64,000 nt of DNA, taken from the NCBI GenBank assembly GCA_937891465.1, contig CALAHF010000166.1, positions 62,001-126,000 of the forward strand, written 5' to 3'. Positions within the stretch are counted from its first letter, which is position 1. Each line of letters begins with the position of its first letter. Positions 1 through 64,000 of this stretch are shown here, piece by piece. The notes below the pieces were generated by a model that saw only the letters and a list, made by a program, of their open reading frames with translations, was not told the DNA's origin and made no database searches. The stretch is from an uncultured Verrucomicrobiales bacterium. GTDB lineage: Bacteria; Verrucomicrobiota; Verrucomicrobiia; Verrucomicrobiales; DEV007. Position numbers and translations under genes: made by a program.

Positions 1-1
1 G

Positions 2-2032
2 CTCGTTCCAATCGATGATCTTATTCCACCAGTAGATACCACCCCTCTGGAAGTAGACAGCCTTTCGTGGTCGGAAGACAAGTCGCTATTTCTCATTTAC
101 ACCAATTCAAAACGAGTCTGGAGGACCAAAAGTCGTGGCGACTACTGGATTTTGGATCGTGGTAGCAGGGAACTCCGCAAGCTCGGCGGCGAAAACGCGA
201 AGCCATCATCGATGAGCTTTGCCCAGATTTCGCCGGACAATCAGCACGTTGCTTACGTTCGCGAACGAAACATCTTCATCGAAAATCTGCTCGACCATTC
301 CATTCGACAACTGACTGAAACTCCCACCGAATTTGTCATCAACGGAACGTTTGACTGGGTTTACGAAGAGGAATTGCGCCTCCGGAACGGTTTCCGTTGG
401 AGCCCTGACGGGAAATCGATAGCTTATTGGCAGCTCGATTCAGAAGGCGTTCGCGGCTTTACCATGGTTGATAATGTCTCCGGTTTGTATCCCAAGCTGA
501 CAACGTTTCCTTACCCAAAAGTCGGCCAGAAAAACTCCGCGGCCCGGATCGGGATTGTCCCAATCGCCACTGGAAAAACTCAGTGGCTCAAAATCACTGG
601 CGATCCCCGCGAACATTATTTGGCAAAACTGGAGTGGCTTCGGAAAGACTCGAAACAAGTTGTCGTTCAGCAACTCAACCGACTTCAAAACACCAATCTG
701 GTCATGGTCGGCAACGCTGAAACCGGCGAGGTCCGCACTATTTTGAAAGAGCGCGACAAAGCCTGGGTCGATGTCCACGACGAAATGTTTTGGACCGATA
801 AAGGTGAACGTTTCACGTGGATCAGCGAGCGCGATGGGTGGCGCCACATTTACTTTGCCGCGACATCAGGCGACGGCGATCCCGTTCAAATCACAAAAGG
901 AAATTTCGATGTCATCAAACTTCTTCGGGTCGATCAGCGACGCAAAAAACTCTATTTCTCGGCATCGCCTGACAACCCCGCGGAACGCTATTTGTATTCC
1001 GTAGATTTCAGCGGCGAGAATCTTACTCGCGTGACTCCTGCTGATGAAAAGCGGGGAAGCCACGCCTATTCCATTTCTCCAAATGCCCGCTACGCATTGG
1101 TCACGTCATCGAATTTTGATAGCCCACCGATTTCCAAAATGGTGCGTCTGCCGGAGCATAAAACGCTCAATACGCTGGAAAAAAACAAAACGCTCCGCAA
1201 AAAAATCGAGAAACTGGATCGCGGAGAAACTGAGTTTTCCTACATCGACATCGGCGATGACGTTCTGCTGCACGCCCAAACGATCAAGCCTCCAGACTTT
1301 GATCCCGAAAAGAAATACCCACTTCTCATTTATGTATACGGCGAGCCAGCCGGCCAGACCGTTCGGGACAGCTGGGGTGGCAACACATCGATGTGGCACA
1401 GCTATTTAGCCCAACAGGGAGTGGTCGTCATGACGATAGACAACCGCGGAACAGCGGCTCCGCGCGGGCGCGATTTTCGAAAAAGTGTTTATCGGAAAGT
1501 CGGAACGCTCGGCCCGGACGATCAAGCAAAAGCACTTCAGGCAGTTCTGAAAGAGCGTCCTTATCTCGATACTAAACGTGTGGGAATCTGGGGATGGAGC
1601 GGCGGCGGTTCCTCCAGTTTACACGCCATTTTTCGCTACCCCGATCTTTACAAAGCCGCGATTTCCGTTGCCGCAGTTCCCAATCAGCGAGCCTACGACA
1701 CGATTTATCAAGAACGCTACATGGGACTCCCCGGTGATAATGTGAAGGGCTATCGAGCTGGATCCGCAATTAATTTCGCCAATCAACTGAAAGGAAATCT
1801 GCTGATCATCCACGGCACGGCCGATGACAATTGCCACTACGCGACATTCGAAAAGCTGGTGAATCAACTCATCAAAAAGAACAAGCAGTTCGCGATGATG
1901 GCCTATCCGAATCGCGCCCACGGAATCAACGAAGGCGGCAAAAATACCCAGCGGCATCTTTTCAAAATGATGACCAATTACTTAGAGAAAAATCTGACCG
2001 AAATCAGTGACACAAAAAAGGGCGCTGAATGA
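2..2032 (+). CDS. Dipeptidyl-peptidase IV family serine peptidase (S9), 5' truncated
   Basis: The frame is open from base 2 with no start, so the gene begins upstream; about 676 residues are visible of the roughly 750 usual for DPP IV. The N-terminal part is the beta-propeller, with the family-typical stretch RVWRTKSRGDYW just before the first in-frame ATG (152). The C-terminal part is the alpha/beta-hydrolase domain with the full triad: nucleophile Ser in GWSGGG (codon 1598-1600), Asp in HGTADDN (first Asp, 1823-1825) and His in RAHG (1919-1921). Such enzymes release N-terminal X-Pro dipeptides and usually act in the periplasm or outside the cell. DPP IV normally has GWSYGG; here Tyr is Gly. 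Export cannot be judged because the N-terminus is missing. Confidence 0.92.
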   Translation, partial: LVPIDDLIPPVDTTPLEVDSLSWSEDKSLFLIYTNSKRVWRTKSRGDYWILDRGSRELRKLGGENAKPSSMSFAQISPDNQHVAYVRERNIFIENLLDHSIRQLTETPTEFVINGTFDWVYEEELRLRNGFRWSPDGKSIAYWQLDSEGVRGFTMVDNVSGLYPKLTTFPYPKVGQKNSAARIGIVPIATGKTQWLKITGDPREHYLAKLEWLRKDSKQVVVQQLNRLQNTNLVMVGNAETGEVRTILKERDKAWVDVHDEMFWTDKGERFTWISERDGWRHIYFAATSGDGDPVQITKGNFDVIKLLRVDQRRKKLYFSASPDNPAERYLYSVDFSGENLTRVTPADEKRGSHAYSISPNARYALVTSSNFDSPPISKMVRLPEHKTLNTLEKNKTLRKKIEKLDRGETEFSYIDIGDDVLLHAQTIKPPDFDPEKKYPLLIYVYGEPAGQTVRDSWGGNTSMWHSYLAQQGVVVMTIDNRGTAAPRGRDFRKSVYRKVGTLGPDDQAKALQAVLKERPYLDTKRVGIWGWSGGGSSSLHAIFRYPDLYKAAISVAAVPNQRAYDTIYQERYMGLPGDNVKGYRAGSAINFANQLKGNLLIIHGTADDNCHYATFEKLVNQLIKKNKQFAMMAYPNRAHGINEGGKNTQRHLFKMMTNYLEKNLTEISDTKKGAE

Positions 2033-2057
2033 TCACAGTTCGTGTTAGAATCCATAC

Positions 2058-2999
2058 ATGATCTTTAGAATTTCCACCGCATTTGCCTCCCTTGTTGCTG
2101 CCACAACCCTCTCCGTTGCCCAGGATAAGTCCGCTAAGTTTGGCGAGCAAAAGAGTGAATCCGGCATCAAACACTCGTTCCTCATCGCTGGCCCCACGTG
2201 CGTGATCGTCGGTGAAGACGACACCGTTCAGTGGAAAACCAAAGGCTACGCACGCGACGGATTTGTTCTGGGAAACGGAAACGTGCTGGCTTCGATTGGC
2301 GGTGAAGCTAAAGAAATCGACAAAGACGGCAAAGTAGTCTGGAGCTACAAACTCGCCAAAGAAAACAAAGAACTAGGCACCGCAATGCGACTCGAAAACG
2401 GCAATACGCTCATCGTCGAACGCGGGCCAAAACCACGGTTACTTGAAGTCGCCCCCAATGGAAAAATCGCTGTCGAAGTCCCGCTTCAGCCCGATACCGA
2501 CAACGGCCACATGCAAACCCGAATGGCGCGCAAACTTCCCAACGGCAACTACATCGTCCCTCACCTCTTGGCTTTTGCCGTGAAAGAATACAAGCCCGAC
2601 GGAACGGTCGTAAAAGTTTTCAAAACGGATCTCGAAGAACTCGGCGGACGCAAAGCCGAGAACTGGCCTTTCACGGCGATTCGACTCGAAAACGGAAATA
2701 CGCTAGTGAATTTGACCCACGGAAACAAAACTGTGGAATTCGATGCCGACGGCAGAGTTGTTTGGAAAGTGACCAACGAAGACGTCGGCGGTCGCTTTGC
2801 AGATCCTTGCGGCGCCCAGCGCTTGGCCAACGGAAACACGATCATTTGCAGCTACGCGCAGAAGAAACCCAACATGCCGAAGCTTTTTGAAATCACACCC
2901 GACAAGCAAGTTGTCTGGGAATACTTTCATCCCTCAGCTCGGGCCCACGAAGTCCACGTGCTGACCACGAATGGAAAGCCTGAGGGAGCACTGAAATAG
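2058..2999 (+). CDS. Secreted beta-propeller protein with LENGNTL-type repeats
   Basis: 313 residues with a signal peptide (hydrophobic segment ending at VAQ, about residue 21). The body has a recurring motif of the form [RK]L-x-NGN-x-[LI]: LGNGNVLAS, LENGNTLIV, LPNGNYIVP, LENGNTLVN, LANGNTIIC. Each is followed by a strand ending in G-x-[VI]-VW, the pattern of arylsulfotransferase-like or PQQ-like propellers. No catalytic residue can be assigned, so the function is unknown. It lies 25 bp after the peptidase gene on the same strand and may be co-transcribed with it. A 43-bp dyad repeat follows its stop codon. Confidence 0.7.
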   Translation: MIFRISTAFASLVAATTLSVAQDKSAKFGEQKSESGIKHSFLIAGPTCVIVGEDDTVQWKTKGYARDGFVLGNGNVLASIGGEAKEIDKDGKVVWSYKLAKENKELGTAMRLENGNTLIVERGPKPRLLEVAPNGKIAVEVPLQPDTDNGHMQTRMARKLPNGNYIVPHLLAFAVKEYKPDGTVVKVFKTDLEELGGRKAENWPFTAIRLENGNTLVNLTHGNKTVEFDADGRVVWKVTNEDVGGRFADPCGAQRLANGNTIICSYAQKKPNMPKLFEITPDKQVVWEYFHPSARAHEVHVLTTNGKPEGALK

Positions 3000-3011
3000 G
3001 AAGCTACGCCA

Positions 3012-3054
3012 CGAACCAATTCGGTCTGTTCGGCGAATCAACAGGGTTGGAACG
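3012..3054. repeat. 43-bp dyad repeat, copy 1
   Basis: Two 21-bp modules joined by one base. The second module carries CAACAGGGT; the first is degenerate. It lies 12 bp after the stop of the propeller gene. Confidence 0.75.
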
Positions 3055-3064
3055 TGAGAAGTGA

Positions 3065-3631
3065 ATGAATCATTTCCAACGAAACTGGCCAATTTATCTC
3101 GTGGTTCTAGTCCTCCAAGCTACGGTCGGCTTCTCGATTAAAAGTTGGAAAACCTATGATAACATCAATTTGTATCTCAAAAATCTCCCCTTAGCAATAA
3201 ATTCAGTATCTGTGGATTCTAGTTTCAGCGTCAGCTTTTCGACCAATCCATATGCCGTATCAGTTCGACCGAATCGATGGTCCTCTACGCCCGCAAAGGA
3301 GGGCAAAAATGATAACTATTTTTGGGGAGAATTCTACTTCCGATGGTTAAATCAACCAGCTTCGTTTGGCGAAGGGTATGTCGTCTTAGCGTTCACCCCC
3401 CCCCAATTTGGCTCGCATTTCTACCCGGATATTTCCCTGCGATTCTTTGGTGGGGGAAAAAACGAAGGGCGAAAACGACGTAAGCCCAGCTTCAGAATAT
3501 CTTCCCCGGATTCAGCAAACAATCAGGATCGAGCGACTTTTTCACCTGCGCCAGCAATCCATAGCTGGCATCCGCAAACTGACGCGGCAGGTATGGTTTT
3601 TTCGCCAACCCAATGCCGTGCTCACCCGTGA
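3065..3631 (+). CDS. Hypothetical protein with N-terminal membrane anchor; 3' end doubtful
   Basis: The first ~130 residues look like real protein, with one hydrophobic segment (residues 8-25, WPIYLVVLVLQATVGFSI). I do not recognise the family. From about base 3480 the frame runs antisense across the last 140 bp of glcD, and the sequence becomes low-grade. Just before that lie a run of nine C (3396-3404) and a G5A6 run near 3450-3460. A one-base change there would end the frame at TAA 3479-3481, 10 bp short of glcD, which would give a normal convergent pair. I infer that the last ~50 residues are not genuine. Confidence 0.4.
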   Translation: MNHFQRNWPIYLVVLVLQATVGFSIKSWKTYDNINLYLKNLPLAINSVSVDSSFSVSFSTNPYAVSVRPNRWSSTPAKEGKNDNYFWGEFYFRWLNQPASFGEGYVVLAFTPPQFGSHFYPDISLRFFGGGKNEGRKRRKPSFRISSPDSANNQDRATFSPAPAIHSWHPQTDAAGMVFSPTQCRAHP

Positions 3632-4865
3632 TGGTCCCTTCGAGCTCAATCGTCTTGTCAAAAATTTCACTCATCGCTTCGTGAACGCGTTCCATCTCTT
3701 CGACGTTAGTTTCGTCGGTCAGAAAGGTCGGGTGCACATTTCCATCGCCAAAATGCCCGAAGGTCGCGATTTCCAAATCATATTTCACACCGATTTCTTC
3801 AACAAACGAGACGATCTCCGTCAGGCGACTTCGGGGAACGGTCACATCTTCTAGAATCGTAGTTGGTTTGATCCGTGCCAATGCCGAAAACGCACTGCGG
3901 CGGGCGCTGGCGAGCCGTGTCGCGTGGGCATCGTCCTTCGCCATTTCGACAGCAAGCGCTCCATTCTCGCGAGCAATTTCTGCCATCGCTTCGGCTTCTT
4001 CAGCGACGACAACAGGATGCCCGTCCGTTTCCATCAGAACAACCGCAGCCGCCTCTGTCGGCAGCCCGACTTTCGCGAAGTCTTCGACGCACTGACAGGT
4101 CTTCCGATCAAGAAATTCGAGGGTGCAGGGAATGATGTGCCGCTCAATGATTTTTGAAACGGTTCGCGCGGCGTTTTCCATCGAATCATACGTCGCCAGC
4201 ATCGTTTTACGCGCAGCGGGACGTGGAACGAGTTTCAGAAGCACTTTCGTGATGATCCCGAGCGTGCCCTCGGAGCCGATAAACAAATCTTTCATCGAAT
4301 ATCCAGCAACGTCTTTGACGCATTTTGAGCCGAGCCAACAGACTTCACCCGTTGCTAGAACCACTTCCATGCCCATGACGTAATCTCGCGTCACACCATA
4401 TTTCAGTCCGCGAAGCCCTCCCGAATTGTTCGCGACATTGCCTCCAATTGTGGAAATCTTGATCGATCCCGGATCAGGCGGGTAAAATAAGCCCATTGGC
4501 GTAACCGCATCGTCGATTGCCTTTGTGATGACTCCGCATTGGCAAAGAATCGTCAAGTTCGCAGAATCGATTTCGAGAATTTCGTCCAGTTTCACCAAAC
4601 AGAGAACGATTCCGCCACCAACCGGAACACTCCCCCCGGAAAGCCCCGTGCCCGAACCACGTGTCACAATCGGAATTTTTTCACGCGCCGCCAGGGTCAT
4701 TACTGCCGCGACATGATCGGTCGACTCAGCCATGATGACACAAGTTGCCGCGTTTTTTAAAGCCGCTGTCCCATCGAATCCGTAAGGGATGAGATCCTCC
4801 TTTTCGGTCAGGACATTTGCCGCGCCAACGGCTGATTTTAACTCGGAAATGATCGCGGGATTCAT
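3492..4865 (-). CDS. glcD: FAD-linked oxidase, glycolate oxidase subunit GlcD family
   Basis: 457 residues, the usual length for GlcD or D-lactate dehydrogenase-type flavoproteins. The FAD-binding PCMH domain is seen in IPIVTRGSGTGLSGGSVP and GNVANNSGGLRGLKYGVT. The C-terminal oxidase domain has GHFGDGNVHPT and ends with the family signature GEHGIGLAKKP followed by LDPDCLLNPGKIF. It should oxidise glycolate or another 2-hydroxy acid. The partners GlcE and GlcF are not in the window, so the electron acceptor is unknown. It is divergent from the polyprenyl synthase gene, with a 219-bp gap. Confidence 0.9.
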   Translation of the reverse strand: MNPAIISELKSAVGAANVLTEKEDLIPYGFDGTAALKNAATCVIMAESTDHVAAVMTLAAREKIPIVTRGSGTGLSGGSVPVGGGIVLCLVKLDEILEIDSANLTILCQCGVITKAIDDAVTPMGLFYPPDPGSIKISTIGGNVANNSGGLRGLKYGVTRDYVMGMEVVLATGEVCWLGSKCVKDVAGYSMKDLFIGSEGTLGIITKVLLKLVPRPAARKTMLATYDSMENAARTVSKIIERHIIPCTLEFLDRKTCQCVEDFAKVGLPTEAAAVVLMETDGHPVVVAEEAEAMAEIARENGALAVEMAKDDAHATRLASARRSAFSALARIKPTTILEDVTVPRSRLTEIVSFVEEIGVKYDLEIATFGHFGDGNVHPTFLTDETNVEEMERVHEAMSEIFDKTIELEGTITGEHGIGLAKKPYLPRQFADASYGLLAQVKKSLDPDCLLNPGKIF

Positions 4866-5038
4866 TGATTAAGAGCAGGAACCTAGCAGAATCCACTGGA
4901 TTTTCGGGGACTTTTTTGCGGTTCAAACCATCCAGCCCCAAGATTCATCACCAACGGTCTGTAAAAACCCACAATCCTCACCAATCCGCCAAAACAGGCA
5001 CCCGCTTTTTCCGCTCCATCGTAAACAACGGTGTGCAA

Positions 5039-5067
5039 TTGACATTGGCAATTTAGCCTATTCTGTT
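5039..5067 (+). promoter_or_regulatory. Possible promoter of the polyprenyl synthase gene
   Basis: A perfect -35 hexamer TTGACA (5039-5044) is followed by TATTCT-like sequence (5059-5064), with spacing shorter than ideal. Transcription from here would leave a very short leader before ATG 5085. The match is weak beyond the -35 box. Confidence 0.3.
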
Positions 5068-5084
5068 AGCGCCTTTGAAAAGCG

Positions 5085-6101
5085 ATGAAAGACGTGACCA
5101 TCGACAACTTTAATGCAGACTCGGCACGCGAGTTCCCCTTCGATCTTCTCCGCCCCCAGCTCGATTCAGTGGATTCGTCATTGGCTGCGCAAGCCCGTGA
5201 ATTTGACCCCGCGGTTGAGCCCTACGTCGAATATATCTGTAACAACAGCGGAAAACACATTCGCCCTGCGCTTACCTTTTTGGCCGGCGGCGCAACCGGT
5301 GGAATTACTGAAGACCACCAGAAGTTAGCACTCATTTTGGAGTTAATTCACATCGCGACTCTGGTTCACGATGATATTATCGACGATGCGTTGATTCGCC
5401 GCCAGGCACCGACAGCCAATGCAAAATGGGGCAACGCGCTTTCGGTTTTACTCGGCGATTGCCTGTTCGCCCACGCCCTGATGCTTTCGACTGAGTTCGA
5501 CGACTCTGTTGTCGGTCGGAAAATTTCGATTGCAGCAAACATGGTCGCCACTGGTGAAATCAAGCAGACGCAGCGTCGCTTCGATTTCAAACTGACTCGG
5601 GAAGACTATTTCGACATCATCGAAAAGAAAACAGCTGCGCTTTTCGCCGCAGCGACTGAACTTGGGGCACGGCTCAACGGCCAGTCGGAGGAAATTCAGT
5701 CGGCGATGTATGATTTCGGAAAAAATGTGGGCACCGCCTACCAGATTTACGATGACTGCATCGACCTCGTTGGTGAAGAAGAGGAATTTGGAAAAACTCT
5801 GCGGACCGATTTGAACAAGGGCAAGCTGACATTGCCGATCTTGAATCTGCTCGACAACGCCACCGAGCGCCAGCGCGAGAAATTGAACAAGTTGTTGATT
5901 CAGAAGGAGCCTATAGATGTTTCTGCTCTAGCGAACATCGCTGATTACGAAGGCTCAATTGAATCTGCCGTCGACACAGGCCAGCAGCTGGTCGAAGACG
6001 CGCGGAACAATTTGATCGGGCTTGAGAAAAACGAGTTCACCGAAGCGATGTTCGGAATCACGGATTTCCTTTTTGATCTGCTCGACGGTTGTCGCCAGTG
6101 A
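5085..6101 (+). CDS. Polyprenyl diphosphate synthase
   Basis: 338 residues, all-alpha trans-isoprenyl diphosphate synthase. Both aspartate-rich Mg-binding motifs are present: DDIID at residues 96-100 and DDCID at 223-227, the latter followed by the typical GK-x-LRTDLNKGKLTLP. It condenses IPP onto an allylic diphosphate. The overall pattern resembles heptaprenyl/octaprenyl synthases that make the quinone side chain (IspB/HepT), but product length cannot be read from sequence. No Shine-Dalgarno sequence is obvious. Confidence 0.88.
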   Translation: MKDVTIDNFNADSAREFPFDLLRPQLDSVDSSLAAQAREFDPAVEPYVEYICNNSGKHIRPALTFLAGGATGGITEDHQKLALILELIHIATLVHDDIIDDALIRRQAPTANAKWGNALSVLLGDCLFAHALMLSTEFDDSVVGRKISIAANMVATGEIKQTQRRFDFKLTREDYFDIIEKKTAALFAAATELGARLNGQSEEIQSAMYDFGKNVGTAYQIYDDCIDLVGEEEEFGKTLRTDLNKGKLTLPILNLLDNATERQREKLNKLLIQKEPIDVSALANIADYEGSIESAVDTGQQLVEDARNNLIGLEKNEFTEAMFGITDFLFDLLDGCRQ

Positions 6102-6152
6102 GTTCCGTGATCGTCCTTTGATTTTACGCTCAAAAAGGTTCTCATTCCTCTC

Positions 6153-6686
6153 ATGAACTTGGAGGAAGAACTACTCCGCCAGCAATCGAAAACACACAGC
6201 GAAATTATTGCTGCGTGGATTGGAGATCGGCAGAAGCAATTCGACGACCTGATGAAAATTCTCATAGGCAGCGACGAGACGGCCGCCCGCCGGGCTTCAT
6301 GGACAATGTGCCATTGCCTCGAAGTCTATCCGCAGCTTGGTGCGACACACATGGAGTCGCTCATCAAAGTTCTCGATAACAAAACCACTCACGGAGCACT
6401 TCGCCGGCATGCAGCTCGGATTTTGCAAACGCTCCCCTTGCCCGAAGATCTGATGGCGAGAATTTTTGATTCCTGCCTGAACGCACTAAATGATCTGGAC
6501 GAACCAATCGCAGTTCGAGTCTATTGCATGACAACACTGGCGCGGATTTGCGGAGATTTCCCCGAACTTTCCAATGAAGTGATTCTGGCAATCGCACAAG
6601 GCATGCCTCATGGCACTACGGCATATAAAGCCCGTGGTCGTATGGCGCTGCGAGATTTGGAAAAGACAAAGAAAAGAGCGATTTAG
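6153..6686 (+). CDS. Helical HEAT-like repeat protein, hypothetical
   Basis: 177 residues, no signal peptide, almost entirely helical. Repeated pairs of amphipathic helices (for example DETAARRASWTMCHCLEVYP and TTHGALRRHAARILQTLP) suggest a short HEAT or ARM-like solenoid, probably a protein-binding scaffold. It starts 51 bp after the polyprenyl synthase gene and may be co-transcribed. Its last 4 bp overlap the end of the convergent downstream gene. No function is proposed. Confidence 0.65.
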   Translation: MNLEEELLRQQSKTHSEIIAAWIGDRQKQFDDLMKILIGSDETAARRASWTMCHCLEVYPQLGATHMESLIKVLDNKTTHGALRRHAARILQTLPLPEDLMARIFDSCLNALNDLDEPIAVRVYCMTTLARICGDFPELSNEVILAIAQGMPHGTTAYKARGRMALRDLEKTKKRAI

Positions 6687-8059
6687 TCCTGCTCAAGACT
6701 CAGCTTTTCCAGATCCAACCGATACAAAACCTGATTGTAATCCCACCGTGGCGTCGGGATTTTTGCCCGCGAAAACGAAGTCGTGTAAGTGCCTTCAAAA
6801 TAAATCACGCGTCCCTCGCCTTTCTGAAATTCAGGATGCTGCTTCGGATTGTAAAACGAATAGTGATCGTGCGTCGCGACCTTCAAACACCGCCGCCACG
6901 GGCCAAAGGGCGACTTCGATTCGGCAAAGAAAACCTCCCCGAGCTGAGAACGCGAATCGTCTTTGCCTCGCTCGTTGTTCACTTCGGAAAAAATCATCAC
7001 CCACCGCTTTCGATAGTCATTCCAGGCGATGTGGCCCCGATGCGGTTCAATTTTCTCAGCCGTTTCTACATCGGTAAAAGCGACATCCGGCTTTACCACG
7101 ACATGCTGTGACGGATCAAGCAGCGCCTCATATCGCAGCGGAATTTTCAGGGTTGGAATCGGATCCGCATACACCATCCAGCGCTCGCCCTTTTCATCTT
7201 CATATTCAAACGGATGGCCAATGGGCAATTCCGATTTCAGATTCAGTTCGCTGACTTTTTGAAATTCCTGTTTCGCATCATTCCACTCGCAGATCCCCGT
7301 TTCATAAAGCGTTAGAAACCCTTTAATTTTCTGATACGTCGCCATCAAATGCGGCTTTCCCTCCGCGTCAGGAAAAACGGACAGTCCCGTCAACCACGTC
7401 GGCCCCTCCCCCGGCATTTTAGCGACCGGTTTTACAAATCCGGAATCGTTTTCGAAAAAGTCGAATTCAAATCCCGCTTCCAAATCAAGACTCAACGGCG
7501 TCGTTGCTCCTGTTGAGTGAAAATTTCCGAGCGGGTATCCTGCCTTATTTGTATCGCCCCAGATCCAGAAAAGCCGGTCTTTGTAAACCGCATTCAAAAC
7601 ACTATCACACCCAAAAACTCCGGCAGACTCATTTGCCGGTTGCTTTCGAAGCCCTGCCTGAATAGCATTCGAAAACCGCCCCGCCCCCGTGAGCCTGCCA
7701 ATTCGTTCAGCTCGGTTTTTCCGCTGAATCTCGATTGTAACAGACTTTCCCAGTTCGATTTGAAGGCGCGTTCCCTGATATCCGAAGCCATCTTTCTCCA
7801 CTTCATATCCGTGACTCGAAATATAAAAATACACCTCTCGCCCGACCAATTCAGGCTCATCAATGACGACTGCTCCCGCATTGTCGGTCACGTGCCGCAC
7901 CTGATGCGATGTCCGAAATTCAACCAGCGGAACGGGCCGCTTTGAATCCGCGTCAATCACCTTCACATAAAAAGGAGTTACCGCAGCATCCTGCCCGAAA
8001 GCCGTCCAACTAAAAAACAGGACACAAATGTGGGCTGGACTGAAAGGAAAATTCCGCAT
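6683..8059 (-). CDS. Secreted protein, DUF4185/GH43-like propeller with N-terminal beta-sandwich
   Basis: 458 residues with a signal peptide (residues 1-22, ending AFG). Residues ~28-110 look like a carboxypeptidase-regulatory-like or other Ig-like sandwich (VKVIDADSKRPVPLVEFRT). The rest has the texture of DUF4185 or GH43/GH117-type five-bladed propellers: WIWGDTNKAGY, GPTWLTGLSVFPD, AESKSPFGPW and YNPKQHPEF followed by YFEGTYTTSFS. Catalytic residues cannot be assigned with confidence. A role in polysaccharide handling is inference only. It is divergent from the esterase gene, with only 24 bp between the starts. Confidence 0.6.
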   Translation of the reverse strand: MRNFPFSPAHICVLFFSWTAFGQDAAVTPFYVKVIDADSKRPVPLVEFRTSHQVRHVTDNAGAVVIDEPELVGREVYFYISSHGYEVEKDGFGYQGTRLQIELGKSVTIEIQRKNRAERIGRLTGAGRFSNAIQAGLRKQPANESAGVFGCDSVLNAVYKDRLFWIWGDTNKAGYPLGNFHSTGATTPLSLDLEAGFEFDFFENDSGFVKPVAKMPGEGPTWLTGLSVFPDAEGKPHLMATYQKIKGFLTLYETGICEWNDAKQEFQKVSELNLKSELPIGHPFEYEDEKGERWMVYADPIPTLKIPLRYEALLDPSQHVVVKPDVAFTDVETAEKIEPHRGHIAWNDYRKRWVMIFSEVNNERGKDDSRSQLGEVFFAESKSPFGPWRRCLKVATHDHYSFYNPKQHPEFQKGEGRVIYFEGTYTTSFSRAKIPTPRWDYNQVLYRLDLEKLSLEQD

Positions 8060-8083
8060 ACACCATGATAACCAATAATTGCC

Positions 8084-8962
8084 ATGAAACGTTCTTTTAT
8101 CTTAGCCCTTTTAACTCCTTTGATTTGTCTTGCAGGACCGCAAGCTCCTATCGAACTCTGGCCGGCTGGCGAAGTCCCCGGCGAAAAGGGCGTTGAGCTA
8201 CCCGAGGAGTCTTCCGCCGACAAAAACAAAGATGGCGTCATTCGCATCTCAAACGTCAGCGTTCCGACAATGACTTTTTACCCAGCGCCTGCTGAGAAAA
8301 ACACCGGCACAGCAGTCGTCGTTGCCCCCGGAGGTGGTTATTCGATTCTCGCATACAGCCACGAGGGCTCAGACGTCTGCGACTTTCTGAATTCAATCGG
8401 AGTGAACGCAATCTTACTGAAATATCGAGTCCCACGTCGCGAAGGAGTGGAAAAACACCACGCACCGTTGCAAGACGCGCAGCGTGCCATTTCGATGGTT
8501 CGCAAAAACGCCGAAGCCTGGAAAATCAATCCAGAACGGGTAGGGATGCTTGGCTTTTCAGCCGGCGGCCACCTAACTGTGTTGACCATGACGTCGCAGG
8601 AGAAACGCAGCTTCGAGCCCGATCACGAAAACGACATTCACAGCTGCGTTCCGAATTTCACCGTCCCAATCTATCCGGCGTATTTAAAAAACGAAAAGGA
8701 TCAAAATGCGCTTTCACCAGAAATCGTCATCACCGAAAAAACACCTCCAACTTTTATCACCGTTGCTCACGGAGATCGAAGATTCGCTGAAGGATCCGCC
8801 CTGCTTTACCTCGAAATGTTCCGCAAAAAGCGCCAGTGCGAACTCCACATCTACGGTCACGGCGGTCACGGATTCGGCATCAAAGATATCCCCGAAAAAG
8901 TCAGCGACTGGCCGGAGCGACTCGCCGACTGGATGGGAGCAATGGGCTATCTCACGAAATAG
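8084..8962 (+). CDS. Secreted alpha/beta-hydrolase, acetyl-xylan-esterase-like (BD-FAE type)
   Basis: 292 residues with a signal peptide ending near LAG (about residue 17). Hydrolase features are in order: oxyanion-hole strand VVVAPGGGYSILAYSHEG, the family-typical PLQDAQRAISMVRKNA, nucleophile elbow GFSAGGH, the acid region PPTFITVAHGDRRF and the His in GHGGHGFG. This arrangement is common in bacterial carbohydrate esterases and xylan-associated lipase/esterases. The likely substrate is an acetylated or feruloylated polysaccharide (inference). Downstream genes include a sulfatase, consistent with polysaccharide breakdown. Confidence 0.82.
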   Translation: MKRSFILALLTPLICLAGPQAPIELWPAGEVPGEKGVELPEESSADKNKDGVIRISNVSVPTMTFYPAPAEKNTGTAVVVAPGGGYSILAYSHEGSDVCDFLNSIGVNAILLKYRVPRREGVEKHHAPLQDAQRAISMVRKNAEAWKINPERVGMLGFSAGGHLTVLTMTSQEKRSFEPDHENDIHSCVPNFTVPIYPAYLKNEKDQNALSPEIVITEKTPPTFITVAHGDRRFAEGSALLYLEMFRKKRQCELHIYGHGGHGFGIKDIPEKVSDWPERLADWMGAMGYLTK

Positions 8963-8968
8963 ATTCTA

Positions 8969-9011
8969 CGAACGGACAGGGTAAGTTCGGCGAATCAATA
9001 GGGTGCGTTCG
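8969..9011. repeat. 43-bp dyad repeat, copy 2
   Basis: Both modules have AGGGT in the forward orientation (ACAGGGT, then CAATAGGGT), so this is a direct rather than inverted pair. It lies 7 bp after the esterase stop codon. Confidence 0.85.
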
Positions 9012-9048
9012 AAAAGCCACCCACGTTCTGCTGAAAAAGACTCTTCCA

Positions 9049-9264
9049 ATGAAAACTGTTCAATGTAGAAAATGCGAAACATCGATGACAAAAGGGCATT
9101 TCGTGCCTGATATTGGAACCGTTGGAATCGGTTGGACAGACAAACTCGACTTCAGCAAGTGGAAGATTGAGAGCTTGAAGAAGGTTCCGACGTTTCAGTA
9201 TCGATGCCCAATTTGCGGTATCATCGAAACCTATTCCGAGGTGGAGGGTTCCGATCAACTTTAG
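9049..9264 (+). CDS. Small zinc-ribbon protein
   Basis: 71 residues starting [13 protein letters not shown]. Two CxxC knuckles (CRKC near the N-terminus, CPIC at about residue 54) predict a zinc ribbon. It ends 5 bp before the sulfatase start, so the two are likely transcribed together. The start at 9049 was chosen because the upstream in-frame sequence runs through the dyad repeat and is not protein-like. The function is unknown. Confidence 0.6.
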
Positions 9265-9269
9265 AAAAA

Positions 9270-10784
9270 ATGAAACGACTCCTCCTTTCCATTTCCGCAC
9301 TTTTCGCAACGGCGCTCGTCGCTGCTGAAAAGCCCAATATTCTGATTCTCTACGCCGATGATTTGGGCTTTGGCGACCTTGGCTGTTATCACGCGGAATC
9401 AAAAATCCCGACGCCGAATCTAGATGAACTCGCGGCGGAAGGCATGCGTTTTACTGATGGCCATTCGTCGTCTGGAATCTGTACACCGAGTCGCTACGCA
9501 CTGCTCACTGGGCGTTATCACTGGCGCGATTTTCATGGAATCGTCAATGCGCTGGGCGATTCGCCTTTCAAACCTGAGCGACTGACCATGCCTGAAATGC
9601 TGCAGGGCGAAGGCTACAAAACAGCTGCGATTGGAAAATGGCACTTGGGTTGGAATTGGGATGCGATCAAAAAACCCGGTGCAAAACCAACCGGCGAAGG
9701 TCGTAAAAAGACCTGGGGACCGGAAGCATTTGATTGGTCAAAGTCGATTCCAAACGGACCGCTCGCTCATGGATTTGATCATTACTTTGGCGACACGGTG
9801 ATCAATTTTCCACCGTATTGCTGGATCGAGGACGACAAGGTGGTTGAGGCCCCCGACACCGTGATGGACACGACGAAATGGAAGAAGATTAAAGAAGGCA
9901 ACTGGGAATGCCGTCCGGGACCGATGATTTCGACGTGGGATCCGTATGAAAATATTCCGACCACCACGAAAAAAGGCGTCGAATACATCCACGCTCAGAA
10001 AGACAGCGAGAAGCCGTTTTTCCTTTATTTTGCGTTCCCTGCTCCTCACGCGCCGATCATTCCGAACAATCAGTTTGATGGAAAATCCGGTGCCGGTCCC
10101 TACGGAGATCTTGTTTTTGAAACCGATGATGCCTGCGGTCAATTGGTCCGTGCACTTGAGGAATCAGGACAAGCTGACAATACCATCATCGTTTTCACGG
10201 CTGACAACGGACCTGAAAAATACGCGTATGCTCGAGACGCGAAATTTGATCACTGGTCGGCACATCCTCTACGTGGTTTGAAGCGCGACATTTACGAAGG
10301 CGGACATCACGTGCCATTGATCATCAAATGGCCGGGCGTGACTAAAGCCGGAAAAACATCGGACGCGCTGGTGTCACAGATCGACTTGATGGCGACGTTT
10401 GCGGCGGCTCTTGATGTCGAATTGCCGAACAAAAATGCAGCGGAAGACAGCCACGATTTACTCCCTCTTTTGAAAGGCGATGCGGAGTCCGCACGGACGA
10501 CGCACATTCACAACACCAAAGAAAACTCCTATGCGATTCGCCACGGCGACTGGGTTTTAGTGGATGCGAAATCGGGCTACGTCTCCGGCAAAAACCAGGC
10601 TTGGGAAACTAAACGAGGTTATCCAGCAGACGACAAAACGCCCGTGGAGCTTTACAATTTGAAAGAAGACATCGGCCAGAAAAACAACGTGGCCGCGGAT
10701 AACGCCGACAAAGTTGCCGAGCTGAAAACCTTGCTGAAAACCATTCGTGAGCAGAGTTATTCCGCGCCGCGTTTGGCGAAATGA
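9270..10784 (+). CDS. Arylsulfatase, S1 family (secreted)
   Basis: 504 residues from ATG 9270. The signal peptide [20 protein letters not shown] directly precedes the sulfatase core [16 protein letters not shown] with metal-binding Asp30 and Asp31. The active-site motif is CTPSR with Cys71, the residue converted to formylglycine by an anaerobic- or FGE-type maturase (none in the window). A second hallmark is GKWHLGW. The longer in-frame start at 9204 was rejected because it overlaps the zinc-ribbon gene and puts the signal peptide internally. It probably desulfates a sulfated polysaccharide in the periplasm. Confidence 0.92.
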
Positions 10785-10913
10785 TTCGGCCAAGGTTGAT
10801 CAATGAAGATTTAGCATCTTCTTCTACTTGGCTCTGGAAATGTCGATTGAATAGCTCTGACATGGCCTGAATCAGGAATTGTTCGACTGATCAAAGATCG
10901 CCACAATACGAAC

Positions 10914-12164
10914 ATGGCGAAAGAAAAACTCCGCTTTGCGGGCATCGGTTGTAATGGAATGGGCTGGAAAGATGTGTCCACCATTGGAATGCATCCTCAG
11001 GTCGAAATGGTCGCGTTCTGCGATGTCGACTCCACTCGCTTCGACAAGGTTGATAAAGGCTGGCCAGGCGTTCCCAAGTTTTCTGACTGGCGGGAGCTGT
11101 TCGATAAGATGGATGGCAAAATTGATGCGGTGAACGTCACCGTGCCGGATCACAGCCATGCAATCATTACCCAGGAAGCGCTGAAGCGAGGGATCCATGT
11201 CTATTGCCAAAAGCCCCTCACCCATACGGTCTGGGAAGCACGGCAAATCGCAACGCTGGCAAAGAAATCGGGCGCAACCACTCGGATGGGAAATCAGATC
11301 CATTCCGAATTTCAATACCGCACCACAAAACTGATTGTGCAGCAGGAAAAAACGATCGGGAAAATCAAGGAGGTCTACACATGGATTGATGCAACGGGTC
11401 ATGGTCGCGCGGGCCTGCTTCGTCCGCCGGAAAAATCCGAGGTGTTGCCCGAGACTTTAAATTGGGACGTGTGGACTGGCCCTGCACCGCATCGGGAATA
11501 TGGTGGCGAACGCATTTATCATCCCTTTGCCTGGCGTGATTGGCAGTTCACCGGCTCGGGTTCGATGGGCGACAATGGCTGTCACCTGCTCGATCCGCTC
11601 TACACCGCGATGAATTTGACCGATCCCATTTCGGTGATGGCAACGCATTCCGGCATGAACGATGAAGTCTGGCCGTATGCTGAATCTGTCGATTTCGTTT
11701 TTCCGGGAACTGAGTTCACCGCCGATGACACGATCAAAATTCATTGGTCTGATGGCGGTCGCCGCCCCAACTGGAAGTTCAAAGGTGTGCCGAGTGGAAA
11801 AGAAATGATTCAACCTGCTTCGCTTTTGGTTGGCGAAAAGGGTTACCTGTTGCTTCCGCATTGGGGAACCCCGAAGCTGTATCCCGAAGCTGATTTTTCA
11901 GGTGTTGAGCTGCCGGATCCCGGTCCAGCGCATCATTGGCACGACTGGGTGGACGCCTGCCTTGCTGGCAATCCTGACATCAGCGACAATTTTGCATACG
12001 CGGGCCCGTTGACTGAAGCTGTCCAACTCGGCAACATTGCAGTGCGCTTTCCGGGCGAAACATTGAAGTGGAATGCGAAGAAATTGAAGGTCACCAATAT
12101 CGAAGCAGCGAATCAGTTTCTCACGAAGGAATATCGCGAAGGGTGGGAGGTTGAGGAGGCGTAG
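10914..12164 (+). CDS. Gfo/Idh/MocA family oxidoreductase
   Basis: 416 residues. The Rossmann start LRFAGIGCNGMG, acidic strand end VAFCDVD, and the conserved EKP-type loop, here CQKPLTHTVWEAR, identify the family. The C-terminal half is the alpha/beta substrate domain (GDNGCHLLDPLY, HWHDWVDACLAG). It should oxidise or reduce a sugar or sugar derivative with NAD(P). Planctomycetes and Verrucomicrobiota carry many paralogues, so the substrate cannot be named. There is no Tat or Sec signal, so it is probably cytoplasmic. Confidence 0.88.
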   Translation: MAKEKLRFAGIGCNGMGWKDVSTIGMHPQVEMVAFCDVDSTRFDKVDKGWPGVPKFSDWRELFDKMDGKIDAVNVTVPDHSHAIITQEALKRGIHVYCQKPLTHTVWEARQIATLAKKSGATTRMGNQIHSEFQYRTTKLIVQQEKTIGKIKEVYTWIDATGHGRAGLLRPPEKSEVLPETLNWDVWTGPAPHREYGGERIYHPFAWRDWQFTGSGSMGDNGCHLLDPLYTAMNLTDPISVMATHSGMNDEVWPYAESVDFVFPGTEFTADDTIKIHWSDGGRRPNWKFKGVPSGKEMIQPASLLVGEKGYLLLPHWGTPKLYPEADFSGVELPDPGPAHHWHDWVDACLAGNPDISDNFAYAGPLTEAVQLGNIAVRFPGETLKWNAKKLKVTNIEAANQFLTKEYREGWEVEEA

Positions 12165-12171
12165 CGCCCAC

Positions 12172-12972
12172 TCATTTTTTCTCTTCAACGATCGCCAGGA
12201 TCCCCGCAAACCAATTGGTATCGGGAATCGGCCCGGTGACGTTTCTTTGAAAATAATGGGAAATATCCCCGTCGAGATACAACGCATTTGGGCAATTCAA
12301 TTTATCGCGAAACAGCTCGGCAAATCCATACAGATTGATTTGCCCTTTATTGGGAGTCCGATCCGAGCACACTAAAATGACCGTCCCGTCTTTGGTCACA
12401 CCGACTCCATTGCGGATCAGCCGACTTTTTGATGGCTCGTTGAATGCAGGATGAATTCGTCCATCGCCTAGCAACATTGGGCCCGATTGGGTTGCCAGAA
12501 TCGGCTTCTCGCCGGACTTTGCGTAGGCATGGCTTTCTAAAACACCGGCAGTTTTATCCGGCCGAATGAAGAAAACCCCATTGGGCTTTAAAAAAACATT
12601 GGGCGTATTCTCGTCAGGACGTTTTTTGAAGTAGTCCCTCAAAGTCAGCGGCACGATCGTTTTTCTTTCGGAAATGTGAAGCCCGGTGAAAAGAAAAGTC
12701 GGCTCGTAGATACCTGAATTGAGAGCCAGTTTGAGCTGCTTGCCCTGTTTGTTGAGCCTCGCCTCAAGGTCTTTGAAAGTCTGCGGTTTGCCTTTTTCCT
12801 CTGCAAGAAACAGCTGGAGCGTCCCTTTTTTCAGATCGAGTCGATACACCCAGAAAGTCGCACCTTTGTGCTCGATCGTTTCTGCATGGGCGAGACCAAA
12901 CTGAAACAACAGGGTCAGCACGACAATCACACCCTGTTGGATCGCTTTTGAATGAGAAGACAACGGCATCAC
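12172..12972 (-). CDS. Phosphodiester glycosidase (NAGPA/DUF2233) domain protein, secreted
   Basis: 266 residues with a signal peptide (hydrophobic stretch ~12-30, ending AHA). The mature part is typical of the NAGPA family: LALNSGIYEPTFLFTGLHIS, KPNGVFFI, ATQSGPMLLGDG, RNGVGVTKDGTVILVCSD and the ending CPNALYLDGDISHYFQ. The family cleaves phosphodiester-linked sugars; in bacteria it is often linked to envelope polymers. It is convergent with the oxidoreductase gene, with 7 bp between the stops. The substrate is unknown. Confidence 0.82.
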   Translation of the reverse strand: MMPLSSHSKAIQQGVIVVLTLLFQFGLAHAETIEHKGATFWVYRLDLKKGTLQLFLAEEKGKPQTFKDLEARLNKQGKQLKLALNSGIYEPTFLFTGLHISERKTIVPLTLRDYFKKRPDENTPNVFLKPNGVFFIRPDKTAGVLESHAYAKSGEKPILATQSGPMLLGDGRIHPAFNEPSKSRLIRNGVGVTKDGTVILVCSDRTPNKGQINLYGFAELFRDKLNCPNALYLDGDISHYFQRNVTGPIPDTNWFAGILAIVEEKK

Positions 12973-13110
12973 TCATTTCAACCTCTACGTGAATTAAAAG
13001 CAATCACGTTTCGAAAAAACCGTGTTGAATGCTTTTACTAACAAACCACTAACGGAACAACCTCACCTTTAGCTTGCCTTGATCACTATTATTTAAACAC
13101 TTACTCTCAC

Positions 13111-13491
13111 ATGGCCACCTTCAATAAGAAATTCCGCTACCGTTTTGACAACTTCATGGCGAAAGGCGGTAAGTCGATTTTCATCAGTCTGTTTGTCGTT
13201 TTTCTAGCCGGGCTGATTTTTCTGGCGGGAATTCGCTTGGGAATTTACGGAGCGTCTGAAGCGCCGAGTGATGAGCGGAAAATGGGTTTCTTCGGCCAGG
13301 TCTACATCACTTTTCTGCAAATGACAGACCCGGGAAATATGGCGCAAGATGTTAAGTCGAGCACCGGCTTCAAAATCGCAGCCATCCTCGCAGGGGCAGT
13401 CGGGGTGGTAATTTTTTCGATGCTGATTGGTTTAATCACCACTGCGTTGGATCAAAAAATGGCGCGCTGCGCAAGGAGCATTCGAAGGTGA
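13111..13491 (+). pseudogene. N-terminal fragment of the CASTOR/POLLUX-like channel
   Basis: 126 codons with two transmembrane segments (about residues 22-44 and 91-112) and the pore region between them (GFFGQVYITFLQMTDPGN). The frame turns into unrelated residues (RCARSIRR) at the frameshift and stops. If made, it would be a truncated membrane protein without its regulatory domains. Confidence 0.65.
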
Positions 13492-14708
13492 TTCTCGCAG
13501 ACAAAGATAAGGAGGAGATGGATGATTATTTGACGCTGATTTTGCCGGACACGCAAAATACGCGGGTGGTAACGCGCTCAAGTTCGCCATCATCTCTGAC
13601 AAATTTAAAGATCGCGGCAGTTGATAAATGTCGTTCGGTGATTGTTTTAGGAACGGCCAAAGACTCATCCAATTCAGATGTCAAGGCAATGAGCGACGCC
13701 AAGGTGATCAAGACAATTATGGCGATTGCGAGCGTTCTCGATGGGGAAGATGATCTAGGTGTGGTCGCGGAAATTTTTGATGGTCAGCGGCGCTCAATCA
13801 TCCAGGAAAACTGCCCGTTCCAAATTTCGGTGGTCGATAGCGCCGATATTTTGGCGAAGATTATGGTGCAGACGAGCCGGTCAGTTGGCTTGTCGACAGT
13901 GTATTCCGAACTGCTCTCGTTCGATGGCTGCGAAATGTATTTTTACGGAAACGATGCGTGGGCGGGCAAGACTCTCGGAGCGCTCGCATTTCACTTTCCA
14001 GAAGGTGTTCCGATGGTGATTAAAACGGCTTCCGGCGATCTGGTGTTACGTCCCGACAATGATCGGGTAATGGCCGCAGATGACGAAATTCTGATCGTGG
14101 CGGATGATGATTCGACAATCGATTACCGGCCGAAACCAGTTGCAACGCCTCAATTCGGCCTGGGGATTCCTCTGCTGCGATTGGAACAGAAGGTCGAAAA
14201 CGAGTTGTTTATCGGGTGGAATCCGAAGGGGAAAATCATGGTTTCCGAATATGCGGAATACGTCACGAAGGGCTCAACCATCGATATCATCACCCCAAAT
14301 GCGACGTCGGAAACGGTGGCCGAATTTGAGGACTTGAACGCGGAACTGGATTCGCTCGAGCTGAGATTGATCGAGGCAAATCCGCTGGAAATCGAGAATC
14401 TGGCGGCCCTTCACTCGGAAACGCGCGACAACATTATTTTACTGAGTGAAGCAGGGGAAGACGCTGATGCTGAGGAAGTAGATTCACAGACCGTCATGAT
14501 TTTACTGCTGTTGCGCAGAATTTTTCGCAAAGCGGCTGAAAAAAGCGGCGAAACGTCCCGAAACAGTCAGTTGATCACTGAAGTGATGGATTCTTCGAAT
14601 CAGGCGTTGGTTTCATCCGCAGGTGTAAAGGACTTCATCATTAGCGACCGGTTCATCAGTATGCTGTTGGCTCAAATGAGCGAGGAACCAGAAATCAAAC
14701 GCGTATAA
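13488..14708 (+). pseudogene. Central fragment of the CASTOR/POLLUX-like channel
   Basis: 406 codons opened by a GTG that is really an internal Val codon. It holds the RCK-like regulatory region, ending at the premature TAA. The reading frame before the GTG is also homologous (LRKEHSKV), which shows that 13488 is not a natural start. Confidence 0.6.
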
Positions 14709-15028
14709 AACGATTTATTTGAGGAAGATGGTTCAGAAATTTACCTGAAACCACTAGCCCTATATCAGACTGAATTGCCGATAGAACTGACGTTTGCCGA
14801 TTGCATGGCGTTAGCCCAACTCCGGGAAGAAGTGTTTATCGGCATTAAGCTGATCGCGCACGAAAGCGATCAGACTAGAAATTACGGGGTTCAGCTAATT
14901 CCTGAAAAATCGGATCGCTTTACCTTTGGGCCGGAGGATTGCCTCGAAGTACTGGCGGAAGACGAAACGTAAAATCCACGTTTCGCCCTCTCCGTTTACC
15001 AGTGAATTTTTGGAGGCTGGGGCTTCGC

Positions 15029-15523
15029 TTATGCAGCAACCGCTTGAGCAATATCGCTCACGGAAAGGAGTGCGCCATCCCAGCTCATTGTATGGTCATC
15101 AATTTCAGGATGATCCGTCTCGTTGCCGACAATTGCCGTGAGGCTTGTCGCATCAGCCAACATAAATGCCGGGTAAAGGAACGTCTCGCCATTCACACGA
15201 ATGCTGCAGACGCAGTTTTGTCCAAATTTATAAAGAAGCACTTCCACCGGAATTGACTGGTGAGCTACGATCGGAGCGTTCGAAAGATAGCCGATAACGC
15301 CACCTCCGTTTGAAAGGTCGCAGACTTCACCTGTTGCAGGATAAATCGCAACGGCAACGCCAGTGCTGGTTTTTTCGTCCATCAATCCAACCAAAATGCG
15401 GTGGGTCATGCGGTCGTGCTCAACATCAACATTGAAGCTGATTTGTGAGCGTGAAGATTCAATCTGAGCCTGATGAAGCGGGTTCAGACGAAATTGGCCT
15501 AGATTCGGGATAATCGAATTCAT
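15029..15523 (-). CDS. Hypothetical protein
   Basis: 164 residues from ATG 15523 (MNSIIPNLGQFRLNP); a longer in-frame start exists at 15574, but the extra 17 residues look non-coding. There is no signal peptide or membrane segment. Visible features are a beta-rich body (VAVAIYPATGEVCDLSNGGGVIGYL, PVEVLLYKFGQNCVCSIRVNGE) and an acidic C-terminus with DDHTMSWDGALL. I do not recognise the family. It is convergent with the decayed channel gene and divergent from the acyltransferase fusion. Confidence 0.5.
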   Translation of the reverse strand: MNSIIPNLGQFRLNPLHQAQIESSRSQISFNVDVEHDRMTHRILVGLMDEKTSTGVAVAIYPATGEVCDLSNGGGVIGYLSNAPIVAHQSIPVEVLLYKFGQNCVCSIRVNGETFLYPAFMLADATSLTAIVGNETDHPEIDDHTMSWDGALLSVSDIAQAVAA

Positions 15524-15839
15524 AGAAGTGAGAAGGGGTAGTTGTGTCGGAGGACGTTTAGTTTGGTTGATCACAGATCTTGTCGAAGCGTGTTGAGATT
15601 CTTCTAAGCCCTGTTATTTTTGAAAATTATAGCATATCGGATCTGGTAATTCAAACAAATTATTGAAATTATTGTATTTATTTCTAATTTTTCATTAATT
15701 TTAGCGATATTTGGCATTTTAGTTTAAAATTTTTAGCAATTTCGCCACCTGACAGTATTTTGAAGGAATTCCGTCTTTTCCCCGTTGCGCCACTGTCCGA
15801 CCTGCGTTCCTTTACGCGCAACCTCATCGATCCTATCCT
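15524..15839. other. AT-rich divergent intergenic region
   Basis: 316 bp between two divergent genes. The middle part (15610-15740) is markedly richer in A and T than the rest of the window, as expected for facing promoters. I see no RNA gene, repeat or clear operator. No exact promoter hexamers are proposed. Confidence 0.5.
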
Positions 15840-17834
15840 GTGAAACCCGTTCTCAACGCGGTCATAATCCTATTCCAATTTCTCGTATTCCTCGCAATTC
15901 TGCTGATGGAAACGGTCGTTCGGCCTCTGCCGCTGCGGCTTTGTGAACAAATAGGCTCGGCCATGGGAGCCGTTGGATCCTGGTTTTCTCCCAGCTACCG
16001 GAAACTGGTTCGACGAAATCTCAGAATCGCATTTGAAGGCGAAAAGACGGAAGTCGAGATCAATTCGCTCGCCAGGGACCACTTCATTTCATTGGGACGC
16101 AATTTTCTAGTGAGCCTAAAAACGGCGTTGTTGCCGCTCGATGAAATCGAAAAACGCGTCCGTTACGAGGGATTCGAACATATGGAGGCAGCAGCGGCGG
16201 CGGAAAAAGGAATCATCATTGCGATTTCACACTCAGCGAACTGGGAACTGTTTGCGCGTCTTCCGGCCGTGACGGGTGGACTTTCGCCAGCCACTCTTTT
16301 CCAAAAAGTGAAGAATCCATTTTTGAATCAGCACATCGAAAAACGGCGCGCGGCTTCTGGATTGAAACTCTTTGATCGTTCGACTGGCTTCAGCGGCCCC
16401 ACCGAACACCTTCGCGCAAATGGCGCGGTAGGAGTGCTGTTCGACCAACATGCCGGCGAGCGCGGCGTTTGGTGCCCATTCTTCGGCCGTCTGGCTTCAA
16501 CGACAAACCTCCCTGCCCTACTGAGTTTGCGAACCAGCGCTCCGGTGATTTCCGTCGGGCTATTTCGAAATGGCCCCGGTAGTTGGAAAGTAGTCTGTCG
16601 CCCGGCCCATTTTCCTCCGGCAAAAGTCGGTGGTCGTAATGCGCGCCAAAATGCGATCAATGAGCTAACCGCAAAGCTGAATGCCGAACTTGAAAAATTT
16701 GTGCAGGCGGATCCCCGCGAGTGGTTTTGGGTTCACAATCGGTGGAAGACTCCCGAAGAGAGATTTTTACTCGCCCCTTATAAAAGAGGCGTTTTTGTCC
16801 CACAGACCAATGTTCCGGTAAAAATTAAACCCTTTCGGCTTCTGGTTCGCTCCCCCAATCCTTTGGGCGACGCCTGCATGGCGATTCCCGCCATTCACGC
16901 CATTAAACGAAGCCGAATAGACGTGAAGATCACTATCCTGTGCCGCGAAAATCTCGAACCACTCTGGAATCGCTTGCCTGAGATTGACGACGTGATTGCC
17001 GTGCCGAAAAAACTCGGGAAACGGAAGATCGGTCAAATCGTGCGCGAGCATGCAGATTTCGACGCCGCGTTGTTGCTTCCCAATTCACTGAGCTCTGCGA
17101 TCGAAGCAAAATCAGCCGGCATAAAACACATTGCCGGCTACGAAGGCCATTCCCGCAAGCGCTTGCTTGATCACATCGCCCGTCCGGCAAAAGCCGGCCC
17201 ACCCGTTCATCACGTAAATTTCTACCTTCACCTCGCTGAACAAGTCGGAGCTGATATTTCAGACAAAGACAGCCTCCTGCTTTTCGGCGGGGGAAAAACC
17301 GTGCCGACTCCCGGCGAAATTCGAATTGGCGTCTGTCCCGGAGCCGAATACGGCAACGCCAAGCGGTATCCACTAGACCGTTACACCACCGCTTTAAATA
17401 CCGTTCGTGAAGCCGCCGCGCCGGGCGGTGCCGAGATGAAGTTCCTCATTTTTGGAAGTCCAAACGAGAAACCTATCGGCGAAGAACTTGCCGGAATGCT
17501 CGGTGATGCCAATTTCAATCGTGCCGGAAAAACCACCATCGACGGCCTTATCGAAGAATTACTAACCTGCGACGTTCTAGTTTCCAACGACACCGGCACC
17601 ATGCACCTCGGAGCTGTCATGGGAATTCCCACCGTCGCGATCTTCGGATCGACTGAGCCGCAACTGACCGCACCGCTTGGCCCCGGGCACACCGTGTTGC
17701 GCCACTACGTCGAGTGCAGCCCATGTTTCCTGCGAGACTGTGCCTTCGATTACCGTTGCATGCTGCGCATGGAGCCAAACCTCGTTTCCGATGCAATCAT
17801 TGGCCAGCTGAAAAAGCTCTCCATGATCCACTAG
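15840..17834 (+). CDS. Fused LpxL-like lipid A acyltransferase and GT9 glycosyltransferase
   Basis: 664 residues from a GTG start. Residues ~1-315 are a lysophospholipid/lipid A acyltransferase of the LpxL/HtrB type: an N-terminal membrane helix, the HX4E motif H131-SANW-E136, and the later FDQHAGERGVWCPFFGR. Residues ~330-664 are a family 9 glycosyltransferase (heptosyltransferase type): RSPNPLGDACMAIPAIHAI and the sugar-nucleotide site SNDTGTMHLGAVMGIPTVAIFG. Both activities belong to lipid A/core assembly at the inner membrane, normally in separate proteins. The natural order of domains and the continuous frame argue for a real fusion. The stop codon TAG lies within a dyad repeat. Confidence 0.87.
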   Translation: MKPVLNAVIILFQFLVFLAILLMETVVRPLPLRLCEQIGSAMGAVGSWFSPSYRKLVRRNLRIAFEGEKTEVEINSLARDHFISLGRNFLVSLKTALLPLDEIEKRVRYEGFEHMEAAAAAEKGIIIAISHSANWELFARLPAVTGGLSPATLFQKVKNPFLNQHIEKRRAASGLKLFDRSTGFSGPTEHLRANGAVGVLFDQHAGERGVWCPFFGRLASTTNLPALLSLRTSAPVISVGLFRNGPGSWKVVCRPAHFPPAKVGGRNARQNAINELTAKLNAELEKFVQADPREWFWVHNRWKTPEERFLLAPYKRGVFVPQTNVPVKIKPFRLLVRSPNPLGDACMAIPAIHAIKRSRIDVKITILCRENLEPLWNRLPEIDDVIAVPKKLGKRKIGQIVREHADFDAALLLPNSLSSAIEAKSAGIKHIAGYEGHSRKRLLDHIARPAKAGPPVHHVNFYLHLAEQVGADISDKDSLLLFGGGKTVPTPGEIRIGVCPGAEYGNAKRYPLDRYTTALNTVREAAAPGGAEMKFLIFGSPNEKPIGEELAGMLGDANFNRAGKTTIDGLIEELLTCDVLVSNDTGTMHLGAVMGIPTVAIFGSTEPQLTAPLGPGHTVLRHYVECSPCFLRDCAFDYRCMLRMEPNLVSDAIIGQLKKLSMIH

Positions 17835-17866
17835 GGTTGGTTCGTCGAACGGATAGGGTTCGTTCG
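17824..17866. repeat. 43-bp dyad repeat, copy 3
   Basis: Modules read CACTAGGGT and GGATAGGGT in direct orientation with GTTCGTCGAAC-like sequence between. It spans the last codons and stop (TAG 17832-17834) of the acyltransferase fusion, between two convergent genes. Confidence 0.85.
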
Positions 17867-17892
17867 TGAAAGCAGCGGAGTGGTTTCTAAAC

Positions 17893-20592
17893 TCACCCCA
17901 CCCGTTCAATATCCAACGCCACGAATTTCAGCAGCTCTTCGTCGCCCATCGCGGTGAGCATTTTCTCGGTTCCACCCGTGTCTAAAATCTCCTCGGCGAC
18001 TTCTTGTTTCGCTGCGATGACTTTATCGATCCGTTCTTCAATCGTTCCCTGACAGACGAACTTGTGAACGAGCACGTTTCGCTTTTGCCCAATTCGAAAC
18101 GCCCGGTCGGTCGCTTGGTTTTCCACCGCTGGATTCCACCAGCGATCAAAATGAATCACGTGGCTCGCCGCAGTCAGGTTCAAACCCGTGCCGCCGGCTT
18201 TAAGACTGATCACAAAAAACGGCGGGCCAGTGTCTGATTGAAATTGCTCAACCAGCTGCTGGCGCTTTTTCACCGGAGTTCCGCCATGAAGCACCAAACC
18301 AGCACGTCCGAAAACCGCATCGCTTTCCAGAAAATCGGCCAGCGGCCCGGTCATTTCGCGGAATTGAGTGAAGATCAAAACCTTCTCGCCGCGGCTCCGG
18401 ATCTCTTCGCAAATCTCCGCAAGCCGTTTCAACTTTCCGCTGTCTTTCGCCGGGAAATTCCCGCTACCCGTCCACAGTCCCGGGTGATTGCAAATCTGCT
18501 TGAACCGCATCAAATATTGCAAAACGAGCCCACTCCGTTCGATGCCTTCTTTTTCCTTCAGATCCTTGCCGAGCTGTTGAATCGATTTCTGATACATCGC
18601 CGCTTGTCCTTTGGTGAGTGAACAAAGCGCCCTCACCTCGGTTTTATCCGGCAGATCGGAGATGATCGATTTGTCGGTTTTCAAACGACGCAAAATATAC
18701 GGGCCCACCAATCGACGCAGCCCTTCGTAGCCACTCGAACCCATCGTGCTGATCGCTTCTTTGAATTTCGTGGCTGAGCCGAGCAACCCCGGATTTAAGA
18801 AATCAAAGAGCGACCACAAATCCGCCACGCTGTTTTCGATCGGAGTTCCCGTCAGCGCAAGTCGCGCGCGGGTCTGCAATGCTTTGGCCAAACGCGTTTG
18901 GCCGGTCCGTGCATTTTTGATAGCCTGCGCTTCGTCGAGAATCCCGAGTTCCCACTGCTGGGCGAGCAGGAAATCGAGTCGCTTCAGCATTCCGTAAGTC
19001 GTCACAACCACATCGGTGTTTTCCGGGACACCCGCTTCCAATTCCTCACGCGGCGTCATTGATGGATGCGCGTAGACCACGTCGAGCGACGGCGCAAACT
19101 TCTCAAACTCTGCCTGCCAGTTTCCCATGAGCGATGCGGGAACCACGACGACCGATGGCAGTCGTTTATTTCTACTCCACCCCTCGCCTTCTCCATAGAT
19201 TTTCAGAAGCAGCGCAATGACTTGAATCGTTTTTCCCAACCCCATGTCATCCGCGAGACAGCCACCCAGCCCAAGCGATCGCGTCAGCCACAGCCAATTC
19301 AATCCTGCTTCCTGATACGGTCGCAGCGTCGCATGAAGATCTCCCGGAACAATTTCGCCATCAATTTCCGGCGTGCGCATTTCACCGAGTAATTTCTGGA
19401 GTCGACCGCCCGCCGTGATTTCCGTCCAATCACCACTCGCTTCCAGCGCCGCATCCAGCTCAGGATCGCCCGTTGCTTCGAGTCCACGGAAACCTGCCAG
19501 CATTCGCATTCCCTGGGCAAACGACAACTCACCTCGCGCCGCTGCGCCTTCGGCTTTTCGCCAATGCTTCATCACCTGCAACAACTTCTCGCGATCCACC
19601 TCCACCCATTTTCCTTTCAACGAAATGAGATTGCCCGAGCTATTTAAAATCGCGTCCCACTCTTCTTTAGTGAGCTGCTCGCCATCGAGCGTCGCACTGA
19701 CATCAAATCCCAACAACGCATCCAGCCCGACCGATTGCTTCTTCTTCGTATCGAGCGAAACACTCACCATCGGTTTCGAAGGCCGCCCGCTCTGCCACCA
19801 ATCCGGCACTTTCACGATCAGCCCGGCATTTTCAAAATCCGGCACCGCCTGGATAAATCCAAACGCCTCGTCCGGTCCCCACGCCAGCGCATGAAACACC
19901 CGTTTTGATTCCAACAGCTCCTGCGCCAGCTCACTCGTTTCTGCAGCGGCCTGCACCGGCGCGAGCAATGATTCCAGCGCCCGGGTATCCTGTTTGCCTG
20001 CGTATTCTTTCAACGCTTTTCCCAATGGCAGATATTGCAACCGCCCCCCTTTGGAAAGCCGATGCGTGTAAGTCGCCAAAAACGCGAACGGATGCTCCTC
20101 GTTCGTTTTGTTTTCGGCGAGGTGAAACGAAACCCGACCAACCATTCGCCAGAGCGGATTCCGCTTTTTCAGCCAATCCTCCAACGTGCCTTCATTCGCC
20201 GCGATTTCCGCAGCGGTGTGCGCGTTCATCCCTTCCCAAAAATCCGCCAGCCGATCAGAATTCACGTATTCCATCCCCGGCGCAGGAGGCGCTTTCGCAA
20301 GAAAATCCAGCATCCAAAAATCATCGGGAATCGGCACCAGCTTTCCCGCCTCCGATGGTGGCGCCTGACAAAGTTGCGTCAAAAACTCGCCCCCAAAATC
20401 CCGCCAGTAACTCGCCGCTACCGGCAGACAATCCTCCACTGCATCCGTCGCCAGCGCGATGAGCCCCGCCCCCGAATTGTCCGCGAACGCTTTCACAATC
20501 GACTTCCCCAAATACCCCGAGCCGTCCGCGACAAGATGCCCGTTTGGCAGGAGTCGGAGGTCGTTCAATTCGGTGGTATAGGCAGCAGGCAT
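17893..20592 (-). CDS. SNF2-family DNA-dependent ATPase/helicase
   Basis: 899 residues, the length of bacterial Snf2/Rad54-like proteins with a large N-terminal region. Motifs are in order: Walker A GGCLADDMGLGKT, motif II DEAQ within LGILDEAQAIKNA, LTGTPIENSVADLWSLFDFLNP, and the C-terminal helicase lobe VLIFTQFREM, VLHGGTPVKKRQQ, SLKAGGTGLNLTAA, DRWWNPAVENQATDRAFRIGQ. It is probably a DNA translocase acting on protein-DNA complexes. Bacterial homologues are widespread and the exact role is unclear. There are no restriction or defence genes next to it. Confidence 0.92.
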   Translation of the reverse strand: MPAAYTTELNDLRLLPNGHLVADGSGYLGKSIVKAFADNSGAGLIALATDAVEDCLPVAASYWRDFGGEFLTQLCQAPPSEAGKLVPIPDDFWMLDFLAKAPPAPGMEYVNSDRLADFWEGMNAHTAAEIAANEGTLEDWLKKRNPLWRMVGRVSFHLAENKTNEEHPFAFLATYTHRLSKGGRLQYLPLGKALKEYAGKQDTRALESLLAPVQAAAETSELAQELLESKRVFHALAWGPDEAFGFIQAVPDFENAGLIVKVPDWWQSGRPSKPMVSVSLDTKKKQSVGLDALLGFDVSATLDGEQLTKEEWDAILNSSGNLISLKGKWVEVDREKLLQVMKHWRKAEGAAARGELSFAQGMRMLAGFRGLEATGDPELDAALEASGDWTEITAGGRLQKLLGEMRTPEIDGEIVPGDLHATLRPYQEAGLNWLWLTRSLGLGGCLADDMGLGKTIQVIALLLKIYGEGEGWSRNKRLPSVVVVPASLMGNWQAEFEKFAPSLDVVYAHPSMTPREELEAGVPENTDVVVTTYGMLKRLDFLLAQQWELGILDEAQAIKNARTGQTRLAKALQTRARLALTGTPIENSVADLWSLFDFLNPGLLGSATKFKEAISTMGSSGYEGLRRLVGPYILRRLKTDKSIISDLPDKTEVRALCSLTKGQAAMYQKSIQQLGKDLKEKEGIERSGLVLQYLMRFKQICNHPGLWTGSGNFPAKDSGKLKRLAEICEEIRSRGEKVLIFTQFREMTGPLADFLESDAVFGRAGLVLHGGTPVKKRQQLVEQFQSDTGPPFFVISLKAGGTGLNLTAASHVIHFDRWWNPAVENQATDRAFRIGQKRNVLVHKFVCQGTIEERIDKVIAAKQEVAEEILDTGGTEKMLTAMGDEELLKFVALDIERVG

Positions 20593-20597
20593 TTTAA

Positions 20598-20618
20598 CGA
20601 ATCAACAAGGTTGTTTCG
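20598..20618. repeat. Half module (21 bp) of the dyad repeat
   Basis: A single module with CAACAAGG in place of CAACAGGG, bounded by CGA and TCG. It starts 5 bp upstream of the start codon of the helicase gene (20592, minus strand). Confidence 0.5.
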
Positions 20619-20826
20619 GGTTCTGCAAGGATGGTAGAATTAGCGCGAACGAAAAGAGTAATCGTTTCTTTACACGGAAATAAAAACTTACTCAATTTCG
20701 GAAAAACAGACCGACAGGTGTTCGAATCCCAATTTACCTTGACGGAAGCCCTTCAATTTTGTTTTAAACTCGAGCTCAAATGCATCGCACACGCAAGATG
20801 AAAACACGCCATCGTTCCGCATAAAA

Positions 20827-20856
20827 TTGGATGCCAATTTTTCTGTTTGATACAAT
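20827..20856 (+). promoter_or_regulatory. Possible promoter for the HTH-tailed gene
   Basis: TTGGAT (20827-20832) and TACAAT (20851-20856) are separated by 18 bp. Initiation would fall within a few bases of ATG 20866, implying a leaderless message. Weak match. Confidence 0.3.
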
Positions 20857-20865
20857 TCTTTTATT

Positions 20866-21366
20866 ATGGACGCAGAGACGTTGACTAAGCTCGCCAAAGA
20901 TGGCTCCCCATTAATCAAGGAAAAAGACGGTGGTGGTATCATATTTTTAAACACGTTTTCAGCTTGGCAGAGTTCCATCTGGGCCGGCGGATTTGATAAC
21001 GACGTTTACATGGGTGATTCCTGCGATCATTTACTTGAGATCGCCACAATCTACAAATCGATTGGAGAAATGAAGAAGGGAGAAATCATCTCTGAAATTC
21101 ATAAAATCGCACCCGAATTGCTGGCTGGTGAGTCTGAATCAGAAGAGCGCTACTCTCAATTAGAACAAGAATTTACATCTTTACCTAACACCACAACTGA
21201 CTCGATCCGAAAAATTGATCCAGGATTCGATACCGAAAAAAGACACGCTGAATCGTCAGGTGCCAAACCACCATTTACAGCAGAGTTCAAGAAGGAGGTG
21301 GCAGTCTACGCAGCCGAGAATGGGATTTCAGCTACATGTCAGGAATTTAATCTCAATCCACTTTAA
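20866..21366 (+). CDS. Hypothetical protein with C-terminal HTH-like tail, probably truncated
   Basis: 166 residues, no signal peptide. The first ~95 residues are an unrecognised acidic domain (GGIIFLNTFSAWQSSIWAGGFDN). After a linker, residues ~146-166 (FTAEFKKEVAVYAAENGISA, then QEFNLNP) resemble the start of a transposase-type helix-turn-helix. The frame stops at TAA 21364-21366, but the next in-frame codons read VGSWLRSF, which is what such an HTH would continue with. I infer a nonsense mutation in the recognition helix. Base use is more AT-rich than in neighbouring genes. Confidence 0.45.
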   Translation: MDAETLTKLAKDGSPLIKEKDGGGIIFLNTFSAWQSSIWAGGFDNDVYMGDSCDHLLEIATIYKSIGEMKKGEIISEIHKIAPELLAGESESEERYSQLEQEFTSLPNTTTDSIRKIDPGFDTEKRHAESSGAKPPFTAEFKKEVAVYAAENGISATCQEFNLNPL

Positions 21367-21544
21367 GTCGGCAGTTGGCTGCGGAGCTTTCCACCATCTT
21401 AATCAAGATGGCAGCGATCAAAAAAAACCGACCGGGAAGGCCTGCAGCACCCCTAATTTCTTCCTATTCTAAATAAGATTTTTAGGCTTAATGCCCGATT
21501 TTCCAGCGCTAAAGCAACGGAGGTATCCACAGCTGAGCCTCATC

Positions 21545-23293
21545 TCACAACTGCGGCTTCGCAGGCTTCACCGGCTCCGCCCACGCCTGAGCAGCATCCA
21601 AGTTCACCTTGCGTTTAAACACCTTGCCGCCACACGTCGCGAAAAGCGTGTTCCCTGACAACACCACATTCGACGGGTGACGCTCGCCGGCAGGGCTTGG
21701 AACAATCAAATGAACGCGGCCGGGCATGTCGCAAATCTGAATGCCCATTGCAGTGGCAACCAAGAGCCAGCCTTTTTCGGCGACGCACATTCCATCGGCT
21801 TGGCTGCGCAAATCCAGATCTCCGGGTGGGACATGGAGATGAAAAAATGGCTGAATGAAATCGAGCGTGCCGTCCTTTTTCCGCTGCCCCGTCCAGACAA
21901 ATCGGCCGGTGTAATCAGCAGCAAACACGAACGATTGGTCAGTGCTTAAAATCACCCCGTTCACGCCGGAATAGCCCTCGCCTGCGACTTTGGCCTCGAC
22001 GCCACCTGCGGGAATCATCCAGATTTTTTTGCTGCGGGGTTCAGAAAAGTAAACGGTGCCATCGTGGGCTGCGACAACGTCGTTGGGCTTCACTTTTGTT
22101 GCGAGGACAGTCATCTCGCCAGACTCGGTGTCCCATGCAACCAGACCACCGGGATCGCGTTGGCAGCCATAAAGCGTTTTTCCATCAACTGCGAAAGCCA
22201 GTCCGTTGGTGTGGCCGGTGTTCTCTTTGAAAAGACTCACCTCACCATCGGTTCCGACTTTCCAAATCTTGCTCTGTTCCAGATCGCTGAAATACAATTC
22301 ACCCGCGGCATTGATGGCTGGCCCTTCAGTGAAGCCGTGACCTTCGCTGACCAATTCCCAGTCTTCGCCTTCGACTAACATGTCCAAACGATCTCGCTTC
22401 GATTTTTCGGGATGCGTTTTCACCTCCGGTTTTGTCGCCCAATCCTTCCACAACCAACGCATCACCTTCGAGAAAATCGCGTTGCCGTGTTTCCGGTTGT
22501 GACCTCCATCACCCCACTCGTTATTCACCTCATACCCAGCCCATTGCAACGATGCCAGCATGTCCTGATTGGCCACCCACCAGCTTCCACAGTATAGATT
22601 ATTATCGTTTTTTCCGTCTTGAAGAAAAATTCGTAGCGGCTTCGGTTCTGTTTTGCGAACGAGAATCGGCAACTCATTTCCGCCCCGCAATCCCACGTAG
22701 GTTCCAACCGTTGTGTAGACGCGGCGAAATGAATCCGGCCGATTCCACGCGGCAACAAACGCAGCAATGCCGCCGGAGCTCGATCCGCAGAGCGCACGCA
22801 AATTGGGATCGCTCGTGACGTTCAAGTCTTTCAATGCAACCGGCAGGATTTCATCGATTAAAAATTTCGCGTAGCGTCCATCAACCGCGTCGTATTCGAA
22901 CGAGCGATTGAAGAGCGGAAGGGTATTTTCATGCGCCGCCGGAATCACCCCCGGATTGATGAATACAGCAATCGTCACCGGCATTTCATCGCGATGAATC
23001 AAGTTATCAAAAACAGTCGGGACGTTTTTTAAATAGCCTTTTCCATCCTGAAAAACCATCAGGGCTGCTTCTTCTTCGGGATCGTATTGCGCTGGCAGAT
23101 ACACAAAATACTCACGCTCGGTGCCGGGGAAAATCGTGCTGTCAGTGAATTTGTGCTCCGTGATGGTTCCAACTGGAACGGCTTTCTGTTTTACCGAATC
23201 AGGATCGACGGGGTATTCATCTTCCGCAGGTTTTTGGGCAAAGGCAGTCGCCGTGAAAAATAACGCGCAGATCAGAAAGAAGTTTCGAAGCAT
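21545..23293 (-). CDS. Secreted esterase fused to SMP-30/gluconolactonase-like propeller
   Basis: 582 residues with a signal peptide ending AFA. Residues ~40-290 are an enterochelin-esterase-like alpha/beta-hydrolase (REYFVYLPAQYDPEEEAALMVFQDG, nucleophile motif GSSSGG, catalytic-type His in GGHNRKHG). Residues ~310-575 are an SMP-30/gluconolactonase/LRE-like six-bladed propeller (GFTEGPAINAAGELYFSD, GHTNGLAFAVDGKTLYGC, YSGVNGVILSTDQSFVFAAD). The pair suggests hydrolysis of an ester or lactone on a sugar acid in the periplasm (inference). It is the last gene of a minus-strand series after lpxA and the CoA-binding gene. Confidence 0.82.
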   Translation of the reverse strand: MLRNFFLICALFFTATAFAQKPAEDEYPVDPDSVKQKAVPVGTITEHKFTDSTIFPGTEREYFVYLPAQYDPEEEAALMVFQDGKGYLKNVPTVFDNLIHRDEMPVTIAVFINPGVIPAAHENTLPLFNRSFEYDAVDGRYAKFLIDEILPVALKDLNVTSDPNLRALCGSSSGGIAAFVAAWNRPDSFRRVYTTVGTYVGLRGGNELPILVRKTEPKPLRIFLQDGKNDNNLYCGSWWVANQDMLASLQWAGYEVNNEWGDGGHNRKHGNAIFSKVMRWLWKDWATKPEVKTHPEKSKRDRLDMLVEGEDWELVSEGHGFTEGPAINAAGELYFSDLEQSKIWKVGTDGEVSLFKENTGHTNGLAFAVDGKTLYGCQRDPGGLVAWDTESGEMTVLATKVKPNDVVAAHDGTVYFSEPRSKKIWMIPAGGVEAKVAGEGYSGVNGVILSTDQSFVFAADYTGRFVWTGQRKKDGTLDFIQPFFHLHVPPGDLDLRSQADGMCVAEKGWLLVATAMGIQICDMPGRVHLIVPSPAGERHPSNVVLSGNTLFATCGGKVFKRKVNLDAAQAWAEPVKPAKPQL

Positions 23294-23345
23294 TCGGAAA
23301 TCAAAGCAGCAAACCGCGCAAACGTAAGTCGCCTATTCAGGGAGT

Positions 23346-23723
23346 TCAGGCAGATTCAAACTCTCCATCCTGCAGCAAAATCAACGTGCAGGCTTCGACG
23401 ACATGAATCCCTGCATCGCTCAATTTTTTCATCGCAGCGGAAGACTCCGTTCCCGGATTAAAAATCACCCGCGTTGGTGAAATTTCGATGATTTCATCGA
23501 TCAATGGCTCGAAGCGTGTTGGGTTCACATAAACCGTTACCGTGTGAATAGGGCGGCTTTCGGCAGGAATTTCCGACATCGAAGAATAGCCTACTTGCCC
23601 AAGAACATCATCTCCACGTAGGCTGATCGGGACGGTTTCGAAACCATGATCCATCAGCATTCTCTGCGCTCGATAAGCAAATCGATCCGGCTTTTCGGTA
23701 GCTCCGAGAATAACAACCTTCAT
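23346..23723 (-). CDS. CoA-binding protein (YccU-like)
   Basis: 125 residues forming one Rossmann domain: MKVVILGATEKPDRFAYRA at the start, then VYVNPTRFEP and RVIFNPGTESSAAMKKLSDAGIHVVEACTLILL. This is the compact CoA_binding_2 family, whose role is unclear. It lies 20 bp after lpxA on the same strand. Confidence 0.82.
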   Translation of the reverse strand: MKVVILGATEKPDRFAYRAQRMLMDHGFETVPISLRGDDVLGQVGYSSMSEIPAESRPIHTVTVYVNPTRFEPLIDEIIEISPTRVIFNPGTESSAAMKKLSDAGIHVVEACTLILLQDGEFESA

Positions 23724-23743
23724 GGGGAAAGAGACTTTAAAAG

Positions 23744-24517
23744 TTAGCGCAGGCAGATTCCTTTGCGAGATGGATTGCGGAAAAACTCGATGAAATCGGC
23801 GGCTTCGGGTGCAAGCTCCAGCTCACTGACATTCTCTAGAGCCTGCGTCAGATTCATCCCCGAGCGATACATGTGATCAAATGCAGTCTTCACGCTTTTG
23901 CGAGTCGGTGCGGAAAAGCCCTGTCGGCGCATCCCAACCACGTTCATTCCTATAATTGAATTCGAGCCCGCAGCCGTCACAAACGGCGGCACATCGCGAC
24001 TGATCGCAGCAAGCCCTTTTACCATTGCCAAATCCCCTACGCGACAGAATTGATGATACGCGCTACCACCGCCGAGAAACGTTCGATTCCCAACCGTCAC
24101 GAAGCCTCCGAGAAGGCAATTATTCGCCAGCACATTGTGATTTCCCACGATTGAATCGTGCCCGACATGCGAGCTCGCCATCAAGAAATTATCGTCCCCA
24201 ATCCGTGTGGTTCCATCAGCTTCAGCGCTCCGATGAACCGTGACGTTTTCCCGAAACGTGTTCCGATCTCCGATTACGACATGGCTGACCGTCTCCGGTT
24301 TAAATGCCACATCTTGCGGATCGCCACCGAGAATAGCCCCCCCGTGAATCAAACAATTTTCACCCAACGTCACCGAATTGAGCAGCTGCACCTGGGCATG
24401 AATTCGACAGCCTGCGGCGATTTTAACACTCGCCTCAACCAAAACCCACGGCCCAATCGTGACGTCGTCGGCGATTTGGGCGTCTGGGTGAACGATAGCG
24501 GTGGGATGGATGTTCAT
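23744..24517 (-). CDS. lpxA: Acyl-ACP--UDP-N-acetylglucosamine O-acyltransferase
   Basis: 257 residues, typical for LpxA. The first ~190 residues are left-handed beta-helix hexapeptide repeats (for example VTIGPWVLVEASVKIAAGCRIHA); the rest is the helical C-terminus. GGDPQDVAFKPE matches the LpxA substrate-binding loop. His120 in SSHVGHDS corresponds to catalytic His125 of the E. coli enzyme. It performs the first step of lipid A synthesis in the cytoplasm. The other early lipid A genes (lpxC, lpxD, fabZ) that often sit beside it are absent here. Confidence 0.93.
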   Translation of the reverse strand: MNIHPTAIVHPDAQIADDVTIGPWVLVEASVKIAAGCRIHAQVQLLNSVTLGENCLIHGGAILGGDPQDVAFKPETVSHVVIGDRNTFRENVTVHRSAEADGTTRIGDDNFLMASSHVGHDSIVGNHNVLANNCLLGGFVTVGNRTFLGGGSAYHQFCRVGDLAMVKGLAAISRDVPPFVTAAGSNSIIGMNVVGMRRQGFSAPTRKSVKTAFDHMYRSGMNLTQALENVSELELAPEAADFIEFFRNPSRKGICLR

Positions 24518-24577
24518 TCAGGGAGGTGCCCGAATTTGAAGCGATCCTCACCGGTTTGTCCAGCTTGATTCTTTTCA

Positions 24578-24624
24578 CGATCCAACAGGCAGGGTTGGTT
24601 CATCGAGCGCACCCTATTGGATCG
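24578..24624. repeat. Dyad repeat, copy 4 (47 bp, 4-bp insertion)
   Basis: Inverted pair with extended arms: TTCACGATCCAACAG from 24574 pairs with CTATTGGATCGTGAA ending at 24628. A 4-bp duplication-like insertion near CAGGCAGGG makes it the only complete pair that departs from the 43-bp length. It lies between lpxA and the prepilin cassette. Confidence 0.85.
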
Positions 24625-24631
24625 TGAAGAT

Positions 24632-25663
24632 TTAGTTTTTTCGCCCGCCGGTGAATTTGGCATTTCGAATAGGAATGATGGTCCTGAATATTCGATGATC
24701 GATCCGATCTTTAATGAGCCGTTTCTCAAGCGCTTCAATTTCTTTGTCGAAACTGCGCGAATTAGAAAACGGAGCGATGCTTGAGATGTCGAGTTCCTTT
24801 GGAATTGAATCCGAATCGCCCTGCAATCGTCCCGCAGTCCCTTCGTCAACCACGACCATGGTGACTTTGAGAAGTGACGGTAATTCGTGAAGCGTCTCGG
24901 GCTGAACCTCGATGGCTTTTCCAGGTTCAAAGGCACGAGAATCAAATTTGTACTCGGGTGCAAGCGGTGTGGTTTCTTCGCGGGAATCCATCGGTTGAAT
25001 GACGAGGGCGATGACATTTTCAGCGATCACATTGACGTTTTCCGGTCTGATGTGGTTTTTGAACCACAGTTGATCTTCAGGGGTGTCGGTAGCGTAAATT
25101 TTGAGTTCCTCCGTGGGTTGGCGGAACTCAAAAAGCCGGAAACGATAACGCGAAGTTCGATTCCCCAGTGTAAAAATAGGAGCCCACGGTTCATCACTTC
25201 CAAACTCAACATAGTAACCCCACGCATTCAAAAGCCCCTCCATCCCGTTCAAGTCTCCATTGGCAGTCTCCCCAAATGGAGCCTGAAAAAATACCCCATG
25301 AGTCGGCACGGTGGGTTCATCCGCTGCATCGAGCACCAATTCTGAAGCATCGCCGGAAATGAAATGGAGTTCCGACTCTTTCACATACCGCTCGGGCAAT
25401 CCTTCAGTATCATAGTGATAGTCAAAATAGGTATGTAATTTTGCATCAGCCAGTCGGCGGGTGAGTGCTTCAAAAGCAACCCGTGGTTCCCTATACTGCT
25501 CGACCCGACTGCGGGTTCGGGTCCAGGTTTCACGGGAGGTGTCGAGCAGTGAGGCCGTGATCAAAAAAATGATCGAAAGAATGCCCATTGAGACGAGAAG
25601 CTCAATGAGGGTGAAACCTCGATGAGCCAAATGATTACCTCTCAAGCGACGACTGAGATTCAT
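24632..25663 (-). CDS. vccC: Verru_Chthon cassette protein C (prepilin-like)
   Basis: 343 residues. The type IV prepilin signature is clear: a short basic leader, then RGFTLIELLVSMGILSIIFLITASLLD with Glu at +5 after the Gly-Phe cleavage site. The size and gene order (after B, after A) fit cassette protein C. The body (WTRTRSRVEQYREPRVAFEALTRRLADAKL) is typical of minor pseudopilins of PulJ type. The start codon overlaps the end of gene B by 4 bp, so translation is probably coupled. The cassette's function is not known; assembly into a pilus- or secretion-like fibre is inferred from the prepilin leaders. Confidence 0.82.
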   Translation of the reverse strand: MNLSRRLRGNHLAHRGFTLIELLVSMGILSIIFLITASLLDTSRETWTRTRSRVEQYREPRVAFEALTRRLADAKLHTYFDYHYDTEGLPERYVKESELHFISGDASELVLDAADEPTVPTHGVFFQAPFGETANGDLNGMEGLLNAWGYYVEFGSDEPWAPIFTLGNRTSRYRFRLFEFRQPTEELKIYATDTPEDQLWFKNHIRPENVNVIAENVIALVIQPMDSREETTPLAPEYKFDSRAFEPGKAIEVQPETLHELPSLLKVTMVVVDEGTAGRLQGDSDSIPKELDISSIAPFSNSRSFDKEIEALEKRLIKDRIDHRIFRTIIPIRNAKFTGGRKN

Positions 25664-26217
25664 TTCCCTGCCGATCCCCTCTTGTCGCTTCGGTTCTTGC
25701 CAAGTTTTACGATTGTCCCCCGGTACTCCCGGTAGGAGCCAAAAGCATCGTCATCATCGAGCAGTTTCTCTCCTGCGCCTCCAGGTCGGTTCGCGATGCG
25801 GACAATCACCCCATGGAGGTGAGATGTCCGATCGACCCGTCCCATCTCATCTCCTGGCAACTCAACCGCTTTCGTATCCCCTCCATGTTTTTCATCGAAA
25901 TATAGTCTTGCGGTATAAATATGATTTACGCTTCCCGATTTCACAGGACTTCCCTGATCATCGAAGTAGCGAGTTCGTGAGCTATCGGAACTGTATTCGC
26001 TATCCAGCGAATTCCAATCGGCTTCCTGCACTTCCCGCAACATGCTGTCGGTGATGCGTCCCTCGGTGGAACGATTGATCGCCGAGCTCATATTGCTCAT
26101 CCCAGTCCCGAGCATTCCGATGTATGACAATACAACAAGGGCCAGAATCCCAACTGAAATAGCTACTTCGGCGAGAGAAAACCCAGAATCTGAGGTGGTT
26201 TTTAAGGGCGATTTCAT
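25660..26217 (-). CDS. vccB: Verru_Chthon cassette protein B (prepilin-like)
   Basis: 185 residues with a prepilin leader: SGFSLAEVAISVGILALVVLSYIGML. The following amphipathic region (STEGRITDSMLREVQEADWNSL) resembles PulI-type minor pseudopilins. It overlaps gene A by 4 bp at 26214-26217 and gene C by 4 bp at 25660-25663. It is the middle gene of the three-gene cassette. Confidence 0.82.
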   Translation of the reverse strand: MKSPLKTTSDSGFSLAEVAISVGILALVVLSYIGMLGTGMSNMSSAINRSTEGRITDSMLREVQEADWNSLDSEYSSDSSRTRYFDDQGSPVKSGSVNHIYTARLYFDEKHGGDTKAVELPGDEMGRVDRTSHLHGVIVRIANRPGGAGEKLLDDDDAFGSYREYRGTIVKLGKNRSDKRGSAGK

Positions 26218-29200
26218 GGGGCAAATCGGGAAGATTCTAGAATTCGAAATTGGAAAAAATCATCAAGCGTCTCTTCTGAATCGTCTTCCAATTTGGCGTA
26301 ATCGGGGATATCAGGATCGTTCGGGTCGATGTAGCGCTCGATTAATGTGCTGCCTCGAAATTGAGCCGAAACGGTGTCGAAAACGGGATCAAATGCTTCC
26401 GGATCAGAAGTCCGCGCTTTGTTCAAACTTTCCGCCCACACATAGATTCGGTAGGTGTTCGACCGAGTTGTGAGTCGTGGATACAGATTGGTGTAGGGCC
26501 TCTCGCGGGTATTATCGCCTGTAACGACATGACTTGCCTGAAAGTCTCCGGAAACATATTCAGTGAGCTTTTCCCCTTCACGAACCAAGTGAATATCACA
26601 AATCTCCGAAGGGTATTTAAAAATTCCGGCGTTCTCGAATCTGGCTTCGAATTGCTCAAGCGTGGCGACGGCATCAATCCGTTTTCGCAATTTCACCCTT
26701 CCTTTTGCAAGATCATCCCACTGCTTTCTCGTTCTGTTATCCAGATTTCCGCGACTGTCATTGGGCAGCCACGGGTGATCTGACGTTTCGTGGTCCCACA
26801 GTTTGTAGGACTGAGAATATTCGTTATCCACTGCGAGGGGGCGCTCACTTTTCATCACGGCGTGGAGCCCTGTTGCTCGTTTGATGTAGGTAAACGGTAG
26901 AATTTGGTAGTTCAGATTGATCTTTCCCGCCGTCGAAAACGGGTCGCTGATAGCGTAGGGCTCAATCACCGGCATCCAGAAATATTCCATCACCGTGTGA
27001 TCCGGTGGAGATTCTCCTCCCGGATGGCCTTCCTGCGGACGAAACAGCAACGTTTGCCAAGGCAGATCCCGCTTCAACCCAGTCGGCAGAGATCCAAACA
27101 TTCCCGGCGATGGCATCATTCGATTCGGCGAAAAATTGACCTCAGTTGGATTTTTGTAGTTCCAGGCGAAATAGGCGTATTGCCCTCTCGTGGCGACGTT
27201 TCCTTCATCCGGCCGATTGATATACGCACCGTCATGAATCTGAGCCACGCCATTATCGAAATCTCCGAACAGATTAAAATTCCCCGTTCCTGGCCGAACA
27301 TCCGGAAGCCGCGAATAATGATACTTAGCGGGAGTCAGCTGCTCCGTTGAATTATTTTCATCCGATGTTTCGCCGGGTTCATTACCAAATCCGTAGAGTA
27401 AGTGAGTTCCCTGCGTGTCGTTGAAATGGTGGTCGAGCCTCACCGTTGTTTGATAATTGGGCCCCGGCAAAAACATCGTTTCATCAATCTCTGCCTGAGC
27501 AGCAACGAGGCGGTTGTCGCTGTGATAGGGAGTCAAGGTTCGAACAACATCTTCAGCCCGAAAAACCCCTCCAATTTTAAAGCCAGGTTGGTTGCCCCGA
27601 TTGTCTTTTGGCCAGCGCCGCTTTGAGTCCGAATATTCTGCCCCGGGAGCGTGCGGCACTAGCGTTGTCTGCCGATAACGCCCCCCAAAATGTCGCCAAT
27701 ATTGAGCATTGGTCGCACCGCCTCCGCGAAAGCTCCCTGTTCCAGTTTTTACCAACTCAGGAACCGGAAATTCACCTTCGGGAAAATTCAGCTTTATCGT
27801 CTGAATGAGGTTTTTCGGGTCCGTCGAATTACCCGAGAAAATTTCCACCGTCACTTCCCCCCCTTTGAATGACATTGTGTCACCCCTAACTTTCACTCGT
27901 TTGCTAAGGAATGGATAACCTTCCCCACGATTGCCAATGAAGGTTCGGATTCCCATAGGTCCTCCCCAGCTTCGTCCGTGCCATGACCTCCCCAAATGAT
28001 TAGGACGATGCTCGGCCACCGAGGGGAATTCCAATGGCTTTTCGCCAATTTTGAATCCATTCAATCCAGTCACCCTGACTTTAAAATCATTGGTCAACGC
28101 GGGCCAACCGTGCGACGCCGAAAATGGTTCCATCAAGAAAGCCACCTGCACCAACCGCTCTTCTGTGCCCAGTTTCGGCTCCGGATCTTTCGGCTGAAAT
28201 CCCTCCTCACCATGTCCATTGCATATAAAATGCAGCCCGAATTCTGTCATCGTGAAAAACCGGCCAAACCCCTGAGTGCCATCGTTTCCATCAGGGATTT
28301 TTAGTGGCGTCACTTGGCCGCTCGCGGCAAAAAATCGCGGCCTTCCAGACGAAGCTTCTCCAATACTCTTCGCTTTCTCCCGTAAATTCACACACCGGAT
28401 GTAGTCAAAAATCTGAGTCGTTACCTGGCCCAAATCATCATCCCATTTTGTCCCGAAATCTCCGCCATATCCAGGAACGTTTTCCAACAGCTCGTTATTT
28501 AAGAACTGATAAATTTCGCGGTTCCTTGCGATCAAGCTCCAATCATTCACACTGCTTTTTGCATCGTATCGCTGAAATCCATAGAATTGCCCGCCGATCG
28601 TTGAGCAAAATCCTACCAAATGATCATAGGCAGTGCGGGGATATTTGTTCTCCCACCCGAGCGGCCAAATGGCGATTTTTGGATGCCCTCGCGGGTTCAA
28701 TTCCGGGGAACGGCTATTCGACGTCAGAAAAAAACGGAGCTGGCGAATTTTTTCCGCTTCGTCCGCCAAATCCGCATACTCGCCACCATTCACTTCACGA
28801 TCTGGTCGGTACAAAAATTCATCCACCGTTGCATAGAGGCGATCCTCATCTGGCTTCAAAATCGCCCCCGGCTTTTGCGTTCCCCCAAAAGTACCGCCGC
28901 CGACTACGCGGGGAATCCGTTCGTAAATCAACTCCTTATCCTGCTGCTCGATATCCCGATCAGTAATCAACACCGTGCTCAACGCCGTCGTAGATGGATG
29001 TCCCGGATACCGTTGAAACTCGTTTCTCGCTGGCTGAGAGATTCCATAACTCAGATCGTCCGGACTGATTGCTCGCGGCGTGTCCCACGGGGTCGGTTCC
29101 CCGACCGTATTGATATTAATTTTTGTCGCTTCATCATCCACCCAAAACGCGACTCGCCCGACAATTGGATTGGATTTTGACGGAGTTTTCGGCCCCGAAA

Positions 29201-29840
29201 ATTTTCCGTTTTGCTGCAATGCACCTAACGTTCCGTCTTGCAAAACATAGAGCCAGCGCACCGGCATCGGAAGCCGCGTGTCTTTTTTCGCTCCTGTTTT
29301 CACGGTCCCCAAAACCGTATTTTCATCAAAATCAAAACCTTCAATTCCCGCTTCAAATGCGTTGGGATCAACAATCGGAAAAAACGCCCGCTCTCCCCGA
29401 ACGACCGGACGATTCAAATCGGCAAAATGAATTTCGTTTGCTTCCGAATTCCAATCCAAAGGCGGCACATCATCAACCAAATCCGATTCCGAAGTCACCA
29501 CCATCGCATCGTCCGAATACAGCTTAATCCCGCGAAGTAGAGCGCCGTCCTCTTTGTACGTCCGCAAAGCCCCCGGTTGGGAAACCCAGATTTCCCGCCC
29601 TTTCACATCAGGCTCTTGCTCCATTCCAACGCGCAATTGACTAAGCGATAAATTCACCGCCGTATCATGAATTTGACGGACCTGCATCAGGTCCACCATG
29701 ATTTTGGAACCTTTATTCTCCGAAATACTCAGAGTGACAATCGCCATGCCCAAAATCAAAAGCAACGCCGTGACTGCCAATACCAGCATCAGCGCCATCG
29801 CTTTCGAATTTTTCTTTACTGATAGGGGGAGGATTTTCAC
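26214..29840 (-). CDS. vccA: Verru_Chthon cassette protein A
   Basis: 1208 residues. One N-terminal membrane segment (about residues 15-38, MALMLVLAVTALLLILGMAI), then SISENKGSKIMVDLMQVRQI, the pattern of PilX/GspK-like proteins that start with a short cytoplasmic leader. The large remainder is extracytoplasmic, rich in Gly, Pro, Arg and aromatic residues, without a recognisable enzyme motif. Length and position match cassette protein A. It is the first gene of the minus-strand operon A-B-C; its promoter must lie in the 29841-30091 gap. Confidence 0.85.
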   Translation of the reverse strand: MKILPLSVKKNSKAMALMLVLAVTALLLILGMAIVTLSISENKGSKIMVDLMQVRQIHDTAVNLSLSQLRVGMEQEPDVKGREIWVSQPGALRTYKEDGALLRGIKLYSDDAMVVTSESDLVDDVPPLDWNSEANEIHFADLNRPVVRGERAFFPIVDPNAFEAGIEGFDFDENTVLGTVKTGAKKDTRLPMPVRWLYVLQDGTLGALQQNGKFSGPKTPSKSNPIVGRVAFWVDDEATKININTVGEPTPWDTPRAISPDDLSYGISQPARNEFQRYPGHPSTTALSTVLITDRDIEQQDKELIYERIPRVVGGGTFGGTQKPGAILKPDEDRLYATVDEFLYRPDREVNGGEYADLADEAEKIRQLRFFLTSNSRSPELNPRGHPKIAIWPLGWENKYPRTAYDHLVGFCSTIGGQFYGFQRYDAKSSVNDWSLIARNREIYQFLNNELLENVPGYGGDFGTKWDDDLGQVTTQIFDYIRCVNLREKAKSIGEASSGRPRFFAASGQVTPLKIPDGNDGTQGFGRFFTMTEFGLHFICNGHGEEGFQPKDPEPKLGTEERLVQVAFLMEPFSASHGWPALTNDFKVRVTGLNGFKIGEKPLEFPSVAEHRPNHLGRSWHGRSWGGPMGIRTFIGNRGEGYPFLSKRVKVRGDTMSFKGGEVTVEIFSGNSTDPKNLIQTIKLNFPEGEFPVPELVKTGTGSFRGGGATNAQYWRHFGGRYRQTTLVPHAPGAEYSDSKRRWPKDNRGNQPGFKIGGVFRAEDVVRTLTPYHSDNRLVAAQAEIDETMFLPGPNYQTTVRLDHHFNDTQGTHLLYGFGNEPGETSDENNSTEQLTPAKYHYSRLPDVRPGTGNFNLFGDFDNGVAQIHDGAYINRPDEGNVATRGQYAYFAWNYKNPTEVNFSPNRMMPSPGMFGSLPTGLKRDLPWQTLLFRPQEGHPGGESPPDHTVMEYFWMPVIEPYAISDPFSTAGKINLNYQILPFTYIKRATGLHAVMKSERPLAVDNEYSQSYKLWDHETSDHPWLPNDSRGNLDNRTRKQWDDLAKGRVKLRKRIDAVATLEQFEARFENAGIFKYPSEICDIHLVREGEKLTEYVSGDFQASHVVTGDNTRERPYTNLYPRLTTRSNTYRIYVWAESLNKARTSDPEAFDPVFDTVSAQFRGSTLIERYIDPNDPDIPDYAKLEDDSEETLDDFFQFRILESSRFAP

Positions 29841-29943
29841 AATGTAAATACATTATTGAAATTTAAATCCAAGAAGCAAGACAAATGTCCAAATGGCTGA
29901 AACAAAATTTTCCCAATTCAAAAATCGCAGAGGTCCTTTATTT

Positions 29944-29986
29944 CGAGGCAATAGGGTAAGTTCAACGAACCAACCCTATTGATTCG
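29944..29986. repeat. 43-bp dyad repeat, copy 5
   Basis: Well-formed inverted pair (CAATAGGGT ... ACCCTATTGATTCG). It lies in the divergent gap between the prepilin cassette and the small secreted gene. Confidence 0.9.
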
Positions 29987-29997
29987 AAACGGCCCCG

Positions 29998-30040
29998 CGA
30001 TCCAATACTATCCGTTCATCGAACACACCCTATTGGATCG
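29998..30040. repeat. 43-bp dyad repeat, copy 6
   Basis: Inverted pair only 11 bp after copy 5. The left module has drifted (CAATACTAT) but the right arm ACCCTATTGGATCG is intact. Confidence 0.85.
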
Positions 30041-30091
30041 AAAAGTAGGGGTTTTGAAATTCACCGCCAATTAGTCTAAGATAAGACCCCC

Positions 30092-30518
30092 ATGAAAATG
30101 CTCACCCTCGCCTGCCTCCTGCTTTTCCCGACGTTCGTTCAGGCGGTGAATTTTGAGAAGAAGGTGCCGTTATTCGCGTTCGGTGGCGTTGGATTCGCCG
30201 GAACGAGTTCACAAGGAGAAGCGAGGTTCAAAGAAATACTCAAAGGACCGGACTCACTGAACGAATTCGAAAAGTGGTTTGAATCAGGCTCCGACGAAGC
30301 ACGAATGTACTGTCTCGTAGCGTTTTATTATCTAAATCGAGATCAGTATGATGCAGCCCTGAAAAGCGACAAATGGATCGGGAAAAAAGTGTCCTCCGCG
30401 CAAGCGGTGTATCGTATTTCAAACGCCCCGCTCGATAATCGTCGAAACAATCAAAAAAGGCGATTATGCGATCTACGTTCCAGCGGAGAAATGGGAAAAC
30501 CCGCCTCAGAAAAAATAG
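30092..30518 (+). pseudogene. Small secreted hypothetical protein, frameshifted
   Basis: The start encodes a signal peptide (MKMLTLACLLLFPTFVQA) and a helical domain (GEARFKEILKGPDSLNEF, ARMYCLVAFYYLNRDQYDA). Near 30404-30408 the good frame moves by one base: removing one G from GCGGTGT gives ACIVFQTPRSIIVETIKKGD and then YAIYVPAEKWENPPQKK with stop TAG at 30516-30518. That ends 5 bp from the convergent mtnA. Without the correction the frame runs antisense through mtnA to 31192 in unlikely sequence. The corrected product is about 142 residues. The family is not recognised. Sequencing error is a possible cause. Confidence 0.6.
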
Positions 30519-30523
30519 CGATT

Positions 30524-31639
30524 TTAGCTAAATTTTTCAGGGAAAAGCCCATGAACGCCATCTTCGCTGGCGTCGCAAATACCGCGTTCGGTGATCAGTT
30601 TCGAAACGAGGCGCGAAGGCGTCACATCGAACGCGAAATTGGCGGCGGGACTACCTTCGGCAACGATTTGAAACTCCTGCTCGGGTCCACTGCGATCAAC
30701 GGGAACACCGGACATGACAGTTACCTCGTCCCCTCCCCGTTGCTCGATTGGAATTCCGTTCACGCCATCACGAATCTCCCAATCAAAAGTCGAACTCGGC
30801 AGCGCCACGCAGAATGGAATGCCATTGTCATCTGCCGCGAGCGCTTTCAAATAGGTGCCGATTTTGTTCGCGACATCGCCTGTAAAAGTCGTGCGATCAG
30901 TCCCCGTGATGACGAGATCGACCATTCCCTGTTGCATCAAATGACCGCCGACATTGTCCGCCACAACGGTATGCGGAACGCCGTGCTGACCGAGCTCCCA
31001 CGCCGTGAGCCGGGCACCCTGATTTCGCGGCCGAGTTTCGTCCACCCACACGTGAACCGGAATTCCGGCATCATGCGCCGCATAAATCGGAGCCGTGGCA
31101 GATCCGTAATCAACAAATGCAAGCCAGCCAGCATTGCAGTGTGTCAGCACATTGACTGGTTTGCCGGTTCTATTATGTATTTCACGAATTAGTTCCATGC
31201 CATGTTGACCAATTCTGCGGCAAAAATCAGCATCTTCATCAGCCACGGTTTGCGCCATCGCCCGGGCCGCCGTGACTTTTTCTTCATTCGTTTCACATTC
31301 TAAAATTGCCGCGAGCGAACGCTCCACCGCCCACCGAAGATTGACCGCCGTGGGGCGCTGTTCGCAGAGAAACTCAGCCCGCTTTTGAATCGCTGCTTCG
31401 AAATCAGTTTCAGCGGTAGCTTCGATCGCAGCGAGATACATTCCCGCCGCTGCCGTGGCCCCGATCAAGCCCGCACCGCGAACCTGCATTTCAACAATGG
31501 CACGCGCTGCGTCGTCGGTGGCCCGGAGGTCCGCGATCTTAAATGCGAAGGGCAATTTCCGCTGATCAATGATCTGAACCAGCCTCGGCTCAGAGTCAGA
31601 GAGCCAAATCGTGCGGTAGGGTTTTCCATCGACAAGCAT
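30524..31639 (-). CDS. mtnA: S-methyl-5-thioribose-1-phosphate isomerase
   Basis: 371 residues from ATG 31639 (MLVDGKPYRTIWLSD). Diagnostic motifs: VLTHCNAGWLAFVDYG, VWVDETRPRNQGARLTAWEL, the catalytic Asp region ITGTDRTTFTGDVANKIGTY and PFCVALPSSTFD. It isomerises methylthioribose-1-phosphate to methylthioribulose-1-phosphate in methionine salvage. An in-frame extension to 31882 exists but reads through the MITE-like element at 31692-31871 and is not part of the protein. No other mtn genes are nearby. Confidence 0.93.
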   Translation of the reverse strand: MLVDGKPYRTIWLSDSEPRLVQIIDQRKLPFAFKIADLRATDDAARAIVEMQVRGAGLIGATAAAGMYLAAIEATAETDFEAAIQKRAEFLCEQRPTAVNLRWAVERSLAAILECETNEEKVTAARAMAQTVADEDADFCRRIGQHGMELIREIHNRTGKPVNVLTHCNAGWLAFVDYGSATAPIYAAHDAGIPVHVWVDETRPRNQGARLTAWELGQHGVPHTVVADNVGGHLMQQGMVDLVITGTDRTTFTGDVANKIGTYLKALAADDNGIPFCVALPSSTFDWEIRDGVNGIPIEQRGGDEVTVMSGVPVDRSGPEQEFQIVAEGSPAANFAFDVTPSRLVSKLITERGICDASEDGVHGLFPEKFS

Positions 31640-31691
31640 GGCGGGAATGTAGCGGGTAATGCGCAATCTGCCAGCCTCCCGAGGCTCCGAA

Positions 31692-31871
31692 TTTAACCAT
31701 GGATTGCACGGATAACTTGGATTTTTTCTAATACCAGAAACGGGAACGGGCGATTCCAAGCAATCCAAAAGTCGATCCATAAAAAACGTCGCAGTCCGAA
31801 TCGTTTTCCGAAAATCGAACAACTCCCGAACCAAACGTGAATCCATGTCCTCCATGCAATCCATGGTTAAA
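31692..31871. mobile_element. MITE-like element with terminal inverted repeats
   Basis: About 180 bp bounded by perfect 17-bp inverted ends, TTTAACCATGGATTGCA (31692-31708) and its complement (31855-31871). Homology between the ends continues imperfectly for about 25 bp (ATGGATTGCA, then GGA, AC, TGGATT). It fills most of the 319-bp divergent gap between mtnA and the ThuA gene (31640-31958). It has no transposase and no convincing target duplication. Confidence 0.6.
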
Positions 31872-31958
31872 AATTCCCTCACCTCAGCACGCCAACCTAC
31901 AATCTTGATCTTCCCCCCATTTTACGACATCTTCCCAAAACGATTGCTTCAATTTTCC

Positions 31959-32822
31959 ATGAAAAAACTCATCCTTCCATTTCTCCTCGTCGCGGCTCTC
32001 GCGGGAGGCACTATTTTTCTGAAGGCGCAAGATTCCGATAAATCTTCGCCGAAACCACCTGCTGCTGAAAAACCGGCCGAGAAGAAAAAAGGCGACTGGA
32101 AAAAGAAGAAAAAACAGCCGCCCAAAAAGGAACTCTATTCGGGCGAGCCGATCAAGGCGCTCATCATCACCGGTGGCTGCTGTCACAATTACCTGTTCCA
32201 AACCTACGCGCTGGGATCTGGCGTCGGGGCGCTCGCAAATGTCGATTTCGACGTGGTCAACATGGGCGGAAAAGGAACCGAAGCCGAGATCGAATTTTAT
32301 AACAATCCTGACTGGGCCAAGCAGTTCGACGTGATCATTCACAACGAGTGCTTCGCGAAAACGACCAATCAGGAATACATTAAAAAAATCACTGAAGCCC
32401 ACCGCTCGGGCATTCCAGCGATCGTTGTTCACTGCGCGATGCACACCTACCGCGATGCTGAGGTCGATGATTGGCGTGAATTTTTGGGAGTCACCAGCAA
32501 GCGCCACGATCACCAATCCAACTATCCGGTGAAAACGCTCGTCGCTGATCATCCGGTGATGAAAGGGATTCCCGACGATTGGGTGACAGCGATGGACGAA
32601 CTCTACATCATCGAAAAGCTCTGGCCGAATGCGACCGCGCTAGCGACTTCCGTCAGCGAAAAAAACAAACAAGCGTATCCGGTCGTGTGGACCAATGATT
32701 TCAACGGAACCCGCGTGATGGGCACCACCTACGGGCACTCCGACGACACCTTCCGCGATCCAGTCTTCATCCGCTTGCTCGCGAACGCGATCATCTGGAC
32801 AGCTGGAAAAGATGCTCACTGA
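31959..32822 (+). CDS. Secreted ThuA-domain protein
   Basis: 287 residues from ATG 31959 (MKKLILPFLLVAALAGG). After the signal peptide comes a Lys/Pro-rich linker (residues ~25-62), then the ThuA fold of the glutamine-amidotransferase class: ALIITGGCCHNYLFQT, FDVIIHNECFAKT, GIPAIVVHCAMHTYR, YPVVWTNDFNGTRVMGTTYGH. ThuA-type domains are linked to sugar utilisation in PVC bacteria; the reaction is unknown. The in-frame start at 31845 lies in the MITE-like element and is rejected. Confidence 0.83.
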   Translation: MKKLILPFLLVAALAGGTIFLKAQDSDKSSPKPPAAEKPAEKKKGDWKKKKKQPPKKELYSGEPIKALIITGGCCHNYLFQTYALGSGVGALANVDFDVVNMGGKGTEAEIEFYNNPDWAKQFDVIIHNECFAKTTNQEYIKKITEAHRSGIPAIVVHCAMHTYRDAEVDDWREFLGVTSKRHDHQSNYPVKTLVADHPVMKGIPDDWVTAMDELYIIEKLWPNATALATSVSEKNKQAYPVVWTNDFNGTRVMGTTYGHSDDTFRDPVFIRLLANAIIWTAGKDAH

Positions 32823-32911
32823 GTCGCAAAAAATTCCGTGATTTCCGCCCGTTTCTGTGTTTCGTTTATCAACGATGCAAAAGACCGGACGAATTATCGG
32901 CTCAATTATCA

Positions 32912-32951
32912 TCGCAATTACCCACGACTAGGTTGAGTCGGGTGATTGCGA
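32912..32951. terminator. Long imperfect stem-loop, possible terminator of the ThuA gene
   Basis: Arms TCGCAATTACCCACGACT and AGTCGGGTGATTGCGA pair over about 16 positions with a 6-base loop, 90 bp after the ThuA stop. A short T-rich stretch follows only weakly (GGTCTTTATTG), so a terminator role is uncertain. Confidence 0.4.
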
Positions 32952-33045
32952 ACGGTCTTTATTGTTGTGCGAGCACTGCTCGTTTCCGCACATTGCGTAA
33001 AAAAACCGGCTCGGGATTACCCGCCTTGCGCAAATTCTGTATCCA

Positions 33046-33066
33046 CGACCAAACCCTATTGATTCG
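33046..33066. repeat. Half module (21 bp) of the dyad repeat
   Basis: Reads as the right arm, with AACCCTATTGATTCG. It ends at the base just before the cimA start codon, occupying the place where a ribosome binding site would be. Confidence 0.75.
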
Positions 33067-34641
33067 ATGAACGAACCCTCCTCACTCGTAAAACTCTACG
33101 ACACGACCCTCCGCGACGGCACGCAGGGCGAAGGCGTCAGCTTTTCCTCGAAGGATAAAATTCGCGTTGCCAAAGAGCTCGACGAGTTCGGCATGGATTA
33201 CATCGAAGGGGGTTGGCCGGGATCAAATCCCAAAGACGTCGCCTTTTTCGAAGAAGCCGCAAAGTTAGAGTGGAAACACGCGAAAATCGCCGCGTTTGGC
33301 TCAACTCGCCGGAAAGGAACGGATGTTGAAAAAGACGGGCAGGTGCAACTTTTGCTCGATGCCCAGACACCGGTGGTAACATTTTTCGGAAAAAGCTGGA
33401 AGCTCCACGTCACAGAAATTCTCACGACAACGGTCGAGGAAAATCAGGCCATGATCCGCGATACGACGGCGTTTTTGAAAGAAAACGGACGTGAGGTGAT
33501 CTACGATGCCGAGCACTTTTTTGACGGTTACAAAGACGATCCTGAGCATGCACTCGCAACCCTCGCGGCAGCCAAAGAAGGCGGCGCAGACTGGCTAGTG
33601 CTTTGCGATACCAATGGCGGAGCGATGCCGCATGAGGTCGCCGAAATGACGGAGGCCGTCATAAAAACGCTCGGAATTCCCGTCGGCATTCACACCCACG
33701 ATGACACCGGAGTCGCCGTCGCAAATGCCCTCGCCTCCGTGCTGGCCGGTGCGACCCAAATTCAGGGAACGGTCAACGGCTACGGCGAGCGCACCGGAAA
33801 TTGCAATCTCACGACCGCAATGCCGAATTTGTCGATGAAAATGGGCTACCAGCACAACGGCAACATCGAGAAACTGACCCACCTTTCTCACTTCGTCGAC
33901 GATCTCGCGAACAATGCCCACAACGCCCACGCTCCTTACGTTGGCTCAACCGCCTTCGCCCACAAAGGCGGTATGCACGTGAATGCCGTGCAAAAAGTGG
34001 CCCATAGTTTCGAGCACATCGAACCGGGTTCAGTCGGCAACAAGCAGCGCATTCTCGTGTCGGATCTGTCCGGTCAGTCGAATATCTTGATGAAGGCCGA
34101 CGAGTTCGGAATCGATCTTGCAAAAGGCAGCGACGAGGCAAAAGCTATCCTCGCAGATCTGAAAGACCTCGAGCAGGAGGGCTACGAGTTTGAAGCCGCA
34201 GAAGCATCGTTCGAGCTGCTCATCCGCAAGCATCTTTCGACCTACAAGCCGTTTTTCGATCTTCACGAATATCACTGCACCTACCGTCGCGATGGATTGA
34301 AAGACTACGATGCATGTTCCGCGACCGTTGAACTGAAGGTCAACGACACCGAAGAATATCGCGTCGCCAAAGGTGATGGCCCCGTGAACGCTCTCGATGC
34401 GGCTTTGCGAAAAGCTTTACGACCACATTTCCCTGAAATCGACGAAATGGAGCTTTCGGACTACAAAGTTCGCATCATCGACAGCCGTTCCGGAACCGCC
34501 GCAAAAACTCGCGTTTTGATCGAAAGCAAAGCCGGAAAAGAAACCTGGGGAACCGTTGGAGTAAGCGACAACATTATCCAAGCCAGCTGGCGTGCTCTCG
34601 TCGATTCCGTGGAGTATTTCTTGATGCGGAAGCAATCGTGA
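33067..34641 (+). CDS. cimA: Citramalate synthase
   Basis: 524 residues, the length of two-domain CimA. The DRE-TIM barrel starts LYDTTLRDGTQGEGVSFS; metal ligands fall in the DTNGG and HTHDDTG motifs (GIPVGIHTHDDTGVAVANAL). A LeuA-type allosteric domain follows at the C-terminus (SATVELKVNDTEEYRVAKGDGPVNALD). It makes (R)-citramalate from pyruvate and acetyl-CoA, the entry to threonine-independent isoleucine synthesis. The sequence matches the CimA branch better than isopropylmalate synthase. A dyad-repeat half module abuts the start codon and no Shine-Dalgarno sequence is visible. Confidence 0.9.
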   Translation: MNEPSSLVKLYDTTLRDGTQGEGVSFSSKDKIRVAKELDEFGMDYIEGGWPGSNPKDVAFFEEAAKLEWKHAKIAAFGSTRRKGTDVEKDGQVQLLLDAQTPVVTFFGKSWKLHVTEILTTTVEENQAMIRDTTAFLKENGREVIYDAEHFFDGYKDDPEHALATLAAAKEGGADWLVLCDTNGGAMPHEVAEMTEAVIKTLGIPVGIHTHDDTGVAVANALASVLAGATQIQGTVNGYGERTGNCNLTTAMPNLSMKMGYQHNGNIEKLTHLSHFVDDLANNAHNAHAPYVGSTAFAHKGGMHVNAVQKVAHSFEHIEPGSVGNKQRILVSDLSGQSNILMKADEFGIDLAKGSDEAKAILADLKDLEQEGYEFEAAEASFELLIRKHLSTYKPFFDLHEYHCTYRRDGLKDYDACSATVELKVNDTEEYRVAKGDGPVNALDAALRKALRPHFPEIDEMELSDYKVRIIDSRSGTAAKTRVLIESKAGKETWGTVGVSDNIIQASWRALVDSVEYFLMRKQS

Positions 34642-34716
34642 AATCACGCCGTTTCCACCGTTTGCACTCGCCGCATCCGTGGGCTAATAATTAGGCCGAA
34701 ACAACGTTTTAAAAAC

Positions 34717-35088
34717 ATGGCAGACAAACAAGACATCGAAATCACCGCTTACCTCAAAACTTTCTGTGGCTGGAGCGAAGGCGTGCGCGCGATTTTCCGC
34801 AAATACGACCTCGAGTGGGAAGAGAAAGACATCATTAAAAATCCCGCGTATCGCTGGGAAATGGAGCAAAAAAGTGGCCAGCCACTCTCCCCTTGCGTGA
34901 TGGTTAATGGCACCATGCTTCCTGATGTTTCCGGCGAAGAAGTCGAAGCCTGGATGAAAGAGCAAAATCTCGTTGGCGAAAACGCTGCCAAGCCAGATGC
35001 ACCGATTGATTCAGCCTGCACCGACGAAGAACACGAAGCAATGGCCGCAGCAGCAACCGCTGGCTCGACCATTCGCATGATTGACTAA
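34717..35088 (+). CDS. Glutaredoxin-like protein (monothiol CGWS)
   Basis: 123 residues. The thioredoxin fold is recognisable from ITAYLKTFCGWSEGVRAIFRKYDLEWEEKDI, the cis-Pro region (SPCVMVNGTMLPDVSGEEV) and the closing helix. The active site is CGWS, with one Cys. A C-terminal extension of about 35 residues contains another Cys (DSACTDEEHEAM) not found in classical glutaredoxins. It could act in thiol exchange or iron-sulfur transfer. It lies between cimA and parB. Confidence 0.72.
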   Translation: MADKQDIEITAYLKTFCGWSEGVRAIFRKYDLEWEEKDIIKNPAYRWEMEQKSGQPLSPCVMVNGTMLPDVSGEEVEAWMKEQNLVGENAAKPDAPIDSACTDEEHEAMAAAATAGSTIRMID

Positions 35089-35162
35089 TCGATCGCCACA
35101 TTCATTTCGGGAACTACTTTTCTGCTCCCGAACTGCGATTTTCGCTTCTAGAATCCACCGTC

Positions 35163-36077
35163 ATGGCTGCAAAAAAAGGTCTCGGCAAAGGGCTTGGCTC
35201 TCTGCTATCCGTCCCGTCCGAAGTTTCCGTAAAATCCAACTCGAACGCTCCTGCTGCCGATCCCGCAACGGGTGAAGTCGTTTTGCGCGTCGCGTTGGAC
35301 ACCATTATTCCGTCGCCATATCAGCCGCGGAAGCATTTTAATGACGAGCATCTTCAGGAATTAGTGGATTCGATTCGCGAGCACGGCATCATCCAGCCAC
35401 TCGTTGTCCGCAAAGTAAAAGGCAAATACGAACTTATTGCCGGCGAACGTCGCTGGCGGGCCTGTCAAAAACTGGAACTCGACGAAGTTCCAATCATCAC
35501 TCGCAAGGCGACTGACAGGGACGTCCTCGAGATGGCGTTGATCGAGAACTTGCAACGGCAAGATCTCGGCCCTCTCGAAGAAGCGGAAGCCTACGCTCGC
35601 CTCGCCGAAGAGTTTGATCTCACTCAGGAAGAGATCGCCAAGCGGGTTGGAAAAAATCGCGCGACCGTCGCAAACACCATGCGGCTACTCGATTTGGACT
35701 CAAATGTTCAGTCACTCGTTTCCGCAAAAATTCTCACTGCAGGCCACGCTAAAGCCGTTCTTGGTATTAAATCGAAGGCTGAACAACGCATGGTTGCTGA
35801 CGTGATTGTGAAGAAAAAACTCAACGTCCGCGCGACTGAGAAGCTGGTTTCCGATCACATTAACGGAACAACGACGTCGAAAAACCCTGCCGCCGACGGA
35901 AAACTTCCACCACAGGTCGAAACCTACGTCCGTCAAATTCAGGACAATTTACGCGGTAGATTCTCCACCAACGTAAATATCACGCACGGTGATAAAAAGG
36001 GCAAAATCGAGATCGAATACTACGGCGACGATGACCTCAGCCGCGTGCTCGAGCTTCTCGGTGTATCCGCGGAATAA
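35163..36077 (+). CDS. parB: Chromosome partitioning protein ParB (ParB/RepB/Spo0J family)
   Basis: 304 residues. The N-terminus has the ParA-interacting KKGLGKGLGSLL. The nuclease-like CTP-binding domain contains IIPSPYQPRKHF and GERRWRA. The central HTH (LTQEEIAKRVGKNRATVANTMRLLDL) binds parS, and the C-terminus is the dimerisation domain. It loads onto parS and recruits SMC for chromosome segregation. The usual partner parA is not adjacent; no parS-like palindrome was identified here. Confidence 0.93.
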   Translation: MAAKKGLGKGLGSLLSVPSEVSVKSNSNAPAADPATGEVVLRVALDTIIPSPYQPRKHFNDEHLQELVDSIREHGIIQPLVVRKVKGKYELIAGERRWRACQKLELDEVPIITRKATDRDVLEMALIENLQRQDLGPLEEAEAYARLAEEFDLTQEEIAKRVGKNRATVANTMRLLDLDSNVQSLVSAKILTAGHAKAVLGIKSKAEQRMVADVIVKKKLNVRATEKLVSDHINGTTTSKNPAADGKLPPQVETYVRQIQDNLRGRFSTNVNITHGDKKGKIEIEYYGDDDLSRVLELLGVSAE

Positions 36078-36089
36078 CCTGAATCTTTC

Positions 36090-37133
36090 GTGAAAAAGCC
36101 GGTCCTTCTTATAATTCTCGCGGCATTGGTTAGCGTAGGAGCGGCGTTTTTAATCATGAAAAGGGACCGCGGCCCCGAACTCGTATTCGACAAAGCGACA
36201 GCAGTCTTTGACCGGTTTTCCGGTCAAAATGCCTACGATCACGTTGCCAAACTTGTCGAAATAGGGCCGCGTATTCCCGGAACTGAAGGACACCAAAAGG
36301 CGCAGGCCTACCTGGTTTCGCAAGTCGAACAGCTTGGGTGGGGCGTAAAAACCGCGAACTTCGAAACAAAAACTCCCGACGGGAAGGTCGAGTTTTTCAA
36401 TATTCGCGCCCGGTTTTCGAGCGACAAAAAACCAACGACCTGGGATCGACCGGTTTCCGGAATTATCTGCTCTCACTACGACACCAAGAAATTCAATTTC
36501 GAGTTTGTCGGTGCCAACGATGGCGGATCCAGCACCGGGGCCCTTCTCGAAATCGCCCGCGTTCTCGCCACGAAGCCCGAACTCGCGTCGAAAATCGAAC
36601 TGGTTTGGTTTGATGGCGAAGAAGCATTTGGCTCAAGCATCACCGATTCCGACGGCCTTTACGGAAGCCGCATTTATGCCGCCGAAATGGCGCTCGTCGC
36701 GAAAGAATCCAAAAGTAGCCTTCCTAAATGGGGAATTCTTCTCGACATGATTGGTGATAGTGATCTGAAAGTTCGCGTCGGCGTGAACGTGACAGCCCCG
36801 AGTCTGCCAGAGCGAAAGGAAGCCGCCAATGCAGGAATGAGCGTTGATCATCATGCCATCACAGATCGACGACGCGCCATGGCTGACGATCTTATTTCAG
36901 CCGCCGAAGATACCGGCAACCGGCGAAAATTTGGCGTAAGCCCAAGCTATATTATCGACGATCACGTTCCGTTAAACACGGTCGCCGGAATCCCCACAAT
37001 CGACATCATCGATTTTGATTTCGACTACTGGCATACCCCCGGCGACACGCTCGACAAGATCAGTGCCGAGAGCCTCGAAATCACAGGGAAGACGACGCTG
37101 CTCCTCGTCGAAAAATACCTTCTCGGTCAGTAG
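36090..37133 (+). CDS. M28-family peptidase, glutaminyl-cyclase-like
   Basis: 347 residues from a GTG start, with an N-terminal membrane anchor (PVLLIILAALVSVGAAFLI). Zinc-site motifs of the M28/QC fold are present: ICSHYDTK, GANDGGSSTGALLE, WFDGEEAFG, LLDMIGDSD and FDYWHTPGDT; DDHVPLNTVAGIPTIDII also fits the glutaminyl cyclase pattern. It may form pyroglutamate at protein N-termini or act as an aminopeptidase, in the periplasm. It follows parB by 12 bp but is probably not functionally related. Confidence 0.85.
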   Translation: MKKPVLLIILAALVSVGAAFLIMKRDRGPELVFDKATAVFDRFSGQNAYDHVAKLVEIGPRIPGTEGHQKAQAYLVSQVEQLGWGVKTANFETKTPDGKVEFFNIRARFSSDKKPTTWDRPVSGIICSHYDTKKFNFEFVGANDGGSSTGALLEIARVLATKPELASKIELVWFDGEEAFGSSITDSDGLYGSRIYAAEMALVAKESKSSLPKWGILLDMIGDSDLKVRVGVNVTAPSLPERKEAANAGMSVDHHAITDRRRAMADDLISAAEDTGNRRKFGVSPSYIIDDHVPLNTVAGIPTIDIIDFDFDYWHTPGDTLDKISAESLEITGKTTLLLVEKYLLGQ

Positions 37134-37143
37134 CCCCACTTTT

Positions 37144-37186
37144 CGATCCAACAGAGTCTGTTCGACGAACGCACCCTATTGATTCG
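37144..37186. repeat. 43-bp dyad repeat, copy 7
   Basis: Near-perfect inverted pair with the central palindrome GTTCGACGAAC. It lies between the convergent M28 peptidase and DUF1501 genes and could fold as a bidirectional hairpin. Confidence 0.9.
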
Positions 37187-37199
37187 TTCGATCGCTAGC

Positions 37200-38483
37200 T
37201 CAACCAAACAGCGCTGCAATCGGTTTGCCACCATCGGTGATCGGAACGGGACGTGATCCGGCGGTCAATTCGTGAGAGGGATCGATTCCCATCGCCGCGT
37301 GAATCGTTGCATGATAATCCGCCAGCGGAACCGGTTTTTCCACGATCTTTTTACTCAATTCATCGGTAACGCCATAGGACCCTTGATGCTTCAAGCCGCC
37401 GCCTGCGAGAACCAAACTGAAGCAACTGCCCTGATGCCCACGTCCGCCACGACCATCATATCCTGCTGGACGTCCGAATTCGGTGCCGATGGCGATGAGG
37501 GTTTTATCGAGGATTTTCTTCTGATCAAGATCGCGGATTAAGGCTGACATCGCGACATCCAATTCCTTGATGAGCAGGTGCAAATTTTGCTGGCCTTCAT
37601 TATGAGCATCCCAGCCCGTTCCGTTCATGAAATTAAGGTTGTGGCTCACTTCAATAAAGCGAACTCCGCTTTCCACCAACCGGCGCGCCAATAAACAACG
37701 CTGCCCAAACTCGCCACCGTATTCATTTCTCAACGAATCGGATTCATCGGTGAGATCAAAGTGCCGCATAAAATCAGGGCCAGCCAATCGAAGCGCTTCA
37801 GCCTGAGCATCCCGATACAAAGAAATCGGCGATCCCGCAGGAGCACGCTGCATCAATGGATCGAGAAGCAGCTTCCGGCGAGCGGCCCGTTCATCGGTGA
37901 CATCTGCCGGGCGAGTAAAACCTGCTGGCCCCGTTTTGGTATCGGTTAGGTAAACAAAATTTCCGGCCGCGCCGAGAAATCCCGGTCCGCGACTTACGTT
38001 CGGATAGCCCATCAGCATGTAGGCGGGGACTTTTGGATTCACCGCGCCTAGCTGGGAAGCCACAATTGAACCAATCGACGGATAGGTGATACTCCCCGTC
38101 GTTTTGCGACCGGTGTGAACGAGATTGGTCGCAAACGCATGTTCATCAATCGCATCGTGATTCACCGTCCTCACTGCAGTCAGCTGTTCAGCCAGCGCTC
38201 CCAGTTTGGGCAAGTGTTCGCAAAACTGAACGCCGGGAACCGCCGTATCGATGCTTTCATATTCAGAACCCGATTTTTTCGGACTAGCTTTGGAGTCGCC
38301 CTTTCGCTTTGGATCAAACGTATCGATCTGAGCCATGCCACCACCGAGCCAGATGAAAATGCAGTGCTCTGCTTTTCCCATCGGAATGAAAGCCGAATTC
38401 GCGGAAGTAATGAGCGGAGATGCTGACGCCCCCATTCCAAGGAGCGCTGAGTTTTTCAGGAAATTTCTTCGAGAGTTTTTCAT
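37200..38483 (-). CDS. DUF1501 family secreted protein
   Basis: 427 residues. The N-terminus NSRRNFLKNSALLGMGASASP is a twin-arginine signal. DUF1501 hallmarks: HCIFIWLGGGMAQIDTFDPK, MGYPNVSRGPGFLGAAGNFVY, the RRLVESGVRFIEVSHN segment and ATIHAAMGIDPSHEL. The fold is related to alkaline phosphatase/sulfatase. In PVC bacteria it is nearly always paired with a DUF1549/DUF1553 protein, as here, where the partner lies 30 bp upstream on the same strand. The reaction is not known. Confidence 0.9.
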   Translation of the reverse strand: MKNSRRNFLKNSALLGMGASASPLITSANSAFIPMGKAEHCIFIWLGGGMAQIDTFDPKRKGDSKASPKKSGSEYESIDTAVPGVQFCEHLPKLGALAEQLTAVRTVNHDAIDEHAFATNLVHTGRKTTGSITYPSIGSIVASQLGAVNPKVPAYMLMGYPNVSRGPGFLGAAGNFVYLTDTKTGPAGFTRPADVTDERAARRKLLLDPLMQRAPAGSPISLYRDAQAEALRLAGPDFMRHFDLTDESDSLRNEYGGEFGQRCLLARRLVESGVRFIEVSHNLNFMNGTGWDAHNEGQQNLHLLIKELDVAMSALIRDLDQKKILDKTLIAIGTEFGRPAGYDGRGGRGHQGSCFSLVLAGGGLKHQGSYGVTDELSKKIVEKPVPLADYHATIHAAMGIDPSHELTAGSRPVPITDGGKPIAALFG

Positions 38484-38513
38484 GAGAGAGAAGTTCAGAG
38501 TTCGATTGTTTTT

Positions 38514-41500
38514 TTAAGGCGTATAAATCCATTCTGGAGAATTCAGCACCGCCCAGACGACGTCCTCCATTCGCATTCGCCAGTCATTGGCCAAAGCATT
38601 GGTCGGAGGAGCACCGGCCCGTGCCTGCTCTTCCTTTTCAACAGCCAGCGCATTCGCTTTGCCGTCCAGGTGATTTGACCAGCTCACATATTTTACCGGA
38701 ACGCGTTTTCCTACCTTCGTATGTTTTCGTTCGGCCTCAGGAATCACGCGCTTCTCGTAACCTTCCGTCAAAAATTGAATGTAACGATCACGCTCCTCCT
38801 TAGAGGGATGACGCGTGAGCAATCGCAAATAAAGGCGCTCTACGAGTTTCTCAACAGGCTGTTCTTCCAATGCCATCTGGGTGACTCCATGATCATCGCT
38901 CAGACGTGAAAGCCAAACGCCCACCGTTCCATTGGCCAGAATCGCGGGCTGTAACACGTTCGCATCGAGATCACGAAAGCTTTTCGGATCCTGACGCGCC
39001 CCGCGCCAACCAAAGGTTCTCATGATGCTCGTCACCGCCGTAATTCGGGGGAGCGAAAGACTTGGGCGGTCGCGTTCATTCGAGGTCGAAGCCAGCATCC
39101 AGGCACGTGTAGGTTTCCCCAGCGTTATCGAACTCTTCATAACGCGGACGCTATCGATATCGAGACTGACTTCTTCAACATCAAACGGCTTGCCGGTTGC
39201 ACTAAAAAGTGAATCAACCACTTGCTCGGCCTGCAAGCGTCGCGATGCGGGAGCGATGAAAAGCGGGCTCGTTTTTTGCAACGTGGGATCGGTAGCCCGC
39301 TGGTAGGCGTGTGAATTAAAAATCAGCCTCGCAACTGCTTTGGTGTCGTAATTTGAGGCAACCAGTTCACGCCCCAACCAACGCAACAAATCCGGGTGGG
39401 AAGCATTTCCCTTTTCCCAATCATGAACCGTGGCCACGATTCCACGCCCCATGATCCGCTGCCAAATTCGATTCGCCATGACCTGCGCAAATCGCTCGTT
39501 AGCCGGTGCGGTTATAAATGTCGCCAGTTGATCGCGCTTGCTCTTGGGATTTTCGACGAGCGGCATCACGTCTTTTTCACTAACGAACCCCTCAAATGGC
39601 CAACCCGGTTCGACACTGGTGCCCGGTTTTAAAGTTACTTTAATCAACGGTTTTCGAGTGCGCTCATGGAGTTTATCCATCGGCACGCTGCTGGTCAGTG
39701 GAAGCTTTAACGGTTTCTCACCGAGCATGGCAGCAAGTTGAAACAGATCTTTCTGCATCCACTCATGGCCCGGGGCATCGTGACAGCGCGCGCATTTGAA
39801 CTGCACGCCGAGAAATGCAGAACTTACGATGATCCCTTTTGCCGCCATCGGAACGTCGTTGTTTGAAGCCGTTCCAAATCCACGGGGTCCGCCAAATCGC
39901 TCACTTCCTTCCATCCGAATCAGTTCGGTGACAAACAAATCGAGCGGCTTATTGTCTAAAAGAGACTCGTGAATCCACCACCGAAAAGGTCCCGTGTTGT
40001 TCAGCGTTGGATTGATGATATTCGGATTCTCAGCCAGAACATCCTGCCAGTATCCCGTCCAGTTGTCGGCCCACCGATCGTCGGCGAGGAAACGATCAAT
40101 CGCAGCAGCCTTCCGCTTTTCCATTGGTTCCGCGAGGAGCCGTGTGATTTCAACTTCAGACGGCGGCACACCAATCGTATCAAGAGCGAGTCGGCGAAGA
40201 AAAACAAGATCGTCCGCGAGTGGGGTTGGCTTAAAGTTTGGAACATTAAACTGTGGCCAATTGGCCCCTTCTTTGACCCATTGTTCGAGCAATGTGATTT
40301 CCTCCTTCGAAAGCGGATCGCCCTTTGGCGGCATGATGTCATCACCTGCGTCATGGCGAATTCTCCAGATCAACGAACTCTCATCGAGGTTACCAGCAAC
40401 AAGGGCAGGGCCGTCTGATTTACCACCTTTCATCGCAGCCTCTTTTGTATCGAGCCTGAGATCACCTTTAATTTCACTGCCCTTGTGACAGTCGTAACAC
40501 TTCGATTCGAGCAATGGTTGAATCTGCTTGAAGTAATTGATGCCGCCGGTTTTGACTGGTTTCGATTCGGCTGACACCTTCACAATTTGCGTCCCAATAA
40601 AATGGTCAATCGCATTCTGCCCAAGCATGCCCTTCGGCAAATCAGGAATCACGACCGGCTCTGAGTCCGCCAGCCACTTCTTTGCAGCATCCCTACGCTT
40701 CGTCCAATATTCCGAATTCTCAGCGCGTCTTGCAGCACGACGTTGTGAATTTTTTGCGGCTAACCAGGATTTCTGTTCCGACTCATACTTAGCCCAGCCT
40801 TCATCGGTGTAGGCAATTTCCTGCTGCCCTGGATTCAGAAGTTTCCAGGTTTCCGTGCCCTCAAGTGAAATAGCCGCAACCGTTTCGCCAAACTCAGGGC
40901 GACGGCGATTGCTTCCCGCAACGCCGCCGACAATCGTTTCCAGAATCACAAAATGTTCACCGCCCTTGGATTCGAACTCTATCCATTTCTCACGGTTTCC
41001 CGGAGGCACAAAACGAAAATCACGCCCAAGATCGAGGTAATCGTCTTGAGAGGTCAGGTAACCGTGTCCTCCCGTATCTCCTTTTGGAAAAGGAGTTTCA
41101 AGAATCAGCTTTTCATCAATCTTCAAACGCGCAGCTCCTCGCCCTCGGAGCAAGAGTCGGTGTTTTCCTTTCGGAATTTTCACCATCGCAGCGGCGCGAA
41201 CATGAGAGGGATTCACTCGATCGGCCCTGACACCTGTTGAAATATACTTCTGCGGCCATTCAGAAATTCCGAACGCTGGAATCGAATAACTCTCTGTTAC
41301 CTCGGGCCAGTCCGGCCACTTATTCTCCGCAGCCAGGCCTTTCTCACTGATCTGAACCAGCACCTCACCGTCCTTCAACATTTCCTTCGTGATTTGCGGA
41401 GGCGGCGGCACAAAAACAAACCGGCTTTTTAATACTTCATCCGAGAGTTCCTCACGATAAATTCGGACATCGTCGAGCCACCCATTAAACGTTTGGCCCG

Positions 41501-42191
41501 CGCCTCTGATGTAACCGGTTCCGATGGTCAAATCTGAATCGGCTTTGACCACAGGAGCCCGATCCGTTTTACCGCCAAGATCCCACGTTCCCTTGGTCAA
41601 TCGACCATCGATGTAGGCTCGCAAGCTATCGCCTTTCCCGAAAGTATAGACCAAAGCCACATGATGCCATCCTTCGGCCTGAAACGTGGCCATGCTCCAC
41701 CAACGATGAAATTCACTCGCGCCACTGTCCGCACTTCCCTCGCTTGAAAACAGAAATCCCAGCTGAATCCCCGATTCACCTCCCTTGAGACGCATCGCAT
41801 AGTTCTGAGTGCTTTCGTTTCCTTTTCTCCCACGTCCGACAAGATATGGCATTTGTCCGCTATCCAATTTATTCACCCGAATCCAGGTTTCCATCGTGAT
41901 TGACTCACCGGCCCGAATTTTGATTTGTTGATTGTGCGAAGGCTTGATTTCAATCGCATCTTTGGCGGTCGTGAATTTTCGGGCAACGTTATCCGATCGC
42001 ATTCCCGGATACTCTGGTGCCCGCGGTCCCACTTCTTTTTCATCTCCGAAATCGAAAGCCACGATTGGAGCTGGATCAGCCGCAAACAAAGAACCGGCGC
42101 TTAAAATCAACAATGCGGCGCACGAACCAGCTCTATTGAATTGGCGAACAGGCCCTATTGATTCGAAAAATTGGCGCGGTCGAAGTTTCAT
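38514..42191 (-). CDS. PVC-type cytochrome: LamG + PSCyt1 + DUF1549 + DUF1553
   Basis: 1225 residues, exported. A LamG/concanavalin-like domain (~70-270; ESITMETWIRVNK, YIDGRLTKGTWDLGG) is followed by a c-type haem domain with CYDCH (PLLESKCYDCHKGSEIKGDLRLDT) and MPPKGDPLS, then DUF1549 with a second CxxCH (FKCARCHDAPGHEW) and DUF1553 to the C-terminus (RIWQRIMGRGIV, LSLPRITAVTSIMRTFGWRGARQDPKSFRD). It probably works with the DUF1501 protein in a periplasmic redox or degradation step (inference). Residues 9-23 (FESIGPVRQFNRAGS) are encoded by a dyad repeat and lengthen the basic part of the signal peptide. Confidence 0.88.
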   Translation of the reverse strand: MKLRPRQFFESIGPVRQFNRAGSCAALLILSAGSLFAADPAPIVAFDFGDEKEVGPRAPEYPGMRSDNVARKFTTAKDAIEIKPSHNQQIKIRAGESITMETWIRVNKLDSGQMPYLVGRGRKGNESTQNYAMRLKGGESGIQLGFLFSSEGSADSGASEFHRWWSMATFQAEGWHHVALVYTFGKGDSLRAYIDGRLTKGTWDLGGKTDRAPVVKADSDLTIGTGYIRGAGQTFNGWLDDVRIYREELSDEVLKSRFVFVPPPPQITKEMLKDGEVLVQISEKGLAAENKWPDWPEVTESYSIPAFGISEWPQKYISTGVRADRVNPSHVRAAAMVKIPKGKHRLLLRGRGAARLKIDEKLILETPFPKGDTGGHGYLTSQDDYLDLGRDFRFVPPGNREKWIEFESKGGEHFVILETIVGGVAGSNRRRPEFGETVAAISLEGTETWKLLNPGQQEIAYTDEGWAKYESEQKSWLAAKNSQRRAARRAENSEYWTKRRDAAKKWLADSEPVVIPDLPKGMLGQNAIDHFIGTQIVKVSAESKPVKTGGINYFKQIQPLLESKCYDCHKGSEIKGDLRLDTKEAAMKGGKSDGPALVAGNLDESSLIWRIRHDAGDDIMPPKGDPLSKEEITLLEQWVKEGANWPQFNVPNFKPTPLADDLVFLRRLALDTIGVPPSEVEITRLLAEPMEKRKAAAIDRFLADDRWADNWTGYWQDVLAENPNIINPTLNNTGPFRWWIHESLLDNKPLDLFVTELIRMEGSERFGGPRGFGTASNNDVPMAAKGIIVSSAFLGVQFKCARCHDAPGHEWMQKDLFQLAAMLGEKPLKLPLTSSVPMDKLHERTRKPLIKVTLKPGTSVEPGWPFEGFVSEKDVMPLVENPKSKRDQLATFITAPANERFAQVMANRIWQRIMGRGIVATVHDWEKGNASHPDLLRWLGRELVASNYDTKAVARLIFNSHAYQRATDPTLQKTSPLFIAPASRRLQAEQVVDSLFSATGKPFDVEEVSLDIDSVRVMKSSITLGKPTRAWMLASTSNERDRPSLSLPRITAVTSIMRTFGWRGARQDPKSFRDLDANVLQPAILANGTVGVWLSRLSDDHGVTQMALEEQPVEKLVERLYLRLLTRHPSKEERDRYIQFLTEGYEKRVIPEAERKHTKVGKRVPVKYVSWSNHLDGKANALAVEKEEQARAGAPPTNALANDWRMRMEDVVWAVLNSPEWIYTP
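42123..42165. repeat. 43-bp dyad repeat, copy 8 (inside a CDS)
   Basis: Both modules read ACCCT/CTCTATTG-like in the same orientation on the plus strand. It is translated as residues 9-23 of the DUF1549/DUF1553 protein. Confidence 0.85.
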
Positions 42192-42266
42192 TCCCTCCAG
42201 TATGCGGAACCTGACCGTTTTTGCACGTTTTTCGCCGTACCACTTTCGGGGTGGCGCAATGAAGAC

Positions 42267-42896
42267 TCACACTTTTACGATGCCGCGCCGAATAGCTTCC
42301 GCCGTGGCTTGCGCTCGGTCATTGACCCCAAATTTTTTGAATATATTACTGATGTGACGTTTAACGGTATCCTCGGCATTCCCCAGCACATCTGCGATTT
42401 CCTTGTTTGCTTTGCCTTGTGCAATCAAAACCAAAACCTCGCGTTCACGAACGGTGATAGTCGGGCCTGACTGCAAACCTTTAAGCCGCTTTGCGATATT
42501 TTCAGGAAGAACGGTTTCGCCAATTGCGGTCGCGCGAATGGCACTGAGCAATTCTTCGCGACTGGCAGATTTCTGTAAATATCCGAGCGCTCCTACCTCA
42601 AGCGCTGTCTGAATTTCATCGTCGCGAACGAAGGTCGAAAAAATCAACACACGAGCACCGCGGTCTTGTAATAGAATTTTCTCGGTCGCCTCGATTCCGT
42701 TGATTCCAGGAAGCTGAAGGTCCATGAGAACGACGTCCGGCCGTTTTTCTAAAAAGAGAAAAACGGCTTCTTCACCAGATGCAGCTTCTGCAATGACTTC
42801 AATGTCCTCCTCCAATTCGAGAGACGCGGCCAGCCCACTTCGAACCACGAAGTGATCATCAACAAGCATCAGGGAGATTTTGTTTTCCAATTTCAC
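42267..42896 (-). CDS. NarL/LuxR-type response regulator
   Basis: 209 residues. Receiver domain with the acidic pair in LVDDHFVVRSG, phospho-acceptor Asp59 (VVLMDLQLPG) and Lys109 (GYLQKSAS). GerE/LuxR HTH at about 145-205 (LTVREREVLVLIAQGKANKEIAD type: ITVREREVLVLIAQ, NAEDTVKRHISNIFKKFGV). It overlaps the end of the histidine kinase gene by 4 bp, so the two form one translationally coupled two-component system. The target genes are unknown. Confidence 0.92.
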   Translation of the reverse strand: MKLENKISLMLVDDHFVVRSGLAASLELEEDIEVIAEAASGEEAVFLFLEKRPDVVLMDLQLPGINGIEATEKILLQDRGARVLIFSTFVRDDEIQTALEVGALGYLQKSASREELLSAIRATAIGETVLPENIAKRLKGLQSGPTITVREREVLVLIAQGKANKEIADVLGNAEDTVKRHISNIFKKFGVNDRAQATAEAIRRGIVKV

Positions 42897-44905
42897 GTTT
42901 TGGGAAGCAACACAGTCAAAGTGGTTCCTTCATCGCAATGCCACGCCACATCAAGGTTGAGTTTTCTGGCACGCTCCCGAATCCCCATGCACCCAAAGTG
43001 CCCCGCCGTTCCGTGTGTCTCAGCCTCTGGATCGAAACCCCGACCATCATCAACAACCGTTATTTTCAGGCCGGCTTTATTTCGAGCCACTTTGATTGCG
43101 ATTCGCCCGGCCGCAGCGTGTTTGAGCGCATTTGTAATCGCCTCACGAATTATCATTTTTAAATGATGAACCGTTCGAGCAGGCATTGGTTCTAGATCTT
43201 CGAATTCGAGAATGATCTCAGGCCCTACATCTTTCGGCAAGTCACCAACCAATTCCTGAAGTGCGGTTGCCAAATTTGCAGTGCCATCGCGGGAATGTCG
43301 CAAATCAGCAACCAGATTGCGGGTTTCAGTTTGGATGCGCCCCACCAGGTTTCGAGACGCGACGAGAAAACTATTCACTTTTTCATCTTTACCAGGCAAC
43401 GCAGTCACCGCATCCAATCTCAGAGAAAGGCCGGTCAAATCCTGCTCCAGCGTGTCATGAAACTCACGCGCGAGACGTTGGCGCTCCTCAAGCGCCGCCT
43501 CATTCTCGATTTTTTCGCGCAGAGTACCGGTCTGTCGATGGACCTGTTTTTTTAGAAGCACGATCCACAAAAGCCCCAGCAACACCATCACTCCTAGCCC
43601 CGCCAGGGCCAACCCCAACTTCTGAGGCGTCCACCAACTGGGAGTGCGAAGAATCTTTACATCATCCGCCGAGCGCATTCGGATTGAAACAATATCGGGC
43701 GTCGACAAATATTGCGACCCACGAGCCGATTCTATGACGCAAATTCCGGTGACGGTGACTTCAGCTCCCAGAGTGAGGCCTTCGATTAGATTTGGGAAAT
43801 TCGCATGAAGCGTTCTATTTCCGCTTCGCAAAACCAAAACGCCCCCATTTTCATTGCGATACGAATCGCTCAAAATTCCAGTGATAGAAATTAAGTTGCT
43901 GTCATAGGAGCCTTCCCGAAGGTCGAGAAATCCCACTGAAACCGGCGCCGGAGTTGATTCCGCTGGGCTTATTTCAATAACATTACAATCAGCCAATGAG
44001 GCACTAAAACGGTCCATTTCAGCGAATCCCACGACCTGAATCTGGCTTCCAACATTCAAGTTTTCATCTTCATTCAGTAAGCGGACGCGGACTGCTGTAT
44101 CCCCATCCCTAAGATAAATCAGTCCATCTGGAAATTTCGCGAGAACGACTCCACTAAGTTGAACTCGATGCTGAGCCACACCCTCGATATTAAACGTCAG
44201 CAATTTCTCCGGCGAAATTTTGGGGATTTTATTCAACTTTGGGGCCGGGGTCAGCATTTCAAAATCACTCCAATTTTGCGAGCGGAGATATGGCGCGACC
44301 AATTGACGCCGTTCATTAATCTGCCCCGCCGCCAACCCAGTCACTCGAACGCGACTATCAATCAGTTTAATCGCTTCGCTTGGTGGAGACTCCACGTGGA
44401 TCTCGATCGCACGCGACCCAAGCGACACATTTACAACTGCAGTCCCCTCGCCTGACGACTCAATAGTTCGGACAATGCCTTCAACAGCCACCCACTGGTA
44501 GTGAAACCGCCCCGATGCAAGATCGTCAAAACTCACCGAAATTGGCTCAGGAAGGCCTTTTTTACCGACAACTTCAAACGCGGTATTTTCAATTCCTGGA
44601 AGATACAAACCCGGTTGAGTCACACCGCGCACCCGAACGATCGATCCGGGAGTCGGTGGCGGCTTCCCTTCAGGGCGAAAAAATGCTCCTGCCGTTTCAT
44701 CCTGAAGAAAAACCGTGCTGGGTGGATCCGAGAATATCACTACGCCGGTGATATCAACAGCTTGGCCCGACTCTGCAGCGTCAAAACTGAGTGAACGGAC
44801 TTCAATCGCCGTTTTCAGCTGCCCGTATCCCGAAAGTGCGGTCGCAGCGAACCAAAACGCCCCAAAGAGACTCGGGAATTTCCTCAACGAAAGTAGCATT
44901 TCCAA
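42893..44905 (-). CDS. NarX-type sensor histidine kinase with OB-like sensor domains
   Basis: 670 residues. Signal peptide (1-28), then about 390 extracytoplasmic residues that look like four successive beta-rich OB-like units (DITGVVIFSDPPSTVFLQDE; WVAVEGIVRTIE; VQLSGVVLAKFPDGLIYLRDG; ISITGILSDSYRNENGGVLVL). Each unit ends in a strand of the form V-x-V-x-G. Transmembrane helix 430-451, HisKA_3 with phospho-acceptor His483 (REFHDTLEQDL), and HATPase_c with Asn592 (REAITNALKHA) and DDGRGFD (619-625). It phosphorylates the adjacent response regulator. The ligand is unknown. Confidence 0.9.
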   Translation of the reverse strand: MEMLLSLRKFPSLFGAFWFAATALSGYGQLKTAIEVRSLSFDAAESGQAVDITGVVIFSDPPSTVFLQDETAGAFFRPEGKPPPTPGSIVRVRGVTQPGLYLPGIENTAFEVVGKKGLPEPISVSFDDLASGRFHYQWVAVEGIVRTIESSGEGTAVVNVSLGSRAIEIHVESPPSEAIKLIDSRVRVTGLAAGQINERRQLVAPYLRSQNWSDFEMLTPAPKLNKIPKISPEKLLTFNIEGVAQHRVQLSGVVLAKFPDGLIYLRDGDTAVRVRLLNEDENLNVGSQIQVVGFAEMDRFSASLADCNVIEISPAESTPAPVSVGFLDLREGSYDSNLISITGILSDSYRNENGGVLVLRSGNRTLHANFPNLIEGLTLGAEVTVTGICVIESARGSQYLSTPDIVSIRMRSADDVKILRTPSWWTPQKLGLALAGLGVMVLLGLLWIVLLKKQVHRQTGTLREKIENEAALEERQRLAREFHDTLEQDLTGLSLRLDAVTALPGKDEKVNSFLVASRNLVGRIQTETRNLVADLRHSRDGTANLATALQELVGDLPKDVGPEIILEFEDLEPMPARTVHHLKMIIREAITNALKHAAAGRIAIKVARNKAGLKITVVDDGRGFDPEAETHGTAGHFGCMGIRERARKLNLDVAWHCDEGTTLTVLLPKT

Positions 44906-44963
44906 ACCATCGCGTCGCTTCTGCCGATTCGCAAGGATCGTAGAATACTCTAATCTACCCTAT

Positions 44964-45006
44964 CGATCCAATAGGGTATTATAGAAGAACGTATACTATT
45001 GATTCG
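44964..45006. repeat. 43-bp dyad repeat, copy 9
   Basis: Inverted pair with clear outer arms (CGATCCAATAGGGT ... ACTATTGATTCG) and a drifted centre. A further partial arm, TACCCTATCGAT, precedes it at 44956-44967. It covers the stop codon of ugd. Confidence 0.88.
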
Positions 45007-46306
45007 TAGAAAGCCCACGACCGACACCATGGTATTCGAATCCGAATCGCTCCATCGTCTTAGGATCGAGAAGGTTTCGACCATCAAACATCACTGGCGC
45101 AATCATCGAATCGCGAACTTTGTCGAAGTCGACGTTGGCAAACTCAGGCCATTCCGTCGCAATCACAACCGCTTCAGCTCCCTCAGCAGCTTCTTCCGGA
45201 CTTCCGCAAAGAGTAATTTTATCCCCGAGCGGAGAATTCTTAACATGATCCAACGCCTTGGGATCAAACGCGCGAACCTCGGCTCCTTCAGCAACGAGTC
45301 TTTCGACCAGCTCAATCGCAACTGAACAGCGAGTGTCATCAGTATCCGGCTTGAAAGCGAGCCCCCAAACCGCAATTTTCTTGTCTTCGAGAACCCAAAG
45401 CTTTTCGCGAATTCGCTTAATGAAACGTTCGAGTTGATCGTGATTGATCTTCTCGACTTCCTTCAAAAGATTAAATGGCACCCCGAGATCGTCGCTTATT
45501 GCAATGAACGCCGCAATGTCTTTCGGGAAACACGAGCCACCATAGCCCAAGCCCGCGTTCAAAAACGAACGCCCAATGCGCTTGTCCATTCCAATTCCTT
45601 CCGCAACTAACTCAACGTCCGCATCGCTAGCTTCGCAAATCGCTGAAACGGCATTGATGTAAGAAATTTTCAGTGCCAGAAACGAATTGGCAGCGTGTTT
45701 GATCAATTCCGCGCTGTTGATGTCAGTTGCGAGCACAGGAGCACGGAACGGTTCGTAGACCTTCTGCATAAGCGCCAGGGCCCTGTCGCTGTTTGCACCA
45801 ATGACAATCCGGTCTGGATTCATCAGATCTGCAACGGCACAACCTTCGCGCAGAAACTCAGGGTTTGAAACAACATCAAACTCCGCATCAGGAGCATATC
45901 TGGAAATAGTTTCAGTCACCTTTTCGCCGGTTTTCACCGGCACAGTGGACTTGTCGACGATCACTTTGTAACTGTGAATCGCAGGAGCAATCTCGCGGGC
46001 TACCTTTTCGATAAATTTCAGATCGACGGAGCCGTCCGGGTTTGGAGGCGTTGGCACTGCAATAAATACGACATTTCCATGATCAACACCTTCCGGGGTG
46101 TTTGTCGTGAACTTCAGTCTGCCTGCCGCAACGTTTTTCGTAACAATCTCCGCCAAGCCTGGCTCGTAAATTGGAATATCGCCCTTCAGCAGGGTTGCCA
46201 CTTTCTCGGCATTGTTGTCGACACACATCACCTCATGCCCCACTTCGGCGAAGCATGCTCCAGTCGTCAGGCCAACATAACCCGATCCAATAATCGTCAG
46301 TTTCAT
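44996..46306 (-). CDS. ugd: UDP-glucose 6-dehydrogenase
   Basis: 436 residues from ATG 46306 (MKLTIIGSGYVGLTTGACFAEVGHEV). Signature regions: VPTPPNPDGSVDLKF, SNPEFLREGCAVADLMNPDRIVIG, KHAANSFLALKISYINAVSAICE, and the catalytic Cys in GLGYGGSCFPKD. It oxidises UDP-glucose to UDP-glucuronate for surface polysaccharides or lipid A core. The in-frame extension to 46399 was rejected because the Rossmann motif should be at the N-terminus. The last two residues (NQ) and the TAG stop lie within the dyad repeat. Confidence 0.94.
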   Translation of the reverse strand: MKLTIIGSGYVGLTTGACFAEVGHEVMCVDNNAEKVATLLKGDIPIYEPGLAEIVTKNVAAGRLKFTTNTPEGVDHGNVVFIAVPTPPNPDGSVDLKFIEKVAREIAPAIHSYKVIVDKSTVPVKTGEKVTETISRYAPDAEFDVVSNPEFLREGCAVADLMNPDRIVIGANSDRALALMQKVYEPFRAPVLATDINSAELIKHAANSFLALKISYINAVSAICEASDADVELVAEGIGMDKRIGRSFLNAGLGYGGSCFPKDIAAFIAISDDLGVPFNLLKEVEKINHDQLERFIKRIREKLWVLEDKKIAVWGLAFKPDTDDTRCSVAIELVERLVAEGAEVRAFDPKALDHVKNSPLGDKITLCGSPEEAAEGAEAVVIATEWPEFANVDFDKVRDSMIAPVMFDGRNLLDPKTMERFGFEYHGVGRGLSTNQ

Positions 46307-46397
46307 GCCGCCGAATATGTCGAGCCACGATCTATGCGCCAGTGAAATCTTCGTCTTTTCCTGTTCTAAATTCGGAAAAGGCCCATCACTTGAACAC

Positions 46398-46426
46398 AAA
46401 AAAAGCGCCGGACTGAGCCGACGCTT
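46398..46426 (-). terminator. Rho-independent terminator of lptD
   Basis: On the minus strand, a 9-bp stem (AAGCGTCGG with CCGGCGCTT, one G-T pair), a 6-base loop and seven T. It lies 35 bp after the lptD stop codon. Confidence 0.8.
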
Positions 46427-46461
46427 CTAATTAAAATTTGAACCAAGAATTTTCTCAACGC

Positions 46462-48837
46462 TTACTCAAGTCCACCGCCTGGCTGGAAATCGAGCGGAAC
46501 TGAAACGCGAGGAAATGCTTTCAGTGTCAAGCTCATCAAGACACCCCACTCGTCTTCACCACCGCGGTTATTACGGCTGATCGCGCCGAGACTGGCAGTC
46601 CAGCTCGATAGGTCGCGGTGAATTTGATACTGTTGGTATTCCAATGTACCATCCTCAGCCTCGAAACGGTGATTGGTGCTGAATCCCCACTGATCGCTCA
46701 GGCGAGTGTAGGTTCCGAAAGAGTAAAGATCTGAATCGTCGAAGAACGGATGATCATTCAGCACGTATTGACCGACGTTAAACTGGAACCAATTGGTCGG
46801 CATGAAAGCTACGTTTGAATTGATCTCCGTGAAGCCCATCTCTTCGCCAAAAACAGGAACTTGAGCAACGGTGCTTGCTGACAACCAAGGAAGTGGACTC
46901 CATCGAACTTCGTTGAAAAGGTTTGAATAATCACGGTCAAACTCTGGATCATCAATGTAAGCCTCAAAGTAGTTATTGATAGTCAACCACTGGTGGTTTC
47001 CGCCATTTCGACGTGTGATGAAGCGGTTGAACGCACCAATACGGGCGATCTGCCAATCCTGAAGGCTATCCACCGACGTAAAAAGCGGAAGATCGATCGG
47101 ACGAAGTCGTGTCGTTGGTGTAATCCGGTCAATCGGCGTGAAATTGTTGCCAATCTCATCCGTCTTCACATACGAGTAGTTCAAGTATGGCTGAAGAACG
47201 TGCATCATGCCGTCAATTCCAAGCGCACCATTGAAGACATCAGCATTCTTGCGTGAAAGCTTGAATGAAAGGTCAGTTCCAGCATGAAACGTAGCACGGT
47301 CGAAAGAACTCGTTCCTGGAGCTTCGATGTCAGAATAGTTGGTATAACCAGCACCGGCACGGGGAACCACATTCAGGAAACCAGCGACTGTCGTTGGAAA
47401 AAGAAACTCATGATAGGTATCAAAGCGTCCGTAGCCCCGGTTTTCAAGCTGACGCTCGAAATCAGCGAGGAGTGAATCCGTTTCAGCTGAGTCAAACTCT
47501 CCAGTTGCGACCACATTCCCCTCGGCGTCGATCAACTCATCACCACTGATTGTAAGGAATCCGTCGCGTATGCTGCGAAGCTGATCACGTTGCGCCGTAA
47601 TATCAGCAAGCTCATTATCACCAAGGAACTCATCGATCACACCAACAGTGGTGTAACCGTTGTAGAAAAGCCCCGTTTCACCGATTGGCGTGCGAATAAC
47701 GTCGATTGCAGCTTCGGTCCGCTCATCACTCTGAAAGAAATCATTTAACTGAGAGCGATGCGTAAGCGAGAAAGTCCCGCGATCTGCGCGCTTAACAAGA
47801 TTCAGGACATTGTCAGGCTGCGGATCTGTGCGGTATTCAGCTGGGAAGAAATCTTCGTAGAAGAACTCATCGCTCAACTTGTTGATATCGATATCGAGAT
47901 AGAGCGTGCTCTTCTCCGGCCCGGGAAGATAAACTCGGTGCTGAAGATTGATGCGATAACGCTCTTGATCAACAGCCCCTTCTTCTCGAGTCCGTCCACT
48001 AAATGCCTGCAGCGGATCTTGATCCTGTGCGTAATAAAGATTCAGACGTCCAAAGTTCTCATTTCCACGATGACGCTCTGACTTGAACTCGATACCACCC
48101 GCAACACCGCGCTCGGAGCGATAATCCAAGTGTGCCTGCGCCAGCGTGTGATCGCCGATCATAAAACCATACTGATTCTGAACGAATGCACCCCATGTAG
48201 AATTATAGCCCGGCATAAAGAAATAACCGAGTTCGTCATCAAGCGGCTGTGAAAGGTAAGGGAGCCAGAAAATAGCTTTCTCACCGGCGTAAAGCTTCAC
48301 ACCCTTCATTGTCACTTTTTCCCCGGGGAAAACGCGCATCCGCTTCGCTTCAATCCGATAATTTGGGTTTGCCGAGTCATGGGTCGTAAAAAAGCCGTTA
48401 CCCATCTCAATCACCGAATCATCTCCCGATGCGGCATCAACCTGTCCTGCTTCGTAAAAAATAGGGTCAAGCGATCCTCTCAAATCCAACGAGGTCATTT
48501 CACCCGTTTCGGTATTGTAAATAATCTCTTCGCCGAAGTAATTTCCACCTGGTTTGAACACTGAGACGTTGCCCCTTGCGAACACCTTCCCGGAAGATTG
48601 GTGAAATTCAGCATTATCAGCTTCGATTGTCACCTCACCGTATTTGAGGATCACGTCACCTGAGGCCTTTGCGACCCCCAAACTTTCATCAAATGTGGTG
48701 TAATCACTTTGGATATCAAGGTCCGTAACCGCTTCGGCAACAGCATCACCTAATTGAGCATGCGCAGGAAGACCAAACGCTAGGATAGCGCTGGCCGTCG
48801 CGAGCTTGGAGAGTAGCAAACGTGGCAAAAAACTCAT
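46462..48837 (-). CDS. lptD: LPS-assembly protein LptD
   Basis: 791 residues from ATG 48837, preceded by TAAGGA at good distance. The signal peptide ends at PAHAQ. The N-terminal OstA/jellyroll region (GVAKASGDVILKYGEVTIEADNAEFHQSSGKVFARGNVSV) takes LPS from the periplasmic bridge. The C-terminal LptD barrel begins around YAGEKAIFWLPYLSQPLDDELGYFFMPGY and is rich in alternating aromatic strands. It inserts LPS into the outer membrane with LptE. The longer start at 48906 was rejected because it places the signal peptide internally. Confidence 0.9.
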   Translation of the reverse strand: MSFLPRLLLSKLATASAILAFGLPAHAQLGDAVAEAVTDLDIQSDYTTFDESLGVAKASGDVILKYGEVTIEADNAEFHQSSGKVFARGNVSVFKPGGNYFGEEIIYNTETGEMTSLDLRGSLDPIFYEAGQVDAASGDDSVIEMGNGFFTTHDSANPNYRIEAKRMRVFPGEKVTMKGVKLYAGEKAIFWLPYLSQPLDDELGYFFMPGYNSTWGAFVQNQYGFMIGDHTLAQAHLDYRSERGVAGGIEFKSERHRGNENFGRLNLYYAQDQDPLQAFSGRTREEGAVDQERYRINLQHRVYLPGPEKSTLYLDIDINKLSDEFFYEDFFPAEYRTDPQPDNVLNLVKRADRGTFSLTHRSQLNDFFQSDERTEAAIDVIRTPIGETGLFYNGYTTVGVIDEFLGDNELADITAQRDQLRSIRDGFLTISGDELIDAEGNVVATGEFDSAETDSLLADFERQLENRGYGRFDTYHEFLFPTTVAGFLNVVPRAGAGYTNYSDIEAPGTSSFDRATFHAGTDLSFKLSRKNADVFNGALGIDGMMHVLQPYLNYSYVKTDEIGNNFTPIDRITPTTRLRPIDLPLFTSVDSLQDWQIARIGAFNRFITRRNGGNHQWLTINNYFEAYIDDPEFDRDYSNLFNEVRWSPLPWLSASTVAQVPVFGEEMGFTEINSNVAFMPTNWFQFNVGQYVLNDHPFFDDSDLYSFGTYTRLSDQWGFSTNHRFEAEDGTLEYQQYQIHRDLSSWTASLGAISRNNRGGEDEWGVLMSLTLKAFPRVSVPLDFQPGGGLE

Positions 48838-49086
48838 GTTCCTTAATAAATATCTATTCAAAACTATGTCAGTTATGAAAACTAGCAAAATCCTTTTGGA
48901 TCTCACGACCCAATAGTTCCTTAAACGGAATCATTAGCAAATTCCGACCAAAAGACCAATGAAAAAGTGTCGAATTTTGCAGTTTTTCTCATATTTGATC
49001 GATGTTGCAGTCATTTCTGATTATCTGCATGGCTGAATATGCACGATTCCAATAAAAATGGCAGTCTGCATCACAACTTAGTCAGC
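48838..49086. other. Intergenic region between lptD and radC
   Basis: 249 bp, AT-rich near lptD as expected for its promoter. No gene, repeat or hairpin of note is seen. Confidence 0.4.
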
Positions 49087-49848
49087 TCAAATCAGCCCCG
49101 CTTCTCGAAAGCTAAAAAACGGATCCGATTCCTCCCCAGACTCTGATCCGATGATGACGTGATCAACAAATTCAATCTTCATAATTCGTGCCGCCTCCCG
49201 TAAATTTTTGGTAACCGCGTAATCGGCTGAACTTGGCGTCGGATCCCCTGAAGGATGATTGTGAACCAGAATAAATCCAGATGCGGAAAATTGAAGCGCC
49301 GCCTTCAGAATGTCGCGAGGGTGAGCAATCGTTTGATCAACCGTCCCCTTTGAAACCTCTACTACCTGAATCATCCTGTTTTTCGTATTTAGAAGGACAA
49401 CCCGAATGACTTCCTGAGTTAGACGGCCCATTTCCGGACCCAGTAATTCATAAACCGATTCGGCGCTATCAATCGCTTCGCTCGAGAACCGTTCCCCTGC
49501 CAATCGATGCCCAAATTCAAAAACAGCGGCAAGCTGCGCCGCCTTTGCAGGCCCAATTCCGTTCATCTCAGAAAGTTGCTCGATCGAAGCCCGCGAAATT
49601 CCTTTCAGCGATCCAAATCGGTTCAGTAACTCGCGCCCTAAATCAATGGCACTCATCCCCGGTCGACCTGTCCCGAAAAATAATGCCATGATCTCAGCGT
49701 TCGAAAGCGCACCCGCACCTCGTAACAGCAATTTCTCGCGTGGTCGCTCTTCTTCAGGAATCTCTCGGATCAGCGGCGAAGCAACGCTTGGAAAACTATA
49801 GTTCAAATTCACACTGTTATTTTTTACAAAAGACATTGAATAACGCAA
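49087..49848 (-). CDS. radC: RadC family protein (JAB/MPN domain)
   Basis: 253 residues. The N-terminal helix-hairpin-helix region (RPREKLLLRGAGALSNAEIMALFFGTG, MNGIGPAKAAQLAAVFE) precedes the JAB domain with the zinc motif VHNHPSGDPTPSSAD. Despite the name, a direct DNA-repair role is not established for the family. The start could be 49848 or the Met four codons later. It lies downstream of rpoD on the same strand. Confidence 0.9.
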   Translation of the reverse strand: MRYSMSFVKNNSVNLNYSFPSVASPLIREIPEEERPREKLLLRGAGALSNAEIMALFFGTGRPGMSAIDLGRELLNRFGSLKGISRASIEQLSEMNGIGPAKAAQLAAVFEFGHRLAGERFSSEAIDSAESVYELLGPEMGRLTQEVIRVVLLNTKNRMIQVVEVSKGTVDQTIAHPRDILKAALQFSASGFILVHNHPSGDPTPSSADYAVTKNLREAARIMKIEFVDHVIIGSESGEESDPFFSFREAGLI

Positions 49849-49865
49849 GTAAATTTTATAAAAAA

Positions 49866-49908
49866 CGAACTAACCCCATTGAATCACCGAACCAACCATA
49901 TCAGATCG
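49866..49908. repeat. 43-bp dyad repeat, copy 10
   Basis: Both modules have the reverse orientation (TAACCCCATTG, then CAACCATAT). Drifted but exactly 43 bp. It lies between rpoD and radC. Confidence 0.75.
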
Positions 49909-49983
49909 TTAAAATGCCCCTTGTCAGGCAGACACAACTCTTCCCCAATACTCTGTGAAAAAAGGAACCCGCTTTTAAGCAAT

Positions 49984-51777
49984 CTATGGCCCCGCAGTAA
50001 CCTCGAGGAATCCCTCGAGCTGACGAATCCGCGTCGGATGTCGCATCTTCCGGAGTGCTTTCGCCTCAATTTGGCGAATTCGCTCGCGGGTAACATCGAA
50101 CTGCTTGCCGACTTCTTCAAGCGTGCGGCTGTATCCGTCAACAAGACCAAAGCGTTGCTCCAAAACGGCGCGCTCGCGCTCGCTCAAAGTATCGAGAACA
50201 TCTTTGATCCGATCCTTCAACATGCTCATCGAAGTCATGTCACTCGGATTTTCCGCAGACTTGTCTTCGATAAAGTCACCAAAACTCGTGTCGTCGCTGT
50301 CACCAACTGGAGCCTGCAACGAAATCGGCTGCTGGGCCATTTTTAGAACGGCACTGACGCGCTGAACCGGCAAATGAATCTCGTCAGCAATTTCGTCGGC
50401 GCTCGGCTCACGGCCGTATTCCTGAACCAGCTGTTTCTGCACCCGCATCAGCTTGTTGATCGTTTCGATCATGTGAACCGGGATTCGGATGGTCCGAGCC
50501 TGATCAGCAATCGAACGAGTGATCGCCTGACGAATCCACCAGGTAGCGTAGGTCGAAAATTTGTAGCCGCGCTTGTATTCGAACTTCTCGACGGCTTTCA
50601 TCAATCCCATGTTCCCTTCCTGAATCAGGTCGAGAAAGCTTAAACCGCGGTTCGTATATTTTTTGGCGATTGAAATCACGAGGCGAAGGTTGGCTTCCAC
50701 CATTTCATCCTTCGCCTTTCGAGCTTCAGCAAGAAGAACCACGAGCTCTTCACTCGATGTATCAAACTCCTCCTGCTTCATCCACAACTCGCGCTCAAAA
50801 GCGGTTCGTGCTCGTGTGCACTCCGCTTTTTTAGCCGACTCGGTGGCCCGAGCTGCCTTGCGGGAAAGCTTCTGAGATTCCTCAGCATACCTCTCAGACC
50901 ATCCGATGAGATCTTCTGAAATCTTCTGTTTAAAATAAAATCGATTATAAATCCGAACGAGCGCCTTGTTACTGGCTTCCCATTTTTCCTGCACTTTCGG
51001 GGTCGCCTTGCCCTTATTATGAATCACGTCATAAAGCTCACTGATTTCATCGTGCACGACTCGAAGCTGATCACACAGCTTCGGCAAATTTTTCATGTAC
51101 CGCTCGCGGGACGACACTTTTTTGTCGGTGATCACGCGATCAAAACGCTCTTGTCCCCCAATCAAACGATCAGCGATCCCCAGATAGGACTGAACAACAA
51201 ACCCATAGGTGGACAACATGGCATGCGCCTTTGACTCAGAAGTCTCAATCCGTTTTGAAATCTCAACCTCTTCTTCCCGCGTCAGCAATGGGACCTGCCC
51301 CATTTGCTTCAAATACATCCGAACAGGATCATCTAGGACGTCCAGTTTCGCGTCCGAACGGCGATTCACGGCCTTAGCAGGCTCTTCCTTTTCATCCTCA
51401 CCGTCGCCTTCGTGCGTTTTTTCGGCCGATTTAAAATCGTCAACTTGGCTCGCATCGATAATCCGAAATTCCATGCTCCGAAGCCGATCAAGAACTTCCT
51501 CTAAAACATCAATTTCAGTGGTGTCCTCAGGCAACGCATCATTAACATCCTCGAAAGTCAGGTATTCCTGCTCCTTCGCGAGCTTGATGAGCTCACGCAA
51601 CTTCTCCTCGACCTCTTTGGTGAGTTTGATCGGACTTCCCGAATCATTCACAACCGAACTCTTTCCACCTGCACCCCTTTTCGGAGTCTGCTTTGGAGAT
51701 TTCCGCTTCGAGGCACGACGAGTCGGCTGCTTGCGGGAACTTGCGGTTGGAGAGTTTTTTCTGCCGGCTGCTGCCAT
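49984..51777 (-). CDS. rpoD: RNA polymerase primary sigma factor RpoD
   Basis: 597 residues. A Lys/Arg-rich N-terminal tail, region 1.1 ([30 protein letters not shown]), region 1.2 with [24 protein letters not shown], region 2 ([36 protein letters not shown]), region 3 ([21 protein letters not shown]) and region 4.2 ([26 protein letters not shown]). All are typical of group 1 housekeeping sigma factors. It lies 77 bp downstream of dnaG, as in the classical macromolecular synthesis operon but without rpsU. Confidence 0.95.
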
Positions 51778-51854
51778 AAAATCGATGAACGTGTGTTTCG
51801 GGAAGAAAGAAAGAGAGAGGGAGGAAAGCGTCGTTAAAAAATCACACCATTCAG

Positions 51855-53729
51855 CTAGACCGAAAAGTGTCGCGGAATGTCGTTTAACTGTCTCCTAAGG
51901 TCAATTTTTTCTTTCTGCAGCATTTCAATTTGCTCAAACGAAAGATCAGGTGCCCCCAGCTGAGCACTCAGCTCTGTCACCCTCATTTCCAATGACTGAC
52001 GATAAAGCTTCTGCAGACACGTAGAGGCAATGATTTCAGCTTCTGGCGGCTGAGGCTCATCCAACAAGGTTGAAACCAGTTTTCCTTCCGATGGAGGCAA
52101 CGATGATGCAAATGCTGACACATTCGACGGACTTGCTGGATCAAAATCAGCAGCCCAGAGCATGGCTAACAATTCAGTTTCCGGAAGCCGCTGGAAAAAC
52201 TCGGGGGGCGTCTCGCCGCGATATTTTGCCTTTACCTCGGGACTGACGAGAAGCATTTGGCACAAAAAACGAATGCTCTTGTTGGTAATTTCAATCTCTC
52301 GAACCGGCTCTTCCTGCGGCTGTTGACCGGGCCGCTGAGGAAGATTCGATTGCCCTCCCCTCGCCTTTTGAGCCGCATCACGCCTTGCCGAAGCTTGCTT
52401 GCCCCGCTCCTGATCCCGTTTCGCATTCGATACATTTTTGCGAATATCTTCCTCGCCGACTTTCAGCCTTACTGAGATCCGATTGATCAGCGAATCCTGC
52501 ACCATTTTGTCCTCGATCAGCGCGATATCGAAAGCCAACTCCTTAGCATAATTCAAGCGATCACGAAGCGGCCCCGTAGTCAGCGCACTTCCCCGCCGAT
52601 CGATCTGAAAATCAAAATACTCCGGCGCACCCGCAATGATCTCCTGCAACACCGCCGGGCCCTCTTTCTGAATTAATGAATCCGGATCTTCCCCGGGCGG
52701 CAGTAACGCAAAGCGCACCAAAACCCCTGCCGGAGCCAACACCCGAAACGCCTTCGTCGCGGCCGCAATCCCCGCCTTATCGGAATCGTAGCACAATACC
52801 GCTTCGTCCGTTTGCCGTTTTAAAAGCCGCGCATGCCCTTCCGTAAATGCCGTTCCCAGTCCAGCTACGCCATTTTCCAAACCCGCCTCATAAGCCGCAA
52901 TCAAATCCAGCTGACCTTCGAAAATAATCGCCTTTTTCTCCCGAATCACCGCCCGCTTCGTTTTATCAAATCCGTAAAACGTCTTCGATTTATCAAACAG
53001 CACCGTCTCCGGCGAATTCACATATTTCCCGCCTTTTTGATCTTTACTCAAAACCCGACCTGAGAACGCAATCGTATCTCCATAATCATTCGCCACCGGA
53101 AACATCAGGCGATGGCGAAACCGCGCGTAGGTGCCACGTTGCGGATAATTTTCATCGCGGTAAGCCGCCAATCCTGCATCAACAAGCTGGGTTTCCGACC
53201 ACCCCGCTTGTTGTGCCCATTGAAAGAAAATCGACTGATTTTCCGGCGCATAGCCAAACAGCCAACGCCGCGCCACATCCTGCGAAATTTGACGGCTCGT
53301 CAGATATTTCCGCGCCTCATCTGCACACGAATTTCGAAACAGCAGGTTATTATAGAACTCCGCCGCATCCTTTTGCAATTTGATCAGGTGTTGCCGTGAT
53401 TGTCGTCGCGCATCCGCCTTCGCATCGTAAACGTCCTCCACAATCGTAACCCCCGCTCGATCCGCCAGCTTTTGCACCGCATCGGTGAACGACATCCCCT
53501 CATAATCCTTCACGAAATTGATCGCATCACCGCCGGCCTGACAACCGAAACATTTGAACCGTTGTCGCTGCGGATTCACATTAAAACTCGGCGATTTCTC
53601 CACATGAAACGGACACACCGCTTTGTAATTCGCCCCTGCACGTTGCAGCTGAATGTAAGAGCTGATCAGCTCCACGATGTCGGTCGCGTCAAGGATTTGC
53701 TGAATCGTTTCTGGAGGAACTTTACCCAT
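51855..53729 (-). CDS. dnaG: DNA primase DnaG
   Basis: 624 residues from ATG 53729 ([22 protein letters not shown]). CHC2 zinc site with Cys39, His42, Cys60, Cys63 (CPFH ... CFGC), catalytic core start [21 protein letters not shown], and TOPRIM motif [13 protein letters not shown] with [10 protein letters not shown]. The C-terminal part is the helicase-binding region. It makes RNA primers at the fork. The longer start at 53798 was rejected because it adds 23 residues before the conserved N-terminus and overlaps the divergent gene's leader. Confidence 0.95.
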
Positions 53730-53815
53730 TTTATTCGCCCGAACGATTCTGTAGAAAACCTCGGATTTCAACTCTCGCCGTGCTAAGGTATTCTGCAAAT
53801 CGTAACGTCTCCTGC

Positions 53816-56098
53816 ATGAAAAACTCCCGCCGTTTATTCCACTACGCCAGCCTCGTGATCTGCGGCATTTTTGGTCTCAGTCTACAGAACACAGCAGAAA
53901 AACCTCCCCTCGCTGAGAAACCGGCGATCGAGAAAAAAATCGAAGCAACAGGGTCCGATCGACAAACCAACCCTGTTGATTCGAAAAAAGCACAGTTTGC
54001 CGGAAAAATTGTCGTCATCCCTGTGGGAAGCGAAGAAATTGAGGACGACGAAAGATTCCGTGATTTCCGCGTTTTACTGAAAGAAATCGACAAAAGCAAA
54101 GCCAGCGCTGTGATTTTCGAAATTGATGGTGCAAACGTCCGTGATTGGTCGATCAACGAGCGCTTCTTGAGCGAAATCGAAAATCTAAAGACTCCGAAAT
54201 ACAGTTTCATCAACAAATCCGGAACTGAGTCCGGGACCTTCGTCGCCCTCGCCACGAAGGAAATTTACATGGCCCCCGGCGGCATTATCGGGGGAGCAGG
54301 TTTATGGCCAAAGTCTCTCGAAAACGAAGAGGCTCAAAAGCGGTATATCGCTCAGTTCATTTCCCTAATGAAGGTGAAAGCCCGCAGTCTCGCCTCTCAG
54401 AACAAGCATCGGGTTGAAATTGTCGAAGCATTTATCGACAGCGAAGTTGAGGTCAAAACTGGCGACAAGGTTATTTCAAAGAAAGGTGAGATCCTGACGC
54501 TCACCGCCGAAGAAGCCGTTCAAACAATGCCAGATGGCAAACCGCTGATCGCTGCTGGAATCGTGAAATCCATCGACGAGATGGTCGAAAAGATCGGGCT
54601 TTCCGGTGAAATCGAAAAAGTCGACGCAGAAGCCTTCGTGAAAAAACGTAACCGCGACCGGCTCAACCAGAAAACATCTGAAAAAACCCGGAAAGACCGT
54701 CAGGAAGCTGAGAACGACGACAGCCTTTTCTCCAAACGATCCGGCGAAAACATGAAGGGAAAAATCGTCGTTCTCGAAGTCGGACTCGACACCCTGAGCA
54801 GTGGCGAAGCGAGCTTCCTCCATATGGATCGCATCGTTAAAAAAGCTGAACTCGATGGTGCTGAAGCCGTCATTTTCGACATGGATACTCCCGGCGGTTA
54901 CGCCTGGTATACGCAGGGGCTCGTTTTGAACAGCCTCCAAAACCTGACCATTCCAACCTATTCATTCGTCAATCCGCGAGCTGAATCTGCCGGTGCCATC
55001 ATCGCAATCGGGACCGATACCATTTACATGAGACCCGCTGCAACCATTGGCTCTGCCCTCGTTGTCGGAGGCGGAGGTGGTGATCTTGGAGAATCCATGA
55101 CTGACAAAGTCACCAAGGAAATCATGCAAATGGTCGAAAACGTCGCCATCATCAAAGGGCACAATCCGGACATCGCGAAAGCCTTCGTCTCCAAAGACAC
55201 CCGCGTGGAAATCGACGGCACCGTCGTTCACGATGGTGATGGAGTGCTCAATCTGAACTCGATTCGCGCAACCGAGATCATCGGAGGCAAGCCCGTCTTA
55301 GCCAAAGGAATCGCGATTGATCTCGAAGACCTCGTCGAACAAGAAGGCCTCACTGGCGAGATCGTCAAAGCCGAAGCCCTCGGGATGGAAGCGATTGCCG
55401 GCTGGGTTCAGAAATTTTCCTTTCTGCTGATCATGGTCGGACTCGCCGGGGCCTACATGGAAATGAAAGCCCCCGGTTTTGGCGCCCCCGGTCTTATTTC
55501 AGTCCTTTGTTTCAGCATCTTTTTCTTCGGGAATCATATGGCGGGGAATCTGGCGGGTTATGAATTAGCAGTCGTTTTCGTGATTGGAATTATTCTAATC
55601 ATCGTTGAAATTTTCCTTTTTCCCGGCCTGATATTCCCTGCTCTCATCGGTACCCTCATGGTGCTCGGATCCCTCGTCTTTGCGATGGGCGACCGCGTAG
55701 ATTTCCAGTGGAAAATGGACGGCAAGCCCGGCGCACTGCCTTGGGAAGACCTGTTTAGCGGCGCGATGATGAATCTGGCGATCGCTTTGATCGGCGTAGG
55801 ACTGATCCTGTGGTGGGCCATGCGATTTCTTCCCGAAACCCGTTTCGGAAGCTGGATGATCTTGAAAGAATCCATCGCCGGCGGAGCCTCCATTGGAGAA
55901 CGCGACGCAGAAACCGGCATCGCCGAAAGTTATGTCGGCCTCGAAGGCATTGCCGAGAGCGCTTTACGCCCAGCCGGAAAAGGCCGATTCGACAAAAAGT
56001 TTCTCGACATCACCGCCGACGGCGAATTCATCGAAACCGGCACCGCCCTGAAAATCGTGAAACACGAAGGCAGCCGCATCGTCGTCGAGCGCGCCTAA
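53816..56098 (+). CDS. NfeD-like membrane protein with two tandem ClpP/SppA-class domains
   Basis: 760 residues from ATG 53816. Signal or anchor (residues ~8-24), then two homologous serine-protease-like domains: first at ~60-290 (GKIVVIPVGSEEIEDDERF ... EIYMAPGGIIGGAG), second at ~318-540 (GKIVVLEVGLDTLSSGEAS ... PRAESAGAIIAIGTDTIYM ... AATIGSALV). The membrane domain follows (four to five helices) and then the C-terminal NfeD OB domain (ESYVGLEGIAESALRPAGKGRFDKKFLDITADGEF). NfeD proteins are linked to membrane quality control with stomatins. Residues 42-56 are encoded by a dyad repeat. Confidence 0.85.
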   Translation: MKNSRRLFHYASLVICGIFGLSLQNTAEKPPLAEKPAIEKKIEATGSDRQTNPVDSKKAQFAGKIVVIPVGSEEIEDDERFRDFRVLLKEIDKSKASAVIFEIDGANVRDWSINERFLSEIENLKTPKYSFINKSGTESGTFVALATKEIYMAPGGIIGGAGLWPKSLENEEAQKRYIAQFISLMKVKARSLASQNKHRVEIVEAFIDSEVEVKTGDKVISKKGEILTLTAEEAVQTMPDGKPLIAAGIVKSIDEMVEKIGLSGEIEKVDAEAFVKKRNRDRLNQKTSEKTRKDRQEAENDDSLFSKRSGENMKGKIVVLEVGLDTLSSGEASFLHMDRIVKKAELDGAEAVIFDMDTPGGYAWYTQGLVLNSLQNLTIPTYSFVNPRAESAGAIIAIGTDTIYMRPAATIGSALVVGGGGGDLGESMTDKVTKEIMQMVENVAIIKGHNPDIAKAFVSKDTRVEIDGTVVHDGDGVLNLNSIRATEIIGGKPVLAKGIAIDLEDLVEQEGLTGEIVKAEALGMEAIAGWVQKFSFLLIMVGLAGAYMEMKAPGFGAPGLISVLCFSIFFFGNHMAGNLAGYELAVVFVIGIILIIVEIFLFPGLIFPALIGTLMVLGSLVFAMGDRVDFQWKMDGKPGALPWEDLFSGAMMNLAIALIGVGLILWWAMRFLPETRFGSWMILKESIAGGASIGERDAETGIAESYVGLEGIAESALRPAGKGRFDKKFLDITADGEFIETGTALKIVKHEGSRIVVERA
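53941..53983. repeat. 43-bp dyad repeat, copy 11 (inside a CDS)
   Basis: Inverted pair CAACAGGGT ... ACCCTGTTGATTCG. It is translated as part of the linker between the leader and first protease-like domain of the NfeD protein (TGSDRQTNPVDS). Confidence 0.9.
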
Positions 56099-56147
56099 AC
56101 AAGGAGCGACGTCTTTCCAAAGTGCCGACAGAACCTCGCGCTTTTTA

Positions 56148-56212
56148 CGATGCAACAGGGTACGTTCGACGAATCAACAGGGTCTGATCGATGAAGCAAC
56201 CCTATTGGTTCG
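56148..56212. repeat. 65-bp array of three dyad-repeat modules, copy 12
   Basis: Two forward modules (CAACAGGGT twice) and one reverse (AACCCTATTG), each 21 bp with single-base joints, giving 22-bp spacing. It lies between the convergent NfeD and LamG-like genes. Confidence 0.9.
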
Positions 56213-56224
56213 TGAAACCGATTT

Positions 56225-56986
56225 TCACTTCTTCGCTTTGACCTTTTTCCCAGTTGGGACGGGCTCAAATGTTGGGAACGTCGCACGGCTCTTTTCCCAT
56301 CCCGCATTGGCCTCTTGCTTGATTGACCACAGCGTCAAATTGTCGATCTCAACCGTACCGTCTTTGGTTCCAGCAACACCAAATCCATTGCCGCCGCTCG
56401 AAACCGATTTCGCGAAGCTCGCCCGTTTCGCATAAAGCGTCGGGCCGTTTTCAAATTGAACGACGAATTCCTCGCCTTTCATTTCAGCGAGAATATGGAT
56501 CCATTTTCCAAGCTCAGGCTTGTAGTCTTTGGCCTCGGCCACAATGAGGGTTTCACCTTCTGCAAGCAGCTGAAGACCATTTTCACTACTGAATTTCAAC
56601 CGACAGACATGATGGCCAAACTCGACAAACGGACACACCGCAGTTTCTTCCCCCCCGTTGAATCGAATCGAAAACAATGCCGCAAATTCTGCGGGTGTCA
56701 GCGGCACGCTCAGCCTTGGCTCGTAGCCTTTGTGGTGTTTTACGCTCGCCTGAAATTCATCCGTCGAAGGCTGCCCAAACAACACTCCGTCCTCTGCATT
56801 GATTTCCCATCGAGTGTGCTGACGTTGTGACCACGCCGTTTTTTCCAATTTTCCGAGTTTCGAAAAATCATTTTCTACGACTGCACTATCAGGAACGACC
56901 AACAGCGGTTTTAAATCACCTCCGTTTGCAGTGGCTGATACCAAAGTGCAAAGAATCGAAAGGGCAGCGAAGAACGAATTTTTCAT
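56225..56986 (-). CDS. Secreted LamG/DUF1080-like protein
   Basis: 253 residues from ATG 56986 (MKNSFFAALSILCTLVSATANG, signal peptide). The body is beta-rich with concanavalin-like texture: FSIRFNGGEETAVCPFVEFGHHVCRLKF, LGKWIHILAEMKGEEFVVQFENG, and the closing GFGVAGTKDGTVEIDNLTLW. It resembles the 3-keto-disaccharide hydrolase (DUF1080) and LamG class, but no catalytic residues are assignable. The C-terminus ends in a Lys-rich tail (GKKVKAKK). The next gene upstream ends 26 bp before its start on the same strand. Confidence 0.65.
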   Translation of the reverse strand: MKNSFFAALSILCTLVSATANGGDLKPLLVVPDSAVVENDFSKLGKLEKTAWSQRQHTRWEINAEDGVLFGQPSTDEFQASVKHHKGYEPRLSVPLTPAEFAALFSIRFNGGEETAVCPFVEFGHHVCRLKFSSENGLQLLAEGETLIVAEAKDYKPELGKWIHILAEMKGEEFVVQFENGPTLYAKRASFAKSVSSGGNGFGVAGTKDGTVEIDNLTLWSIKQEANAGWEKSRATFPTFEPVPTGKKVKAKK

Positions 56987-57012
56987 AATTTTGAAGAAGG
57001 GCTCAGCGTAAA

Positions 57013-57690
57013 TCACTTGTGAATGAAATCGTAATCGATTGTTCCCTTTCGATAGAAACGAATCTCCAGATTATCGGATTCAGCGCCATTTTTCGCTGAA
57101 ATTTCCGGATCACAAATAATCATCATAAAAGCCGCTGAGCTTAACGGCGTTTTCGAAAAGAGGACATTATCACAGCTCTGAAGTGTCGAATCGAAGTATA
57201 ACATTCGTCCGCCGACAAAACTCCCTGAAGATGTTTTCAGCTCATTCAGATGAAAGCCTTCAGAAAAATCAGGGCCCGCTTTTGAACTCGTCACCGCAGC
57301 GTCAAAATGGGGATTCGAAGCTTTAAGTGAAATCCAAAATGAACCCCATCCGGTTGCGTCTTTCTTGAAGTCTTGAATCCTGCCTGTCGAATCAGCAGCC
57401 AACGCTGCCGTAGCGGTTGTCAATTCTGCTGGATTAACGCCCAACGGCTTCGCCAGTTGAAAAATGAACTCCGGTTTTATCTCCGGTGGCGGATTGACAA
57501 TTCTCGCCACTCCCCAAAAAGCCATCACTCCTCCGACAATTACATAAAACCAACGGGTTGCAGGACGGTGAAGCAACGCATAGAGGAGGCGGGGCGGTCC
57601 GTGAAAATTGTAGAGCCAGTCGTAATCCCGAATGGCGCACCACAACAATGGCAGTCCGCAGACGAGTAAAAATAAAGTCAATATCATCAT
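57013..57690 (-). CDS. Membrane protein with Imm17-like N-terminus
   Basis: 225 residues. Two hydrophobic segments (about 3-20 and 47-65) flank a short loop: CAIRDYDWLYNFHGPPRLL and RWFYVIVGGVMAFWGV. Spacing and residues (D-W-L/F, R-x-FY, Gly-rich second helix) resemble immunity protein 17. The remaining 160 residues are a soluble beta-rich domain (GWGSFWISLKASNPHF, GGRMLYFDSTLQSC, LEIRFYRKGTIDYDF) that I do not recognise. No toxin gene is visible beside it, so an immunity role is not claimed. Confidence 0.55.
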   Translation of the reverse strand: MMILTLFLLVCGLPLLWCAIRDYDWLYNFHGPPRLLYALLHRPATRWFYVIVGGVMAFWGVARIVNPPPEIKPEFIFQLAKPLGVNPAELTTATAALAADSTGRIQDFKKDATGWGSFWISLKASNPHFDAAVTSSKAGPDFSEGFHLNELKTSSGSFVGGRMLYFDSTLQSCDNVLFSKTPLSSAAFMMIICDPEISAKNGAESDNLEIRFYRKGTIDYDFIHK

Positions 57691-57720
57691 AATGAATCAG
57701 GGGAAATTGGCTCACACAGT

Positions 57721-58335
57721 TCAAAGACTTGCTGGATAGAACGAATGCCCAGGCCTGCCGTCTCGCGCGAGTCCAGGCCATTTTCCCACATACTCGTTTC
57801 CCATTACTTCGGTCCGCTCCCATTCGTCTGAAGGGATCGTTCCCTTCCGGTTTGCTAACTGATCCAAATCGGTCGTCAAAAAATCTGCGATGATCGGTTC
57901 AAATCCCGTCCACGAACCCGAATCCAGAGGTCCGGGAAAGAGATCCTAGTGGACCTCCAAAGAACGACTGTAGTAATTCACGGTCAGCAATTGGCTTCCT
58001 TTTCTCAACCCAAAATGATCCACCAGATTTAGTGAGTCCTGGAATCGAAGCATCGCCACACAATCGAGTTCATCCGTGTAAGCAGCAATTAGCAAAGGCG
58101 ATGTCGAAATGACGACCGCAGATCGACTGTCTCCACAACGCAAATTTCTTTCGATGCGATCTCGTTCGATCGGCTCATCCGCGTAACGCGCCGCAACCCC
58201 TAGAAAATAACCCTGAAGCCCGAAAAAGTCGGGACAAAGATGGCGGAGGTGATCCAGACAAAGCGGTATACCACCCGGCGTAGTTGCGTTCGAGTTCGCC
58301 TCTATTTTCTTGAGAAATGCCTCCGTGTTTTTCAT
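57721..58335 (-). pseudogene. Hypothetical protein interrupted by an in-frame TAG
   Basis: The first 129 codons (58335-57949) give MKNTEAFLKKIEANSNATTP ... YYSRSLEVH and stop at TAG 57946-57948. The same frame then continues with convincing protein (DLFPGPLDSGSWTGFEPIIA, then DFLTTDLDQLANRKGTIPSDEW, ending GRPGHSFYPASL) to a TGA at 57721. Read through, the product would be 204 residues. There is no signal peptide and the family is not recognised. A single base change in one codon explains the interruption. Confidence 0.6.
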
Positions 58336-58396
58336 CCTAAAAGACTTCTATCAGAATCAAAATCACAGTCGAGTTTTTTGGCTTCTAATTCACGCC

Positions 58397-58735
58397 CTAC
58401 GAACCGACTTCGTTGTCAGACCAAACCGCAAACTCATTGCCTGACGGCTCCGTGAAATTAAATCGTCGCCCGCCGGGAAAAGGAAACGTCGGCGTGCTGA
58501 TCACTCCACCGGCAGCTTCCACCTTGGCTTGAGTTTCCTCTAATTTTTCGCTGTAGAAAATTACCACCGCAGCCCCGCTTTCAGCAGACGACGCTTTTTT
58601 GGAATGAAAGAATCCACTGTCGAGCTCCTCATTTGAAAACGCCGCGTATTCAGAACCGTAATCTTCAAAAGTCCATCCAAATATCTTTTCAAAAAACTGC
58701 TTCGTGAGCGAAAGATCCCGCGAAGGAAATTCCAC
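58397..58735 (-). CDS. VOC/glyoxalase-family protein with nonsense codon at position 5
   Basis: The body is a classic single VOC domain (VEFPSRDLSLTKQFFEKIFGW, AAVVIFYSEKLEETQAKVEAAGG, FPGGRRFNFTEPSGNEFAVW). Upstream in the same frame is ATG at 58762 giving M-N-Q-H, then TAA (58748-58750), then K-I-N-Y-V. Relatives usually start with just this pattern and a sense codon at position 5. The gene as found can only start at GTG 58735, or at a non-standard ATT, losing the first nine residues including the start of strand 1. It may be a pseudogene. Confidence 0.7.
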   Translation of the reverse strand: MEFPSRDLSLTKQFFEKIFGWTFEDYGSEYAAFSNEELDSGFFHSKKASSAESGAAVVIFYSEKLEETQAKVEAAGGVISTPTFPFPGGRRFNFTEPSGNEFAVWSDNEVGS

Positions 58736-58827
58736 GTAGTTAATTTTTTAGTGCTGATTCATAATAATGAAATTCGGAGGTGTCTTATACGAATGTCCCG
58801 GTTTGCATTTGTGAAAGTTGACTATTT

Positions 58828-61800
58828 TTACTCGCCCAGTTCAAAAACAGAATTATGAATCAGCCGCTCAATCACTTCCCCGTTCGGACCTTTTAGATTC
58901 ATCTGAATCGACATTCCCCAAGTCGGTTGGATCTTAGGAATCGTCAGCGACACCGTTTTCTTGTCGTCCGCTAAAACCGCGGCGGACACCTCTAATTCGC
59001 GCTCATTGAAATGTTTCGACCCGTAATTTTTAGTACGCTTGAGGTCCCAGGCTTTCACCGTGAAATTTTCAGGACTCACGGATGCTGATTCAATTTCATC
59101 GGAAAGCTCAAACGTCATTCCCGATTTCGTAGCATTCAATTTCGTCGGCACAAAAGCCGAATTTTCTGTTTTCCGAATCCGATAAAATCCCCCGGCCTGT
59201 TGCTGAGTTCCTGCCCAGGCAAACATCCCACAACTGTAGAGCTGACCATCTTTAGGATGAAACCGACCGCGCATCACGCCCGTAGGAAATTGATCAAACG
59301 GCAGTTCGCAAAGCCCGCCCTGCTTCCGGCCATTCACTTCCTCGTGTGGAACGACATAGACTTTTCCATAGCCGTAGCTGAGATTTAGAAGCTGACCATT
59401 CAGTGAACCCCAGCCCGCGCCTTTGGGAACCCAAAGCAGTTCCGACGGCGAGCGATCGAACTGATTCGTGATCCAGCACAACGGATTTTTCATCGCGGAA
59501 TCTGCGGTATCCGTCACTGGCGAGTAGCCGTAGATATTCCCGAAAAACTCGTCTGGCCCATCGCCGTTCACCCAGTTGATCCGGTTTTTCGGATTCCAAT
59601 GCCCTTCCTGATCCGTCACGATGAAGGTCCCATCTGGGTTGATACACACGCCGTTCGCCGCACGAAATCCAGTCGCGAGAATGTCCGTCTTTTCGCCATC
59701 AGCAGAAACCCGCAAAAGCGTTCCGTGATGGGGCACGAGAGAATCCTTGGCGTGGCGCGCGCTTTTCGCGTAGTAAAAATTTCCTGCCGCATCGGTCTGC
59801 AAGCCCATCGCAAATTCGTGAAAATGCTCGGTGACCTGATGATCATTGTTCACGCATTCGATGAAATCGATCGTCTCGTCGCCGTTCTTGTCATGCAGTT
59901 TCGCGAGCTGATCGCGACACGTCACGTAGATCGAACCATCCACAATTTTCAACCCAAGCGGTTGAAAAAGCCCCGAGCAAATTCGTTTCCACGTCAGTTC
60001 CCCCTCAAGCCGATCGATGCCTTCGACGATCCAAACATCGCCCATCCACGTGCAAACCGCGGCTCGTTTTCCATCTGGGTAAAAATCGAATCCGCTCGTT
60101 CGCATCCAGGATTGATGCGGATTGAGATCGGCGTCGGGGACGGTGAGAATATCCACGGCGAAGGGGCCGCTTTCGGTGCCGGAGATGATTTTGGTTTTGA
60201 CGGGGACGGGTGGATTATCGGCGAAGCTTTCGATTAACGGCCCCAAAACAGGAGCTTTAGACGTCATGTTGCCAGTCCTTTTCAAATTCAGAAAATCATT
60301 CCTTGGATGAAAATACCATCGGATCGTTCGAACAAATGGGGAACGATTGACGTCCCATCTATCAAAAGAGAAATCGAGTCCCTTCTCGAGTAATTGGTAA
60401 GGAAACGCTTTGACCAAGGGCCTGTCGGTCGCGTCGATTTCGACAATGGTTTGCAAAGAAACGCCATTCGGAGAGGTATCCTCTCCTCGCAGTTCCACTT
60501 TTTCCAACACCTTCACAAAATCGACTTCGTATTGCAAAACTGGACCTTCGTCGGTGAGATGAATTCCCTTATATTGCGCCCAGTTCCGGGGAATCGGCCC
60601 AAACATTCGCCCATCTTTACCAACGACTCTCTCTGCATCCCAATCACCATCAGCTGGGTCAGCCCAACCAGGTTGATCTGGATATGCGGTGATCAAATCG
60701 CCAACGATGCTTGTATGCGTTCCGTGCGATCCATCAAAGTCGATTCCCTTCCAATCCACAAATTCATCGCCCGTATAAAACGCAGCCAGCCGCATCGTAT
60801 CGTGATCATAAATCGCCCACGCTTTCCCTTTTGAAATACCTCCAGGCCCCGGATCAAGCCGGATCGCGATTCCTTTTTGCGCGATGTTTACGTTTTCATC
60901 AATCGGGCCCGGCTCGATTTGATACGTCCCAAAAAGCACATTTCCAAAATCCATCAACTCATACTGCGGCGGACGTTTGGCTGCTTCTTTTTCCTCGATC
61001 AACGACATTCCACGAGGTAGCGTAACGAGGTAGGCGTCGTCGATTCTTGAGTACTGTTTTGGATTTTCTTTCGCCAAAAACTCCTCCCGAATGTAATGAA
61101 TCACATCGTATTTTTGCCGCGTCGAATACTGCGGCATCGGCGTCATCAAACCATAGCCTTTCGTCAGTGTTTGCCACATGCGAAACGGATCGTTTCCGTT
61201 TTTAAATTCCGCCTTTGGATCATGAAATTTTAGCGACAGCGGGATCGATCCTTCTTGTCCCGGCTTCCCGTGGCAGGTGACACAGAGTTGAGTATAGATC
61301 GTCTTCCCGCGCTCGAACGATTCAAGATTCCAACTCTCTACGATTTCCCCGTGATCGGATTTTTCCAATTGCTGAATCCAGGCTTCGGCAAACTTTACGC
61401 TGTCCGCGTTTTCCAACGCAATCCCCGTCGAATAGCCCGGCTCCGCCCCGAAATTCGCGAGCGCTCGCTTTTTCTCAACGGCACGTTTTTGCCCCGCCGC
61501 TTGCCAGTGAAAATCAGGCGTATTCACCGCAACGGCATCGCCTTTCCCGAGTGATTTCACCTCACCAAGATCCAGTCCTCGCTTCCAAAAAATGACTTGC
61601 TCGATCGAGCCATCTTTAAAATCTCCGGCAAAATTCGTCGCCGTGCTTCCTATTTTAAACACATGTTTTTTGTCATCTTTCAATGTGAATTTCTTTTTCT
61701 CTCCAACCGGTTTTCCATCGACAAAAAGCTGCGCATTTCCATCGTTATCGACGGCCAAAACAGCGATATGCTCTTTCCCATCTGCCAGATTTTTGCCACC

Positions 61801-62370
61801 GCGAATCGCACCGAGCCAGCCGATATCGTAGGTCAAAACTCCCCCGCGCAGAAACAAGGTTTTGCCATTTGGCTGCCATCGCCCTTCCTTCGGAGCACGA
61901 GCAGCGAGCGTTCCGTCTTTTGCCGTCGTTTTAAAACGGGCCATCAAAGTGAACGCACCATCCATCGGAAAATCGGCTCCGGACTTCGGCTCAAACGCAA
62001 GCGTGCCCTCCGAAACCGTTGAATCAGGCACTTCGATTCTAAGCCGTTCAAAATCGCCCGCCCTCTGAAAATGAATCGTCGCGGGCTTTCCCGAAATATG
62101 CTCAAACGTCACGTCTGCAGTCGCATTCTCACCGGCAGGCAATTCCAAAGGATGCCCCGCCAACTTGAGCTGAAATGGCTTTTCGGCATCGTATTTCAAA
62201 AACAGCCTAAAATTTGAAACCGGTCCGCTGTTCCCCAAAGCAATCACCGAAAGATCGTCTGTCAGAATCGAAATCCTCGTCTCCTCGACCGGAATCGAAG
62301 GCGTCGTCGGCAACTGCCCAAGGCCCTTCAAAGAAAAACAAACGCACAGTAGAAAAAGAGAGAATCGCAT
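58828..62370 (-). CDS. PVC-type protein: LamG + cytochrome c + DUF6797-like + dehydrogenase propeller
   Basis: 1180 residues from ATG 62370 (MRFSLFLLCVCFSLKGLGQ, signal peptide). Order: N-terminal sandwich, LamG-like domain (GAFTLMARFKTTAKDG, AQLFVDGKPVGEKKKF), c-type haem motif CVTCH (GKTIYTQLCVTCHGKPG) with later Met in TPMPQYS, a middle region of DUF6797 type (GMSLIEEKEAAKRPPQYELMDFGNVLFGTYQIE), and a sorbosone-dehydrogenase-like propeller (YVTCRDQLAKLHDKNGDE, EFAMGLQTDAAGNFYYAK, GFRAANGVCINPDGTFIVTDQ). It is probably a periplasmic redox enzyme for a sugar or glycan. An ATG also lies one codon upstream (62373). Confidence 0.8.
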   Translation of the reverse strand: MRFSLFLLCVCFSLKGLGQLPTTPSIPVEETRISILTDDLSVIALGNSGPVSNFRLFLKYDAEKPFQLKLAGHPLELPAGENATADVTFEHISGKPATIHFQRAGDFERLRIEVPDSTVSEGTLAFEPKSGADFPMDGAFTLMARFKTTAKDGTLAARAPKEGRWQPNGKTLFLRGGVLTYDIGWLGAIRGGKNLADGKEHIAVLAVDNDGNAQLFVDGKPVGEKKKFTLKDDKKHVFKIGSTATNFAGDFKDGSIEQVIFWKRGLDLGEVKSLGKGDAVAVNTPDFHWQAAGQKRAVEKKRALANFGAEPGYSTGIALENADSVKFAEAWIQQLEKSDHGEIVESWNLESFERGKTIYTQLCVTCHGKPGQEGSIPLSLKFHDPKAEFKNGNDPFRMWQTLTKGYGLMTPMPQYSTRQKYDVIHYIREEFLAKENPKQYSRIDDAYLVTLPRGMSLIEEKEAAKRPPQYELMDFGNVLFGTYQIEPGPIDENVNIAQKGIAIRLDPGPGGISKGKAWAIYDHDTMRLAAFYTGDEFVDWKGIDFDGSHGTHTSIVGDLITAYPDQPGWADPADGDWDAERVVGKDGRMFGPIPRNWAQYKGIHLTDEGPVLQYEVDFVKVLEKVELRGEDTSPNGVSLQTIVEIDATDRPLVKAFPYQLLEKGLDFSFDRWDVNRSPFVRTIRWYFHPRNDFLNLKRTGNMTSKAPVLGPLIESFADNPPVPVKTKIISGTESGPFAVDILTVPDADLNPHQSWMRTSGFDFYPDGKRAAVCTWMGDVWIVEGIDRLEGELTWKRICSGLFQPLGLKIVDGSIYVTCRDQLAKLHDKNGDETIDFIECVNNDHQVTEHFHEFAMGLQTDAAGNFYYAKSARHAKDSLVPHHGTLLRVSADGEKTDILATGFRAANGVCINPDGTFIVTDQEGHWNPKNRINWVNGDGPDEFFGNIYGYSPVTDTADSAMKNPLCWITNQFDRSPSELLWVPKGAGWGSLNGQLLNLSYGYGKVYVVPHEEVNGRKQGGLCELPFDQFPTGVMRGRFHPKDGQLYSCGMFAWAGTQQQAGGFYRIRKTENSAFVPTKLNATKSGMTFELSDEIESASVSPENFTVKAWDLKRTKNYGSKHFNERELEVSAAVLADDKKTVSLTIPKIQPTWGMSIQMNLKGPNGEVIERLIHNSVFELGE

Positions 62371-62460
62371 CATGTCAGGATCACGTTGTATCAGGAAATA
62401 CCAAGGCGAATCAACCCCAGAAAAAACCAATTACGATTGTCTTCAATCGCCCCTACCCAA

Positions 62461-63351
62461 TCAAATATTGCCTTCGACGCCGTTTTGCACGCCTTCTTCA
62501 TAAATCAGAAACAGCCCCGAGTGATCCAAATCGCCGTAGCCATCAGCGACAAACTTTTCCCAGAGCGCACTCGAATTTTCCAAGGTCGATGATTTCAGTC
62601 CCACCGATTCCGCCAACTCGCACATCAGCCGAACATCCTTGAGTTGCCACGTCGCTTTGCCGCCCGGCTCAAAATCCCGCCGCACCATCCGATCTCCATG
62701 CAGATCCAAAATTCGGCTTTCAGCAAATCCACCCCGCAGCGCCTCGCGAACGGTTCCTGAATCGACTCCCGCCAGCTCCGCCATCCGCAACGCTTGCGCG
62801 ACCGCATCGATTGTTTGGGCAACAATCAACTGATTCGCCAACTTCGTAACCTGCCCTGCTCCCGATTCGCCAACATGAGTAATTTTCTCACCAACAACCT
62901 CAAGAATCGGAAGCGCTCGCTCAAAATTCTCAACCGCCCCCCCCACCATGATCGTCAAATTTGCAGCTTTCGCTCCGACTTCGCCACCCGAAACCGGCGA
63001 ATCAACCCAGTTCACTTTTTCAGCAAAACGTTTCGTCGCAGGCACTCCAGTCGTTCCAAAATCGATGATCAGCGCGTCGGGATCGAGTTTTTCGTGAAGC
63101 CCACCTTCGCCAAACACCAGTTTTTCAACCACATCCGTCAGCGTCAGGTTCACGCAAATCACTCCATCGCCAACTCGCTCCGCCAGTTCTTGAAGTGACT
63201 TCGCCCGAGACAGCCCATCGCGAACCGCGGCTTCCGCCGGCTCAGGGCTGCGATTCCATACGATCACTTCAGCGCCCGCCGCGTGAAGGTGACGCGCCAT
63301 CGGGGCACCCATATTTCCTAGGCCCACGAATCCGATCTTGTTTCCGGTCAT
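62461..63351 (-). CDS. Beta-hydroxyacid dehydrogenase (3-hydroxyisobutyrate dehydrogenase family)
   Basis: 296 residues from ATG 63351 (MTGNKIGFVGLGNMGAPMARHL). The dinucleotide motif GLGNMGAPMA, substrate motif DSPVSGGEVGA, and catalytic Lys in GQVTKLANQLIVA define the family. Substrate could be 3-hydroxyisobutyrate, tartronate semialdehyde or L-threonate. It is divergent, 30 bp from the DenD-like gene; a role in C4 sugar-acid (threonate/erythronate) metabolism is therefore possible but unproven. The longer in-frame start at 63447 would overlap that gene and is rejected. Confidence 0.88.
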   Translation of the reverse strand: MTGNKIGFVGLGNMGAPMARHLHAAGAEVIVWNRSPEPAEAAVRDGLSRAKSLQELAERVGDGVICVNLTLTDVVEKLVFGEGGLHEKLDPDALIIDFGTTGVPATKRFAEKVNWVDSPVSGGEVGAKAANLTIMVGGAVENFERALPILEVVGEKITHVGESGAGQVTKLANQLIVAQTIDAVAQALRMAELAGVDSGTVREALRGGFAESRILDLHGDRMVRRDFEPGGKATWQLKDVRLMCELAESVGLKSSTLENSSALWEKFVADGYGDLDHSGLFLIYEEGVQNGVEGNI

Positions 63352-63381
63352 GCTTTCATTTTTAATCGCTTCACTCAAAAA

Positions 63382-64000
63382 ATGAAAGTCATCATCACCG
63401 GCGGCGGCGGATTTCTCGGATTCCAGCTCTGCAAAAAACTCCAGCAAATTGGTACACTAACCGGCCCATCAGGCGAACCTGAACCCATCGACGAGATCGT
63501 GCTCTTCGACGCCCATTTCTCCGAAACGATCCAACAGGGTCTGTTTGATGACCCAACAGGGTCTGCTCGTGGCCTGTCCAGCTCGCTGGACGATGGCCCA
63601 AACCTATCCACTTCGAACCAACAGGGTTCGTTCGTCGAACCAACACTGTTAACCCGTGACATCACGGAGCGCGATGCCGTCTTCGATGCGATTGATGGCG
63701 AAGACGTTTCAGTTTTTCACCTCGCCTCAATGGTCTCAGGTGAATGCGAATTGGATTTTGATAATGCCCTGAGCGTGAACCTTGATGGGGGTCGACACGT
63801 ATTTGAAGCAACACGCGCACGTGGCCCAAAATCGCGACTAGTCTTTGCCAGTTCCATCGCGTGTTTCGGCGGCGAAGCGATGCCGGATACGCTCACCGAT
63901 TCTACGAAGCACTGGCCGCAAACCACTTACGGAATGACCAAATCGATCTGCGAACAGCTGGTGAATGATTATTCTCGCAAAAGTCATTTCGATGGACGAT
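63382..64000 (+). CDS. DenD-like NAD-dependent epimerase/dehydrogenase, 3' truncated
   Basis: About 206 residues are visible and the frame is open at the window end. SDR features: VIITGGGGFLG, VFHLASMVSGECELDFDNALSVNLDGG, FASSIACFGG, and the active-site YGMTK with the following SICEQLVNDYSR. HLASMVSGE-x-E-x-DFD and QTTYGMTKSICEQLVNDYSR fit D-erythronate dehydrogenase (DenD) well. Residues 49-92 (from about IQQGLFDDPTGS to NQQGSFVEPTLLTR) are encoded by two dyad repeats and the spacer between them. They sit between the second strand (EIVLFDA) and RDITERDAV, where relatives have only a short loop. Confidence 0.82.
   Translation, partial: MKVIITGGGGFLGFQLCKKLQQIGTLTGPSGEPEPIDEIVLFDAHFSETIQQGLFDDPTGSARGLSSSLDDGPNLSTSNQQGSFVEPTLLTRDITERDAVFDAIDGEDVSVFHLASMVSGECELDFDNALSVNLDGGRHVFEATRARGPKSRLVFASSIACFGGEAMPDTLTDSTKHWPQTTYGMTKSICEQLVNDYSRKSHFDGR
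63527..63569. repeat. 43-bp dyad repeat, copy 13 (inside a CDS)
   Basis: Two forward modules, each with CAACAGGGTCTG. Both use CAACAG rather than CAATAG, which avoids a TAG in this reading frame. Confidence 0.88.
63570..63613. repeat. Spacer hairpin between two dyad repeats
   Basis: 44 bp separating copies 13 and 14. It contains the inverted repeat GTCCAGC/GCTGGAC (63577-63592) flanked by GGCC on both sides, then a degenerate module end (AACCTATCCACTTCG). Confidence 0.5.
63614..63656. repeat. 43-bp dyad repeat, copy 14 (inside a CDS)
   Basis: A perfect forward module (CAACAGGGTTCGTTCG) followed by a drifted one (CAACACTGTTAACCCG). It is still exactly 43 bp. Confidence 0.82.

Follow-up and report, generated by a model that had tools for sequence, protein, structure and literature searches.

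Within the coding sequence of a DenD-like dehydrogenase gene, at the end of the window (the whole stretch of DNA analysed, 64,000 nucleotides from an uncultured Verrucomicrobiales bacterium), stands a repeat that recurs throughout the genome. On balance, the evidence favors reading this stretch as a protein-coding instance of a DNA signal that is spread over the genome, resembles uptake sequences and would have a comparable function, here locally expanded. Comparison of homologues indicates that one unit of the repeat in denD is old, dating from before the split of genera g1 and g12, when it already occupied its present position in place of native codons. In the window species a half-site, a 44-bp hairpin and another half-site, together 87 bp and thus a multiple of three, would then have been added beside this ancestral unit, giving 29 extra residues in an enzyme that remains under purifying selection.

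The dehydrogenase gene and its repeat

The gene (63382-63999, plus strand) is represented in the window by the first 206 of its 357 codons, the remainder lying past the window end. Its reading frame, which the initial annotation had called intact, is indeed open at the 3' end and continues to 357 aa in the full contig (C166). The product matches the Pfam Epimerase family (PF01370) at 58.5 bits, above the cut-off of 20.9, and carries the TGxxGxxG and YxxxK motifs, which together identify it as an extended, NAD-dependent short-chain dehydrogenase (SDR). The catalytic motifs, also described earlier as well kept, are present as TGGGGFLG, S157/S158 and Y183-x3-K187, with T6, G7, G10, G13, Y183 and K187 invariant. 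The best full-length family match is D-erythronate dehydrogenase (NCBIfam NF043036), at 283.7 bits, which does not reach the curated equivalog cut-off of 325 bits; because relatives that lack the 87-bp excess also fall below this value (294.5 and 300.1 bits), "DenD-like" is the right label. The likeness to DenD thus consists of the best match over the whole protein, the SDR motifs and the adjoining dehydrogenase gene, and the difference of a score below the cut-off and the presence of the repeat with its 29-residue excess. The adjoining gene (62461-63447, minus strand) encodes an NAD-binding, LtnD-like dehydrogenase of the 6PGDH/3-hydroxyisobutyrate type and is divergent from the DenD-like gene. 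This arrangement presumably fits a threonate/erythronate cassette, and the two genes probably act as a pair in threonate/erythronate catabolism.

In the part of the gene outside the repeat, dN amounts to 0.19 and dS to ~2.05 (NG86), and only 37% of 4-fold sites are identical. Judged by these substitution rates, the gene is under strong purifying selection, with synonymous divergence close to saturation, and a dN/dS of ~0.09 argues that it is functional, as had been supposed.

The repeat itself has the anatomy first ascribed to it, namely two 43-bp units and a 44-bp hairpin spacer at 63527-63656. The units, at 63527-63569 and 63614-63656, start 87 bp apart, are 71% identical and are in frame. 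Each consists of two 21-bp half-sites (CGAWYCAAYAGGGTNNGTTCG) at a pitch of exactly 22 bp, and the region therefore holds four half-sites, oriented +,+ (unit 1) and +,- (unit 2). The first of these (63527-63547, +), with one mismatch to the consensus, encodes TIQQG; it occupies the same position in the homologues of a same-genus relative (G001) and of two other repeat-bearing relatives (G012 and G023), and is probably the ancestral left arm. The second (63549-63569, +; three mismatches) encodes DPTGSA, is absent from the G001 homologue and belongs to the 87-bp excess. The spacer (63570-63613, +) encodes about RGLSSSLDDGPNLST, and its hairpin (GGCC..TCCAG-CTCG-CTGGA..GGCC) folds with DNA parameters at -8.6 kcal/mol (z -3.1; 0/200 shuffles); a search of the genome found no second copy of it. 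Unit 2 opens with a half-site that matches the consensus perfectly (63614-63634, +; encoding SNQQGSF) and closes with one in the opposite orientation (63636-63656, -; four mismatches), which encodes EPTLLTR, including the beta-3 strand. The arm orthologous to this last half-site reads ACCCTGTTG in G001, G012 and G023, and the half-site is probably the ancestral right arm.

When the two units are scored against the dimeric family motif, they reach 48.8 and 48.3 bits. Across 69 genes of this genome that lack arrays, the best score is -6.4 bits, so the denD units are not a product of chance. Likewise, the 10-mer CCAACAGGGT occurs 17 times in the window with at most one mismatch, versus 2.3 expected, and none of 100 shuffles reached 17.

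The denD unit among relatives and the 87-bp excess

At the same offset in all four genomes, 145 nt downstream of where the ATG begins, the denD dimer scores 48.8 bits in the window species, 41.7 in G001, 29.9 in G012 and 8.6 in G023. In other genera the unit scores 29.9 and 27.2 bits, decaying down to 8.6, as compared with -17 to -27 bits at this site in repeat-free relatives. A palindrome at or near the site is found in seven further named MAGs, all repeat-enriched, and among 80 denD homologues from named genomes it recurs in repeat-enriched genomes only, displaced by some codons or decayed in part of these carriers. The distribution of carriers on the denD tree requires three changes, such as a single gain with two losses; as many as three independent gains at this position are also compatible with the tree.

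DenD-like proteins with a single unit (329-332 aa) and without one (325-338 aa) are of similar length, which implies that the unit took the place of native codons. At the position of the left arm, repeat-free relatives show a related K-x-G-L motif, so that the original sequence already fitted the repeat motif in part. The same K-x-G-L motif is what lends color to the idea that protein constraint alone makes native QQG...TLL codons resemble the repeat, only the 87-bp duplication being real. Dimer scores of 30-49 bits, the exact 43-bp register and the restriction to repeat-enriched genomes make such a coincidence scarcely credible. The unit is also more than a loop in the predicted structure: in an AlphaFold model of the G001 protein, the unit-encoded residues 49-63 hold most of a helix (48-53) and a strand (59-62) of the Rossmann domain, and the ancestral unit is accordingly modelled as encoding a helix and the beta-3 strand (T-I-Q-Q-G...T-L-L-T-R).

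Relative to the same-genus homologue (L037), the window gene has a net insertion of 87 bp, which DNA alignment places at 63531-63617 (+), the placement being ambiguous within the repeats. This excess comprises the 44-bp hairpin plus two additional half-sites. It corresponds to 29 residues, with a matching 29-residue gap in all relatives aligned, and no relative among them has a loop of equal length without repeat-derived DNA. The repeats had been credited with supplying about 44 residues, a figure that has to be lowered to 29 since the same-genus homologue already has one unit. For the same reason, of the two origins proposed at the outset, two insertions into a repeat-free loop can be set aside, one unit being ancestral and present in other genera, while a single later gain of 87 bp agrees with the alignments. 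The gain may have arisen by duplication, by recombination with another array or by insertion.

In an AF2 model of the 206 residues in the window, residues 57-87 are without secondary structure, pLDDT is 47-48 across residues 61-80, and beta-3 lies at 88-91. The 29 extra residues are thus probably a disordered surface loop. The extra stretch is rich in Ser, Gly and Gln, as first described, and is predicted to be disordered between beta-2 and beta-3; the view that the insert precedes the following strand holds for this stretch but not for the repeat as a whole, because the strand at 88-91 (TLLT) is itself encoded by unit 2.

The excess might in principle be a chimera between repeats, given that the genome is a draft in 229 contigs and that the insert lies between repeats. 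Such an assembly error is very improbable: the excess is a multiple of three and introduces no stop, the 44-bp spacer has no other copy from which it could come, and to either side the coding sequence aligns with that of relatives at ~70-72%.

Abundance, architecture and spacing of the family

Half-sites with at most two mismatches number 765+753 (1,518) in the window species, 853+857 (1,710) in G001, 247+261 (508) in G012 and 65 in G023; the remaining 33 of the 37 genomes searched have 0-7 each. The half-site motif is thus strongly over-represented in both orientations (765+753 versus a control of 0), the reversed pattern having no match in the four repeat-bearing genomes. A pattern with a 16-base instead of a 15-base center, which serves as a register control only, gave near-zero counts. 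Seven further named MAGs have intermediate numbers of half-sites, some with a GC-richer dialect, and the half-site consensus differs between species.

Nearly all copies are dimers with a 22-bp pitch, of which 163 were counted, as against 0-1 each at 19, 20, 21, 23, 24 and 25 bp. Among 180 dimers in 886 kb of the window species, 105 are head-to-head (+-), 72 are head-to-tail and 3 are -+, the + and - half-sites differing chiefly in a central triplet (AGG/CCT). A larger form, of which there are ~13-15 in 458 kb, consists of two dimers separated by an 11-bp spacer, often AAAAGCC[AG]TTT, and spans 97 bp. Such double arrays lie at 29944-30040 in the window and at C80:42896, C80:102934 and C97:37574 elsewhere in the genome.

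A role as an RNA hairpin was considered and rejected. Head-to-tail dimers do not form a long hairpin (window 8969, z -1.7), which makes a conserved RNA structure unlikely, and an Rfam search of the window returned nothing. Between species, positions 3 and 17 of the arms appear to change together, which is only suggestive because half-site covariation within one genome is near expectation.

Besides denD, the window has further copies of the repeat, all but the second coding copy given without strand. Intergenic copies lie at 3012-3054 and 8969-9011 (both ++), at 24578-24624, at 49866-49908 (site A, --) and at the 97-bp double array already mentioned, and copies between convergent genes at 37144-37186 (+-) and 56148-56212, the latter a triple half-site array (++-). 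Copies at gene edges are found at 12902-12944 (+-), 33046-33088 (--) and 44964-45006 (+-), with another at the 3' end of a gene at 17824-17866 (site B, ++); a further copy lies at 42123-42165 (--). The second coding copy (site C, 53941-53983, +) forms an in-frame N-terminal linker in the gene for an NfeD/ClpP-class membrane protease (53816-56098). Sites A and B have a copy at the orthologous place in G001, that at site B with one half reoriented, and the copy at site C is nearly base-for-base conserved there.

Spacing and location in the window species were analysed on 886 kb of stretches, which contain 137 arrays: 117 are intergenic (~85%; intergenic DNA makes up ~12% of the sequence), 10 are at gene edges and 10 are inside genes. 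The denD copy raises the last number to 11, since the simple gene caller had missed the start of denD. The intervals between arrays, with a mean of ~6.3 kb, are more even than expected: their coefficient of variation (CV) is 0.61, versus 0.97 for random placement (0/5000) and 1.15 for a null model confined to intergenic DNA, in which none of 3000 trials was as even as the observed arrangement. Intervals shorter than 2 kb account for 3.8%, versus 27% expected under random placement and 36% under the intergenic-only model. The over-even spacing persists at each of four score thresholds, and it recurs in G012. At denD, the nearest arrays are 7.4 kb upstream and 5.7 kb downstream, making this the sole copy in a 13-kb stretch; it may have been retained because it would be the only signal there.

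Three places share copies with G001, one of them intergenic, one at a gene edge and one coding. The non-coding flanks at these places no longer align well, and yet, at synonymous saturation (dS ~2), the copies still match the family motif, with one half-site reoriented at two of the three. The orthologous places that have a half-site in opposite orientation are C166 79823 and 111865, compared with L221 and L222. Concerted evolution could also account for such conservation of copies, given that the consensus differs between species.

Copies inside genes and known repeat systems

Coding copies occur in dnaE, glpD, pyrD, cysS, panC, the NfeD-like protease gene and others in the window species, and in nadB, dnaG and proA in G012. 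Those in frame include L105-L106 (glpD), L116 (pyrD), L252 (cysS), L262 (panC), L099 (dnaE), L272 (nadB), L274 (dnaG) and L284 (proA). Gene names were read from the protein sequences, with a database match confirming panC, nadB and the NfeD-like protease. Comparison of glpD from G012 and G023 with the repeat-free G021 and G007 reveals no gap at the site, and comparison with the window species a gap of one residue. The length difference at the repeat in pyrD is 0-4 residues, and alignments of panC and nadB with enzymes of known structure from other bacteria run through the repeat with short gaps or none. These comparisons, which cover five genes only (denD, glpD, pyrD, panC and nadB), suggest that coding copies replace native codons rather than add to them where tested. 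Insertion with a matching deletion may also have produced this pattern.

The small or absent length gain bears on two rival explanations. Rickettsia palindromic elements stand in frame in unrelated protein genes, to which they add ~150 bp (PMC10969869), and the denD repeat could be a purely selfish element of this kind, persisting by adding peptide loops. Here too a palindromic repeat is in frame in unrelated genes, TIQQGxFDExxxLxR-type peptides recur in unrelated repeat-bearing proteins, and the extra 29 residues of the window gene do resemble an added loop. The explanation is nevertheless improbable, in that only ~11 of the 137 arrays are inside genes, repeat-bearing genes are largely as long as their repeat-free orthologues, and the tested coding copies replace residues: the ancestral denD unit adds few or none, and only the 87-bp array differs.

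The best rival is a family of selfish palindromes of the REP/REPIN type, short repeats that are associated with RAYT transposases and are mostly intergenic, sometimes intragenic (PMC3733652, PMC8049555). The half-sites would be REPs and the dimers REPINs, spread by a since-lost RAYT (Y1 transposase), and denD would have acquired an early copy and, more recently, another. The repeat shares with such elements a palindromic unit of 20-40 bp, its occurrence in dimers, its thousands of units and its mostly extragenic location (~85% intergenic). The head-to-head dimers 1 bp apart are also typical of REPs, and the GTAG-17 REPs of the verrucomicrobium Opitutus terrae form head-to-head dimers 1-2 bp apart, with intragenic double insertions in uvrA (PMC3733652). 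In the window species, moreover, the only match to a Y1 transposase (C171:2452-2754, L291) is a remnant with an in-frame TAA stop. Several observations count on the other side. Judging from positional frequencies, the consensus lacks a GTAG or CGTC tag; none of the Y1 genes checked in the window species, G012 and G023 has flanking copies of the repeat (the nearest copy is at 0.37 kb, and otherwise copies are more than 2 kb away or absent); and the repeat-rich window species and G001 have one Y1 match each, whereas the Y1-rich G004 (36) and G021 (28) lack the repeat. Mobilization by a RAYT was accordingly rejected, a Y1_Tnp search with a scan of flanks having given no association with the repeat. 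In light of these differences, together with the over-even spacing and the little or no length gain of coding copies, we regard the REP/REPIN explanation as less likely, if the most serious of the alternatives. Were it correct, the family would still be large, undescribed and notable for unusually old intragenic copies.

A DNA-level signal arising in place is instead suggested by the combination of even spacing, fixed architecture, persistence at synonymous saturation and low length change of coding copies. Uptake sequences (Neisseria DUS, Haemophilus USS) comprise hundreds to thousands of short conserved motifs in both orientations, reportedly with even spacing; they are proposed to form from sequence already present, through point mutation or recombination and not through insertion, and are known for inverted pairs, tolerance in coding regions and species dialects (PMC1939737, PMC2397512). 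The repeat resembles them in being over-represented, evenly spaced and, in the five genes compared, acquired with little insertion or deletion. It differs in that a single motif suffices for DUS and USS, most copies of which are unpaired, whereas the repeat unit is strictly dimeric (43 bp, two 21-bp half-sites), and in that it occurs about once per 6 kb and is ~85% intergenic. By analogy with uptake sequences, we infer that a copy would be wanted about every 6 kb, and that new copies would overwrite compatible sequence in place, by recombination, conversion or accumulated mutation, rather than arrive by transposon-style insertion. ComEC is present in the window species but does not discriminate, as most relatives have it too.

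No uptake signal for Verrucomicrobiota was found in the literature searched, and a text search with the core 9-mer of the repeat returned, among the matches listed, unrelated primers only. As far as this literature shows the family is undescribed, and it lies between REPs and uptake-type signals. A broader proposal, which we put forward tentatively and with some doubt, is that of a chromosome-wide Verrucomicrobiales signal: a 43-bp double half-site every ~6 kb that overwrites existing sequence, also within housekeeping-enzyme cores (denD, glpD, pyrD, panC, cysS, dnaE, dnaG and nadB), such that a need at the DNA level (uptake, segregation or nucleoid organization) would shape protein sequence. 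If so, a genome-wide signal would write itself into protein cores, with a repeat arm encoding a Rossmann beta-strand and several core metabolic and replication enzymes carrying the same kind of peptide. The repeat would then be a directly testable candidate for an uptake or chromosome-organization signal in uncultured Verrucomicrobiales, and would caution against taking such coding repeats for insertions.

A repeat copy is also found at a discontinuity in gene order. In G001, the copy at L221:7894-7937 separates homologues of genes that are ~29 kb apart on contig C166 of the window species, and is a possible rearrangement breakpoint.
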